Shown here: positions 1-64,000 of the stretch, piece after piece
Numbering within the stretch: the first letter of the stretch is position 1
Layout: each line of letters starts with the position of its first letter
NCBI RefSeq assembly: GCF_949628265.1
Contig: NC_088787.1
Location: 30,866,501 to 30,930,500, forward strand
From: Cloeon dipterum
Lineage: Eukaryota; Arthropoda; Insecta; Ephemeroptera; Baetidae
Direction of reading: 5' to 3'
DNA length: 64,000 nucleotides
Position numbers and translations under genes: made by a program
The notes under the pieces: model-generated
Databases searched by the model: none
What the model saw: the letters and a program-made list of their open reading frames with translations, nothing else
What the model was told of the DNA's origin: nothing

Positions 1-648
1 TCTTTGGATTTTTTGCTGTCAATTTTTTCTATGGATGGAACAAAATGGTGCCTTTTTGGTGAATATATAAATTTGACACGCCTAGAAATTTTCACAGTGG
101 TGAAACCTTTTGTATTTGAGGTACATAACATGTAAAGGGTTAAACGTTGAAAAAAGGTATTTTTGAGTTATTCAGGGAAATTTAAAGAAAATCAATATTG
201 CTCGAATGGTAGATTTTTACCCTTGGGGCATCCTGTGGGTCAGATAAGACAATCAGAACAGTCCGGGAAATCAAACCCTGGCGTCAGGGTAGCCATGAGC
301 GGTCGATATATCATTAAAATTCACAGATGTAGCAACACCTTAACGTCACCTGACGGTCTCTGTATTGGTCCTATTTGTCAAGAGCTTTCAGAAATATGTG
401 CATCAAGGTGCTCAGGAAACACCCTAATTTGCCCTGACAATGAGACGCGTCTGATGCAAAAAATATTGGAATAATTCAAAGTTATGCAGCGTTTTAATGT
501 CAGAACATCACCAACAGTTACCATTTTAAACAAATAGTTAAAAATAAGATCAAGCACAGAAGGGTTGGAAGTATCATGTTAGGATTGAGAAACCAAAGAG
601 GATTTTTGTTTCTTCACAATTTTAATATTGATACAACAAAGAATATAA
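1..648. other. No supported gene; AT-rich flank
   Basis: Nothing here can be called a gene. An open frame of about 100 codons at 163–474 on the plus strand resembles no family I know and has biased, non-coding-looking composition. The stretch lies downstream of the COA1-like gene, which reads toward it on the minus strand, so part of it should be that gene's 3' UTR. I saw no clear polyadenylation signal. Confidence 0.4.
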
Positions 649-1056
649 TTAAACAACGAGCTTTTTAATGACTAATCTTCTATCAGGATCATTGCTTAAC
701 TCAAGCTCAGACTTGACCAAGACCCACACTTTATTATCATCATCAAACTCCGACCAAAAGTAGTAAGTTCCCTTTCCATTCGGTCCTCTAACGTCCACTT
801 GAAATTGCGCTTTATTCTCATAACAGAAGTTGTTTTGTGCGTCTTCTAAATTCAATCTGCCCATTGAAATGGGCTTGCCCAGATATTTGCCGGCTCCAGG
901 GTGCTGCTGCAAGTGGTGAAACGCAGTTTTGAAATAGGGCTGATCCTTCAGACGGTCTTCTATCCTGAATTTCAAGTAAAACGCGCCGCTGACCAAAATG
1001 ATTGCTCCGTACGTGGCCACTTTCGCCAGAGTCCGATTCGACCACACTGTTGGCAT
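649..1056 (-). CDS. COA1: COA1-like mitochondrial assembly factor
   Basis: This single-exon frame encodes 135 residues. Residues about 13–30 form one hydrophobic membrane segment after a short basic N-terminus. A soluble domain follows with YFKTAFHHLQQHPGAGKYLG at about residues 41–60; human COA1 has the matching pattern YYKLAVEQLQSHP. COA1/MITRAC15 is an inner-membrane protein that helps assemble early complex IV (and complex I) intermediates, and its fold is related to Tim21. The length agrees with the family (about 145 residues). The ATG at 1056 is 51 bp downstream of the NAA38 stop codon on the same strand, so both could lie on one transcript. Family assignment rests on remembered similarity, so a Tim21-type relative is the main alternative. 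Confidence 0.72.
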   Translation of the reverse strand: MPTVWSNRTLAKVATYGAIILVSGAFYLKFRIEDRLKDQPYFKTAFHHLQQHPGAGKYLGKPISMGRLNLEDAQNNFCYENKAQFQVDVRGPNGKGTYYFWSEFDDDNKVWVLVKSELELSNDPDRRLVIKKLVV

Positions 1057-1107
1057 TGTTTAGAAAATTAAAAACAATGGCAACTTGACGGGGCAGACCC
1101 ATGAAAT

Positions 1108-1452
1108 TTAAACAATCTCCTCTTTGGAGCAGAAAAACTGATTCTGCGGCTTTGGCATTTCGTCCAGCTGGACGCTGACGATGTGTCTTCCGGGCACCAT
1201 CACCAAACCGAGCATCCTCGAGTCTTCCTGCGCCGTCTGCTCGTCGCCGCCCAGATACTCGCAACAATTGCCCAGAATCACATTGGCGTCTCTGTCAGTG
1301 CACAAGAAGGAGCCAACCAGAATGCGTCCGTCTGTCATTTCAATTTGCAGCATTCGGTTCAGCCAGGAACGCAGCTTGGCACGGCCTGGCGTGTCCTTGC
1401 CTTCGGGCTGCAAGTTTTCAGACGCGTGTTCCAAGATTCCATCCATCTTCAT
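1108..1452 (-). CDS. NAA38: NatC auxiliary subunit, Lsm-domain protein
   Basis: This frame encodes 114 residues with one Lsm (Sm-like) fold. The Sm1 strand pattern is seen as MTDGRILVGSFLCTDRDANV at about residues 39–58, and Sm2 as LGLVMVPGRHIVSVQ at about residues 81–95. NAA38 (LSMD1) binds the NAA30 catalytic and NAA35 large subunits in the NatC complex, which acetylates protein N-termini starting Met-Leu, Met-Ile, Met-Phe and similar. Length and motif spacing match animal NAA38. The start could be Met1 or Met3. The gene sits head-to-head with the AF9/ENL gene (about 1.0 kb between start codons) and directly upstream of the COA1-like frame. I see no intron. Confidence 0.9.
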   Translation of the reverse strand: MKMDGILEHASENLQPEGKDTPGRAKLRSWLNRMLQIEMTDGRILVGSFLCTDRDANVILGNCCEYLGGDEQTAQEDSRMLGLVMVPGRHIVSVQLDEMPKPQNQFFCSKEEIV

Positions 1453-2494
1453 CGCTGGAAATAATCATCCGCTCTTTCTTAAATTTTCATGGGTCTGCCT
1501 TTCTTTTGATTAAAAAAAAATAATCGTAAAATCGTCAAATGAATGATACTTTTTGATAATAATAATATGTTATTAATATAATATATCATAACAAAAGAGT
1601 TGTACATATTTTGAAATCTCTCTTTTCATGAGTTGTATAAACATAAACAGATAATATGTTATGTACATACATTTGGATATTTATTAACTTAAGAATTTTG
1701 CTAAATATTCTTTTCTTCCAAATTGAGTAAACAAAAATACATACTTACTTTCAAAACAAGCGAAGTAGGGGGTATCACTGATGTAAAACCTGTAAAAAGT
1801 TTTGAACATTGTTTTCAGTATGCAATCAAGCCTTTAGTGAATTACCTCTGAAGCCACTACTTGTGCCTAGTTGGGTCAATCTTCTCTTCTGTACCAGGTA
1901 ACACGTAACACAGGCAAAATAACGATGAAAATGGCAAAATTTACTACTCCAGCAAATCCATTTTCCGGCTCTCGGTTCTCTTCGTGATTCGTCGTAATCC
2001 GCCCCCTGCTCAATCAAATTGCGTTCTTCTGCCTCGGCGGTATTTTTCAAACTGGAGTTGCCGCGCAACGTCATTGGCTAAGGGCTAAGGCCGCTCATGA
2101 CGTCACGAGAACACAATAGGAGTGTGGTCCGTTCATCCAATTAACTTATTTTTGTGTATACAAGGGCATCCATGCTTTTTGTTGCTCTTCCTTTACCCGT
2201 TTTCACCCCCATGAGACTCTGAATCTAGAATGCGAGATCATTAAGCGAGCGCCGAATTCCAAGCCTAAATCGCATTTAGTTGATGCGCTAGTCCTTTATT
2301 TTGCAATAATGCGGGATCTGTGTTTGTGAAGCAATCAATTGGTAAACGTCGTGGAGGCCAAAACGGCTGAGAAAGACATGAGGGAGGCTGCCTAGGTTGA
2401 GTACCATCATCTATGAGTACACAACGCGCGGCTTTCGTCCGCCATGTGACTAGCATACCTGGTTTGCTTGAGAATTAGAAAGATCGTCTCGAAA
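1453..2494. promoter_or_regulatory. Divergent promoter region, NAA38 versus AF9/ENL
   Basis: This is the 1.04 kb between two start codons that point away from each other, so both promoters should lie here. A CRE-like TGACGTCA sequence is at about 2099–2106. AT-rich sequence fills 1510–1760. A minus-strand frame from 2074 begins with Met, and in another frame downstream there is a hydrophobic stretch (FAIFIVILPVL). It is broken by a frame change and is not called as a gene. Confidence 0.35.
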
Positions 2495-5400
2495 ATGGCA
2501 CACTCGGTGAGTTTCCCTTAATCGTCTTGTTGTTTGTTGGTGTTATTTCATGAAGGCCGAACAAGCTAATCAACAGCTTTTCTGATTTGCATTTGCAGGA
2601 CATACAGGTTACGTTTGAGTTCGGACACAAGTCCATCATCAAGTCAAAGACAACCCCCGAGGGGTTCACTCACGACTGGGAGGTTTATGTGCGAGGAGCG
2701 GATGGCGCGGACATCAGCCACTTTGTTGAGAAGGTTGTGTTTTACCTGCACGCAACCTTTCAAAAACCAAAGAGAGGTATTTATTACCCCGAACAATCAT
2801 TTTTTTTTTAATTTGTGTTGATCACGTTCAATCAATGACTGTAATTTTTTACAGTCATTAAAGAGCCTCCCTTCAGTGTGAAAGAGTCTGGATATGCTGG
2901 CTTCAACTTGCTCATCGACATTTATTTCAAGACGAAAGATGAGCCCAAGAAGTTCAAGCACAGCTACGACCTTGACCTGCAAACCAGCGGACCCATGGTT
3001 GTCCGTTCTCGTAGGGAGAAATACATCTTTACCAATCCCTCAGGCGACTTTCGCAAAAAGTTGATCAGGGGTGGAGGGGTGAGTGATCATCTCGTGAGTG
3101 TCGTGTTTCTGTTTCTAAGCACCCGCCTATTAACTCGTTGACTGGTGCTATTGCATGCCCAGTGGAGAGGCAATGGTTTTTCTTCAGCAGGGTAGGATCC
3201 TGGAACAAATGACTTTCAATAATTCTTTTGTTTTATTGAATTTTTTCACTCATTGCTTATTTTTTGGTGCTGGTAAGGGTGATAACACAAATTGATTAAC
3301 GATTTAAACAGATTTCCTAGTCATGCTCTAGACATAGCGCTCTACTTGAAATAACGGTTGATCTATTGTGCTATCAGTAAGTGCTGACATCTCGCGGTTG
3401 CATTAAATACAAAATGAATATGTGTGTGTTGAAAATTAAAACTTAAAAGATCGAAAACATAAAAAAGGGAATAACATTTCATAATGTAAATAGGAAGAGT
3501 ATATTTTTAATTTCTTATCGTGGTTAAGTTCTGTTCTGGGGTCTGTAGTTAATTTTTGACTTAAACTCATTGGATTGTCAAAGAAAATTAAAGTAGCACA
3601 ACGGTTAAAAATTTAATTAAAAAATGGCGTCTTCTGCTAATTGGGTCAGTACACAGTCATTCATACTTTTTGACAGGCCTGGACGAGTAATCGGGCGCAC
3701 CGGGCGAAACCCTGGTGGGCCGCGGCCCAAGTGGGCCGCCCGGACCGCCCAATTTGTCCAAGATTGTCAAGCAGCCCGCGTTTGTGGCTGTCGCAGCCCA
3801 TATTTTTTGTGGTTTTTCCGTGTTGGGACTGGGGCTGGCGGCAACACAAGTTCAATTCTTTGTTTTGGCTAAAATATTTTCAAAATCAAAAGAAAAATCT
3901 TGAAAATAAAAAATCTAAAAATAAATTTTCATTTTCGTTACGCTTTTTGCATGCCCACCGCAGGCCCGGACTGGCACCAAATTTTTTTACCGGGGACTTG
4001 ATTTTTGCGGCCCACCGAGCCACCGCGGCCCACTAATCCCCCCCCCCCCCCCCGAACTTTTATAATTTTCAAATGAAATAAAAGGCAGTTACCTCGGTGG
4101 ATAGAGAGCAGGGTTGCAAAAGACCGGCATTTAAAATTTAAAAAAACAGTGCAGTGGTAAAAACGTTTTTTTTCAATTTTTTACCATTTTCTTCCAGGCC
4201 ATGTTTGCATCTCAGTTTTCAATAATTTTTTAATTATTTGCTCATGACCTCGACCTCAAAATTTTTTTAAGGAACTTTTTGGAGAAATTGAGGCAGCAAA
4301 TAGCAATTTAAAAGAAAAAATGTGTTCAGTTCAGGAAATTTTGACCACTTCCGACTGAAAACCTTAGATTTTCATAAGGGGAAAATGGAATAAATTCATT
4401 TCTTGAATTTCTTCTGCAAGAAATTGGTAAAAATTGAGTGGTAGAAACCGTTAAAAACCAGTGGTTGAAAAAAATCGGGTGGTATTAATAAAGCAAATAC
4501 AACCCTGATAGCGAGCTGTTTATTTTTCCGTATTTCTTCAGAAATAATGTCCTGCTCAGCCCCTAGTCGGGAGAGGAAGCTCATGAATTAGGACTGCAAC
4601 CAGTAGCCGAAACTATAGTTGAGCAGGATATATTTCTGTAGAAATACGGAAAAATATAAAGCTCGCTATTCACCGAGGAAACTGCCATTCATGTCAACTG
4701 ATTTTTAACTGTACGGATTAGAGTGTATTTCAAGAACAAGACCGAAAAATAATACCGGATTTCCGGTATTGTTCTTGTTTTGCCGGATTATTTTCTAAAT
4801 TCAATACCAGAACAATACCAAACAATACTGGAAAATGCAATACAAGAATATTGTTTTTTCCTGAATTCTTTATGGTGGTAGAGAAATTTTCATAGAAAAA
4901 AATCTTCTAATTTTTAAAAATCCCTATTTTTGGTCGTGTAAATTTTTTATTTTCAATAAAAATTGCAGAAACATCCGTAAAAAGGTTTATGCAATGCAGT
5001 TGGGTTTTTTCCGAAAAAATGCGTGTTTTTGCGAACCCTGCACTGGTTATACCAAGAGACCGAAAATTTTATCTCTCATCACAATATTCCAAAATTTCTG
5101 ACTATTTTGGCACGAAATATATGACTCTTTCGGGGTAAAATTCGGAAAAATGCGGACAAAAACAAAACTAGGTGTTTTCCAGCTGTCAATTTTTGCGTAA
5201 AAAACCAGTGTTGCTGTTGCATTTTTTAGTATTGCAAATTTGGCGAACCCCAATTGCTTTCTTTCCTCCTCGAGTTGACGAAGTAAGAATCTTTAGGCTT
5301 TTAATGAAGCACTTTGCCATTGCTGCCGATAAAACTGTCCCTCGTCCCGCTGAAGATTGTCTCTGTCTCGTCCCATCTCTGTCTTGAAATTAAAAATTCA

Positions 5401-8400
5401 ACCCGCGTCCCTCAGGGACGGGACGGGAATCCTGTAATCCCTGTCCCAAATGTTTCAATTTTAAAATATATTTAATCAAGCAAAATGACAATTTTTTTAA
5501 ATGCCAAAGCAAGATTTGGTAATATAAAACTTAAAAAAGATGTCTTCCAGAAAAAATTCCAAAAACAAGAATTTTTTTCAAAAAAAAAAAACAATACCGA
5601 AACAAGTTTATTTTGTCAGAAAATCAATACCAAAACAAGAAGGATTGAAAAACAATACAAGACAAGAAAATTTTAAATATTCCTTTTAGAAACAATACCA
5701 GAACAATACCAGTTTCGTCAAGAAAAGTTCCAGACAATACAAAAATTTGGTCTTGAAATACACTCTAGTACGGATTATTTAGTTGTGCAGTAAAAATATA
5801 TATTATCTGAAATAGATGGAGTGACGTCAAATACATCAATAATCGACCTATTCTGGCCCAATTATTTTGGAAAACTGGGAAAACTTGACAGTTGAACAAG
5901 GTTGCGTTGCTAAATCTGTATGTTCCTCAAAATTCACTCTTGTATGAGGTTCAGAGCAATAAATATTTTTGTCAGATTAATATTACCTTTTTTCCCTTCC
6001 CTTTTGAACAAATCAGTTAGACATTAATTTTTTTCTTGAAATTTTTGAAATATTTGACTTCCAAATAAAAATAGAAACGTATACTAGAGCACTCACATCA
6101 GCCAGCCTCGCCAAATCTTGGCCAGCCGCTTTGGTTTCAGCTCGCCAGGCACGCCAGCCGCCGGTCAAAATTTCGAAAATGGAAAAAATAAGTTTCAGCT
6201 CCTTGAGCCGTTTGTTGGTCTATTCTCATCCAAATCTAATAAAAACGCAGCCCAAATAATGCATTCAATAGTTGTTGCCGCGCTAGTTTGAAACACGCAA
6301 AGCGAATTTTTCACTCTCGAAGTGGAGGCCACCGAGTCTTAGTACATGATCAAGCTCTTGGTTTAATTTTTATTTCTGTGTGCAAAGACAGAAAAATCAA
6401 GGATATGATAGTTTTTCCCGTTTGCTCATTCCCCAATAAAAATATGATAATATGAATTTAACGAGGAGCGGGCCGAACGGCCAAAGCGGTGGGGCCTTTT
6501 TGACAAAACAACATTCAAGTTTACACATTGACAACTCCGTTAAAATCCTTACTCTCAATTCAGGCTCAATTCAACATAAATTGTAGAAGCCCTCGGCATT
6601 CTACAGCCATAAGCCTAGGTTTCCTTTGAGAACAAATATATTTGCAGCCACAATAAAAATTCAAATCATAATATATGATAAGTCACGACAGAAATTATTT
6701 TCTTATACAATTTAAATACTGAAAATTCAGATATTCAAATCAAATATTTCTTAAAATTTGAAGCTTTGAAAATTCACCCTTGTCTGGATGGATAAATGTT
6801 TTTGTTTTTAATTCAGCAGTTAGAAAACAATACTAAAAATCTTTCAGAAATTTGAACGCTCGAAGTTTAGTTTAAATTATGTATCTGTTTATTTATTCAT
6901 GTACATTACATAGGTCAGATTAAAATTAAATTACATGAACAATAGCAAAAAAGTGACAAGCAAGAACTGCATAACCAACCGAAACAATAAATTTTAACCT
7001 CTTTGTCACGTGAAAATTACAATAGGTAAAATCTTATTGCACTCAAGTTTAATTAAAGATTTATCCAATCGAAAAATAAAAATAATGATCTTCTATAGAT
7101 TCGGGCTGGTGGTTTTAGAATAACCCCAATTTTTAATTTCCGAACTTGTCTAAAAGCAGGGCTGCAGTTTCTTATCAACCCCTATGGTCCTTTGGTCCAT
7201 AACGTTTTTCTGCGTTTTGGTGTTTTAGTTCAAATATGACACTCTTTAGCCCGATATTTCTCCAGAATTTTCTGTCTACCCCTAGCTCAAGTTGATGTCA
7301 TGGGCAAAGAAATTAGTAAAAATTAAAGAATATAAATAACGGAAACCGCGTACTGCATTTAAAAAAGGGGTTTGGGTTTGCAACCCTGTGTAAAAGCTGC
7401 TCATTTAAAGAAAATTAATGCTAGAACAGTTTAAAAAAATATTATATTGAGGCAAATTAGTTCAAGCTAATTAAGACGAACTTTAGAGCTCCTTAAACAG
7501 ACAGTTTCTAGGAAATTTGTTATTTTTTTTCTAATTCCTGAAATGTTTTCGAACTTGCAGTAATAATTAAAAATATTTCTGTGCTCAGGTTGGGATTGAT
7601 GCCCCGTCAAGTGATAAAGCTTTTGGGGATCCCCTGTCCAAATCCCAGAAGCCCTCCAGCTCTAGCCATGCCAAGCCACTAGCTGAAGCAGTCAAAAAGC
7701 ACAAGAAGGTTAGAGTTTGTAACAAATTACGTGTAAAAGCAATAGTTGATGTTATGTCTAAATTTAGGAGCCCGAGTTCAAACCGACGACGCAGTTCTCA
7801 GAGTTGTTCGGCGACCCGATTAAGAAGGCTCCTGAAACTAAAAAGCACACGCCAACGCCCTCCACGTCGAAGCCGTCTACATCTTCCAGCGGAGGCAAAG
7901 GTCCTAACTCGAAAGCGGGTGCTAGTGGCTTGGAGAAAATTTCTATCAGTGATAAGAAATTGAGCGCTCCAAAGGAGGATAAGAGAGAGGAAAAGAAGCG
8001 TGATAAGAGCAGCAAGGAGAGTGGCAGTGAGAAGAAGAGTGCGGCAAAGCCCTCTAGTCCAGTCACTCTGGTGAAAGTGAGGGAAGAAGTGAAAGTGAAG
8101 GAAGACCCGAGTGAGAAGAAGAAAAAGGAGAAGAAACAAAAGGAGGAGAAGGATTCCAAGTCGAAATATCAGCAGGCTGACAAGTCTAGTATTGACAAGT
8201 TGATCAAAGAGAAAGAAATGAAGAAATCCCCAAAGCTGACGAGCGGGCTGAGTTTGCTGGAGGAGAAAATGAGGCACAAGGATAGTGGTGTTGACAAGCA
8301 GCACAAGAGCAAACACAAAAAGAAAGACAAGGAGAAAAAAGAGAAGAAGTCTGAGAGCAAGGATAAGAAGCGCGAGTCCAAGACCAAGGAAGAGGTGATC

Positions 8401-9036
8401 AAGTTCAAGGAGCCAGAGCCGCATTCTCCGAGTCCGCCGGCGCCGGTGAAGCGAAAACTGGAAAAACCGCCGCCGCAGAGGGAGAAGCTGGCCAAGACCA
8501 CCTTGCTGGACGAAATCTTTGACAACAACGGGGGTAGTTGCAGTAGCAGCAGCAGCTCTTCCTCCAGCGACGACGACGACATTGATGAGCCAGTCAAGCG
8601 GATCAAGCTGGAGGCACCGTCCCCCAAGCAGGACGCCAGTGCTCTGAAGAAAACACGAGATGAGGAGAAGAAAAAGGGGAGGCGGAACGAGGAGAAGCCG
8701 CCGCAGCGCAAGCGCAAGCACAGCTCGGATTCGGACTCGTCGTCGTCTGGCTCGCCGCCGAGCAAGAAGGGCTCTCCGCCAGGCATCCAGGACATGCTGC
8801 CACCGCCGCTGCCTGTCAACAACGTGCGCGACATGACACCTGAGTACGAGTCGGAGCTGCGAGAGCTGCAGCGCAAGATCATGAATCTGGACGACGACGA
8901 GGAGCTGCAACGACTGGTCGACGTCATCACCGCCACCGGCAAGTACGAGCTCACCAAGAAAACGTTCGACTTCGACCTATGCACGCTCGACCGCAACACT
9001 GTTACAAGACTGCAAGACTTTTTCCGAGCGTTATGA
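2495..9036 (+). CDS. AF9/ENL-type YEATS protein (fly 'ear' orthologue)
   Basis: Five exons: 2495–2506, 2599–2776, 2855–3078, 7589–7708 and 7768–9036. Each junction is GT–AG and phases agree, giving 1803 nt or 600 residues. Residues about 5–138 are the YEATS acyl-lysine reader, with EGFTHDWEVYVRG, HFVEKVVFYLHATF and the aromatic-cage loop GYAGF. The middle is a long basic, Lys/Ser/Glu-rich disordered region with poly-Ser and acidic runs. The C-terminal 65 or so residues form the AHD (ANC1 homology domain), which in AF9/ENL recruits AF4, DOT1L or Polycomb partners. The family links acylated histone H3 to transcription elongation (super elongation complex). The human cage serine before Phe is Thr here. 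Start choice: ATG in good context (GAAAATGG), then the donor four codons later. Intron 3 is 4.5 kb and filled with mobile elements. Confidence 0.92.
3670..4045. repeat. GC-rich repeat fragment in AF9/ENL intron 3
   Basis: An abrupt GC-rich island lies inside AT-rich intron. It contains two similar pieces, CAGGCCTGGAC at about 3674 and CAGGCCCGGACTGG at about 3961. The second resembles a hAT-type terminal sequence. It ends in a run of about 16 C at 4029–4044. Boundaries are uncertain and no coding frame is supported. Confidence 0.4.
4084..4688. mobile_element. Palindromic MITE split by a hAT MITE
   Basis: The ends are inverted copies: GGCAGTTACCTCGGTG on the left and CACCGAGGAAACTGCC on the right. 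They are followed by matching inner arms (ATAGCGAGCTGTTTATTTTT versus AAAATATAAAGCTCGCTAT). The left arm is interrupted at 4109–4507 by another element. When that insert is removed, the arms pair over about 70 bp. No transposase is present, so the element is non-autonomous. Confidence 0.7.
4109..4507. mobile_element. hAT-type MITE, 399 bp
   Basis: It begins CAGGGTTGCAAA and ends with the imperfect inverse TACAACCCTG. It is flanked by 8 bp repeats ATAGAGAG (4101–4108) and ATAGCGAG (4508–4515), which differ at one base. CAGGG ends and an 8 bp target-site duplication are the hAT signature. It lies within the left arm of the palindromic MITE at 4084–4688, so it is the younger insertion. Confidence 0.75.
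4719..5767. mobile_element. hAT-type non-autonomous element, 1049 bp
   Basis: Terminal inverted repeats are TAGAGTGTATTTCAAGA on the left and its exact complement on the right. The flanks carry a perfect 8 bp duplication, GTACGGAT (4711–4718 and 5768–5775). Subterminal sequence is rich in CCGGT and ACCGG words and AATACC repeats. There is no transposase frame. The element at 30845–32452 has closely similar ends (TAGAGCGTATTCAAGAAC) and the same CCGGT enrichment, so the two appear to belong to one family. Confidence 0.85.
5776..7156. other. AF9/ENL intron 3, unassigned sequence
   Basis: This is AT-rich intron without a supported gene. A small GC-richer patch at 6100–6180 repeats the word GCCAGCC. 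At about 6885–6960 the sequence (TTTATTTATTCATGTACATTAC) resembles the complement of a LINE 3' end, but no reverse-transcriptase coding is attached. Confidence 0.3.
7157..7388. mobile_element. hAT-type MITE, 232 bp
   Basis: It begins CAGGGCTGCAG and ends TTTGCAACCCTG, an imperfect inverse. The flanks are TCTAAAAG (7149–7156) and TGTAAAAG (7389–7396), an 8 bp duplication with one mismatch. It lies about 200 bp before the exon 4 acceptor of the AF9/ENL gene. No coding capacity. Confidence 0.7.
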
Positions 9037-9227
9037 TGAACGAGCAGCTGAATCCCTGCGGGTGCAAACCAGATTTAGTGCCGACAGGTGCAATAGCAAC
9101 GCAATAGTGCCAAGTAAATTCTAAAGTTGCATTGGAAGTTCTTTTTGACTGTTAATAATCGATTCTGAAGGGTCGAAAAATTGGAAACGTTCGTCAAAAT
9201 TGTTAGTTTAGTGGTATTTATTTGGTG

Positions 9228-9312
9228 TAGAGCGCCAGCAACCAATCAGAGATTGGCCAGATCGAGACAGGAGCGCCACAGCGACGGCCAACGCAATTCA
9301 CCGCATCCTTCT
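9228..9312. repeat. Dispersed repeat, copy 1
   Basis: This stretch matches 30545–30640 in the same orientation. Shared words include ATCAGAG, GATTGG, GATCGAGACAG and AGCGCCACAG, in the same order. It lies just downstream of the AF9/ENL stop codon. The element type is unknown. Confidence 0.5.
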
Positions 9313-11639
9313 CTGATCGGTCGCCAGCATTCTTATCGCTAGGTTCAGACCAAAGTAACGGTTTTTACGTACGTCTCGAATTATCCAGCCTTAAGAATCG
9401 ATAGGCACTGTCAGAAATGCAATTCTAGTTCTACTTTTCGGCCCTGCAGGATCTTGACGGTCTTGAATACTAAGAATAAGCTCAGCAGCATTCGTCGTCT
9501 TGCCATTTTGTGCCATCGTGAGAAAACAAAATCATACTCCCCTCACTCATTGATCTGAAAAGCGCGCTGCTAGCGGATTAGATCTAATTACGTGTGTTGC
9601 GTTGTTAAGTTTGATGGAGATCGCTCTTGCTCTTCCAGTCTCTTGAGTATTTTTTGTTATCGTTGTTTGCATTAAATTTGGTGTTCAGAGATGTGGAAAG
9701 GCCATACTTAAAAAACGCGTCAAGCCTCCTGAGGAATAATCTTGACTCGTTTGCATTGAAATGCGGTTGTGATCCATTAACTAATACAATTCAGAACTTC
9801 ACATTGGGTGCATCACAGGCAATGTACAAATATATGATCTAATATTCTGAATCAGACTTCAATAATTCTTACCTGACCACGCGGTTTGCAACAACAGGAA
9901 AAACTCTATTTGGAAAATCAGCCATATCAGTATTGGATGGGACAAAGCTATTTCTTCTCTCTGCAGTGCTCTAGTTTAATCAATACGGATAAATTAACTT
10001 GGTAGATTAAATAGCAAAAAATTAAAAAAAAAATCTGTGTGCAAGCATGCAGTGGAGCCTGACGCCCAAAACTATTTTTGTATTTCTCAAGTTCAAAATT
10101 ATTCGACCATGACAAAGACAACCCCTGTTTCGGCCTGCTCTAGAAATTGAACCAAATAACTCTCTACATTTATTGTGTCAATCCTATCGCCCTGATTTAT
10201 TGCATTAATTGGGCTGTTACCTATCGCTTGGCAATCGACCAACACTACATGATTTCAAAACTTGATCTTTCTTTCTTTCTGTTTTAAGTTGGAACAACTC
10301 GAATCAGTTATATTATGTTAATTACTTCTCGAGTATTGACAACGTTGACAATACCCTTTTCCAAAAATCGCTATGTCATTGTTGACTGCATTGAGGTGAT
10401 TTTATTGCTTTCTTTTCAAATGTGCGACTTTTATTATAATTTGATACTCATGATACCTACACATTGTACACATGGATGCTTTATGTACTGTACGAGCGTA
10501 ATATAAACTACATTATAGCGAAAATTCAAATGTAAGTATCAACCAAATACCACGATTAAAATAGATAAATTAAGAAGTAAATTATACATCACATATAGAA
10601 TTGATGGGTTCTCTTTTATTTATTAATCGAGATCCCTTGAATTTTGCAGAACTCATACATTCGCCAAGAGATCTTTTTAATCTCTGCCTGGTAACAAATA
10701 AAATCTGGACCGAGGAACAATTGAATTTAAAATTTCCCGGATAATCCAACAATTTCAATTTTTTGCTTAATTTTGATGAATTAAGCGAATTTCGAACTCT
10801 ATGCAACGTTGTGGGAATTTTAAGGAAAATTGCGAAAGAAATCTTGATCATACAAAAAGGAGCCAGTGTTCATCGATTTATTCACAAATTAAACTAAAAA
10901 TTAACCTCAGATTGTTCCTAGAATATTTCAAAATCTTTTATTATTGCGATTTAATTGGGAATTATTTAAAGAGGAATGATACTGGAAAATGCTTGTTGCC
11001 AATGCATAAACTCGTCCCTTAGGATTCAGTTAAAGCCTAAATTGACCTAAGGAGCGCTGTAATTTTTTGAGAAAATTGGCTGGAAAGTTACCGTGCTTTT
11101 CAAATGGCAATGGCTGTCTCCTTATTTGAAATCCGATTTAATTTCAAAACCAAGAGTTTCCCCAATAAGTGGCATACACCGTTGGACAGATCTCGACGAG
11201 AGGAATCGGAATATGCCAAGAAAATATGTTCGAGCACTGTAAATTTTGGAGAAAATTGGCAAAATTTGAATTTTTATTGTAGAAAGGTCATTTTTTTATT
11301 ATTGCAAATTGTTGAACGAATTGTTTATCGGTCAATTGTTTAAGGCATCCAACAATTTAAATAATTTTCAATTGTTGCCCAGTATCATTCCACTTTAAAT
11401 AATTAAAAACACTTATGTACTTCAATATTAAAATTTGCAAAAAAAATTTGTTTTCAACTATAATATCACATATTATTGGTACAAAATTGTCTATCATACG
11501 ATGCCAGCATCACCTATCTTGAAGCCCAAACTGCAGAACTTAAACGATTGCATCTTTTTACGTCGTGCAAAATATCTGCGGAAGGCTTAAAGCCAAAAAA
11601 AGGGTGCGACTTATGGGAACAAATAATCAGGTCACGTGA

Positions 11640-11942
11640 TAAAACGAAGCTCTTTGATTGGCTGGTTGCTCCTATTCGCCATTCGCCTATCCGTCGCTCA
11701 GCTGGCAACAAGCAGCGATTTGATTTGTCACAGGAACTTGGCCGTTGGAAGTGTGCGAGTACTGCGAGTTGTAGTTTGAAGTGATCTTCGTTTCGTTGTG
11801 TCAGGCTGTTAAGTTTAAAAAGCCGGAATCGTCGCTGAGAACTCGTCGCTTCTGTGGCAGGTTGCTTAGAAATTTGCTAAAACCATCCTTTATCTATGTA
11901 ACGTACATATTAGTGAGAAGAAGTTGAGAATCCGGTTCGATA
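11640..11942 (+). promoter_or_regulatory. Cyclin B promoter with CCAAT and CHR-like sites
   Basis: An inverted CCAAT box (ATTGG) is at 11657–11661, a CCGTTG word resembling a Myb site is near 11742, and TTTGAA is at 11775–11780. TTTGAA matches the cell-cycle homology region bound by MuvB complexes, which with CCAAT boxes drives G2/M genes in animals. The arrangement suits a mitotic cyclin, but these are short motifs that occur by chance. No TATA box is obvious. Confidence 0.35.
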
Positions 11943-14900
11943 ATGGCAGACGTCGCAAGTCACGTTCGATTAACTCGTCGCACTGCTCAGGTATGTACAT
12001 TGTATAACATAAAATTCGGAAATCATGACTGAAAGTTGGTCAGATTGATTACATCTTAAGGACTATCGTAGTTGAAATTTAAAAACGGGTCAAATGAGAC
12101 GGCTCGCAATCCCCGAAATTCTCGTGGTTTTAGGGATTTTAGTTTTATTTTGCCCCAACGGTCGCGTCCGCAGAATGGCGGGGAAATGTCGACGATAAAT
12201 TCCACGGTTTACTGATGGAATTATGCATACATGTAGATTCTACATTTTCAGGCCATCAATGGGAAGAATGTAGAGAATGCTTTGCCCAAGAATGTGGTGC
12301 GAAAAGCGGCGCCACTTCAACAAGTGAGAAGCACCCTTGGCACGATCGGCAACAGACAGACCGCTCAATTGGTCACTGTTGGCAAGCAGGACAATGCCAC
12401 GAAAGAAAAGTCCGTTTTGGCCAAGCCCAAGTATGAAATTTACTGACCACTTTTTATTTTTTCGTAATTTGAAATTTCGCACAGGCTGAACCTGCCAACT
12501 GGCAGACCGACCGGCAAGCCGGCGGAGCAGAAGACCAATGTGCGGGGCAAGCAAGTTCCGCTGACTGCTGGCACAACCAAGCCTGGCGTCATTCGCCGCA
12601 TCACCAACATCGTTTCAGCCCCCAATGCTCAGCAAGCAAAGCCCAAGGCCGCTCCGAAGCCCCAGGCAGTGAAACCGGCAGTCAGGCCCAAACCAGCAGC
12701 ACCCGTTACGGTCAAACTCAAAGATCAATCAGACAAGGTGGTGGCACTGAGCAGTAAGCCGGACCTGACCAGCTTCTCGCAGGAGGAGATTGCCAATCTC
12801 GAAAATCAGAACAAGGCTGACTTCAATGACGCCCAGAATGTAGCCCACTATGTCAAGGACATTTACTTGTACATGAGGCAACTTGAGGTTTGTTTACAGC
12901 TAAAGTGGACTAGCGTTCAGATTTGAGGAACATTTTTTTGAAAGTTTTTGCTCAGTTGAAGACAAATTGATTGGTTGGCTGATTTTTAGTGTGTAAAATT
13001 CTCGGTGATGTCACTTCAAGCACCACTAATTTTCAATTGATAAATTGAAAAAATTGTTCTTCAAAATTTTGTATTCAATTAAAATATTAATAATGTTGAG
13101 GACATAAAAGCTGTTAACTGATCCCACAAGTAGAAAAACTTGCACAAATTCAAGAATTTTGTCACAAATTTTAAAAATTGGTTTGTCTGCAAAGTAAAAT
13201 TTATCATGATTGGATCAAAACCTGTTTATACAAATTTAAATGCAAAATCTAACGACGCGAGGGAAATTGTTATTGATCATTGAAGAAAATCTGCAATCGT
13301 GGAATCGGCACAAAATTATTTTTGGCAATTTGGTCCTTACCAGCCCGTTGGCTCGCATTGTTAAGGCACTCTCAGGAGTGTCAAAGCAATGGGAGGTATT
13401 TGAGCAGTTGGGAGATCTAATACTGGCTACCGAATGTCAGAGATGGCAAAAAGTGGTTAGTTTAGTGACTCAAAATGCTCAAATTGCTCAACGGGCTGAG
13501 AGGCGCTCCGGCGCCGACTCGCTACTTGCTGGTTTGCACCTTTCCAGCATGCGTGATTTGGCTTCACGGGACGAATGTCTAGATAGCGTTTCAATGCAGT
13601 CCTCGGTGCGGAGGCAAGTGGCCCTTGAGTGGGCTGGGTCCCTGCTGGCGGCCTGGTGCGCCCATGTTATCCGTTCGCGGTGTTATTGGGACCCGGGTTT
13701 CAGCATTCGTGCTAGTGCAGTGCGCGCCCTTCCCGGTCCTCCGGTCCTTGGACAGGGATAAAAAGAGCAAAAAAAACTTCCACAAGTCCAAAAAAACTGA
13801 CGTTAGTGCCAGGCCATTAACTTAGGATTGTTTTTTCAGAAATGAATCTTTTTTCAGGCTGTGTACTGCATCCCAGAGGCGTACATCAAGCAGTGCAAAT
13901 TCATGAAAAATCTAATGCGAGCGACAGTTATTGACTGGCTCATTGGCGTCCACCGCCAGTTCAAGCTGATGTCCGAGACACTGTACCTTACAGTGTCAAT
14001 CTTTGACAGATACATGGCGGTGAGAAGCCATACAATTTCAAGTTTCTTATTTACCTTTTTGGTTTATGTGTAAAATGTCATTTTGTCATTTCATGCACCA
14101 AGTGATTACTTTTAAAAACTGTTCTCTCCAATGTGTCTTTCTCAATTTTTTTTTCTTTAATGATTTTCATGAAAGTAAAATTCCTAGAAAAACAAAACAA
14201 AAATAATTTCTGCAAAACTATCAATTTGGTAATCATTTTCACAATATTTTTGAAATTAGTTGAATTTTAAGGCATAAAACAAGCTCAAATTAATAAGGTC
14301 GCATTAATTAATAAGTAAGGGCGTTGAAAAATTTAAATGCGGCTTTAAAACCATATTATATTGTTTTGAAATTATTTGAATGAAATATAGATTTTCCTAA
14401 AAACCGGCTAGGCCAAAATCGTTTTTAAAAATCATGATTTTTCTGAACACTGTTTTTAAGGCAATCAATAAATTTGTAGACCGCCCTTGGGACTCCCAAG
14501 TCACAGCTACAGCTGGTCGGCGTGACGAGCCTGCTGGTTGCGTCCAAATTCGAGGAGATCATGTGTCCGACCGTCGGCGACTGCGTTTACGTCACCGACA
14601 ACACGTACACCAAGAAGCAGGTCGTGGAGATGGAGTCCAAGATCTTAGCCTCGTTGGCGTTCAACATCGGCAGGCCGTTGCCGCTGCAGTTCCTGCGGCG
14701 CTTCACCATGGTGGCCGATGCGACGTTCGAGGACCACTGCACGGCCAAGTACTTCATGGAACTGCAGCTGGTGCGCCACGAGATGTGCCACGTGCGACCC
14801 TCGCTGCAGGCCGCCGCCGCCATGTGCCTGTCGTTGTTTGTCAACCTGGACCAAGATGTGTATGACGAGTACAAGCAGGTTGACAAGAGCCCCAGCGACA

Positions 14901-15636
14901 CCCTCAAGCGTCTCTGGAGCCCCGCGCTCCACTACTTCTCTGCTTATTCCTTTGTCGAGGTTGAGGAGGCCGTCAAGCAACTCGCGCTCGTTGTCCTCAA
15001 GGGACACTCGTCCAACTTGCAGGTTCGTCTTGATTTCTTTCGGTCGCAACAAGCAACACGGCAGGGTTCCAAATCTACCCCACTCGGTTTAAACAAACCC
15101 AGGTTTTTCGGTTTTAACCAGGAAAACAAACAATAAAACCCACTATTTTACCCAAAGCTTGAATATTTTTGGTATCAAAAATCAAAAAAAGCGGGAAAAT
15201 AAAAAATGGGTGTTGTGGCGGTTTTTTTACGCTAAAAAGTAGTGCTGCAACTGCTGCATTTTTGCAGTTTGCAAAATTGGCAAGCCCTGGGGTATGAGCT
15301 TCGTTTCTTTAAAAAAATGCAGTGATCAGCAAATCTGAAAAAAAAACATTGAAATCCCAAAACCCCCGTATTACCCACCAATAAACCCCAGGTGGGTTGC
15401 GCAAAATGTAAAAAAACGAGTTTGTCGGAACCCTGCATAATGGCCGCTCTCTTTGACCCACGATTGAGGGCAAATGAAGCAGTCGATTCCAAAAAGTCCT
15501 ACGAATGATTTTATCATCCCTTATTAAAAATCTTTTATTTCAGAACGTGCGAAAGAAGTATTCGTCTAAGAACCTGTCTGAGATAAGCAACTTTGTTGAA
15601 GGACGTCTGGACAGAATCGAATCCATCAGGGAGTGA
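11943..15636 (+). CDS. CycB: G2/mitotic-specific cyclin B
   Basis: Six exons: 11943–11990, 12252–12430, 12485–12887, 13858–14019, 14480–15022 and 15544–15636. They sum to 1428 nt (475 residues) and all junctions are GT–AG in consistent phase. A destruction box with the pattern R42-x-x-L45-x-x-I48-x-N50 is in exon 2; this is the APC/C degron. A Lys/Pro/Ala-rich linker follows. [13 protein letters not shown] closes exon 3 and begins the cyclin-box region. The box continues with [44 protein letters not shown] and VTDNTYTK, which bind and activate CDK1. The second cyclin fold fills the rest of exon 5. The VKDIYLY motif and box sequence favour cyclin B over B3 or A. Intron 4 (970 bp) contains an unexplained open frame, and intron 5 contains a hAT-like insert. 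Confidence 0.94.
13240..13761 (+). other. Unexplained 173-codon frame in cyclin B intron 4
   Basis: The plus-strand frame is open for 173 codons inside a 970 bp intron of an otherwise AT-rich gene. Its second half (13470–13750) is GC-richer than the neighbouring introns. I recognise no domain. Segments such as [20 protein letters not shown] look helical and protein-like, but there is no clear splice or promoter signal. It could be an insert carrying part of another gene, an alternative exon, or chance. Confidence 0.25.
15062..15435. mobile_element. hAT-like MITE in cyclin B last intron
   Basis: It begins CAGGGTTCCAAAT and ends TCGGAACCCTG, inverted ends of the CAGGG class. The flanking octamers CAACACGG and CATAATGG match at only five of eight positions, so the target duplication is decayed or absent. 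No transposase frame. It begins 39 bp after the exon 5 donor. Confidence 0.5.
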
Positions 15637-16011
15637 TTTATGCACGTTGTGCTACGTGTTGACTAACAAACAGTTGACCAGAGCCAGAATTTTGTATGTA
15701 AAGTTTCAATATTTGACCATGTCCATTTTTAATCTACCCCAGTTGTATAACTTTGTATGTCGTTGAAAGCAGTGAAGCAGCGTCCTGGATCGAATTGTTG
15801 AAAGTTGTTTCCTGCTAACGCGCAAAATGTAACCCGATTTTTATAAAAACATAGTATTTGTAACTTTTCAATGAAAATACGTGTATTTTAGTCATCGCAT
15901 CGCTTTGTTTTGTTATCCCACATTGAAATTTTGTATTAATACGACAAATTTGTAAGTACCTGGTCAGCTTCATCAGACAAAAATTCGCATACTTAATTAA
16001 ATGTGCTACTG
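15637..16011 (+). other. Cyclin B 3' UTR and flank
   Basis: The sequence downstream of the cyclin B stop is AT-rich, with TTTTAT at about 15838 (a possible cytoplasmic polyadenylation element) and several TTGTATGT-type words. No canonical AATAAA was seen close to the stop, so the transcript end is unknown. Confidence 0.3.
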
Positions 16012-16429
16012 ACCAGTTGTATAAACCCTTAGTTATTGAAGCCGCCAACAGATGGCGCAACCACAGACTTAAAATTTTGTTTTAAGTGGTTTTAAGGCAT
16101 TTCCGCTGCGATTTCAGACTCAATCTAGCTATTTTGCTTTTTATAATTTATTTGCTTTTTTTTACGTGCTGAAAACCAAAATCGGTTCAGCCATTCGCCG
16201 TGGAAACGTTGGAAAAGATTTTTATTTCAAAAAATAGTTTTTCACGATTATACGGTGATTGGCTGAACCAATTTGGTTTTCCGCACGTCAAAAAATAGCA
16301 AATTAATTGAAGAATGCACAGTAGCTAGATTGAGTCTGAAATCGCAGCGGAAGTGCCTTAAAATCGAAAGTCTACGGTGGCGCCATCTGTTGGTGGCTTC
16401 GAACACTTAGGGTTTATGCAACTGGTGAA
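16012..16429. mobile_element. Palindromic MITE family A, copy 1
   Basis: Nearly the whole element is one inverted repeat. The left arm runs ACCAGTTGTATAAACCC, GAAGCCGCCAACAGATGGCG, then GACTCAATC and CGTGCTGAAAACCAAAATCGG. The right arm carries these in reverse complement, ending GGGTTTATGCAACTGGT. There is a short AT-rich centre and no coding capacity. Other copies lie at about 33545–33930, 41554–41942 and 48838–49212, plus an interrupted copy at 48262–49745. Confidence 0.85.
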
Positions 16430-16511
16430 TTGCTGGTAAAAAGTGAAACGATCGAAATGAACAATGACTTGGAAATCTGGTATCTTATTCTCAATGTTGT
16501 ATATGTAAGAT

Positions 16512-16603
16512 AATATGCAAAGAGAAACTGATAAGAGTTACTGATAATAGAGCGGTCGGGGCTAGGCCCGGCAAAAAGCAACCTCTAATATGCAAAGAGA
16601 AAC
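16512..16603. repeat. 58 bp insert flanked by 17 bp direct repeats
   Basis: The 17-mer AATATGCAAAGAGAAAC occurs at 16512–16528 and again at 16587–16603. The 58 bp between them contains a 44 bp sequence (16537–16580) found exactly at 20209–20252 and 23802–23845. The core includes GGTCGGGGCTAGGCCCGGC. The layout looks like an insertion with a long target-site duplication, as made by LINE-type retroposition, but there is no poly-A tail. Confidence 0.6.
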
Positions 16604-19600
16604 AAGTCAAAGTAGGTGCTCAATATTTAAATTTATTTAAATTTAAAAAGAAATCTAGTTGTTATTTGATCATTCAAGGAAAATTTATGCATTCTTATTT
16701 TTCAAACATTTATTTGTTACTCAACAAACCGTGACAACTCTTGTGTCTGTCTCTTTTTTCGCAAGGGCAACAAATCTATAGAATTTATCTTATCAAAAAC
16801 GTTAATCTCATTTATTATGTCAATTTGTAAAAGCCCAATTTAATGGAGCTGCACCCGCGAAAGGTTTGATCTGATTAAGTCGTATTGATTCCACGCGACA
16901 GTGAAGCGAACAAAATCTTTTGTATGCTACTTTACTTACAGCCTCCTTGAAGGAGCCATGAAAAAATTCCGTCATCCGCGAATAAATTAATTGCCCCGCG
17001 CAAGTCTTGACAAAGTTTTAATCGAACTTGTTTGCGAAGGCGTCTAATGTAATAAAAAGCGGGCCGAGACGAGCGGCTAATGAATTTAGCCCACGCTCTT
17101 GGGCTGTTGCTCGCTGGCGTGATTTAGAATTAATATTTTGATAATGTTAATATTATCCAAGCCATCGTTGTCGCCCTGCGCGAAGGAAGATTTTATTATG
17201 GAAAGTGTTGCCAAAAACGGACTTTTGTTGGCCTCGTGCCGCCGCCGCCAAAGCAAAAAAAAATCACTGTTTGCTTTTTCTGCTACAGCAGCAGCTGAAA
17301 CGATGCAAAAGTCGCGCTTTCTCTTCTCTGGAAACATGCAGATGGCATTTGCACACACAGCGATTAAATAGCGGGCACAAATGGTCCGCGAATATTGATG
17401 GCATTGAGTACGCTGAGTCGGAAAATAATGAATGACTGTTGTCGTCTGGAACGGACAGATAAAATTAGCAAAGCCCGAGGGCATTTTCAAACTCTGTGTT
17501 CGCAACAAAAACAAATAATCTGAGCGCGCGCGCAATTTTAGACCAAACATCGCGCCAGAGAGGTTAAATTCTGTTCTTCCTGCAGAGGTCAATTTTGAGT
17601 ACACACAGTTAGTAAAAATGCAATGAAATTCTTCCCACTCTATGCTCGGATGCCCGTGTAATAATGTAAAACCCCTACGGACCGCTGCGTTCGGTAAATT
17701 TGCTTAAGGCCATTACCACTGGGATGGAAAAAAATACGCGCAAGATTCGTTGGATTGCGAAACTAGCCGCAAACGAGACATTCCTGAGATGCGCCTGGGG
17801 CCACTATATTTACTTTTTACACAGCCTTGGTCGTGAATTTTAATTAACAAAAAGTTTCGTCTAACTACACTGTGGTTTCTCCGTGGACCGTCGGATCCTT
17901 TAAGTTGGGCGGAAAGCTACCTGAGAGCGATTGCTTTTCGCAGCGGACTCGCATTCAATCCGCCAATTCCGCAAGTTTTCACTTGGCTTGACCTATAATT
18001 CAAGACGCTGGGATGAGAGTCTAGTATGCGCTGAGGAGGAATTTCGGCATGGCAGGCGTGGATTCGCAAATCCTTGTAGAGCCCTTTGTCAAGAAAAAAA
18101 GTTGTGAAGGCGTAGGGAACGCCACTCCTCACAGCGCTGGGTGTTTTTGTGGCACACGTGAGAATCAAGTCTTTTGTTTGAATGCTTTATTCACTCGATT
18201 ATGGCAATTTCAGCTGGGTGGAAATTTGAATATTATTCCAGCTATTATTTCCCTCCATGAATTATTGAAAAGGAGAGCGATATATTACTTCATTTCGGTT
18301 TTTCTTTCATTCTGCTGATTCGAATTTATATCAAAATGAGAAAATTGCGAGAGATTCTTTACTTTGTGCAATCGTGTGATTTGCTCTTTTAAATTATGGC
18401 TTGTGGATTCAATGTAATCATATATACGCAGCCAAAGGGACTCTCTTACACAGATGTTACAAATTTAAATATTTGCAAGATAAGCGGAAAATTTTCGGTG
18501 GAAGAAACGCGGAAAAATGAAATTACACGCCACGCACAAAAGGCGCGGCGGCAAAGAAGACGTCTGGTGCTCGAGTAGGAAGGAAATCATACGGACAGAC
18601 TACTAATCTTTTCCGCGCGCCTTGAAAAAACGCCGACTGGCGAGCCGCGCACCGAGCCGAATGGAAATCCCTTTAAACCCGCACAATCCGCGAGCGAGAA
18701 GGCGTAAATTTGGTTGACGACTACGGCGACAGGACGGCAATATGTCGTGCGCGCGAGGACCGGCGGATCAAAGGCGCAAATCGAATTACTCGGGCGAATC
18801 GAATCAAAGCGCTCAGCAGTCGAGCGAACGAGCATATTTCATTTTTGTAACGCCACTGAATTAGAATTCGAGCACGCTGGCGGGCAGGCTTAATTACCAC
18901 CACCGCCATCGGTGCAGTTTGGCTGTTATGGGGCGAGAGGGATGCTGCTTCTGCTCTCCCGTGCAGGCTCCATTACGAGGTCAAATCAATTGGTCGGAGG
19001 CGCAGAAACCGAGTCGCAACTCAATTGTCCTGCTGATGAAGTCGCTGCCACTTGCCTGATAAAACTCCCGCTGCGGTGGCGGAAAGCTCAATTGCTTGGC
19101 TGGCCTCTCGTAGGCAGATACGTAGGTTGCCCTGCTTCTCGCTTGCCCAGGAATGCGCGCGGAGCTGGCTGTCCGCAAAAAAACCTCTCCGATGCTGACA
19201 AATGACGGGGAAATTGCAATCTCGACTCGGGCTGTAATTACCAACGTTGCGTTTCTTGCTCTTTTTCTCAACTCGCTTTATTCCCTTGCTTCATTTTCCT
19301 GCACGGCTCGTGAATGACGGTCGGTTGGCTCTTTAAAAATATGTCGCTCTTGCATGGTGATTACGTTTCGGTTCACTTTCTACGCAAATAAACGACTTCA
19401 AACCCAGCGGCTTGACAGCTTGGTGCATTGAAATAGATTTAGGATGGTATGCATAGTACTGCTTGTGCTAAAAAACTTGCAAATCCGGCTCCTGAAAACT
19501 CTGCAAAGAACAGGAATGCCATCACACTTTTTAACACACATCATTTCTCGTCGAAATGAACGCTTTTAAAAGCTAAATTGAGATCCAGGCTGTTATCTAC

Positions 19601-20177
19601 ACTTGCGGTTATTTTCAGCCTTGCCTCGGACGAGTCCGTCTCTTTGCTGATGCCAGAATTGGTTTTTGAACGAATGTAGCAGCAAGAAAATGTGCAAATC
19701 AAAACATAGTGACCTTTTCCAGCCCTCGTCGTTTTATTAAATTCATATTTCCCATACGTGCAGCAGCTTACTCATTGATTTCTCGCTTTCAGCTCGCAAA
19801 TAAATCTTGGCAGTTGCATCTGCATTGGTATATTCGATAAAAAAAAACAGCGAGTCCTTGGTAGCGGCTGTTGAGTGCTCCATTTAAAAATTAAATTTTT
19901 ATCTGTCGCGCAAGCGGTGCGAGCGAGCCGCAAATCTGTTGCCGCCCACAGAGTGCTCCAGCCTCCGCGGGAACGAACCGAGATATTTATGAAAACACGC
20001 TCGCAGAGACGGAATATTACACACATACGAACGCGGGGTATTTTTATTGTTTGTCATTTTTCGCCGTCACCGAGCGACAAACCTTATTTCAGCGGGACCT
20101 CCATTTGTTGGCCGTCTGAGGGCCGGATTTGGAGCCGCTAGCAAAAGGACGGTGACGGCGATAACCCCCTGCACGGG
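16604..20177. other. Intergenic, no supported gene
   Basis: The composition from about 16900 to 20150 is more balanced than the surrounding AT-rich DNA and lacks the obvious inverted repeats seen elsewhere. Short open frames on both strands overlap one another and match nothing I know. It could hold regulatory sequence or untranslated exons, but I cannot show either. Confidence 0.35.
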
Positions 20178-20276
20178 GTGAGCCGCTCCACGTGTAAAGG
20201 TGACAATCGTTACTGATAATAGAGCGGTCGGGGCTAGGCCCGGCAAAAAGCATACGCCGAGAAGTGCCCTCTAGCC

Positions 20277-20471
20277 TTGCTTACCAGGGAAGAAAGGAAA
20301 TATAGGGCACGCATTTTCGAAACATTGCTGTATTTCCTGCAAAAGATGGACGTTCCAATGGCGGCTGAGAAAATTATTCTGTCTTCCAACGACCTCTCGA
20401 TTGATTTTCCTTCGTGGAGGCTTTACGCGTTGGCAGGAAACCAAGGCGAGATTATCAACGTACACGACTAA
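20277..20471 (+). other. Duplicated 64-codon open frame
   Basis: The frame ends ...LYALAGNQGEIINVHD and is open in both tandem copies (here and ending at 24208). The copies differ by one substitution, Thr to Lys, in the shared part. No domain is recognised. The two copies are too similar to show codon constraint, so coding status is unresolved. The opposite strand is open over the same interval. Confidence 0.2.
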
Positions 20472-21119
20472 GAATATCTTCTTATTTAGCTGGAAAATTA
20501 ACTAGGTGGACCCGGGAAAACTCCCCTTTGACGGTAGACTAAACACGACGTCTCATCATTATAGCATATTGATGAGCAAAATAATCGCCAATCACTGTAA
20601 TCACTGAAAAACATCCAAGCGATAAATAAGCTAAACTTGAATGAATAATTTATTTAACGCAATTATGCATGCAACACTAACCCTATATACAATAATTTAT
20701 ATCAATTTTTACAATTCTTTGCTGCTTCTCTTAAACTAATTCTTTTTTTGAAAATTTCAATATATGATCCGATACTTTTCACACCGTTCACCACAAAATC
20801 TACGTTTTCTGATCGACACAGTGTAACAATTAATTGTATATTGTGCAATATGTTATGAGCAATGACACGTAAATTAAGAAAATGATTTATTTATTTATTA
20901 TTTTGTTAACACTCTTTCCTATTGTCCCCCTCTTATTTTTCCTTCGTGAAACAAATTGTACGCAAGTGAAATTTGTGAGAATTGTGTGAATTATAGACAT
21001 TCCATCCGTGAATGTGAGTAATTGATGTCAGGGTTAACGCACCAAGAAATGTCACCGCCCCTCAGGTACTGGTTTTGGGTGGAAGAGGCTTGCCTTTTCC
21101 TTTACGGGGATTTGAGAGT

Positions 21120-21430
21120 CAGAAGGCCCTAACACGCTAAAGGAGTCACACGTTCCGTTGTCAGGAGTGTGATCTCCCAACATCTTCGAGTAAAGATAGC
21201 TCGGATACGACCGATAAGTCAGAGATAGAAGAACCGACGTAAGTCCCTCTTCATTTCACCCGTCTTACTTTGGGCCAAGACGACACTACTTTTGTAGTAT
21301 AACTATTTCTAATAGGGCCACTGATTCTGACTCTCACCCTGACCCGACAGGTACCAAGTGTGCGTCGGTTTTATATCCCTCATCGCATCTGCTTGATACC
21401 GGCGGCACCATGCCCGCCGTGGCATCATAG
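21120..21430 (+). pseudogene. Possible two-exon gene fragment, unknown family
   Basis: A frame reading SHTFRCQECDLPTSSS (about 21147–21194) and ending in a Ser/Asp/Glu-rich stretch reaches a GTAAGT donor at 21240. After 76 bp, a TAATAG acceptor restores the frame, giving ATDSDSHPDPTGTKCAS and then a stop at about 21428. An in-frame stop lies just upstream of the first part. The C-x-x-C pair may be half of a zinc-binding motif. I treat it as a broken fragment of something unidentified. Confidence 0.25.
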
Positions 21431-22206
21431 CGGACGGTTGCGCCCATCCACACCTTGGCGCACCTCAACTGGCAGGTCGAATAGGCGGACGACAACCTTT
21501 CTGGAGTTTTCGACGGGAAGCTTCAAATCGACCAATGTGAACCAAGACATCTCCGAGTACTTCATCGAACGATTCAGTGATGAGTATTCGTGTGTTTAAG
21601 CGCGCTATATAAATTTCTTCCTATCTTGTTTCCCTACTAACATTTCCTTTTTTTTTGTAAAATTTATTTCACCAATATAAATATGACTAGAATTGAGCCA
21701 TGTTATTATACAACACCGCTTATACATCCTGCTCCGTTATAATAAAAGGATTGTTAAATTTTTCTAGATTGGTGAATAATCTCCGCATTTTATTTTGTAA
21801 TCAGTCCGGCGAGAAAACATATATTCTGAGCTATAATACTAAAGAGAAAAAAATTTGGAGAGAAATAATTCTCGAAATACGAACCCAGGACCTTTTGTGA
21901 GTGAATTGATTGAAATTTATTAGATATTCGGAATAGCAGAGCAGCGTTTCGTAATATTCAGTATTCAACCTATTTAGGTTTGGCATCCCTCTTTTGACTT
22001 GTGATAGTGTTATCCATGGAATGTAAATACATGTCTCAATCCTCAAAATTTGGTCACCTCCAATTAATATTGTTTCTGTCTCATAGAATTCACCACAAAT
22101 CAAAAGTTATTTTTAAAAACTTTGTGTCACAAAACTTCTTGCATGTATCAGTCTCAGGGGGATAATATTTCACTTTTATATCAGTAACATATAAATTCAA
22201 GTCTTT

Positions 22207-23766
22207 GGCGCTGTAGCGCTTCGCTCCGAGTCGGGGACAGTTCCAACCCCCCCCCCCAAATCCCGAGCGAGGGCGCTCCATGGCCCCCGCGAGCACCGGA
22301 GGGGGCCGACGGCCGGAACCTTCGGCGCCGGAAACGCTGAGATTGCCGGCCACCCTGAGAAAGGTCGGCAGGGGTGGTTGAGGGGGTGTGCGTGCCGGCG
22401 AGACGCCTCCGGGGAGGGGTCGCGCGCGAAAATCGCTCCGCCGGTCCGGTGGGCGGATGGCGGAGACCGTGGCGGTCAATTCGAGGGTTTCAGGTTGGGG
22501 GACCCTGAGAAAGGTCGGCGGGGGCGCTCCGGAGCCCCCGCGAGCACCGAAGGGGGCCGACAGCGCCTTCGGCGCCGGAAGCGCCGAGAAAACTGGCTCT
22601 GGGAGAGATTTCAGGGCGGCCACCCTGAGAAAGGTTGGCGGGGGTGGTTTGGGGGGTTTTCGCCCCGGCGAGACGCCTCCGGGGAGGGGTCGCGCGCGAA
22701 AATCGCTCCGCCGGTCCGGTGGTCGTGCGGCGAAGACCGTGGCGCTCAATTCGAGGGTTTCAGGTCGGGGGACCCTGGGGAAGGTCGGCCGGTCGCGGCG
22801 GGTTGAAGATCTCGGCGGGCTCTTTCGAATGAGGGGTCGTGGTCGACGCTGCGATGGATACTCGATTTTTGGCAGAAAAATGACAAGCGCTGTAGCGCTT
22901 CGCGTCGGTGTTGGGGGTTGACTCGGGGGTGGGGGCAACTACCAACCCCCCAAACACCGAGCGGGGGCGCTCCGGGGCGCCTGCGACCGCCGGACGTGGG
23001 CCGACGGCGCCTTCGGTGCCAGAAACGACGAAATATGCGGCTGAATGAGAGATTTCAGGGTGTCCACCCTGAGAAAGGTCGCAGGGGTGGTTGAGGTGGT
23101 GCGCGCCCCGGCGAGACGCCTCTGGGGAGGGGTTGCGCGAGAAAATCGCTTCGCCGGTCCGGTGGGCGGACGGCGGAGAGCGTGGCGCTCATTTCGAGGG
23201 TTTCAGGTCGGGGGACCCTGAGAAAAGGTCGGCCGGTCGCGGCGGGTTGAAGATCTCGGCGGGCACTTTCGAATGAGGGGTCGTGGTCGACGCTGCGGTG
23301 GATACTCGATTTTTGGCGGCGGGCGAAATGCGCCTGCAGTGCTTCGCCGCTCGCGCGAATGCGAAATGCACTTTTACTCACTCTAAATGCGAAGAACGAA
23401 GCGAAATGAGTGGTTGCGGGCGGCTGAATCGCGCAGTAAAGGTGCTCAGGGTGGGCGACCTGGGGAAGGTTTTTGGTCCGAAGTGCGGCTGGTGGACGCA
23501 AAAGTGCCTCAAACTTGGTGGAAAACGCCGAAAACGCGGTTAAATTGGGTCTGCGGAAGGGTCTCAGGTCGGGGGACTTTGAGGAAGGTCGTTTGACCGT
23601 GCCAGGTTAAAGCGCTCGGCGGGCGCTTTCGAATGAGGGGTCGCGGTCGACCCTGCGGCGAATACTCGAATTTTGGCAAAAATAAATGTGTGCGGCACGG
23701 TGCCGCGCCGCTACACGCTGCCGCCGTGCACGCGATTTGCACACCCAAAACCGAAAATCGCCTATA
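22207..23766. repeat. GC-rich repeat family, copy 1 (truncated)
   Basis: It starts with the hairpin word GGCGCTGTAGCGCTTCGC after AT-rich flank. It then carries repeated modules that open CACCCTGAGAAAGGTCGG and contain CGAAAATCGCTCCGCCGG and GAATGAGGGGTCG. A second hairpin start lies inside at 22885. The copy stops at CGCCTATAAA, where the duplicated DNA begins again. Long open frames on both strands reflect GC content, not genes. Confidence 0.8.
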
Positions 23767-23889
23767 AAATGTGAGCCGCTCCACGTGTAAAGGTGACAAT
23801 CGTTACTGATAATAGAGCGGTCGGGGCTAGGCCCGGCAAAAAGCATACGCCGAGAAGTGCCCTCTATCCTTGCTTACCAGGGAAGAAAG

Positions 23890-24029
23890 CGTCCTGGTCC
23901 CGGCAAAATTGCGTAACTTTCAACAACCAAACGCGAATTTCCTTGTTGCAAGAAAAGGTCAACAATCAATTCGACAATGAAATTTTGGGTGTTTGTTGAA
24001 CGTTGCGCAATTTTGCCGGGACCAGGACG
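23890..24029. mobile_element. 140 bp MITE with verified empty site
   Basis: The ends are CGTCCTGGTCCCGGCAAAAT and its exact complement. The inverted repeats extend about 31 bp with two mismatches. The flanks are AAAG (23886–23889 and 24030–24033). The other tandem copy at about 20288–20296 has the same sequence without the insert and with a single AAAG, which defines both boundaries and a 4 bp duplication. A 4 bp duplication suggests a superfamily other than hAT, such as Chapaev, Sola or Ginger; the exact class is unknown. Confidence 0.9.
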
Positions 24030-24728
24030 AAAGGAAATATAGGGCACGCATTTTCGAAAAATTGCTGTATTTCCTGCAAAAGATGGACGTTCCAATGGCG
24101 GCTGAGAAAATTATTCTGTCTTCCAACGACCTCTCGATTGATTTTCCTTCGTGGAGGCTTTACGCGTTGGCAGGAAACCAAGGCGAGATTATCAACGTAC
24201 ACGACTAAGAATATCTTCTTATTTAGCTGGAAAATTAACTAGGTGGACCCGGGAAAACTCCCCTTTGACGGTAGACTAAACACGACGTCTCATCATTATA
24301 GCATATTGATGAGCAAAATAATCGCCAATCACTGTAATCACTGAAAAACATCCAAGCGATAAATAAGCTAAACTTGAATGAATAATTTATTTAACGCAAT
24401 TATGCATGCAACACTAACCCTATATACAATAATTTATATCAATTTTTACAATTCTTTGCTGCTTCTCTTAAACTAATTCTTTTTTTGAAAATTTCAATAT
24501 ATGATCCGATACTTTTCACACCGTTCACCACAAAATCTACGTTTTCTGATCGACACAGAACAAATAGTGTTATCCATGGAATGTAAATACATGTCTCAAT
24601 CCTCAAAATTTGGTCCCCTCCAATTAATATTGTTTCTGTCTCATAGAATTCACCACAAATCAAAAGTTATTTTTAAAACCTTTGTGTCACAAAACTTTTA
24701 TATCAGTAACATATAAATTCAAGTCTTT

Positions 24729-27334
24729 GGCGCTGTAGCGCTTCGCTCCGAGTCGGGGACAGTTCCAACCCCCCCCCCCAAATCCCGAGCGGGGGCGCTC
24801 CGTGGCCCCCGCGAGCACCGGAGGGGGCCGACGGCCGGAACCTTCGGCGCCGGAAACGCTGAGATTGCCGGCCACCCTGAGAAAGGTCGGCAGGGGTGGT
24901 TGAGGGGGTGTGCGTGCCGGCGAGACGCCTCCGGGGAGGGGTCGCGCGCAAAAATCGCTCCGCCGGTCCGGTGGGCGGACGGCGGAGACCGTGGCGGTCA
25001 ATTCGAGGGTTTCAGGTTGGGGGACCCTGGGAAAGGTCGGCGGGGGCGCTCCGGAGCCCCCGCGAGCACCGAAGGGGGCCGACAGCGCCTTCGGCGCCGG
25101 AAGCGCCGAGAAAACTGGCTCTGGGAGAGATTTCAGGGCGGCCACCCTGAGAAAGGTCGGCGGGGGTGGTTTGGGGGGTTTTCGCCCCGGCGAGATGCCT
25201 CCAGGGAGGGGTCGCGCGCGAAAATCGCTCCGCCGGTCCGGTGGTCGCGCGGCGAAGACCGTGGCGCTCAATTCGAGGGATTCAGGTCGGGGGACCCTGG
25301 GGAAGGTCGGCCGGTCGCGGCGGGTTGAAGATCTCGGCGGGCTCTTTCGAATGAGGGGTCGTGGTCGACGCTGCGATGGATACTCGATTTTTGGCAGAAA
25401 AATGATTTAGAATGTGTGTTTGCGGCGGGCGAAATGCGCCTGCAGTGCACGCTGCGCCGCTCGCGCGAATGCGATTCACAGTTTTACGCACTCTAAATGC
25501 GCCAAAGGAAGCGAAATGAGTGGTTGCGGCCGGTAGAATCGCGCAGTGAAAGTGCTCAGGGTGGGCAACCTGGGGAAGGTTGGTGGTTGGAAGTGCAGCT
25601 GGTCGACGCAAAGCAGCGGCAAATTTGGTGGAAAACGCCGAAAACGCGGTTAAATTCGGCCTGCGGAAGGGTCTCAGGTCGGGGGACCCTGAGGAAGGTC
25701 GTTTGACCGTGCCAGATTAAAGCGCTCGGCGGGCGCTTTCGAATGAGGGGTCGCGGTCGACCCGGCGGCGAATACTCGAATTTTGGCAAAAATAAATCCG
25801 TGCGGCACGGTGCCGCGCCGCACCACGCTGCCGCCGTGCACACGTTTTGCACACCCAAAACCGAAAATCGCCTATAAATCGAATTTTGGAAGAGCTACGA
25901 TGGTAAAAATTTGGATTCAGACCCCCGCGCACTCAGCCTTGGGTGTGCGATGGTCAAATTCGAGATTAAACGCGCGGCGGCTCCGCGGCGTCGATGCGCG
26001 TTTTTTCAGCCTGTTCATTTTCGTGCTGGGCAAATCGCGGATTTTCGATGCGCTGCCGTGATTCGGCTATGGGCCGGATTTCCGTCAAATTCGGTTTGCA
26101 GGGACTGATGGCCGGGCGGAAGAGCGTGGCACGGCAATCGCGGCCCAAAAGAATTTTTTCTGCCCGAAATCAAAATTTCAAATTCCCATGTTAAGCTTAC
26201 GGGAGCTGAAAAACCCGCGCGCCAAAGACAACTCGTCCCAGGTTTTTCAACCGATCAGGTCGAATTTGGTCTTAAAATGCTCGTCGATAAATTGCGCATC
26301 GATGATCGAGTTATTTTTTTTTTGATTTTTTCCCAGGTCCGAAGTTATGCCTGCCCAAAAGGTGCGGACCGGAAAATGGGCAAAATTTGCCCGGTTAATA
26401 ACTTTTTCGCTATGGGGCGGAAAAATCTTTTCCGGACACCGTTGGCCTCCTCCACACGTCGCCTGCACGAATCTCGAGTTTGGGGGCGCTGGGGCCCATA
26501 GGGGCCCTGCGGGGGGCCCCGAGTCCAGAAATATCGTTTTGCAACTTTGAAGGGTCACCGTTGACCCTGACGAGGTCACCCGGATTTCATACTCTCAGGG
26601 CCTTAGTTTTTTGCCCAACCCTGAAGATTGGCTATCTTGGAATTTTCGTCAGGTGATTCGAAAAACGTGGGTTAATCTTATGGGAGCTTCGACTTTTGCC
26701 TGTTTTTTACCCTTTCGGCCCTTCCACCTTCCGCGCGGTTCGAGCAGGATGTCAAACCCACACATAAAAATGAAGCTAATTGCGACCCCTTTCGAATGAG
26801 GGGTCGCGGCGGGCCGTAAGTCATCGTGGGGCTACGCGGGGGCCCCTAAAAAAATAATTATTGTCCAAACCACGTTTTTGCGGCTTTGGAATTGTATATC
26901 TCGGCTCCCATGGGACCTGCGGGCCAAAACCGGTGTTCATTAAACTCGGGGTTAAATTCTGCTTCCGATGGCACCGGTTTCAACCCCCATCCCTATTTCA
27001 ACCCCCGCTGCCCCCGTGGGACCCTCAAAAAAGGCCTTTTTCGTTTTATTTTTTTAAATTCGCCTATGGGAGGAATCTCGGGTTTCACGGTTGTTTCCGC
27101 GTTTGTGGCCGACCATGCGTCGGCCATCCGGGTTTCGGCCCGATCAGCCCCGTTTTGGCGATTTTTTTTCCCCAGAAGCATAGGGAAGCGGTTTACAAAG
27201 AGGGGGCACTCTGGGGCCCTACGGGTCCCAGAGGAAAAACCTCCGGACCAACATCCCCCCTCAGCCCCCCCCCCAACCCGACCCCGTCCCTTGCGTCCAA
27301 AAAAGTCCGTTCCAAGTCGGTATCGTATTGTATA
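24729..27334. repeat. GC-rich repeat family, copy 2 (longest)
   Basis: It has the same hairpin start as copy 1, two GAGAAAGGTCGG modules, a part near-identical to copy 3 (about 25790–26270 versus 45909–46380), and a 3' part with repeated words such as GCCTATGGG, GGGGCCC and GAGGTCACC. It ends near CGTATTGTATA at 27324–27334. About 2.6 kb, with no supported protein. Confidence 0.8.
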
Positions 27335-28977
27335 AGTAGGGTCCATAAACTTTCATAATTAACCTGGTTAAAAACTTTATTAAACCAATATTAAATATTA
27401 AAAATGAAGAAAAACTTCAAAAAGCACCAATTTTGAAAATAATATACTAACCATATTTATGTAGTACGAAAATTATTCAAGCAATCACGTTGCTTCAACT
27501 AAAACAAGGATTGGAACGTATTTGGAAGCTTAAAATGATTAAACAGCACAAAACAGTAATATATTATGTCGCTGTGGCAGCGCCTTTTCCCAGTATCTCG
27601 CATTGGCAACCAGCGCCCATTCCCTGGCAAATCCATTCCCAACATAATTATTCCCAGTAACTGCGTTTCGCTGCCAAACATGTTTTCGCGCGGATTTTTA
27701 AATTTAAGACCTTAACCTATCCCCAGATGAAATTTTACGTCATTTGTTTCACTGGAAGCATAATTTATCGCCATCTCTTGTGAAATAAGTGTGTTGACTA
27801 TATGAAGCCTTGCAGAAATCAAAACAATAATCGCCGAAATTGTCATCGCCAAATCTCGGGTTTAATCCATCAGCAGAATTTAAAAAACTGCACACCGTTC
27901 AACTCGTCTCACTCTTCCCTAGATAACAGAAGGGTTTAGAGGGTGATCAACCCCCATCCCCCATCCACCCTATGCATTACAGCTAAGATAAAAATCGCGT
28001 CGCTTTGGACTTTCCGGCACTTATTCACTAATCGCAAGTCTCTTAAATGAAAAATGATTTACCCTAAACTCCATTGGCTATCTAAAGGAGAATGAGACGA
28101 GTTGGACGGTGTGCAGATATTGCAATTTTGACACTTATAACCCGAGATATAGCGATCACAATGTTGGCAATAATCAGGTTTTATGTATATATGCGTCCAT
28201 GCATTTTTGCTAATATAGCAACCACTAAATCTTGGGTTCTAATACACAGAATTGTACAAAATACACACTGTTAGACTCGTCTTGACCTCCCTTAGGTAGT
28301 AAAAGGGGTTTGAGGGTGATCTACCCTCATCCCCCTATGGTTTGAAGTAACGATAAAAATTGCGATTGTACATACCAACTTTTGGGATGGAGACAAAAAA
28401 GGCAAATTTGGGTTGGTGGGCTAATAGATCACCCCCAAAATCGATCGGCTATCTAAGGGAGGTTGAGACAAGTCGCACGGTGTGCAGTTTTCGTAATCCT
28501 TTTTGGTAGAACTAATTTGAGATGTTTCGGCGATGGAAAAATAGGCAAAACTATTTATTCATATAATTTTTTAGCACAACGGCAATAAAATATTTTTATT
28601 TAATATCAAGGGATAGGGGTTTTAGGTTAATTGTGGCGATTTCTCTGTACCTACTAAAATTATTAGAGTCGACTCACGCTTTTCCGTTCATTTTAGACTT
28701 CTCGGTCTGATGCGAAGAATACAAATCTTAGAGTACTATCCTACCGAGAAGTGTGAGTTTGTCGAAAAGTGTGAGTCTTCCAGAACTGTTTTGGTTATTA
28801 AAAACTAAATTTTATTGCCATTATGTGCGTTTGACATGAAGTGGAAACCTATTGACCCCATATTCTTGAACTTTGGGAGCGAGTAGTTAAGCGCCAACGT
28901 AATAAAATCAAAATAAAAGTATGTACGTCAAAATGTTCATTTCGGTGTTTTCTTTCAATAATATGACAATTTACGCC
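27335..28977. repeat. Intergenic with palindromic repeat units
   Basis: Two related units occupy about 27855–28120 and 28222–28500. Each starts near AAATCTYGGGTTYTAA, has ACTCGTCTNACTCTTCCCT-like sequence on the left, and an inverted counterpart (AATGAGACGAGTTGGACGG) on the right. A third partial unit is at about 31400–31480. A separate inverted pair of about 85 bp lies at 27568–27655 and 29362–29447. No gene is supported. Confidence 0.55.
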
Positions 28978-28985
28978 ATCTAGAC

Positions 28986-29289
28986 CAGCCCCTGCTCACT
29001 CATATGGCGCGAAAATGCGCCAGCTAAGAAGTTCTGCAGCCACACACAGGTGGCAGGTCGATAGCTTTTTAAGCCAATCAGAGGCCGTCTCGGAGTTTGT
29101 TGCCGGTTACGCCCACGGGCAGAGGGAGGAGAAGAGGGGCGTATGTGCGGAGTTTTTCGTGGGCGTAACAGGCAACAAACTCCGAGACGGCCTCTGATTG
29201 GCTTAAAAAGCTATCGACCTGCCACCTGTGTGTGGCTGCAGAACTTCTTAGCTGGCGCATTTTCGCGCCATATGAGTGAGCAGGGGCTG
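28986..29289. mobile_element. hAT-type hairpin MITE, 304 bp
   Basis: It is a near-perfect palindrome with arms of about 125–140 bp, beginning CAGCCCCTGCTCACTCATAT and ending with its complement. The 8 bp duplication ATCTAGAC is exact on both sides (28978–28985 and 29290–29297). The arm identity suggests a recent insertion. A transcript through it would fold into a long double-stranded hairpin. Confidence 0.92.
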
Positions 29290-29297
29290 ATCTAGAC

Positions 29298-30844
29298 AGC
29301 CAGTGTGTGAACAGCACAGTTTTTTGTTTCTCCTGTAGAATCCCTATTGGCGCATATATTTATGCTGGGAATGGATTTGCCAGGGAATGGGCGCTGGTTG
29401 CCAATGCGATATGCTGGGAAAAGGCGCTGCCACAGCGATGTATCAATCTCTGTTTGATATAATGGATATAATAGTACTTGGTCGTCGTGCCGATGGCGCT
29501 ACCATCTATTCGTGCACTTGTTGCTCTGTGGATGGGTGAAGCCAAGCCACGCCCCATTTGCGAACTAATTGAATTGGACATGGACGCAGCAGCAGCTGTG
29601 AGCTGTGCGTTGACGTATCATCTCTGCCATCTCTGGTCCCGTGTTTCTTCGTCAGGCCGACTTAATTTGGAATTGGCTGCTCTTCGGTAAGTCCGGGTAA
29701 GTCCCATTTTCTGATTTTTAACTGATTGCTCAGACAAGCAAGCAGACAAGCGCCAATCCGCGGTCGAGCGGCGATAACCGAGTTTGGCCCGCGTTGTTTA
29801 TTATCGTATCTGCAGTGTCGGTGCTTACTAAAACAAGACGCACCCTGCCTCCCTGCGCGTCCCTCCGCGGGTGTCAGAAAACGTATACGCTTCCGCCCCA
29901 GCAGAGAAAAGAAAAGAGCAGGATGCCATTCGATTGCCAAAATGGTGATGCCGTCTTCTTTTTGTTTTCCCTTAAATTCAAGATTAAAGGCAGCAAATGA
30001 CATAATCTTAATTTTGAGCCGAATGCAGCCGCACGAGAGCGACGTCTTGTTAGATGTTTTCCGTGGTCCGGTGACTCACGGAGTCGACCGCGATCCATTC
30101 GCTTTACTAATGTGTGTGTGTGTGTGTACGCACATAATTTGCGCACTTGTGTCAGTTGTTAGTGAACCTCAAACCTGTTTTACGACCGGGCACTCCACTA
30201 TTTTACATGGAAATTACACTGGTATTACCGACGCAGAGTGATCGTTAATTTTTTTCTTTATTGACAAGCTCGGAATGCGCTTTTCAAAAAGGTAATGAGA
30301 ATGAAAGAGGAGAAAGCCGCGGGAAGACTGTCGCATAACGGGATCCAACTTTGATTGTTCAGCGATCGACTTCTCATCACAGCCTAGGGCAAGTAATTAT
30401 TATTTTTAAGGTGATTTGCCAATTTTTATTGTTGCATTTAAATACCACTTAAAAGACCGATTTAATTTGACCAAGATTCTATTCTTTTACCTTTTGAAAC
30501 ATTATCTCGCACTTTTAGCTCCGTCAACAAACCTGCAAAATTAAAAATCAATCAGAGGTTCTCTGATTGGACATAGAGCTGGCCTAAGATCGAGACAGTA
30601 GCGCCACAGTGACAACCAGCGTAATTAAGTAGTGGCCAGCCAACCATTTAAGAACATTTTGCTTTGTTGTCTAAAGCAAGTACATAGTTCAGTTCATTGA
30701 GTTACATAATTGTTCGAGAATTTTAGCAACAGCTTATGTATCACAATGTGCAATGGTGAAATTAGTTCAATTTCAAATTTCGCCAAATTTATCGAAAAAT
30801 TAAACAGTTTGTCCATGATTTTTGATTGATTTGTCGTGATCTAT
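29298..30844. other. Intergenic, no supported gene
   Basis: It contains the right half of the 85 bp inverted pair (29362–29447), a short GT microsatellite at about 30112–30127, and dispersed repeat copy 2 at about 30545–30640. Open frames at 29726–30241 are not recognised. A GTAAGT word at about 29687 could be a donor of an untranslated exon, but this is not supported further. Confidence 0.35.
30545..30640. repeat. Dispersed repeat, copy 2
   Basis: This matches 9228–9312 in order and orientation: CAGAG, GATTGG, AGATCGAGACAG, AGCGCCACAG, then a CCAGCGTAATT or CCAACGCAATT variant. It differs by scattered substitutions and short indels. Confidence 0.5.
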
Positions 30845-32452
30845 TAGAGCGTATTCAAGAACAGATTTTCGCATCTTGTCTTTCCAGTTCCGGTAAAAAG
30901 TTATTCCGGTTGTTTCCGGTTCTTGTTTAAGCTAACTCAGAGAAAATCCTGCTGTCCGGTCCTGTTCCGGTTAAAATATTTCCGGTTTCGTGTGAAAACC
31001 CGGAAATGGACCGGATTCCGGTTTTCAATTTCGGTCTTCGGATCGTAGTTAGTTAAAACCCGCATTTTTCTTCAATTTTGCGTATGTTACGCATTTTTTC
31101 CGGAATATGAATATTTTGTATGGATAATTTTAGTTTGTGAAGGTCTTTTATCCCATTTAGTTTATAAAGGAGAAATAGATAAATAAGCATTTATGCATCA
31201 ACAAATAGAATTCCAATAAGTTTTAAAACAAGAGTAAAAGTTTAAAATTACTAATCAAATATATAAAAAATTGAACTATTTTTTAATATAAGATTTGGAA
31301 AATTAGAAAAGGTAAAAAAGTGGTCCCTTTACAAGTCTGATCTTAGCTTCAAATTTTTAAAATAAACATGAAATTTTTCTATTTTTTGGTTCTTTGCGCC
31401 TCCAAATCTTTGGTTCTAACCATCAGAATTTCAACAACTACCCATCGTTAGACTCGTCTTGGCCTCCACTAACTAGCCAAAGTGTTAAGGGGGTGCTTTT
31501 TTACATCCCCTTTCAACCCCATTTCTCCAATTTTGATATCAACAATTTTACCATGTTACCTCTGGGATTAAAAATATTTCAAAACTATCCAAAATTCAAT
31601 CTACATAACCACCCCATCCCTTCTCTCAAACTAAAAAATAAAAATATTTTAAAATTATGTGCAAATCAATTCAAATATACAGATTTTAAAAATGTTTTAC
31701 TCTTTTCGAGGGGGATGAAGTATAGCAACTAAGGAACTAAGGGGTTATGGGTAAGTGCCTATAAACCCATCAGCTGGTCAGGGTGGGTCTAGAAAAGTCC
31801 AGCGGCGAGTATAGTTTTTACAATTCTGATAGTCAGAACCCGAGTTTTCGAGTTGCAAAAATAGTGACTTAGGAAAAATTTCTTTATTTAGGTGAAGTGG
31901 AGTTCTTTAAATATAAACCAGTCTCTATGAAATTTTCTGCTAAGTTCAGACTTGTAAAGGGACCACTTTTTTACCTTTTCTAATTTTCCAAATCTTATAT
32001 TAAAAAATAGTTCAATTTTTTATATATTTGATTAGTAATTTTAAACTTTTACTCTTGTTTTAAAACTTATTGGAATTCTATTTGTTGATGCATAAATGCT
32101 TATTTATCTATTTCTCCTTTATAAACTAAATGGGATAAAAGACCTTCACAAACTAAAATTATCCATACAAAATATTCATATTCCGGAAAAAATGCGTAAC
32201 ATACGCAAAATTGAAGAAATATGCGGGTTTTAACGAACTACGATCCGAAGACCGAAATTGAAAACCGGAATCCGGTCCTTTTCCGGTCCTTTTCCGGTTT
32301 TTCACACGGGACCGGAAATATTTTAACCGGAACAGGACCGGACAGCAGGATCTTCTCTGAGTTAGCTTAAACAAGAACCGGAAACAACCGGAATAACTTT
32401 TTACCGGAACTGGAAAGACAAGATGCGAAAATCTGTTCTTGAATACGCTCTA
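30845..32452. mobile_element. Long inverted-repeat element, hAT-like ends
   Basis: The arms of about 500 bp (30845–31348 and 31938–32452) are near-identical inverted copies around a 590 bp centre. The ends are TAGAGCGTATTCAAGAAC and its complement, matching the 4719–5767 family. CCGGTT words are abundant near both ends, and the right arm has an extra tandem copy. I could not find an 8 bp target duplication. The centre includes a piece of the repeat unit seen at 27855 and 28222. No transposase is seen. Confidence 0.85.
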
Positions 32453-33544
32453 ATTAGCAGACGAGGCGGACGCACGCCTTCTTTTTACATTCTGCAAATT
32501 GATTTATTTGTTCAGGCCTTGATCACTTTCATTGCTAGGATATATAATAGCAAGCACTAAATAATATATCCGTAGCAATTTGTTGATTTCCGAAATAATA
32601 ACAGTGTGCATAAACGATGGAAAAATCAATGAATTTTAAATACAGTGTTTTTGATGAAATTCAGCAGCATCGGAAGATAAAAATGACACATAATCATGAT
32701 TGGATCAGAAATGGCTTCCGAACAGTTAAAAAGAAAATTTAATATTCACACGGTAACAGACCTTTCTGAAATGTTGTGTCTTATAACTGAAACTCTGACC
32801 CATTCGAAGCGGTAGTTTGAAGCTTGTTGAAAGTGTCATTTTTTGACCATCGGAAAATATCGCCTTCCATCACAATTGGTATGACATTCAGTATAATATA
32901 TTTTCCTCCAAAATATAGAGTAAGGAAATTTTAATTTATCATGAGGTGAAACGGCAAGCTAATCAAAAAACGTTCCAAAATGTTTAAAAGTATTGTTTAT
33001 TCCTTCATATTTATAATCAGTTAAATATTAGTTGCGTTCTATAGGCGCAAATTAATTTTTGAAGAGCTGTCCAGTTTAAGATGTATCATTTTTGCTAAAC
33101 AGGAAGTCAAAATTACCCTAAAGGCGTCATTTTCACGTCGAAAATTCAATTAAAAAATTTGTTCACCTCTGTCCTGCACTTTTTTGGTATTTTACCTGAA
33201 GCATTTGCCGATCCTTCGAAATAGGGGCATTGTTTTCCATTGGTATTACGATCAAAGGCTATGAGTTACGATGAAATTAAGTCCAGAATTGAGTGTCTTC
33301 GTGGCGAAAAACCTTTGAAACCACACCAAGAACGCTCAGTTCTGACGAAGAGCTGATTTAACTTAAAGTCCAATTTCAGGGGGGCAGGGCGTGGGTCCCA
33401 GCTCCCAGCCCCCAGCCATGTCATCGAAGATTCAAAATTGAATATTTTCAATCAAATTTCGGTCTAAAATCTGCACAAAAATTTGCCCTTTTATAAAATA
33501 CGATTTTATTATGCTAAAAACACGTTTTTCAGCGTAAATTCACT
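32453..33544. other. Intergenic, no supported gene
   Basis: This is AT-rich sequence with no frame, inverted repeat or RNA gene that I can support. Confidence 0.35.
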
Positions 33545-33930
33545 AGTTAGGTGAAGTGTTCGAAGCCGCCAACAGATAGCGCCACCCTATACTTTAGATT
33601 TTTAGGCACTTGCGCTGCGATTTGAGACTCAATCGTGCCAATGTGCATTCTTCACTCAATATGTTTTCTCTTGACGTTCTGAAAACCAAACTCGGTTAAG
33701 CCAGTTGCCGTGGAATCGGGAAAACCACTTTTTTTTAAATAAAAAATCGCTTCTGATGTTTCTACGGCGAATGGCTGGACTGTTTTTGGTTTTTAGCACG
33801 TCTAAAGAAATTATTCTAGAAGCAGAGTGCACAGCAGCAGGATTGACAATGAGTCTTAAATCACAGCGGAAGTTTATTAAAATGGAAAGTATACGGTGGC
33901 GCCATCTATAGGTGGTTTACCCAACTGGTG
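33545..33930. mobile_element. Palindromic MITE family A, copy 2
   Basis: The left arm has GTTCGAAGCCGCCAACAGAT and TGAAAACCAAACTCGGTTAA. The right arm carries the inverses, ending GGTGGCGCCATCTATAGG and CAACTGGTGAATT. It is more diverged than copy 1. Confidence 0.8.
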
Positions 33931-33958
33931 AATTGACTTCAGACTTAAATTTTCTCAC

Positions 33959-33962
<4 letters not shown>

Positions 33963-33995
<33 letters not shown>
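33963..33995. repeat. (GA)n microsatellite
   Basis: An uninterrupted run of about 16 GA dinucleotides lies 30 bp beyond the family A MITE copy. Confidence 0.95.
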
Positions 33996-33997
<2 letters not shown>

Positions 33998-34049
33998 CTA
34001 ACTAAAAATAATATGTTTTTACTACGCGTGTATGGGCATGTGCAATTCA

Positions 34050-34740
34050 ATTCAATATATCTTTATTTCATTTGTCAGAATATGTACAATTGACTGTTGA
34101 AACTTGTCAGATTACAACACTTAAAATACAATAAATATACAATAGAAATCTTTTGACTACCATACACATTAAAATCACAATCATTTAAGCAAATATTTTT
34201 CACACTCACAACTGCTGGCACAAATACTCACTAATTGTAAGATCATAAAAATTGTACTGGCTAAGAATAGATTTCCCTGTTTTGGTAAAAATTGTAATAT
34301 CTTGGATTTGCTTGACGTGCACTGGGAGGAGATTAAAAATTCTTGAGACCGATACAATTACAATGGGATCTTGAGCAGACATAAACAGCGACACAGGCTT
34401 CACAAAAAGGTCTTTACTATTCATTACGGGCCTCGCCCTTGTACTGCGGAATTGCACGTCAGAAACATCTTTGTTTTTCAAAAACTTTTCTGGACATTTC
34501 TTCGCAAATTTAACACTCCAGGACATACAGGCAAATAACTGGGAGAATATCATACTTCTTGAATAGCGGCAGGATTCGTACACTTCTCCGTCCCGGTACT
34601 TTCTCTTGCCTACCATCGCACATAGGACACGCTTCTGAGCAGCAGCTACCTCGCGAAGGTACGGAGTTCCACCCCAGATTACGATGCTATAAAGAATGTG
34701 ACTTTGGACGTACACAAAGTACACCAGTACACATTTTGAA
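34050..34740 (-). pseudogene. LINE 3' fragment (RT C-terminal region)
   Basis: A 172-codon minus-strand frame (34206–34724) begins MYFVYVQSHILYSIVIWGGT and continues with LREVAAAQKRVLCAMVG. This pattern (Y-x-x-x-x-S-x-x-x-Y-x-I-x-x-W-G, then QKR) is typical of the region after the reverse transcriptase domain in CR1/Jockey-group non-LTR elements. The catalytic RT domain is absent, so the copy is 5'-truncated. The 3' end near 34050 carries AATAAAG and a TTGAATTGAATTG tail on the minus strand. Confidence 0.7.
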
Positions 34741-35280
34741 CGCTGGATTTTCGAAATTTTATGTATTATTTAGATTACGATTTCAGTTTTTTGAAAAATT
34801 TAAACCCGATTTATGTGAGTTTGACCTTTGACATGCGAAGTTGATCACCGCAGGCAAATATTTTGGATGCCAATTTTTTTTATCTGCCTAGGTCCAGGTT
34901 TGAAAAAATTGCATACTGTGATCACCTTCCTGGATGAGGGCAGTTTTTAAAACTTTGTACCATAAATTTAGGGTGTGACATGGGACTACTAGGACTACCC
35001 CTCATATTTCGTCCAAATCGACGGACTCATGCCAACAGGGTGTGCCAAAATTTCAATTAAATCCATTTTTCGCAAAATGTGACGAACAATGGTTTAAAAA
35101 TTAGGCCTTTGTGCCGCGAGTTGCGACCAAAGGAGGCGACTCAAACAGGTGCATCGAGAAGGAACAAAATTAAAATAAAAGCGAAAGACAAGCATGGGGG
35201 CCGCCCGCACACGGTGGCCGCGGCGAACGGTAAATGGTAGCGCGAGTCCGTGGGCTTCGCGCAGCAGGGTCACTCGGCCA
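34741..35280. other. Shc upstream region
   Basis: No gene is supported here. The composition changes from AT-rich to GC-rich near 35180, marking the start of the Shc promoter region. Confidence 0.35.
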
Positions 35281-35286
35281 GCGGCT

Positions 35287-35333
<47 letters not shown>

Positions 35334-35630
35334 TCGCGAGTCGGGGGGTGCGCCCACGCAGAGGAGCAGGCGCATGCGTCCCCGCGGCGTGCTGACTACT
35401 GCGGGTCGGCCGGGATCTGGCGCGCGGGCGGCCGCTGAGCAGGCCAAAGCGAGACTCGCTTGCCGCCGAGAGGATCCGCTCCGCTCCGCGCCGCGCACGC
35501 ACCTCCGTGCACTCAGAGCTGGAGCCCCGCCGAAGCCGACGCCGAAGCTGCCGCCGAATCGGCCGAAAGCTGCACAGCGAATGGAGGAGCCCCGGGGCGG
35601 AGGTGGGCCCCGCGAGCTGCGGCCCGAGAA
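35281..35630 (+). promoter_or_regulatory. Shc GC-rich promoter/5' UTR with (CT)n tract
   Basis: A CT-dinucleotide run at about 35288–35330 lies in a GC-rich stretch about 300 bp upstream of the Shc start codon. CT/GA tracts near promoters are bound by GAGA factor in flies, so this may be a promoter element. It could also be a neutral microsatellite. No TATA box is seen. Confidence 0.4.
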
Positions 35631-35634
35631 ATGA
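35581..35634 (+). other. uORF whose stop overlaps the Shc start codon
   Basis: An ATG at 35581 opens a 17-codon frame ([17 protein letters not shown]) that ends at TGA 35632–35634. This TGA overlaps the Shc ATG (35631–35633) in the tetranucleotide ATGA. If the 5' UTR includes this ATG, translation of Shc would need leaky scanning or reinitiation. Confidence 0.5.
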
Positions 35635-38600
35635 GCGCCGAGCTGGGCAAAATGCTCAAGTGCCTCACCCACCGCACATATCGCTCGCTGCAGGAGGACA
35701 ATTACACACCTGTTAATCATGCAATAAGTGAGTAGCCCCTCTACGGGGCCCCTCAGCCCCCTGCCCCAACTCTTCTCCGGCCACGCCGGCATTGATGACA
35801 CATCTTTTTTTTTTAAATTCTCGCGAGCATGAATTTCGGGTCATTCCGGGTTTTCCTGGAAAAACGATTCTTTCAGACGAATTCAAATGGGAACAATATA
35901 TTTTATTAATTCAATTTTTATCCACCAAAATAACCTTTTAAATTAAATTTTAACATCCTGTGTCTAAATGAGGTGCTTTTAAATTAACAGTTTGACAAAA
36001 TTTATAAAAAAATTGCTTTAAAATCTGTTTTTCTTACAGATCTTTCCAGCTTAAGATATTTTTTTTTAGTCAACACTGTCAACAGCAAATTTAAACAATC
36101 ACACATTTTGTAATGGTCTACACGGATCATTTTCATGACCAGAAATAAAATAGAATAAAATTTAGAGAACATTTGTTTGTATCTGAGCTTGTTTTGGCCT
36201 GCGAAAATTAAAAGAAAAAACAACGACTTGAAAAAAACCAGGAGCAGTTATTTGCCAGATTGGAGGTCGATTGGACGCGATTTTTCAGCGTTGAAATTTT
36301 TAGATGGCAGTCATATTTGCTTAAAGTGCTTGTTAATAGATGTTGAAATTCCAAATTTGAAGCTCGGGAATGGGGGCGTTCCCTATTTTTTCGGTATCTA
36401 AAAAATACCCGAAAAACTAATGCAGTTATAATAAATTCTAAACTGCAACTCTTGGCAGCGTTGAGGTATCACCTTGAAATTTTCACTGCCCAACCTAGTT
36501 TTTGATCCTGAACAACTTTTGCATTTGCAAAAAATCCCAGGTCAAAGGTCAAGGTCACCTTTTGCGACCTTTTTTTGAAAATTAAAAATAAGGGATGATG
36601 GCCCCCTACGATTTTTTGGGGTTCAGGGCTGAAATGTAGCCCGTGAAATTCTGCACAAGCACACCAAGTTTCATAGGTGCAATCACGATAGTTTTGCTGC
36701 AATTCGAATTTGAAGTTTGAAAACCTGCTCGAGGCCGCTTGACCGCGCATGCACTTTGAGCGGCGAGTTCGCCTCTCGTTCTTCAAGTTGATGTTTTTCG
36801 CTTTTCACTTGCTTAGAAACACCAGGAGGGCTTAGGAAAGACCAAGGAAGTTTCATATCGACCTTCAGGGTCTGTCCCTGACGTGACCCTGAGATAAAAA
36901 ATTAGAAAATTTCCAATTTCATCGAACTTGGTGTCTTTTTATAGGTTTTCACCACTGTACAGCTCAAATATACAACCAAAACTGCCGAATAACAATCTTG
37001 AAACCTGTTCTTGAAATAATTGCGGTAGCAATTAACCCAGACGTGATGTGAGAAATGGTCAAAATTTTGAAATCTTAAATTTATGAAAATATTCTTCTAT
37101 TTAGCACAAATGAAGTTCATAATATGTGTTGATAAAAAAGGTCTTATGCTTACTAAAGCAAGTGAAATGCGAAAAACATCAACTTGAAGAACGAGAGGCG
37201 AACTCGCCGCTCAAAGTGCATGCGCGGTCAAGCGGCCTCGAGCAGGTTTTCAAACTTCAAATTCGAATTGCAGCAAAACTATCGTGATTGCACCTATGAA
37301 ACTTGGTGTGCTTGTGCAGAATTTCACGGGATACATTTCAGCCCTGAACCCCAAAAAATCGTAGGGGGCCATCATCCCTTAATTTTTAATTTTCAAAAAA
37401 AGGTCGCAAAAGGTGACCTTGACCTTTGACCTGGGATTTTTTGCAAATGCAAAAGTTGTTCAGGATCAAAAACTAGGTTGGGCAGTGAAAATTTCAAGGT
37501 GATACCTCAACGCTGCCAAGAGTTGCAGTTTAGAATTTATTATAACTGCATTAGTTTTTCGGGTATTTTTGAGATACCGAAAAAATAGGGAACGCCCCCA
37601 TTCCCGAGCTTCAAATTTGGAATTTCACCATCTATTAACAAGCACTTTAAGGAAATATGACTGCCATCTAAAAATTTCAACGCTGAAAAATCGCGTCCAA
37701 TCGACCTCCAATCTGGCAAATAACTGCTCCCAGACGTTTGTCTTTTGGAAAAATCCGGTCTGAAATTTTTAATAAAACCTTAATTTTTTGAAAACAAAAT
37801 TTTGAATAGAATTAATGGGGGTGGCTGGTGAGTGGTGAGTGTCCGCTCTCCGCGGCCCCTCGGCGTGCACGCATGGTGGAATCTCCCGGCCGCGTCGGGC
37901 CCCGCGCGGCCCTTCTCGAGCAGACGGCGAGACGCTTTATCGATTCTAGGGCCTCGATCGGGCCTGCTTGCCCGGTGTCCGTCTGCGCGATATAAACAGA
38001 GCAGTGGCCTCGCCGGCCTGCTTTCTTTCAAAGGTGTCCGGCCGGCCACGTGCGTTGCAAAAGTCAGCGCTTTTCGCCAAATGCGCGCTGCCAATCTGCT
38101 GTCAGCTGAAAATAAGCGCGCCTGAATAATTAATCGTCGTCCGATGAACCGACTGACGCAGCGCTGCGGCCCTGCTCCGCTCGCACCAAAATCGCTTGAT
38201 CAAGACACGCACACCAATTCGTTTTTCTTCTCTTTCTAAACTTGCAAGTATCCGAAACTTTTTACGGCTGGAAATTTTATTTCGGGTTTGACACGAAAAG
38301 ACTGAGAAAATTTTAAAAACGAAAAATCGACTTGATTGCTGAATTCGGAGAGCTGATGAAATTTGCAAGTTTAACGTATTCTGGAAAAAATGTCCTAGTT
38401 TGTTTTTAAAATTGACTCGTAAGATTTTGAAATATATAAAATAAAACTTGATTTTATGAAAACCACCTTACAAAAAATAAACTCTCTTAAAAAAGCAGTC
38501 ACATTTCGGCATTTGATTTTCCCAGAGTACTTTTCTATTAGAAATTTTAGGAAAAATCACATTCAACTTTAAAAAAAGTATAAAAAAACGTATCAATCAT

Positions 38601-41600
38601 CCAATTCGTTTCGTTGAGTAGATTCTAAATATGAATCAAGTTTTATTAAAAGCCAACCGCTTTGCAAGAAATTATAGCAGTTGTTTGAAGTTTGTTAAAA
38701 ATTTTGCCTACGGATGCGTGGATATAGCGAACCTTAACTAACTAAATTGAAAATTGCTACCCTGTTATCAAACACTGTCGGCGAATAATAATAATATCTT
38801 TATTGGCTTTTGGCGAGGTCATACATTTGATATGGTTACATTTCTTAATATTCGCCCCCCCCCCCCCAATTGCAATGCACACACACAAAAATACAAACAA
38901 AAATAAATTTTCAACAAATGCCAAGTCTTGGCTAGGACAAAAAATTTCATACATCCGAACTCTACCTGAATTTTACTGCTACAAGCTCACTCGGATAACA
39001 TAAAATTTTATCTACTTTTCATATATCTGAATGTCCCGAAAAGGAAATTGAAATAATATAAAAAATTTTGACCTGGATATTCTGGTGATTTTTCATGGCT
39101 TTCGGCAAAATTTTTACAAAATAAACCAGTCATTTCTTTCTACTTTTTTACTGAATAAAAGCAGACGCTGGCGCAAATATAGGTTTTAGTGCAAATCTGC
39201 AAATTAACTTTTTATGCAGTTTAAATATTTTTAAATTCTATTAATTAATAGTTTATTTCTCTGATATGTCATTTACACATATACAAAAAGAGTAAAAAGG
39301 CACATGTACAAAGTGATCAGGTTCACTGAAACGTCGGCTATCAAAGAATCGTCGAGTCGTACACAGCCTAAGCTAAAAAACACTCACAAACACGTTAAAA
39401 CTCCCGCCACAAAAAATCTTTTAGCTCCGATGGGAAATGTGAAAATTGCCGGTCTTGAAGTGGCTGAGGCAAACTATTCCATAGCCTAGCGATCCTGAAT
39501 GAAAAGGCTCGCTGGCCGAAAAGAGTTCTCACCGGAGGTGGCAGCAGACGCCCGTCACCCTCCTGCACAGGACCAGCCATCAAACGCGCGCCCGCATAGA
39601 AATCTGTCACGCCACTGGTACACTTCTTGTAGAACATCAAGTCGTTGAACTGGAATCTCGACTGGCATGATTTTCTGGTGTGGGGAGATGTTTCCCGTGA
39701 ATGAACCTTAGCGCTTTGTTCTGTACCCTGATGAGCTTCTGCATGTTGGTCTGGGTGGCTGGGTGCCATGCCGGAGAGCCGTAGAACAAAAGGGGCTTCA
39801 CCAGGGTGAGATATGCAACCCGCTTGACACGAGGGGTGCAGGCGTTAAGGTTGCGGGAAACGAAGGCGAGTCTTTGTGCAGCTTTGTTCTTCTGGACGTC
39901 CGTGTGGTAATTCCATCTCAAGTCGCTCGAAAAATGTAGGCCGAGGAGCCGTTCTGTCTGCACGTAGTCGAGGGTTGCCCCGCCGACCACGTAATCCACG
40001 AATAAAGGGGTGCGGGCGTGGGTGACGTCCATCACCTTACACTTCTGTCCGTTTAATTCCATCCCGTTATTTGCGCACCACACATCTACATTTACCAGGT
40101 CTTCTTGAAGGTCGTTAATATCCTGCTTACAACCAATTTTCTTGTACAGCAAGCAGTCATCTGCATACTGAATTAGTGTAGTCTTCATGAGGTCTCGTAG
40201 ATCAGCCACGAATAGATTAAACAGCAGTGGGCCGAGCACGCTTCCTTGAATGACGCCGGAACGCACCTCACTTGGCTCCGAACGGGCCCCACTGTATTTC
40301 ACACACTGTGAGCGGCCAGTTAGAAAACTCTCAAACCAGCGCAGCAGTGGGCCCTTGACGCCGAGCTTGGAAAGCAGCCGCTGGTGAGGGACTTTGTCAA
40401 AAGCCTTCGACCAGTCGAGAAACACGGCGTGCACGTGTGCTCCACTTTTCGAGTCCAACGCCGCCGCCCAGTCGTCGATAGTGCGCAGCAGATGGGTTAC
40501 ACAGGAGCGGCCAGCAGTGAAACCATGCTGTGAAATCGGGATGACGCTCTCACGGGCTAAAAATTCACCCGTTTTATCTCTCACGATCCTCTCTAGACCT
40601 TGCCCACGAGTGACGTCACACTTATTGGTCTGTAGTTGTAGTTACTTGTCTGACTTTTGTCACCATGAAACAAAATGTGACGAATTGTCGGCATGAAACA
40701 AAATCGACGCCGATGGCTAAAGTAGAGCAATTGAGTGGCCGGTGTGGTGGCGGGACGGGGGCGATGGGAGGCCCGATTTCTTGGCCTGACGCGGCACGTC
40801 CGGCTCGTTAATCGCTTGCTGCTGGCGGAAGACACGCAGGCCGAACGGAACGCAATGCAACGGAAGAGCCGCCGCCGACGGATGAATGGAGCGGCGGCTC
40901 AATGGCCCAGGGAGGGAAGGGGTGCGGGGCGACCTTGACCCGCGCGCGGCCGCCGGGTCAGGTTACGAGCGGGCGAGAGCTGGAGCTGCGTGGCGGGAGA
41001 GTGCGCGTCTGCTCGCAGTCGTCGCCGCCGCCGCCGCCACCGAATCGATCCGCGCCGCGCGCCCCTGTGACGCGAGAGGGGATGCACCGGGGCCGCCACT
41101 GCCGCCGCCGCTGGTGAAAGGGCCCATTCATGCCGCGCGCCACCGGGTGCAACACCCCCGCGACAAGCACCCCTTTTTGACACTCGGCTGCACACACTGC
41201 ACCGACTGACGACGACGACGACGGGCATTAATCACGCCTTTTGAACGGTGTGCTTCTCTCCCGACCACCCCCTAAATACCCACCACCCCCAGAAGATAGG
41301 CCAGTTTTGTAGCTTCCGCGCGTATACCGTGCCGCAGAGAGCGAAATGTAGATTTAAGCCTTTCCTTTTTCTTTGCTACCTGTCTGGAAGTAATTCAACT
41401 CTGCGCGAGGAAAACTCGGGCCTCGATCCGTCAATAAATTCCAAACTTTTTCTATCGTTTGAATCAGGACACATTTTTTATTGATTTGAAACATTAATAA
41501 TTATGTAAGAATATTGAGTTTTCATTTATTTATTTATTTTTAATTTTATTAATTCACCAGATGTATAAGCCTTTAATGTTCGAAGCCGCCAACAGATGGT

Positions 41601-44600
41601 GCCACCGTATACTTTCGATTTTAATGAACTTCCGCAGTGATTTCAAACTCAATCCTACAGCTGTGCATTCTGCTACTAGAATTATTTCTTGATACGTGCT
41701 GAAAAAAATCAGTCCAGACATTCGCCGTAAAAACGTTGGAAAAATCTATTATTTTATTTTTTTAAATTGTGGTTTTCATGATTCTACGGCTTAACCGATT
41801 TTGGTTTTCAGCACGTCAAATGAATAAACAATATTAGGTAAAAAATGCACAGTGGTAGGATTGTGTCGGAAATTACAGCGCAAGCAGTGCCTTATAATCG
41901 AAATTATACGATGACGCTGTCTGTTGACGGCTTTGAACACATAATTTAATTGAATTTCTTGATTTTTTTTACACAGCGGTACAAAAATCGAAGCTCCTCC
42001 ATTTCTGGCAGCGCATCTACAAATGAGTCTCATACAACAAAATTTCAATAACAATAAATAGAAGAAACATAGTGTAAACATTTTGTGATGTTTGTGTCGC
42101 AAGCGAGTGTGAATGTTTCCTACATTGGTGCCCTGTAATCGTGAAATTCATCACGAGTATAAAATTTGTTAGCATACACAAAAATCTTTAACTGCTTCTC
42201 GAATTCGTCTAACTGCGGCACACCCCGAATCTGCGCTGATTGTATGGGAGATGATTTCATCAGGGTTTCAGCTGATAATGTCAGGAAAAGTCAAATTTTA
42301 CGATTTTACCGAACTTTGCAACACGTACTTCTTTTTATATTTTCTGGAGAACAACGGCCCCATTTTAAAATTTCCCTCTTCCGGTGGTCTTGTGGTTAAA
42401 AACAAGAAGTGTCATTATTAATTTTAAACCACCGTTTTTTAATGATAGTTGGGATTTTAGAAAAAAATTTCTGCTTTTAACTATGGACACCTAAAAGGAA
42501 AAAACACGAAAAAAATTCAGCGAACCCTTTAATAATTTTTTAAAGTCGTCTCTTTAGAAAAATTTACTTGCTCACTATCCAGCCATTTAACTGTATATGG
42601 AATTCAGCATCTATCTATCTTATATGAATATGACGGATTGTTTCACCTCGCTAAACTACCTACTCATTTTAGAGCATCGATTCACTTCAGTCTCACGTTT
42701 AAAGCAACATCAGATCTATTGCTTTGTAACGGTGTGAATAAAATGTACATTATAGTCTCACATCGCTTCAGTACGTCCATTTTCAAATCTAGCTGGCTAA
42801 TATATCCTACAATTTTGAATAATCGTGCGACGCCCATTTTGATCTATTACATATATAAGAGTGTCTTGACCTTTTGACATTCTCTTTGAACGCAATACCT
42901 CGTCTAAATGCATAAAAATTGCTAAAAAAAATCGTGACTCTCGGCTTTTTTTATTAAATTATAACCGCATTTGTTAGTATCATGTTTATTTTCAGCCTGG
43001 TTCACACAGTGTAAAGCATATTTCGTAAAAATCCGTCCACCGAAATTTTGGAACGAATTTTTCGAGATAATTTTCGCTGTTTTCAAAATTAATTTAATAT
43101 TAATAATTTTTCACTAATGAAAATACAGTAGAAATTGAATGTATTTCCATAAATTTTTAACTCTGGCTCAATTTACTGAATTTAAACAACAGCAATCATG
43201 GACCCCTTTTGATAAAACTCAAAATTTAATTTTAACAAAGAGATTTCTATTCAAATTTATTCAACTGGAATATTGTTAGTGATAGTGAAACCACCAAAAA
43301 TATTAAAATGATCTTGAAATTAAACAAAAAACGAATTTTTAAAAGCAAAGCATTTCATTGTTCAGAAGTGTAAACTGCTCCTGTTCTTTGTATTGACCAT
43401 GCTATAAAGTAAATAAAACGAATTGAATTCGCCTGATATCTCATACCGAAAATGATAAAAAAGGGAATTGACGCATTCCACATGCAGCCCTCAAAACGAA
43501 TCCAACCGAGGTGTTGCTGGTGAGCCTGCTGGCTGTCTCACAATTAGGTGTTGTCGGCACTTGGCAGCAGAGAGCAAATCATTTGGTTGCGAGCGAGCGC
43601 GGGTGGAGCTGAAGAAAGTAATTTTCTAAATTTGCGCGGGCGGTCGCGGGAAGAGCAGGAAGGAAGGGCGAAAGAGTTAGCACGACGACGCAATTTGCAG
43701 GCGCTGCGCCACCGGAAAAGTTTGCTTATTTCCAGCCAGCGACGGGCTTGTTTGTTATTTCGCGGCGGCGCGCGCGGGTCCACTTCTTTTAATTAACTCG
43801 CCGCCGAATCGCACGCGGCTGACCCTCTCGGCAAACGCAATCGCAAGACCCAACTGGCCGTGGCCGCGCTCTAAACACGCAGTTCGCATAAAAGAAATGC
43901 TCCTGCAACCTCGGATTTATTCATTCCTCCGTCTTAAGGGGTCTAGCGAATTTATAAACTCTCACCGTTCACAGTCAACTTACCAATTGTAAACATTGGT
44001 TTTAACCGCGTTGATCGAACCAAATTTGCATCCGCAGTTTAAGCAGTGCACCATGAGTTTCTTTTGATTTGATGATGGGCACGGTTTACATTTTTTAAAA
44101 TCAATTTAGAATTGAGAAATCAAGTTCTTGCACAGTTAAAATTTGCTAAAAATACTATTTCAATTAATTTTAATAATATTTTTTCCCAAATCTATTCTAT
44201 CATACATTTTTTTATACGGGTCATTTTTATGACTCCTAATTAATATGAAAATTAAATTAATTACGAGCTATCAACCTGCACTTTTCAGGAAATTTGTCAT
44301 GAATTTTAGAAATAAATACTTGTAAGAAATGCATCGTCTGGAAAAATCGGACATTTCTTTTTTTCGTAAAAATTGCCTTAATGTTTTCCTCTTTGCCTCG
44401 CTACTCTTCGGCTGTAGTATTTCTAAAAATACTATTATTCAAACCCGAAAAATGTGGTTGAGTTTAAAATTTCTTTAGTGGCTAATTTTTTGGTTCTTTG
44501 CGGTGGTGCCGCGATTGTGGGCGCAATCGCGTTTAGAGGTGCTCGCATCTCCGTGCCATTATACGTAGAAGATTGAGGCATTGATTGGCTCCGTCGGGGG

Positions 44601-47600
44601 TGAAAATTGCGTCACACGCACCCCGCGAGTAATCGAGTTTTCCATCTCTGTGTGGCGCGAGGCGGCCGAAACCACCCTCGCTGCCAAGTAATGATGCCAG
44701 GCAGGGCGGCAGACGACGCGACCCTTGCCCTTTCCGCCCGCCAGACGCGTCAGCCGATAAATAACAACAAAGCAATCGCGACTCGCGGATCAGTCAACTC
44801 GTTGCGTCTCTATTAACATTATTATATCTTTACAAGCGCTGTAGCGCTTCGCGTGGGGGTGGGGGGCAACTACCACCCCCCCCCAAATCCCGAGCGGGGG
44901 CGCTCCGGGGCGCCTGCGACCGCCGGGCGGGGGCCGACGGCGCCTTCGGCGCCGGAAGCTCCGAGATTGCATGCTCGCTGAGAGATTTCAGGGCGGTCAC
45001 CCTGAGAAAGATCGGCGGGGGTGGTTGGGGGGTGCGCGTGCCGGCGAGACGCCTCCGGGGAGGGTTCGCACGCGAAAATCGCTCCGCCGGTCCGTTGGTC
45101 GCGCGGCGAAGACCGTGGCGGTCAATTCGAGGATTTCAGGTTGGGGACGTTTTCGGGGGTTAATTCGGGGGCGGGGGCCAACTCGGAGGCGCCCCCGATC
45201 GGGGTGGCGGGCGGCGACCGCCGTGCGGGGGCGCGCCGGGGCCTGCGGCGCCGGAAGCACCGAGAATGGGTGCACGCTGAGAGATTTCGGGGCGGCCACC
45301 CTGAGAAAGGTCGGTGGGGGTTGTTAGGAGGTGTGCGTGCCGGCTAGATTCCTCCGGGGAGGGGTTGCGCGCGAAAATCGCTCCGCCGGTCCGTTGGTCG
45401 GGCGGCGGAGACCGTGGCGGTCGATTCGAGGATTTCAGGTCGGGGGACCCTGAGAAAGGTCGGCCGGTCGCGGCGGGTTGAAGATCTCGGCGGGCTCTTT
45501 CGAATGAGGGGTCGTCGTCGACGCTGCGATGGATACTCGAATTTTGGCAGAAAAATGATTTTGAAAGTGTCTTGTGCGGCGGGCGAATGCGATTCGCACT
45601 TTTACGTCGTCTAAATGCGCCAAAGGAAGTGAAATGAGTCGCTGCGGCCGGCTGAATCGCGCAGTGAAAGTGCTCAGGGTGGGCAACCTGGGGAAGGTTG
45701 GTGGTCCGAAGTGCGGCTAGTTAACGAAATGCAGCGTCAAACTTGGTGGAAAACGCCGAAAACGCGGTTAAATTCGGCCTGCGGAAGGGTCTCAGGTCGG
45801 GGGACCCTGGGGAAGATCGTTTGACCGTGCCAGGTTGAAGCGCTCGGCGGGCGCTTTCGAATGAGGGGTCGCGGTTGACCCTGCGGCGAAAACTCGAATT
45901 TTGGCAAAAATAAATCCGTGCGGCACGGTGCCGCGCCGCACCACGCTGCCGCCGTGCACACGTTTTGCACACCCAAAACCGAAAATCGCCTATAAATCGA
46001 ATTTTGGAAGAGCTACGATGGTAAAAATTTGGATTCAGACCCCCGCGCACTCAGCCTTGGGTGTGCGATGGTCAAATTCGAGATTAAACGCGCGGCGGCT
46101 CCGCGGCGTCGATGCGCGTTTTTTCAGCCTGTTCATTTCCGTGCTGGGCAAATCGCGGATTTTCGATGCGCCGCCGTGATTCGCCTATGGGCCGGATTTC
46201 CGCCAAATTCGGTTTGCGGGGACTGTTGGCCGGGCGGAAGAGCGTGGCACAGCAATCGCGGCCCAAAAGAATTTTTTTCTGCCCGAAATCCGAATTCCAA
46301 ATTCCCATGTTAACCTTAGGGGAGGCGAAAAACCCTTCCGCGCCGCGCGCCAAAGACTACTCGTCCCAGGTTTTTCAACCGATCAGGTCGAATTTGGTCT
46401 TAAAATGTTCGGGGATAAATTTCGCATCGAAAAATCTTTTCCGCACACCGTCGGCCTCCCCCAGTCGTCGCCTGCACGAATCTCGAGTTTGGGGGCCCTG
46501 GGGCCCATAGGGACCCCGCGGGGGGCCTCGAGTACCGAAAAATGGCGTTTTCCAACTTTGAAGGGTCACCGGTGACCCTGAGGAGGTCACCCAGATTTCA
46601 TACTCGGTGTGCCTTAGTTTTTTTGGCAAACCTAAAGATTGGCTATCTTGGAATTTCGATCCCAGACAAAGTGGGCACCCGTGTTAATCTTATGGGAGCT
46701 TCGACTTTTGCCTGTTTTTTACCCTTTCGGCGCTTCCACCTTCCGCGCGGTTCGAGCAGGATGCCAAACCCGCACATGAAAATGAAGCTAATCGCGCCCC
46801 CCGATCCCCGCCCCTTGCGTGCCCAAAAGTGTGTTCCGATCGGGTATTTCGGGTATTATACAGTAGGGCGATTGCCCGCATCTAGACATCCACATTTTGA
46901 TCAGCGCCTGGCTCCGAGCCGTCCATACAGACGTCGGCGGCTGGCTGGCAAAATTTGGTTGGCTGGGCTGGTTGCATGCTTGCAGCCGGCTTAAAGACTT
47001 CATTACTCAAAAGTCGCAGCTCACAACTTGTTGTTAGAAGGTTCCCAACCTCCACCTCTTGGGATTCTCCTCAACCACAAGTCAGCCATTTTTTTCCAAT
47101 AGGAAAATACTAGTGTAGCGATTTAAGCGGAAAAAACGTTAGTCTGCTTCAGGCCGCGCTCTTTTGACTATCTTTGCGATGCTGTGAGTTTGAATTAGAA
47201 AAGTTTGAAATTTAATTTGATAGGTAACATACATCTGCGCATTTTATAATTCTACTTCTCGTCTAGTCATGGATCTGGTTTTGGGCATGGTGGAGAGCGG
47301 GTGTTTTTCGTGGTCCGAACTAAACCAAATCCTGAGCAATAAGGAGAGTGCACCGCGAGGTTTAGCTTTGCGTTCACCTCATTTCTTCCCCTCATTGAAG
47401 AGTTTTACTTAGAAGCGAGAATATTTATTTAATGTTATAGGATAGGAAACATGAACTATACAAGAGGATATTTGGCGATAAATTCGTCTTCAAACATGAA
47501 TGCCATTTCGTGACTAAATAGATATTCATTTCATAATTCCTTTCGATTACTGAAAAGTTGGAAAACGAGAGTATTTTTTTTACAAAAATTGAAGTAAATT

Positions 47601-50600
47601 CCGTTTTTTTATTTTTTGGATGATTAAAAGAACAAAGCCTTAACTGATGACCTGCTTTGTGCGTGTTGCAGAAAGTGAAGAGCCAATCAAAAAGGGCGGC
47701 AGCAAGAGCCACTCGGAACCGGCGTCGACACTCGGCAGCCCGCAGCACTCGGGAGGTCTGCACGGGCTAAAGACCGCGATCGGCCTGCGCCTGCGCGGTC
47801 TCCGCGCCGATCCAAAGCAGCAGAAGCAACCGTCGGACGAGTGCGCGTCGTGCGGCGGCGCGTCCGACTCGTCCAGCTCGGCGGCGGCGCAGCCCGTGTC
47901 GGCACCGCGCTACTCGCGGCTGCCGACCGCCGCGGTGGCGACCAAGTCGCGCGTTGCCAGCGCGCTGCAGTTGCTGCGCAGACACCGAGGCGCCGCCAAG
48001 CTCCTGCGCGAGCGCTCCAAGTCGGACAACAGCCTGCAGCGGCTGTCAGTGGTGCACGGCGCCACCAGCCGCTCCGACCACGCCCTCCAGCGGCTGCTCA
48101 TACGCAACAGCAGTGAGCAGCACGTCTTCCTGCCCCCGGACAGCCCCCCACAGCCGCCAACCCGCGACAAGAAGCCGGCCAAGAGGTCGCGCTCACTCGA
48201 GAGGACCGCCAATTTCAGGTGATTCTTTTTTTATTTTCCTTTTGTAAATTCCCAGTGATTGTGAGTGTTCGAAGCAGCCAATAGATGGTGCCACTGCATA
48301 CTTTCGATTTTAATTTACTTTCGCTGCGATTTCAGACTCGATCCAGCTGCTGTACATTCTGCTTCTAGGATTATATCTAGGGTTGGGAAACTTAGACTGT
48401 TTTTTTGTACAAAATAGTCGACTATTTTTAGACGCTTTTTGCCCTCAAAAAGACTGTTTTTTAGACGGTTTTTGGTGATTTAGACGGTTTTAGACTGTTT
48501 TGAGAAGGCTAATTTCTGGTGCCAATTTCATGCATTTTCAATATTTTTTCAGTTTTTCTTTCTATTATTAAAAATATTGGCCAAGTAATTCACTTAAATA
48601 TTACCAAAGTTTCTTGGAAAAAGCGGGAAAATGTTACTTATACAAATAATTTTTATTATTTTTGTAATACAAATGACACCACCGACGACACATCTAATAG
48701 AGCCCTGCACGGGTGTAAGAGTGCGGGTTTAAACCCGCGGTTATCTGCACCGCGTAGATGGTTGGTTTAATTTAATTTTGTCGTTTCTGGTGGGTGCGGT
48801 GCGGTTGCGGGTATGCACTAAAAACCATGAAATATTTTGTGCAGCCGCCAACAGATGGCGCCACCGTATACTTTCAATTTTAATGCACTTGCAGACTTAA
48901 TCCTATCACTGTGCATTTTTCACTTAATTTTCTTTCTTTTGACGTGCTGAAAACCAATATCGGTTAAGCCAATCGGTGTAGAATTGTGAAAAACTATTTT
49001 ATAAATTTAAAATATTTTCCGACGCTTCTACGGCGAATAGCTAGACTGATTTTGGTTTTTAGCACGTCAAAAGAAAATAAATTAAGTGAAGAATGCAGGA
49101 TTGAGTCTGAAATCGCAGCGGAAGTTCCTTAAAATTAAATTTATTAAGAAAGTATACGGTGGCGACATCTGGCGGCGGCTTCGAACACTAAAAGGGATTA
49201 ATGCAACTGGTGAGTAGCAAAATTTATAATATGAAGATTCGGGGCTTCGGTAATGCGGTTGCGGGTTTTTGGAACACACGTCACCGCGGGTGCGGGTTAA
49301 AATTTAGAATTCCGTGGTTGGGTGAGGGTGAAAAAAATCCACCCGTGCAGAGATCGCTCTGGGAGCCTAGATAATCGCGGCAAATCAACGTTGCATTCTG
49401 TTATGTTATAAAATAAGAGAATTTCCCCAGCAAACGGCTAATTTTGGGGTATTTTAGACGGTTTTAGACTGTTTTAGGCGGGTTTAGACGATTTTTGGCA
49501 ATTTAGACGGTTTTAGACGATTTTTGGCAATTTAGACGGTTTTAGACGATTTTAAGTGGGTGTGGGACGATTGCGTCATCATTTTTCATGATTCGTGAAG
49601 ATTTCATGTTTTTGGAAAGAAATAGAGCACAGAAAAAAATAGTCGATCGTCTAAGTTTCCCAACCCTAAATTATATCTTTAGACGTGCTGAAAACAAAAT
49701 CAGCCAGCCATTCGCCGTAGAAACGTTAGGAAAAACATTTAATTTTACCAGAACTTGAAATAAATTTGAAATGGCCCAAATTAAGCTTGATTTAATAACA
49801 ACTAACTTCAAATTGGTCTTAAAACAAAAATTCGAACACCCTTGAACACGTGCCGTCAAGAGAAATAACAGTAGTTACTATTCTGTCGACCCCTAAGGCT
49901 TTGGTCATTATAATACAATTTTCGCCCTGCGGGCGATGGACCGCCGCGACGGCGGGCGCGCGCACCGAAAGGCGAATCGAGCGCTCCTGCGCGGCACCGT
50001 GTAACGCTGCACCTCTGCGCGCCGCCGCGCAAAATCGTCGAAAGGCAAATCGAGCGCCTCCGCAGCGCGACGTATAGCGGCACCTCGGCGCTGCCGCGCA
50101 AAATCGTCAAAATGTAAATCCTGCGCCTCCGCAAGTCCGCAGCGCAGCGTGCAACTGCACCTCCGCGCTATCGCGCAAAATCGTAAAAATGCAGATCGAG
50201 CGCCTCCGCAGCGCAGCGTACAACCGCTCGCGCAAAATCGTCGGAACCGAGTGTGCGCCTCCGCACCACGACCAAAAGCACCGCCGCTTCTCGCTCGCTT
50301 CGAAAAGCGATTCGCGCGGCGCCAAACCGCACACTGCGGGAAATCTCGCTCCGCAGGCTTGGCAAAATAAAAAAAATCAAAAGTGCGGCTCCACACCGCC
50401 AAAGTATCACGATATTCGCGAAAGAAACGAAAAAGTCGCGTAAATCCGATTCTCAGGTAAATCGACCTGAGGAAGGTCGGTTGCGGCGGGGGTCGAAAAT
50501 CAAGTCAAAGTGCGGCCAATTGAGGCGGAAAGTGCGAAAAATGCCTCAAAAAACGGCCTCCGGAGGGAACTCAGTTCGGGCGACCCTGAAAAAGGTCGTC

Positions 50601-53600
50601 AGGGAAGTGCCTATGAAAGTAGAAGTTATTGTCTGTCCAACGAGGGGTCGCGGTCGAAGGTAGCACGCGCGGTCGATTTTTGCGAATTAAAAACCGTTCT
50701 TGGCCTCTCAGCTTTGTCGGAAATGAAGGAAAAAACCCGAAAATCGGCGATTTTAACTTTTCTATGGGCCCGAAAAACCTGAAATTCGGGTCGGTCATCG
50801 AGGATGGTCAGATGCGTCGGGCAGATACCGTGGCTAAAGATTATGGGCCTTTGTTTTCCTAGAAACGCGAAAAATCCAGTTTCCCATGTATTTCTTACGG
50901 GACAAAGTGAAAAACCACGTTTTTTCACCTTCATACCTATAGGTTTTTGCGAATTTTGCTCCGATCGCGCTTTTTTCGGTCTCTACGGATAGCCAGATAA
51001 AAATCGCAAAATCGGCACCGTACAGAATTTCGATTCGTCTCCCTAGTCGAAAGATTCGGCGTCCGAAAGTGGCGACATGTCGAAAAAACACGAATTTTCC
51101 TTCACCGCGCAGCGAAATTTTATGGTTGAATTAGGCTGGCACTCGCACAAAATGAACTTCACCTCATACCTAGGTGAGATGGCTAGGCGACATATCCAGG
51201 TCAAATCGGCCTAGTTGCGAAAAAATTTTTTGAAAATTTGGACTTTTTTCGGCCAAAATGGCGCCGCGGACTAAAAGATGGTCGAATTTTGAAAAACTCG
51301 GCGTCGGCAGACCGGCGGCGTCGAGGCCGAATTTTTGACGCCGAAAAATCCGCGATCGGCCCCATACAACCCCCGCCCGTCCTAAAAAACCACCAGTGTC
51401 CCGGCGCGCGATGTTTCGCCTTTAAAAATTCATAACTCCGGCCCCGTTCGTGCTACATGGCGTAACCGGTGATCAGTAAACTCGCCGCAAAATTCTGCGT
51501 CGGATTCGCCCTTTTTCCGCCCCGCCCTCCCAAAACCCCCTAAAAACAGGTCAAAAGTTTACATTTTTTTTTAAATTGCCCTATGGCGGCTGCGGCGGTT
51601 CCGCCCCGCGGAACCACGTTCCGGCGGCGCCGCCTTAGTACGAACCGAATTTGGCGCCGATGGGCGCCGATTCGGCGATTTTTTTACCCGCGAGCATAGG
51701 GACACCGCATGCTCGCGGGGCCGCCGCGGGGCTCCTAAGGGCTCGCGGGCTTAACCGTCGGGCCTCCCCAAGTTTCTCCCGGTACCGCAACTTTGCGATT
51801 ATTCTCGCCTTCGCCCCCGGAGCGCACCGTTCCCGCGGGTTCGCGCCTTCGGCGCTCAAATCTTTCGCCGCGCGCCCCGTATTATAGGTGTATGAACAAG
51901 TGGCTTAGCAGCCACTTGGCGCTGCGCGCGCCGCCCTGCGGGCGCTGGACCGACGAGACGATGGTGCCAAGAACTGTTGTGCTGTTCCACTGTCGTCGGC
52001 AAACCAAGTTCAATCGGTGTCAAAGTTTTCAGATGTGATTTTCATTTCCTCAGGTATTCCAGGTACGAAATGTTATTTTCCCATTGCTATTTTTTGGAGA
52101 AGTCAATTTGCTGTTCAATGCTGAGTTAAGAAAACGTCGTCGGTGAAGAAAAATCATTCAGTGCCAGAGCTTCAGTTGTGATTATTACTTTATCCATTCA
52201 TTTCAGGTTGGAAACAATAATATCCTATGCATTTTTATGAGAAATGGACTATTTTCCTTAGTTGAGGTTTCAAATTGACGCAGAGAAATGAAACCAAGTG
52301 CTTGAGTGAAATGAGTATTTATTTATTAAAAGCGGATTTTTATCAATGTAATTGGAGATAGATTTATTAAAAATTCAAATTATGTGAATGTTAAATGTGA
52401 GACTTAATTGGAAAAACAACAGGTGCGATGAGTAGTTGTAAATCGTTTGAATTTTAAGGCATAGTAAGCGTGTCAGAATTATGCGAAGCAAAGAACATAA
52501 AAGGCAATGTACATGCAGCCTGGGTAATCATGACACAATTTTGATTGAATAGTTTTCAGTTTTGTAGCAGAAATGCAATCGAATTTCAGAAAGAGCCAGA
52601 CTGAGCGGTTTCAAGAAAACATATCAAACTTTTCATATTTCTTCACAAATCCAAAACCAAATTTTCGATGCAAATTACCAAGTAGACTTCAAAATCATAA
52701 GTTACAACCCGAGTTCATTTTAATAGTCAGGCACATGCAGCAAGAGACAATCATAAGTAAATTATAAGGAGAAAACGAAAAAAACACCTCGGGCGAAAGC
52801 ATAGAAAAGAAATTCCTAGAGTCCCGTGCGCAAAGTCATTCACTAAATTCACAACAGATCACTTATCTTGGCAAAGTGTCGCCGCAGTCTCTCGAGGTCT
52901 GACTGAGCCACTTGAGTCAGCACTTCGGACGGCTTCGGTGCCGCCTGGTGACTCAGGGTCGTTTTTGTCGCTGTCTTCGTCGACGTCCATCGGGACAGCA
53001 AAAAACCGTGTGTAGAGCTCGTAATCAAGTTGTGCCGGTGGCAGGTTGAATTGGGTTTGCCGTTTTGGTGGGGGCGGGTCCTGAAAGAAATAATGAAGTC
53101 AAAGTCGGCACGAAAAATGGCGATTAAATTTCAATTCAAAGTTACCTTGAGTGGTGAGACGGCGACACGGGCGGACCTCTTTTGTCCGATGCCGGACCCA
53201 CCAGCTTCCCTCTCGTCGCGGGTAGATGGAGTGCAGAACCAGTTCTGTACTCTCGGGTAGAGTCTAGCGTGGGCCTCCTCGGCTGCTGTGGTGTTCAAGA
53301 AGTAGGATGGTCGGGCAGTGGGTACGTCCGGCATCGCCGAGTCTTCGGCGAAGTCGGCCGCGTCGAAGTTGTCTCTCCAGGTTGCCTCTCCCGTTTGCTG
53401 TGGAGGCGGCGCCGCGACCTGTTGTCCACTTACCTCGTCCTGCTGGTGGAAGTCGGGGGTGTTTGGCCGGCCGTGGACCTGCATCGCTGCCATGGTGTTC
53501 AGAAGATTTGCTTCCTCAAGCTCTTCTTCGGTCATCGGAGCCCAGAAGTCGCGAGGCTCAGTTGGCTCCGGCGGCTCTGGCTCAGCGATGTGTTCGTCGA

Positions 53601-56600
53601 AGAGCAGTTCGTTCAAGACGTCGTCGCCGAAGAGCCGCCTTCTGAGGCGAGTGTTTGGCGAGCCTGGCGGAGAATCTCGCACGATTCCAAGTTGACGTTC
53701 GCGCTAAAAAAGAAAAGGAAAAGCATGCACATATATACACACAGGTCATGAAATTTATGTGGTTGTTGTAAAAAGTTCAAGTCTTATTTTGATAATGAAA
53801 TTTTTTCAGGCTTATCGTGTTTAATTCTTCCAATTCCAGGTAAATCTATACTCATCTTTCATTTCAGGTTCGATCAAAAACTCACGTCGATCATCTCCTG
53901 CAGGAGCTGCGCCGTCTGCCACTCACGCTCAGGCTGGTCGTCGTAGTTGTCCTCGTCGGAAAGCTCGTCCTCTTCGATCTGCGCGTCGTCAGGTTGGTTG
54001 TCGTTGTCGGCCTCCTGGCCAAAGTCGTCGGGGTCGGTGTCGTGGCCGTCGTCCTGCGCCACTGGCCCGATAACGAAGTTGTCCTATGGGGGAAGAAGAG
54101 CAGATCGAGTTAATTTTGAATTTACAGCGAAAACTTACGTGGCCAGTGAACGTCAGAACAGGCGGTGGCGGCGGTGTTCGCACCACCCTGGGCTGAGGCC
54201 GCGGACCGCCCAAGTCCCAGAGGGATCGTCGCACGGGGTTGTGGGTAAACCAGACGCCAAGATCAGTGTGGAAGCCCTGGCGATCGTCGGGGACGATGAC
54301 CATTCGGACATCCTCCTGGTGGCGTACTCTGCTCAGGGAAACGTACAATTTCCCATGATCGGAGAGGTAGCGCCGCAGGTACACGCCGACCTGGAATTAA
54401 AAAAGCGCAAAGTGTAAACGTACAACTGCGAATAGAACAAACTCACCTTGCGCAAAGTCAAACCTTGCGCTTTGTTGATGGTCATGGCGTATGCAATTCT
54501 GATGGGAAATTGCACACGTTGCATCTTGATCACCGGTCCGATGTCAGCGACAAAGGCAATTCTAGGGAGGTCGATCACCTTGCCTCTGATCTTGTCCTTG
54601 CCAGTCAGCACTTTAACGCGGATCTTGTTGCGCGAGAAGTCCTCGATCCGGACGCGCGTTCCGTTGACGATTCCGGCGGGAATATCGAGGTTCCGGATGA
54701 GAATTGCAATCGCGCCCTTTCTCACCAGGAGCTCGTGGTAGGGCACGCCCGACGGGTTCATGTCGTGAAGCTCCTCCGGCTCGAACATCCTCCGATTTTC
54801 TGGTACGCCGGCTCCGTTGTCGACGATCGGGTTAGCCGGATCGTCATCGAGGACTGTGTCTTCAGAGAGAAGAGCGCCGATCTCACCGGGACCTTTCATC
54901 TTTAGGAGGACCTGCGAACAAAGGTAAGTGTAGAAATGCGTAAATTTTTTTAATAATTTTCCCTTTTCAGCCAAGCCAAATTAGAGTGTCGTTTGCGATT
55001 CAGCTCACTCGGTTGTTAATTTTGCGGCAGTCTTCGTTGAGCTGCGTCAGGATGGTGCTGTCCGCACACTCTGTGGAAGGGTCCGCACCGAAGACCCACT
55101 CGATCAAGCTGTCCAGGCTGTTGTCACCGACCACCCACCTATCAGGAACCACGAAGGACTGCGGCGGCAGTTCAGGCGGAGACTCGTGCGTTCCCTCGCC
55201 GATGGTTTTGAGCAGGTCGGCGAAGTCGCGCTCGTCGGCGTTGGCCCGCATGTTTTCTCGCAAGTGCAACAGCCGGCACTGTTGCAGCAGGTCGGAGTGC
55301 CGAAAATGGATCTCATCCAAGACCTCGCCGGGGCCGCAGATGGGACTCAACTGGCGAAGGTCTCCACCGAAGAGAACAGGGCACCCGGCAAATGGAGAGA
55401 GCGACTCGGGATCTTTCGCCTGGACGAACAGCTTGTCAGCCACCTCGTACGCTGTGTTGGGAGCCATGCTGACCTCGTCGATGACAACCAAACTGGTCTC
55501 TTGGATTCTTTTGTAGCTGCGGAGAGGAAAAGATAGGAACATATATAAATCCAAAGAAAACGCATTCTCAGGCAAAAAAACTAACGCGGGAAACTGCGGC
55601 TGGAGTCTGGACTCTGAATCCTTCGTCAGAGGAACCGGAAGGCCCAAAGCTGAATGCAGCGTCGTCCCGCTCGCCGGATTTCCCCCGGGGCCTCCCTAGG
55701 TTTCCCCCGGAGGCGCACCGTTCCCGCGGGGTGGCGCCTTCGGCGCTTCCAAAAACGTCCACACGCCCCGTATTATAGGTTGTTAAAAAGGCTAAAATTT
55801 ATAGTTTTAATATTTCCATCTTGTGTAGGACACATAAAATTAGGCAAAAACATCAAAATCGGGAATATAATTTTGTATGTTTATTGAAAAATAAAAACCA
55901 CATCTTGGCTTTTCAAAAAATGTTTACACGCACCCAAATCTCAGCTTATTTAGTTTACGGTACAGAAATTGAAGCTCCTCCATTCCTATCCATGCATTTA
56001 CAAATTAGTCACGCAAGTAGCAAAATTTAAATAAAAATAATGAAAAATAAACGGTATACAAACATTTCGTAATGTTCGTGTCGTAAGTAAATTAAATTGT
56101 GCGTGTTTCGCTACAAAGAAGCCCTTTAATCGAGAAAATCATCGTAATTATGGAATTGGTTAGCATAAACAAAGGGTTTGAGCTGTTTCTCGAACTCCTT
56201 CATGCTACGGCACACCCCGAATCTGCGCTGGAAGTTGTTTTTATAAAAATTGAGCATGAAAATCTGTGGATTCCGAGAAGCCGCCGCCGACTCGAGGGGC
56301 AACAAAATAATCATCCGTGGAGTGAGTGTTATGCCCCTAATTAGCTGGAAGTAGTGATTATGACGGTGTGTGTGGTAATAATAACTAATGGAATATTAAT
56401 GCTGAGAATTTCTTTCTAATGTGTTACTTTTTTTATCTTTTACACCTCTTTTATAATATACACTTTATATTTTCCCTAAATTTACAGCGCTTAACCATAA
56501 TTTTTTCTTGGCAGATTTCGATTCTATTGTTGTCCGGGAAATCAAATAAGCTTTGTAGTTGTTAGACGGTCTTCATCATTTAAAACGCATACAAATATTG

Positions 56601-59600
56601 TAGCGACGTTTCTTCAAAAAATTGCCACGTCAATTTTGGCCTCAGATTATGCATCGGCAACAAGCATTTTCCGGGGCTATCCTCTTCAATTTGGTTCAGG
56701 AAAACTATCGATAAATATGTGGAATGCGGACTACCCATACATTTGGCAATAACGAAATTGACACATTGCGCTGGCCTGTTAAAAATTTAAAACATCTAGT
56801 GATGTAACCGATCGCCCAACGAGAACTGACTTGCGCAAAAAAGTCGAAGTCAATGTGGAAATACACGCAGAGCAGTGAGCTTTTACCTGGAAATCAGTTT
56901 AGACTTCAGGACACATCAGCTGTTGCCAACACGAATTATTTTCCATTAAGGAAGAGAAACAATCGAAACACGGTCAAACCTTCAAATCGGTGAGTGAAGA
57001 AACAGTTAATCGTATTGCGGTGACGCCATTGAAATTTTTAAATCCACGTGGGATTGGGGGAGCAATTGGACGGCTTTTTTCGAGACGTTTGAAATTATTA
57101 GCGTAACCATAATTGCTTCCCTACCAGGTACTAATTGAGAGGATGGCAGCACTAGCAAACAACTTGTAGATCAATCGCACCTTTTTTCGGAATTCCGATT
57201 TTCCAGGGTATAGACATCTCCGATTTTTCCAATAAAATTCTGCACAAGCAAACCAAATTTATTCACTCTTACAATCTGTACTTTCGCTGCAGTTTAAGTT
57301 TGAAGATCAAACCCTTAATGACCTTTGGACTGAAAATTTATATATCGGTGAATTAATTCCATCTTTTTGTGTTCAAACTACTTAGGCACACGAAGGCAAC
57401 CATGATGGGCCAATTTTAATCCAAGTTTATCTTCAGGGCCCAACCCTAACGTGACCCCGAAGGTCGAAATTTCGAAATCGCTTGATATCTGCAATCTAGG
57501 TGTTGTTTTTTCATGTTTCTGAGCCTGACAAACTCAAGTTTGGTGTCAAATTTAAAAAATACCATTGGCAGACAAGTTTTTATCATATACTTCGCGAGTT
57601 TAATAATAAAAAAATCACTTTTCCTCTAACAATAAATATTTGTCATGGTTTTATTCTTCAAACTACTCAATTCTTTATAAATCTTCACTAAAAAAGTTTT
57701 TAATACGAATTCCGACATTAAATTAGGAATTTTCAGGTTTAGAAACGTATAAAACGATACCTAACTCGCAGATTTTGGATGATTTCGAAATTCCAACGCT
57801 CAACCTGGTTTTGGATTGTTCACCAGCTGAAAAAAAAGCTTGGTTATTTTGATAAAACAACAATCCTTAGCAAAACATCTGACAAAAGATGGATTTGTTT
57901 GCAGAGTCTACCCGATTAACAGTGGCAGCGCGGTAACGAGCAACGGGTCGCGGTCTCTGGAGCGGAACCACAAGTTCCGGATCGGCAAGAGCAGCCCGCA
58001 GCCGCCGCAGCCTCAGCAGCCGGCGCCGGTGAGCTCGTCGTCAGCGTGCAGCTCGCGGCATGCGTTTCCGCACTGCGCCTCGTGTCCGCTAGCAGCGCAC
58101 AACCAGGAGGTGTTCAAGACGTTCTCGGGCAGCACGGTGTTATTTCTGCAGCGCTCCCTGCCCTCGATGGCCGCACCGCCGCCCCCGGAGCCGCACAGAG
58201 GCGGCCTCGTCAGCCGACCGGACAACGGCTGGCTCCACTCGGAGAGCAAACTGGCCAGGGAAGGCATCAGCTACTTGGTCAAGGTCAGTGCATTTTTTTC
58301 AAAGCAACGGGAGAAAAGTGAACATGCGATGATCAAATTTCGATGATCTCACATTTTCACTCTGTCAATACGAAAAAATTGCTCTGCAATCTGTGCATGG
58401 TGCAATTTTTCTTGTCTCTAACTCGCCGACAATTTGCTTGCAGTACGTCGGCTGCTTGGAAGTGAAGACGTCAATGAAGAGTCTGGATTTCGAAACAAGG
58501 TCAATGATTGCAAAGTGAGTGCCGGTGACGCTTTTGCGTCTGCTTAACCCAATTTGAAATTTTAATCGGATTTTGGCCCGCAGAGAGTGCATAAACAGGG
58601 TATGTGAAGCTGCTTGCCTTAAGACTGTAGACAAGAAGAGAAAGGTGCGCGTGCTGCAGATTTGCTTGTGCCCAATTTTAATCGGCTCCTTTTTCCTCGA
58701 ATAGGTGGAGAGGAGGGTGTCGCGCGTGTTGGCGGACCACCCCAACATGAACCACGCTGGGGCCAACGTGACCCTCAGAATCTCGAGCAAGGGTCTCCAG
58801 CTGACAGTGCTCGACACCGGCCAACTCATAGCCCAGCATGACATGCCTAACATCTCGTTCGCGTCCGGCGGTGACCCCGTAAGCTACCAAAGACGCCCAA
58901 TTTTATTTTTTACAGGGTTCAATTTATAACCATTAAAATTGATTTATATTTTTCTTATTATTTGATTTTGTAAATTTTTACCAGCAGGTATCCAAATGAA
59001 TTTCGAAAAGAATAAAATAACGATTTTCCTCTTTTTTTGCTTGAAGGACACGCTAGACTTCATGGCCTACGTGGCGAAAGACGCGAACCAGTGGCGGGCG
59101 TGCATGGTGCTTGAGTGCGGCGGCGGAATGGCGCAGGATGTCATCACCACAGTGGGGCAGGCGTTCGAGATCAGATTCAAGGAGTACTTGACGAAGACGC
59201 CCAATCCGCCGACGGCCACCAAAATGCCCATCGCCATGCCAACGCAGTATGGAAACACTCTTCTATCCAAACATTTTGGGCGACAATCTACTAAATTTTA
59301 TTTTTCCAACCTAAAAAAGATCCAAAAGTACCCAACACGGTGTGTCAAACTGAAAGAAATGCATTTTAAAATGCTACCTTCTCTATATAAACACTTGAAA
59401 TGTCCAAAATGAAACAGTTGATTATAAATGAAAAATAGCCGCCTAAATGAAAAACAACTTCAAACCTCAAATTTGTGTCCAAAAAAATAATATTTTGACA
59501 GGAAGATGAGTTTTAACTCGAAATTAATTAATATAAGGATTTTTTAGCTTCAAAACCAATAAGTATTTTTAAAATACGCACTAGAGAAAAGTCTAATATT

Positions 59601-62600
59601 AAATATCAATCAATCACTTTATTTAACACAAGTTGTGTACAACAGATTTTATAATAATAATAATTTGGGTCAGTCATTTAGCTGGTAATTTTGCTGCTTG
59701 AGTCAAACTAATATAATATTAAATATAACATCATATTTGCGTTTCTATTGGTCAGGAACGTATTAAATTGCACTTTTTAACGTATTTAAATTTCAACATG
59801 CAGGGTGATGTCAGGGTCGGGCCCTGAGGGTAAAATCTCGCTTATTTTGGTAACTCTAATAGTTTGAACCTGAAAAATACCCCGAATTTTTTTTTGAAAA
59901 CTTGGCTTAAGTTAGAAAGTCGAAATATCAAGTGGAAATGAGAAACACAACAAGGTTTTCAGGGGGTAACTCCCACCCCTTTTCATCCCTAATCCACCCC
60001 TAGCCATGTTAGAATTATTTCAATTTCTAGCACCTTGAATGTTTGAATTAATAGTTTTACACTTATAAACACCCTCCCTCGTCAACCCCTAACTCACCCC
60101 TTGAAAAATGGGTGGTGTTTTAAGTGTCGATCTTTGTATTTTTGCGCACCAGGAACTCCAATCCGCGGCGTTGAATTTTGTGTATTTTCTTCGTGCATAA
60201 TTTGAATGATGCTTTGGCATTCGACTTGGATTTGGGCTGAAAAAGAATATTATTAAATTTGCAGACCGTGCGTGGGGATGGCGATGCGGCAGCCAAAGCA
60301 GATGAGCCTGTGGCTGGAGTCGCCGGCCACCTCCGACCTGGAGTACTACAACGACCTGCCGGGCAAAGTGCCTCCGGACGTTGGCCCGCCGCCGGTGCCG
60401 CCCCTGCCGCAGTACCATGCGCCCTCGGTGCCGCCTCCTCTGCAGCAGCAGCAGCCGTCGCACGGTATTCCTCCTCCTCCGCCGCCGCCGCCTCCGAGCG
60501 AAAACGCGCCGCACCCGCCCAGGGGCAGCACCAGCAGCAACCTGATCGACCTGCACTCGGAGTTGTCGCCCGTGCACAAGAAGAGCTGGGAGCACGACTA
60601 CGTCAACCACGACGTCGCCGACAAGTTGGAAAACGGCAACGACGTCTTTGACATGCGTAACTATCCTTTTTGTTCACTCTCTTCGCAGTTGACGCCAAAA
60701 TTAGTGGACAACACCTTTTGTACAAAGCAGTCAAGGAGAAATTTAAGATTTTACATGGGAAATAATTTCTTTGCTTGCTGGGATTTATCAGAAAATTATT
60801 GTTTTTTTCAGGTTTTATATTATCTTTTAGCAATTGTTAGTATCTGAAAGTAATTCAGAGTTACGTATTGTTTCTTCCCTGCCTACTCATTATAGCACGG
60901 GATTGCAAAGGCCAAAAATTTTGTGTGCTTTTCGGGACGCCCTTTGCAGGGCAGTGGTCGGGTACCGAGTTGTCCTTTGAGCCGAAAAAATTTATAAATC
61001 CAGCCCATAGGGGCCCCTTGACCAAACCCCTTCCCTATCTTCCTGTGGAAAAAATCGACAAATTGTTCGAATACTTTCGCAAAACTCGAGCAATCGACGC
61101 GTTTTGTCACAGAGAGGCGTAATTTCAAGTCGAAATCAAACTTGGACAGCAGTAAGTAAGTTTAAAAAAATTAAATCAATCAATTTAAAATTGCGCAGAT
61201 TTTGGGGGCGTTGGCGGGGGCAGGCGGTGGCGGCTATCGGATCCAAAACACTCAGTATTTCACAGCGAGTCTGAAAAAGTTCGGTTTGCCACTCTACGGC
61301 CCATAGCAGCCGAGTTAATTTTAAAGTCGAAAATACGCGATTTTTTGTCGGCCCCTATGGGCCGGACGGTGCTGATTTGAGTACCAATCGATTCCCCTTG
61401 GTAAAGGAGCGTCCGCCCGTGTGCGGCTTTCTAAAATCGGACCATATTTCGAATTTTACTGCTGAATTTTCGAAAGAGTCCAATTTTTAATAACCGCCGC
61501 CCTTGTTAATATTTTAGTATTTAGGTCAAATTCACCGCCTCGACAGACAGTGTTGCCGAAAGCGCCCGTCTGGAGGCCCAAGGGGCGCTAACCTCTTGTT
61601 CAATTAAAATATTATCTTGTAAAAAAAGCTTGTGATTTATTCAGACTATGATATAATCCTAATTGTGAGATGTTTCTGTATTTAGAACCGTTTTCGACAA
61701 CCCTGACGGCCGGCGCCACCAGCCTAGCACTGCAAAGGCAGCAGCTCGAGCGTGAACCCTGGTTCCACGGGCCTATCAGCAGGAAGGAGGCGGAGAGCAT
61801 TCTTAAAAATGTAACTATTTAATATACATTAACAGATGACATAAGAATATTGACATTTTTGTAAATTTGCCAGGATGGGGATTTTTTGGTGAGGGAATCG
61901 CAAGGCTCGCCTGGCCAATATGTACTGACTGGACTTCAAGGTGGCGTCAAGAAACACTTACTACTAGTTGACCCAGAAGGGGTGGTAAGAACAAAATAAT
62001 TTAATGAACTAATCTAGTGATTAGCTTTTTTCATACTGTGCCTAAAATAAGACTTTAAGAAAATGGAAATAATATATTTTTATGGATTTAGTTAAGTCAA
62101 AATAGCCTGCTTAAATTGCTACCGAGTTGAATATAAATTTTAAAAGTTAATACATGGATTTAAATTTTTCTGCTGGATTTTTTTGCTGTGCACTTAAATA
62201 CGATCAGATCAAATTTAATTCAAACTTCAGTTAAATTTTTGTATATGCTCCTATTTTGATCCGCAGCCCTGTTAAACAAAACACCGATAAAAAAGACAAA
62301 TGGATAAAAAATTAAAGGACATATGTATTGATGACGTAAAACTAAAATTTTTAATGAAAATCATAGCTCGGTCAAATTTTTTTGGAACCGTTCTCAGCGT
62401 TTAGCAGTCAAGCGCTAGAGCTAGACAAAGAGCGGCCATACTGTGACGTCATCAGTGTCATAGCCGCGGTGTTCAGAACACACCGCCGATTACTAGTTGG
62501 TTTAAAAAGCTATAGGACCAAAGCTGCGTACTTGGAGACTGATTCCAAAATTCCTCTTAATAATACAGAAACTAAACACGAAACTAAAAAATAAATTTAA

Positions 62601-62971
62601 TTTGCGTCCAAACCAATCAATAGGCAAAATGCAACTGAACATCAGCGGCCATGACACCGATGACTTCACAATATGGCCGCTCTCTTACTTTCTTACGCGG
62701 ATGCCGATTCCGATTGCGAGAATTCACACACTCCTCTGAGTTCCAGAATTCACCTAGCATTTTTTCCCTTTAAACTGCTTTTCCCCGAATAGCAGGCACT
62801 CAACTTTTATTGATGTGAATTTCGCAGGTGCGTACAAAGGACAAGATGTTTGAGAGTGTGAGCCACCTGATAAACTACCACAGTGAGAAGAACATGCCCA
62901 TCATATCAGCGGAGAGTGCGATCGTATTGCGACGGCCGGTGCCGCGCGACGGGCCACTCAAGAGCCTCTGA
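35631..62971 (+). CDS. Shc: SHC adaptor protein (PTB–CH1–SH2)
   Basis: Eleven coding exons: 35631–35727, 47672–48218, 57905–58283, 58444–58514, 58584–58644, 58705–58878, 59047–59246, 60265–60656, 61686–61810, 61874–61984 and 62828–62971. All are GT–AG with matching phases, totalling 2301 nt (766 residues). Residues 1–325 are a basic Ser-rich, CH2-like extension. The PTB domain (about 330–505) has [19 protein letters not shown] and [22 protein letters not shown]1 keeps both Grb2 sites, YYND (Tyr537/538) and YVNH (Tyr622), a nine-proline run, and the adaptin-type motif FDMQPF. The SH2 domain (about 667–755) has [12 protein letters not shown] and FLVRES with the phosphotyrosine-binding Arg689. 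Shc couples activated receptor tyrosine kinases to Ras. The protein is much longer than fly Shc (about 400) because of the N-terminal extension. Confidence 0.94.
35728..36237. other. Shc intron 1, start
   Basis: GC-rich sequence continues to about 35800, then AT-rich intron with no feature that I can support. Confidence 0.35.
36238..37733. mobile_element. Large inverted-repeat (foldback) element, 1.5 kb
   Basis: The arms of about 580 bp (36238–36822 and 37157–37733) are near-identical inverted copies around a 334 bp centre. The ends are CCAGGAGCAGTTATTTGCC and the matching inverse GGCAAATAACTGCTCCCAG. Mirror-image open frames of about 80–105 codons in the two arms encode the same peptide only because the DNA is duplicated. 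No clear target duplication was found. A diverged relative may occupy 57000–57840. Confidence 0.85.
37820..38130. promoter_or_regulatory. GC-rich island in Shc intron 1
   Basis: About 300 bp of unique, CpG-rich sequence follows the foldback element, with GATATAAACAGAG (TATA-like) at about 37989–38001. It lies 2 kb after Shc exon 1 and could be an intronic promoter or enhancer. No coding exon that splices in frame was identified. Confidence 0.3.
38131..39239. other. Shc intron 1, with LINE 3' tail
   Basis: This is AT-rich intron. At about 38785–38830 the minus strand reads CCAATAAAGATATTATTATT, the form of a LINE 3' end. A run of C lies at 38856–38867. No gene is supported. Confidence 0.35.
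39240..40700 (-). pseudogene. Non-LTR retrotransposon RT, truncated and frameshifted
   Basis: The 315-codon minus-strand frame 39637–40584 carries reverse transcriptase motifs: [44 protein letters not shown] and the catalytic YADD (about 40156–40167). The fingers region continues upstream in another frame ([19 protein letters not shown], ending at 40593), which shows a frameshift near 40590. A second frameshift near 39680 moves the C-terminal part ([12 protein letters not shown]) to the frame ending at 39395. The 5' part, including the endonuclease, is missing. Motifs place it in the CR1/Jockey-like non-LTR group; clade is uncertain. The 3' end is near 39240, and the copy is antisense to Shc. 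Confidence 0.88.
40735..41240. promoter_or_regulatory. CpG-rich island in Shc intron 1
   Basis: About 500 bp of GC- and CpG-rich, unique-looking sequence adjoins the truncated 5' end of the LINE. Frames are open on both strands, as expected at this composition, and none shows a domain. It may be an alternative promoter, since vertebrate SHC1 isoforms arise from such promoters, or an enhancer. Confidence 0.3.
41554..41942. mobile_element. Palindromic MITE family A, copy 3
   Basis: The left arm has CACCAGATGTATAAGCC and TTCGAAGCCGCCAACAGATG. The right arm has TTTTGGTTTTCAGCACGTC and ATGACGCTGTCTGTTGACGG as diverged inverses. It is older than copy 1 by its divergence. Confidence 0.75.
41972..42240 (-). 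repeat. Duplicated segment with coding-like minus strand, copy 1
   Basis: This matches 55956–56230. On the minus strand both copies read EFEKQLK, one residue, FVYAN, one residue, F, then an acidic tail. The function is not known. It may be the 3' end of a retroelement or a retroposed gene. Confidence 0.45.
42241..44833. other. Shc intron 1, no supported gene
   Basis: Mostly AT-rich. A plus-strand AAAGTAAATAAAACGAATTG near 43405 resembles a LINE 3' end. GC-richer unique patches at 43500–43900 and 44500–44810 could be regulatory. No coding exon is supported. Confidence 0.35.
44834..46860. repeat. GC-rich repeat family, copy 3
   Basis: It starts at the hairpin word AAGCGCTGTAGCGCTTCGCG and carries two GAGAAAGGTCGG modules. 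Its middle is near-identical to copy 2 (45909–46380 versus 25790–26270). It ends near GGGTATTATA at 46851–46860. It lies in Shc intron 1, about 800 bp before exon 2. Compared with copy 2 it lacks blocks corresponding to about 26285–26420 and 26840–27280. Confidence 0.85.
48378..49669. mobile_element. hAT-type non-autonomous element inside a MITE
   Basis: The ends are TAGGGTTGGGAAACTTAGAC and GTCTAAGTTTCCCAACCCTA. The 8 bp duplication ATTATATC is exact (48370–48377 and 49670–49677). Subterminal regions carry tandem TTTAGACGGTTTTAGAC words on both sides. There is no transposase. It contains a complete family A MITE at 48838–49212. Confidence 0.88.
48838..49212. mobile_element. Palindromic MITE family A, inner copy
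   Basis: Both arms are present, from GCAGCCGCCAACAGATGGCG to GGCGGCTTCGAACAC and GCAACTGGTGAG. It lies within the hAT element at 48378–49669, which in turn lies in another copy of the same MITE family, so this copy is the youngest layer. Confidence 0.85.
49909..51886. repeat. GC-rich element A, TATAATAC...GTATTATA ends
   Basis: This 1978 bp GC-rich element starts TATAATAC and ends with the exact complement GTATTATA. A hairpin CGCCCTGCGGGCG lies just inside the left end, and GCGCCTTCGGCGC near the right end. Early sequence repeats GCGCAAAATCGT and GCGCCTCCG every 60–80 bp. The middle shares GAGGAAGGTCG and GAGGGGTCGCGGTCGA with copies 1–3, so it is a diverged relative. No protein is supported. 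Confidence 0.75.
51931..55777. mobile_element. GC-rich element B carrying a helicase fragment
   Basis: The left side begins with CCGCCCTGCGGGCG followed by TGGACCGACGAG, very like the left end of element A. The right 115 bp (55663–55777) match the right end of A (GCACCGTTCCCGCGGG, GCGCCTTCGGCGCT, CCCCGTATTATAGG). Between them lies 3.7 kb of other sequence containing the PIF1-type gene on the minus strand. The simplest reading is an A-like element whose interior was replaced by captured sequence. Two independent partial insertions are the alternative. Confidence 0.55.
52859..55665 (-). pseudogene. PIF1/Helitron-type helicase, 5'-truncated, with introns
   Basis: Reading on the minus strand, exons are 55665–55586, 55516–55009, 54911–54447, 54390–54139, 54083–53886, 53703–53146 and 53080–52859. 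All six introns are GT–AG and keep the frame for over 730 codons. Visible helicase parts are [20 protein letters not shown], the Walker B-type [46 protein letters not shown] and YVSLSRVRH. The order and spacing fit the PIF1 domain of Helitron RepHel or related eukaryotic PIF1 helicases. Walker A is missing: upstream is an in-frame TAG and the end of a GC-rich element. A Pro/acidic C-terminal tail of about 370 residues is not a known helicase part. Whether it is expressed is unknown. Confidence 0.75.
55956..56230 (-). repeat. Duplicated segment with coding-like minus strand, copy 2
   Basis: This pairs with 41972–42240. The minus strand is open from 56314 to 56126 and ends in [19 protein letters not shown], then [14 protein letters not shown] and a stop. 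Downstream on the minus strand are A-rich AATAAA-like words, as expected at the 3' end of a transcript. Confidence 0.45.
57000..57840. repeat. Diverged relative of the 36.2 kb foldback element
   Basis: Several blocks resemble the element at 36238–37733: GAGCAATTGGACGGCTTTTT against GATTGGACGCGATTTTT, CTAACGTGACCCCGA against CTGACGTGACCCTGA, and CCAACGCTCAACCTGGTTTT against the CTGCCCAACCTAGTTTTT region. The match is partial and boundaries are unclear. Confidence 0.4.
59500..60240. other. Shc intron 7 with LINE 3' tail
   Basis: At about 59606–59660 the minus strand ends AATAAAGTGATTGATTGATA, a LINE-type 3' end with a tandem short repeat; no coding part is attached. The rest is AT-rich with a few C-rich lines near 59970–60110. 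No gene is supported. Confidence 0.4.
60880..61600. repeat. GC-rich repeat-related fragment in Shc intron 8
   Basis: Words such as GCCCATAGGGGCCCC, GGCCCCTATGGGCCGG and GGAGGCCCAAGGGGCGC resemble the 3' halves of GC-rich copies 2 and 3. No hairpin start is seen, so this is a fragment or a distant relative. Confidence 0.45.
62420..62692. mobile_element. MITE in Shc intron 10
   Basis: Inverted ends of about 45 bp begin AGAGCGGCCATACTGTGACG on the left. The right-hand inverse begins AGAGCGGCCATATTGTGAAG, and both continue GTGTCAT and GCCGC. No target duplication was clear. It lies about 140 bp before the last Shc exon. Confidence 0.65.
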
Positions 62972-63180
62972 GCGCCGAGACAATTAAGAGAGCATTTAAT
63001 CGACTTCCTCCTGCCAAGCATTTTTATCGAACTAACTTTTTTTCTACTCGGCTAGGAAGACAGTGTCGCCGCCGCCAAGGTTTTCCCCATCAAGTTTTAG
63101 TTCTCTTCAGATTTTTGTTCTAGTGAACATTGGCCAAACTTTGGTTGCATTTGCCACGTACAAATAAAAATAATATTTTT
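62972..63180 (+). other. Shc 3' UTR with polyadenylation signal
   Basis: AATAAA at 63163–63168 lies about 190 bp after the Shc stop codon and is the likely poly-A signal, which implies a short 3' UTR. Confidence 0.6.
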
Positions 63181-63360
63181 CGTCAAGTACTTGTATGTTG
63201 GAATGGCGCCCTCTCGAGGAAAAGGAATTTTGCTAGCAATTAATGAGAACAAAAGTGTCACAAATAATGTTTCATGTGTCCCTCAAATATGTGATCCAGA
63301 AATAGGTACGAATAAATAATTAAATTTATATAATTACACTACTGTTATTAACCAATATCT

Positions 63361-63610
63361 GACGGAATGTCTCGGGTCGCAGGACAAAATTAGTAATATG
63401 CAAAATTACACCAGAAATAGGGAGAAATCCAATGCACGACCTATTAATCAAATTCACACCACATGCAGATTAAATACTAAGGTCCCAAAGTTTTCTTAAA
63501 CGCTGAAATATGATTTTTTTAATTTTTACTAGAAAAAAAACTGACTTTGCTGGCATTGAAAGCGACATGTCCTCATGCCGATTTTGTTCTGCGACCCGCG
63601 ACGTTCGGTC
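63361..63610. mobile_element. MITE downstream of Shc, 250 bp
   Basis: The left end GACGGAATGTCTCGGGTCGC and the right-end inverse GACCGAACGTCGCGGGTCGC are imperfect inverted repeats of about 30 bp. The flanking ATCT on both sides may be a 4 bp target duplication. No coding capacity. Confidence 0.65.
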
Positions 63611-64000
63611 ATCTCTAACACTGCTGACAAATTCTGAGTATTAAATTAAATCACTGATTGCTTGCGACTAAGAGTAAAGTACCAATAATCAATTTCATAC
63701 TTTTCCTGAGTCGGTTTGCGACTGTGAACCACGCCGCTGTGACTTGCGCGTGAAAACAAACAGAGAAATGAATTAGACTCGCGTTACTAAATGGATTTTA
63801 CTCTGGATCGACCACAGCTGTGTGTCCGTCGTCTATTTGACTACCTTTGTAAGTGTGCAAGTTTACTGATAAAAAGTGTCATATTTTTAATACCCACAAT
63901 CGAGGTCATATCAAACTCTTTAAAAATGAAAAACTATCATTAATAAGCATATAATATTTAAAAGTACATATACAGATATATATATATATATATATATATA
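63611..64000. other. Downstream flank with (TA)n microsatellite
   Basis: No gene is supported. A TA-dinucleotide run begins at about 63976 and leaves the window at 64000. Confidence 0.5.

Follow-up and report, generated by a model that had tools for sequence, protein, structure and literature searches.

How a helicase gene that has lost its ATP-binding P-loop can remain open across seven exons, within what is plausibly a Shc intron, is the question raised by this locus of Cloeon dipterum, which lies in the 64,000-nucleotide stretch of DNA analysed here (the window). Our analysis favours, with a probability of about 75%, a reading in which the fragment belongs to an internally deleted, non-autonomous transposon copy of Helitron2/Helentron type (HINE kind), termed element A, whose clean exons are probably owed to the short time since the deletion and not to adoption by the mayfly. 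The parts of the locus, in ascending coordinates, are the following.

49920..51894, minus strand: element B, a non-coding element of the same family, directly downstream of element A in tandem (low end approximate)
51897..55784, minus strand: element A, probably an internally deleted Helentron-type element, ~3.9 kb
51897..51918, minus strand: element A 3' terminal hairpin, CAAGTGGCTGCTAAGCCACTTG, then TT
52859..53080, minus strand: exon 7 and stop codon, included in the exon join
53146..53703, minus strand: exon 6, acidic/Pro-rich tail, homologous to a tail exon of the relative on C1 (23-26%)
53886..54083, minus strand: exon 5, acidic tail, homologous to the C1 acidic exon (34-37%)
54139..54390, minus strand: exon 4, motif VI (YVSLSRVR) and start of the tail, 64% to the C1 relative
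54447..54911, minus strand: exon 3, Pif1 2B domain and motif V (INKAQG), 63% to the C1 relative
55009..55516, minus strand: exon 2, motifs II (DEVSM), III (GGDLRQL) and IV, 67% amino acid identity to the C1 relative
55586..55671, minus strand: exon 1, helicase motif Ia, its 5' side broken where it meets the element end
55672..55784, minus strand: element A 5' terminal region, GC-rich, truncated at the helicase (from alignment to family copies)

The helicase fragment runs from 55671 to 52859 on the minus strand, its seven exons separated by six GT-AG introns of 69, 97, 56, 55, 182 and 65 bp, the first in phase 2 and the other five in phase 0 as computed from exon lengths. The first-pass annotation had described more than 730 codons joined in frame, and our reading bears this out with 762 codons whose sole stop is the terminal one. 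It was also right that the P-loop (Walker A) is missing and that an in-frame stop lies directly upstream, as the open frame starts at 55695, immediately after that stop. Its account of motifs from Walker B onward is accurate for motif II and beyond, and needs adjusting at the start, which lies slightly earlier because exon 1 carries motif Ia. The earliest in-frame ATG is codon 46, in exon 2 at the end of motif II. Over exons 2-7, the Pfam profiles PIF1 (E 3.9e-16, positions 98-219 of 223) and Pif1_2B (E 2.2e-8) score above the cut-off and Herpes_Helicase, at 21.3 bits, below it. Around the fragment, plus-strand PTB pieces at 58.3-59.4 kb match SHC in the PDB (the first piece scores 17.5 bits, short of the Pfam cut-off), there is an SH2 piece at 61871-61960, and an exon-like stretch at 47.67-48.22 kb that has no Pfam match is a candidate 5' exon. 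Rfam returned no matches at the gathering threshold, and a promoter scan with a bacterial model, not designed for insects, found 3 bacterial-type promoters against 2.8 expected.

The architecture of the fragment is that of a transposase family present elsewhere in the genome. A full RepHel gene on C1, comprising Rep, P-loop and helicase, shares all six intron positions with the fragment and also carries an acidic tail. When 13 fragments of this gene were compared with the window, matches with E < 0.01 came from hel0, hel1, hel2, hel3, t4 and t5 and lay without exception in the helicase locus; the Rep fragments gave none. Within exon 1, 55671-55594 is an 81% match to the P-loop-carrying exon of the C1 relative, exon 3 has the same length as its counterpart (465 bp), and exon 7 begins DPPPPKR where the C1 exon reads DNPPPPKR (compared by eye). 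Because the C1 gene has homologous acidic tail exons, the tail is normal for the family; the earlier view that it was not standard does not hold, and we also rejected the idea that it was newly acquired. At no fewer than six places on C1, C7 and C10, a Rep match occurs together with the part of PIF1 that includes the P-loop. This family, for which the C1 gene was the one compared, resembles the window copy in gene architecture, intron positions and acidic tail, and differs from it in having Rep and P-loop, in helicase exons that are 63-67% identical, and in adjoining 253-bp satellite arrays. A further helicase, annotated on C5 as 'ATP-dependent DNA helicase PIF1-like' (P0001, C5:1.046 Mb), has a core 57% identical to that of the window (224/394) and differs in its P-loop, an internal duplication, a partly missing core and the lack of a long tail. 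No Rep domain (HUH, Helitron_like_N; PF14214) was found near the window among the 17 matches listed, the nearest being on C2 at 36.38 Mb. Insertion of the repeat into an otherwise complete gene was considered and rejected, since the rest of the window contains neither a Rep nor a P-loop exon and no PF14214 or further PF05970 lies near it among the matches listed.

The boundaries of the fragment reveal its context. The 5' end of element A, which we read as beginning AACAACCTATAATACGGGGCG and preceded by TTTTT, aligns to 10 copies of a dispersed repeat family at 70-80% over 56-121 bp, and both these alignments and the C1 fragment match place it directly against motif Ia at 55671/55672. At the other end, 51918-51897 forms a palindrome near the terminus, a trait of the Helentron/HINE type, and the fold of the 70-nt 3' end has a z-score of -2.82, with 1 of 200 shuffles equally stable. 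Genome-wide, family-like hairpins occur at 25 or more sites including the window's own (11 and 14 from two patterns, against 2 and 0 with reversed-pattern controls), these searches returning lower bounds. The 5' repeat end and 3' hairpin are paired, with matching order and orientation, in 10 of the 16 best-matching dispersed loci (rows matching the repeat region at E <= 4.0e-20, with the window and weaker rows excluded and a distance limit of 6 kb). Insertion in T-rich or TT sites, another Helentron/HINE-type trait, is also observed: TT precedes the 5' start in 9 of 12 other copies (L010-L017, L020; absent in L021, L026 and L027), a count that leaves aside elements A and B, as their starts were placed after TT by our own choice of reading, and TT follows the hairpin in 6 of 7 copies (element A, L011, L014, L017, L020, L044; L045 has one T). 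Element A does not show the hallmarks of a canonical Helitron (Helitron1: 5' TC, 3' CTRR, a hairpin 10-12 nt inside the end, an A/T target). Family copies differ straight after the hairpin, with no common CTRR, and copies starting TTCACCT can be read with a 5' TC, but element A cannot. Of the marks of an autonomous Helitron or Helentron, it lacks both the Rep domain and a PIF1 helicase with P-loop.

Helentron/Helitron2 elements and their derivatives (HINE, DINE-1), as described in PMC4067079 and PMC5148889, share with element A a palindrome near the 3' end, a T-rich or TT insertion site, a PIF1-type helicase gene in element orientation and non-autonomous deletion derivatives, which Helentrons are reported to yield frequently (PMC4067079); element A differs from the derivatives described there in keeping helicase and tail open over ~760 codons. 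An AP endonuclease gave no match in 11 scanned fragments (5 + 6) of the C1 relative, whose ends differ from those of element A. Under the favoured reading, element A would have lost an internal segment that extended from close behind the 5' end up to and including the P-loop, which would explain why the 5' end abuts motif Ia, and would have kept the remainder of the transposase gene with its introns, the 3' region and the hairpin; tail and introns would be inherited from the transposase family. The frame would be open because, up to a short time before the deletion, transposition had kept the gene under selection. Without Rep and P-loop neither DNA nicking nor ATP hydrolysis would be expected, and the element could move solely if a relative provided RepHel in trans.

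This reading competes with a capture, in which a non-autonomous family element acquired the helicase fragment of another Helitron, giving ends and gene separate parents. We saw no intact autonomous element in the assembly joining element A's ends to a RepHel gene. The 5' end patterns of element A matched none of 15 loci (L029-L043); that of the hairpin was absent from the C1, C5, C10 and C2:37.0 Mb loci and from L037. A loose hairpin pattern (3 mismatches) also matched L038, L039 and L040 (C2:36.40 and 36.51-36.54 Mb), where the bases adjacent to the hairpin in the family are lacking, which we take as chance, and neither end pattern was matched at the C1 and C10 RepHel loci. Against these points, the gene runs in the direction from the element's 5' end to its 3' end and is complete on its 3' side, including the stop and the sequence beyond it, which is what an element's own transposase would show; capture seems unlikely. 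Defective transposon copies can act as regulators of related elements, and the truncated copy might be such an RNA or dominant-negative regulator (a piRNA source or inhibitor); the 64-69% helicase DNA identity to related copies found would be low for small-RNA targeting, and we regard this role as highly improbable.

Of the two alternatives offered by the first-pass annotation, a very recent event is the better fit, given the transposon ends and the break between 5' end and motif Ia, and a maintained protein with a new role fits less well. We give only a slim chance to a host-maintained, P-loop-less protein starting at Met 46 or in an unseen upstream exon, and the same to its being expressed and maintained in mayflies as an ATPase-dead DNA-binding or scaffold protein made of the C-terminal half of the helicase and the acidic/Pro-rich tail. 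In its favour, the 762 codons and 12 splice sites are intact, and the many near-identical full-length copies that the earlier annotation held would count against it were not seen: the C1 relative is 63-67% identical in the helicase exons, and the next relatives of the helicase DNA among the best candidates listed are at 64-69%. A recent copy would thus lack a source in the assembly. In neutral decay simulations at a divergence of 0.05, 0 of 1500 runs were lesion-free at each of three indel/substitution ratios (0.05, 0.12 and 0.2, assumed, as was ts/tv, and not measured); for stops alone, no stop arose in 23-26% of runs at 2% and ~3% at 5%. Neutral survival of element A would thus be limited, under these rates, to no more than about 1-2% divergence. 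Its neighbour B, whose 3' hairpin matches none of the genome-wide hairpin patterns, is older by this measure, with a tree branch of 0.069, and had A been inserted before B, it should by now have been disrupted by neutral decay.

Several observations weigh against host maintenance: the first in-frame start codon comes only at the end of motif II, a transposon end sits directly at the break, and protein database searches found no annotated protein of the tested lengths from the locus, unlike the C5 helicase of the same assembly. The core also retains ATP-coupling motifs unneeded without a P-loop, and the conservation of motifs II-VI is as expected of a recently broken ATPase. Among core columns invariant in the other rows, the window departs in 1/41 and C1 in 0/40 (12 rows, namely the window, C1, P0001 and 9 of the other 41 protein matches, with columns holding a residue in at least nine other rows; range 0-6). 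The remaining counts are 5/44 for C5 P0001, 2/42 for P0002, 1/41 for P0003 and for P0004, 0/40 for P0005, 6/46 for P0006, 4/38 for P0007, 4/44 for P0008, 0/40 for P0010 and 2/42 for P0013, and the measure separates weakly, since C5 reaches 5/44 yet one metagenome protein 6/46. Relative-rate counts of window against C1 with five outgroups (37 v 40, 21 v 21, 20 v 16, 18 v 18, 22 v 15) reveal no significant acceleration. Divergence from the C1 paralogue is uninformative on selection, with 0.745 of synonymous sites differing in the helicase (saturated; dN 0.26) and dN 0.75 and dS 1.49 in the tail. The small chance that we leave to maintenance by the host is owed to the absent near-identical parent and the ambiguous insertion order.

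In summary, an internally deleted Helentron-type copy would account for a helicase fragment whose open frame looks paradoxical, with no need for a new gene. In the literature searched, no paper names both Helentron and mayfly; Helitron and Ephemeroptera do occur together, in three. Should other Cloeon species turn out to conserve the fragment, it would be a clear example of an ATPase-dead Helitron domestication. On the reading favoured here, element A may preserve a coding remnant of whatever drove the spread of a dispersed, Helentron-like repeat family of this mayfly.

The minus strand of the window carries a helicase fragment whose seven exons, separated by six GT-AG introns of 69, 97, 56, 55, 182 and 65 bp, join into 762 codons with a sole, terminal stop, so that the open frame described by the first-pass annotation is borne out. 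From the exon lengths, the first intron is in phase 2 and the other five are in phase 0. Exon 1 encodes motif Ia, and Pfam recognises PIF1 in exons 2-7 from profile position 98 on, together with the Pif1 2B domain. The missing P-loop and the in-frame stop immediately 5' of the frame, both flagged at first pass, were also seen: no P-loop was found in the exon translation or with the P-loop exon of a full relative on contig C1 as query, which aligns to the window only from motif Ia onward. With 13 fragments of this C1 gene as queries, Rep and P-loop exons included, all window matches with E < 0.01 fell in the helicase locus only.

A 113 bp GC-rich repeat, preceded by a T run, lies directly upstream of motif Ia and begins anew in the same orientation at 51894, just after the hairpin CAAGTGGCTGCTAAGCCACTTG and TT. 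The repeat matched sixteen other loci at E <= 4.0e-20, and two genome pattern searches for the hairpin returned 25 sites (11 + 14, the window's own included), against 2 and 0 for reversed-pattern controls. Of the 16 repeat loci, 10 have a same-strand hairpin site no more than 6 kb downstream, a pairing that marks the two as the 5' and 3' ends of one mobile family. Where the ends were displayed, TT precedes the 5' start in 9/12 other copies and follows the hairpin in 6/7. With the ends so placed, the window holds two elements:

Features of the helicase locus
55784-51897, minus strand: element A, its 5' end fused straight to motif Ia
55671 to 52859, minus strand: helicase fragment, join of seven exons
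from 51894, same orientation as A and in tandem: element B, without recognised coding sequence

By eye, 'cgtctaaaac'-like repeated units were observed after element B (49440-49560, minus strand).

The genome searched was the 190-Mb assembly of 10 contigs, in which the window is C2:30866501-30930500; for a published 180-Mb assembly of Cloeon dipterum, transposable elements are reported at ~5% (PMC7250882). Among the matches listed, Helitron_like_N and the P-loop part of PIF1 occur together at six places on contigs C1, C7 and C10; RepHel members were noted in stretches L029, L030, L041 and L043 (C1:3.44 Mb, C7:0.90 Mb and C10). Rep, a P-loop exon and an acidic tail are all present in the C1 gene (L029/L030), which shares all six intron positions with the window; two exons are 508 and 465 bp in both, and another measures 249 bp in C1 and 252 bp in the window. 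Core residues are identical at 275/410 positions and the tail at 23-37%, the latter evolving fast. Since its exon borders correspond between the two genes, the tail first described as non-standard is in fact standard for this family. Relative to C1, two C10 copies carry 30 and 33 differences over 2574 exon bases, the aligned parts being gapless, so this sister family was recently active. The C1 copy adjoins 253-bp satellite arrays that recur in the C10 stretch L042, and C10 (89.5 kb) holds four RepHel copies spaced ~21-27 kb, an arrangement that may reflect joint amplification of element and satellite. Distal C2 (36.38-37.06 Mb), possibly a transposon-rich region, holds 5/17 Rep and 4/19 PIF1 matches among those listed; the PIF1 match at 37.02 Mb, a distant one, may represent a cellular helicase. 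By eye, a relative at C2:36.53 Mb (L037) keeps the P-loop, but its second exon is damaged and its tail very short. P0001, the annotated PIF1-like copy at C5:1.046 Mb (L032), is internally duplicated around motif Ia, and adjoining open frames resemble, by eye, retrotransposon reverse transcriptase.

The open frame had been ascribed either to a very recent capture or to a helicase-derived protein maintained in a new role. In the helicase core, departures at invariant columns (constant in the other 11 of 12 rows) number 1/41 in the window, 0/40 in C1 and 5/44 in the C5 copy, although this is a weak measure because the 12 rows span 0 to 6; relative-rate counts between window and C1 gave no significant excess, whichever of five outgroups was used. 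Together these suggest that selection for helicase function acted on the fragment until recently. ATP-coupling motifs would be of little use to a protein lacking the P-loop, and their retention speaks for a transposase broken in the recent past rather than for a new role. The recent alternative is thus favoured, as a break in a transposase. In simulated neutral decay of exons and splice sites under assumed rates, a lesion-free copy survived in 5.8% (1% divergence) and 0.4% (2%) of runs with an indel ratio of 0.12; at 1%, ratios of 0.05 and 0.2 gave 15% and 1.3%.

Against recent loss, near-identical helicase DNA was not found in the assembly, where the next relatives among the best candidates listed reach 64-69%, so a recent source is missing from it. 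In a tree of 12 copies, the terminal branch leading to element B is ~0.07 long. Had A been present before B, neutral survival of its frame would be very unlikely, since 0/1500 simulated runs stayed lesion-free at 5% divergence; a landing of A in the T run ahead of B poses no conflict with neutral decay, and the border sequence is compatible with either order. Protein database searches, together covering lengths of ~206-1283 residues, did not return any protein of the window though the assembly's annotation was included (one listed only E up to 1e-15), which speaks weakly against a transcribed gene model. Maintenance of the fragment, and with it a new role, keeps a small chance.

On the plus strand, PTB pieces at 58.3-59.4 kb match SHC structures and an SH2 piece lies at 61.9 kb. 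A further stretch resembling an exon, at 47.67-48.22 kb, may represent a 5' exon of this gene; if so, elements A and B would both be intronic. For Helentrons, Helitron2 and HINEs, published work describes common deletion derivatives, a palindrome at the 3' side and targets that are T-rich or TT (PMC4067079, PMC5148889). The family of A and B resembles them in its mostly TT-flanked ends and 3' hairpin, and differs from canonical Helitrons in that their 3' CTRR is absent from its ends. Element A is probably a Helentron-type deletion derivative, ordinary in kind yet instructive, whose remaining exons are unusually clean.
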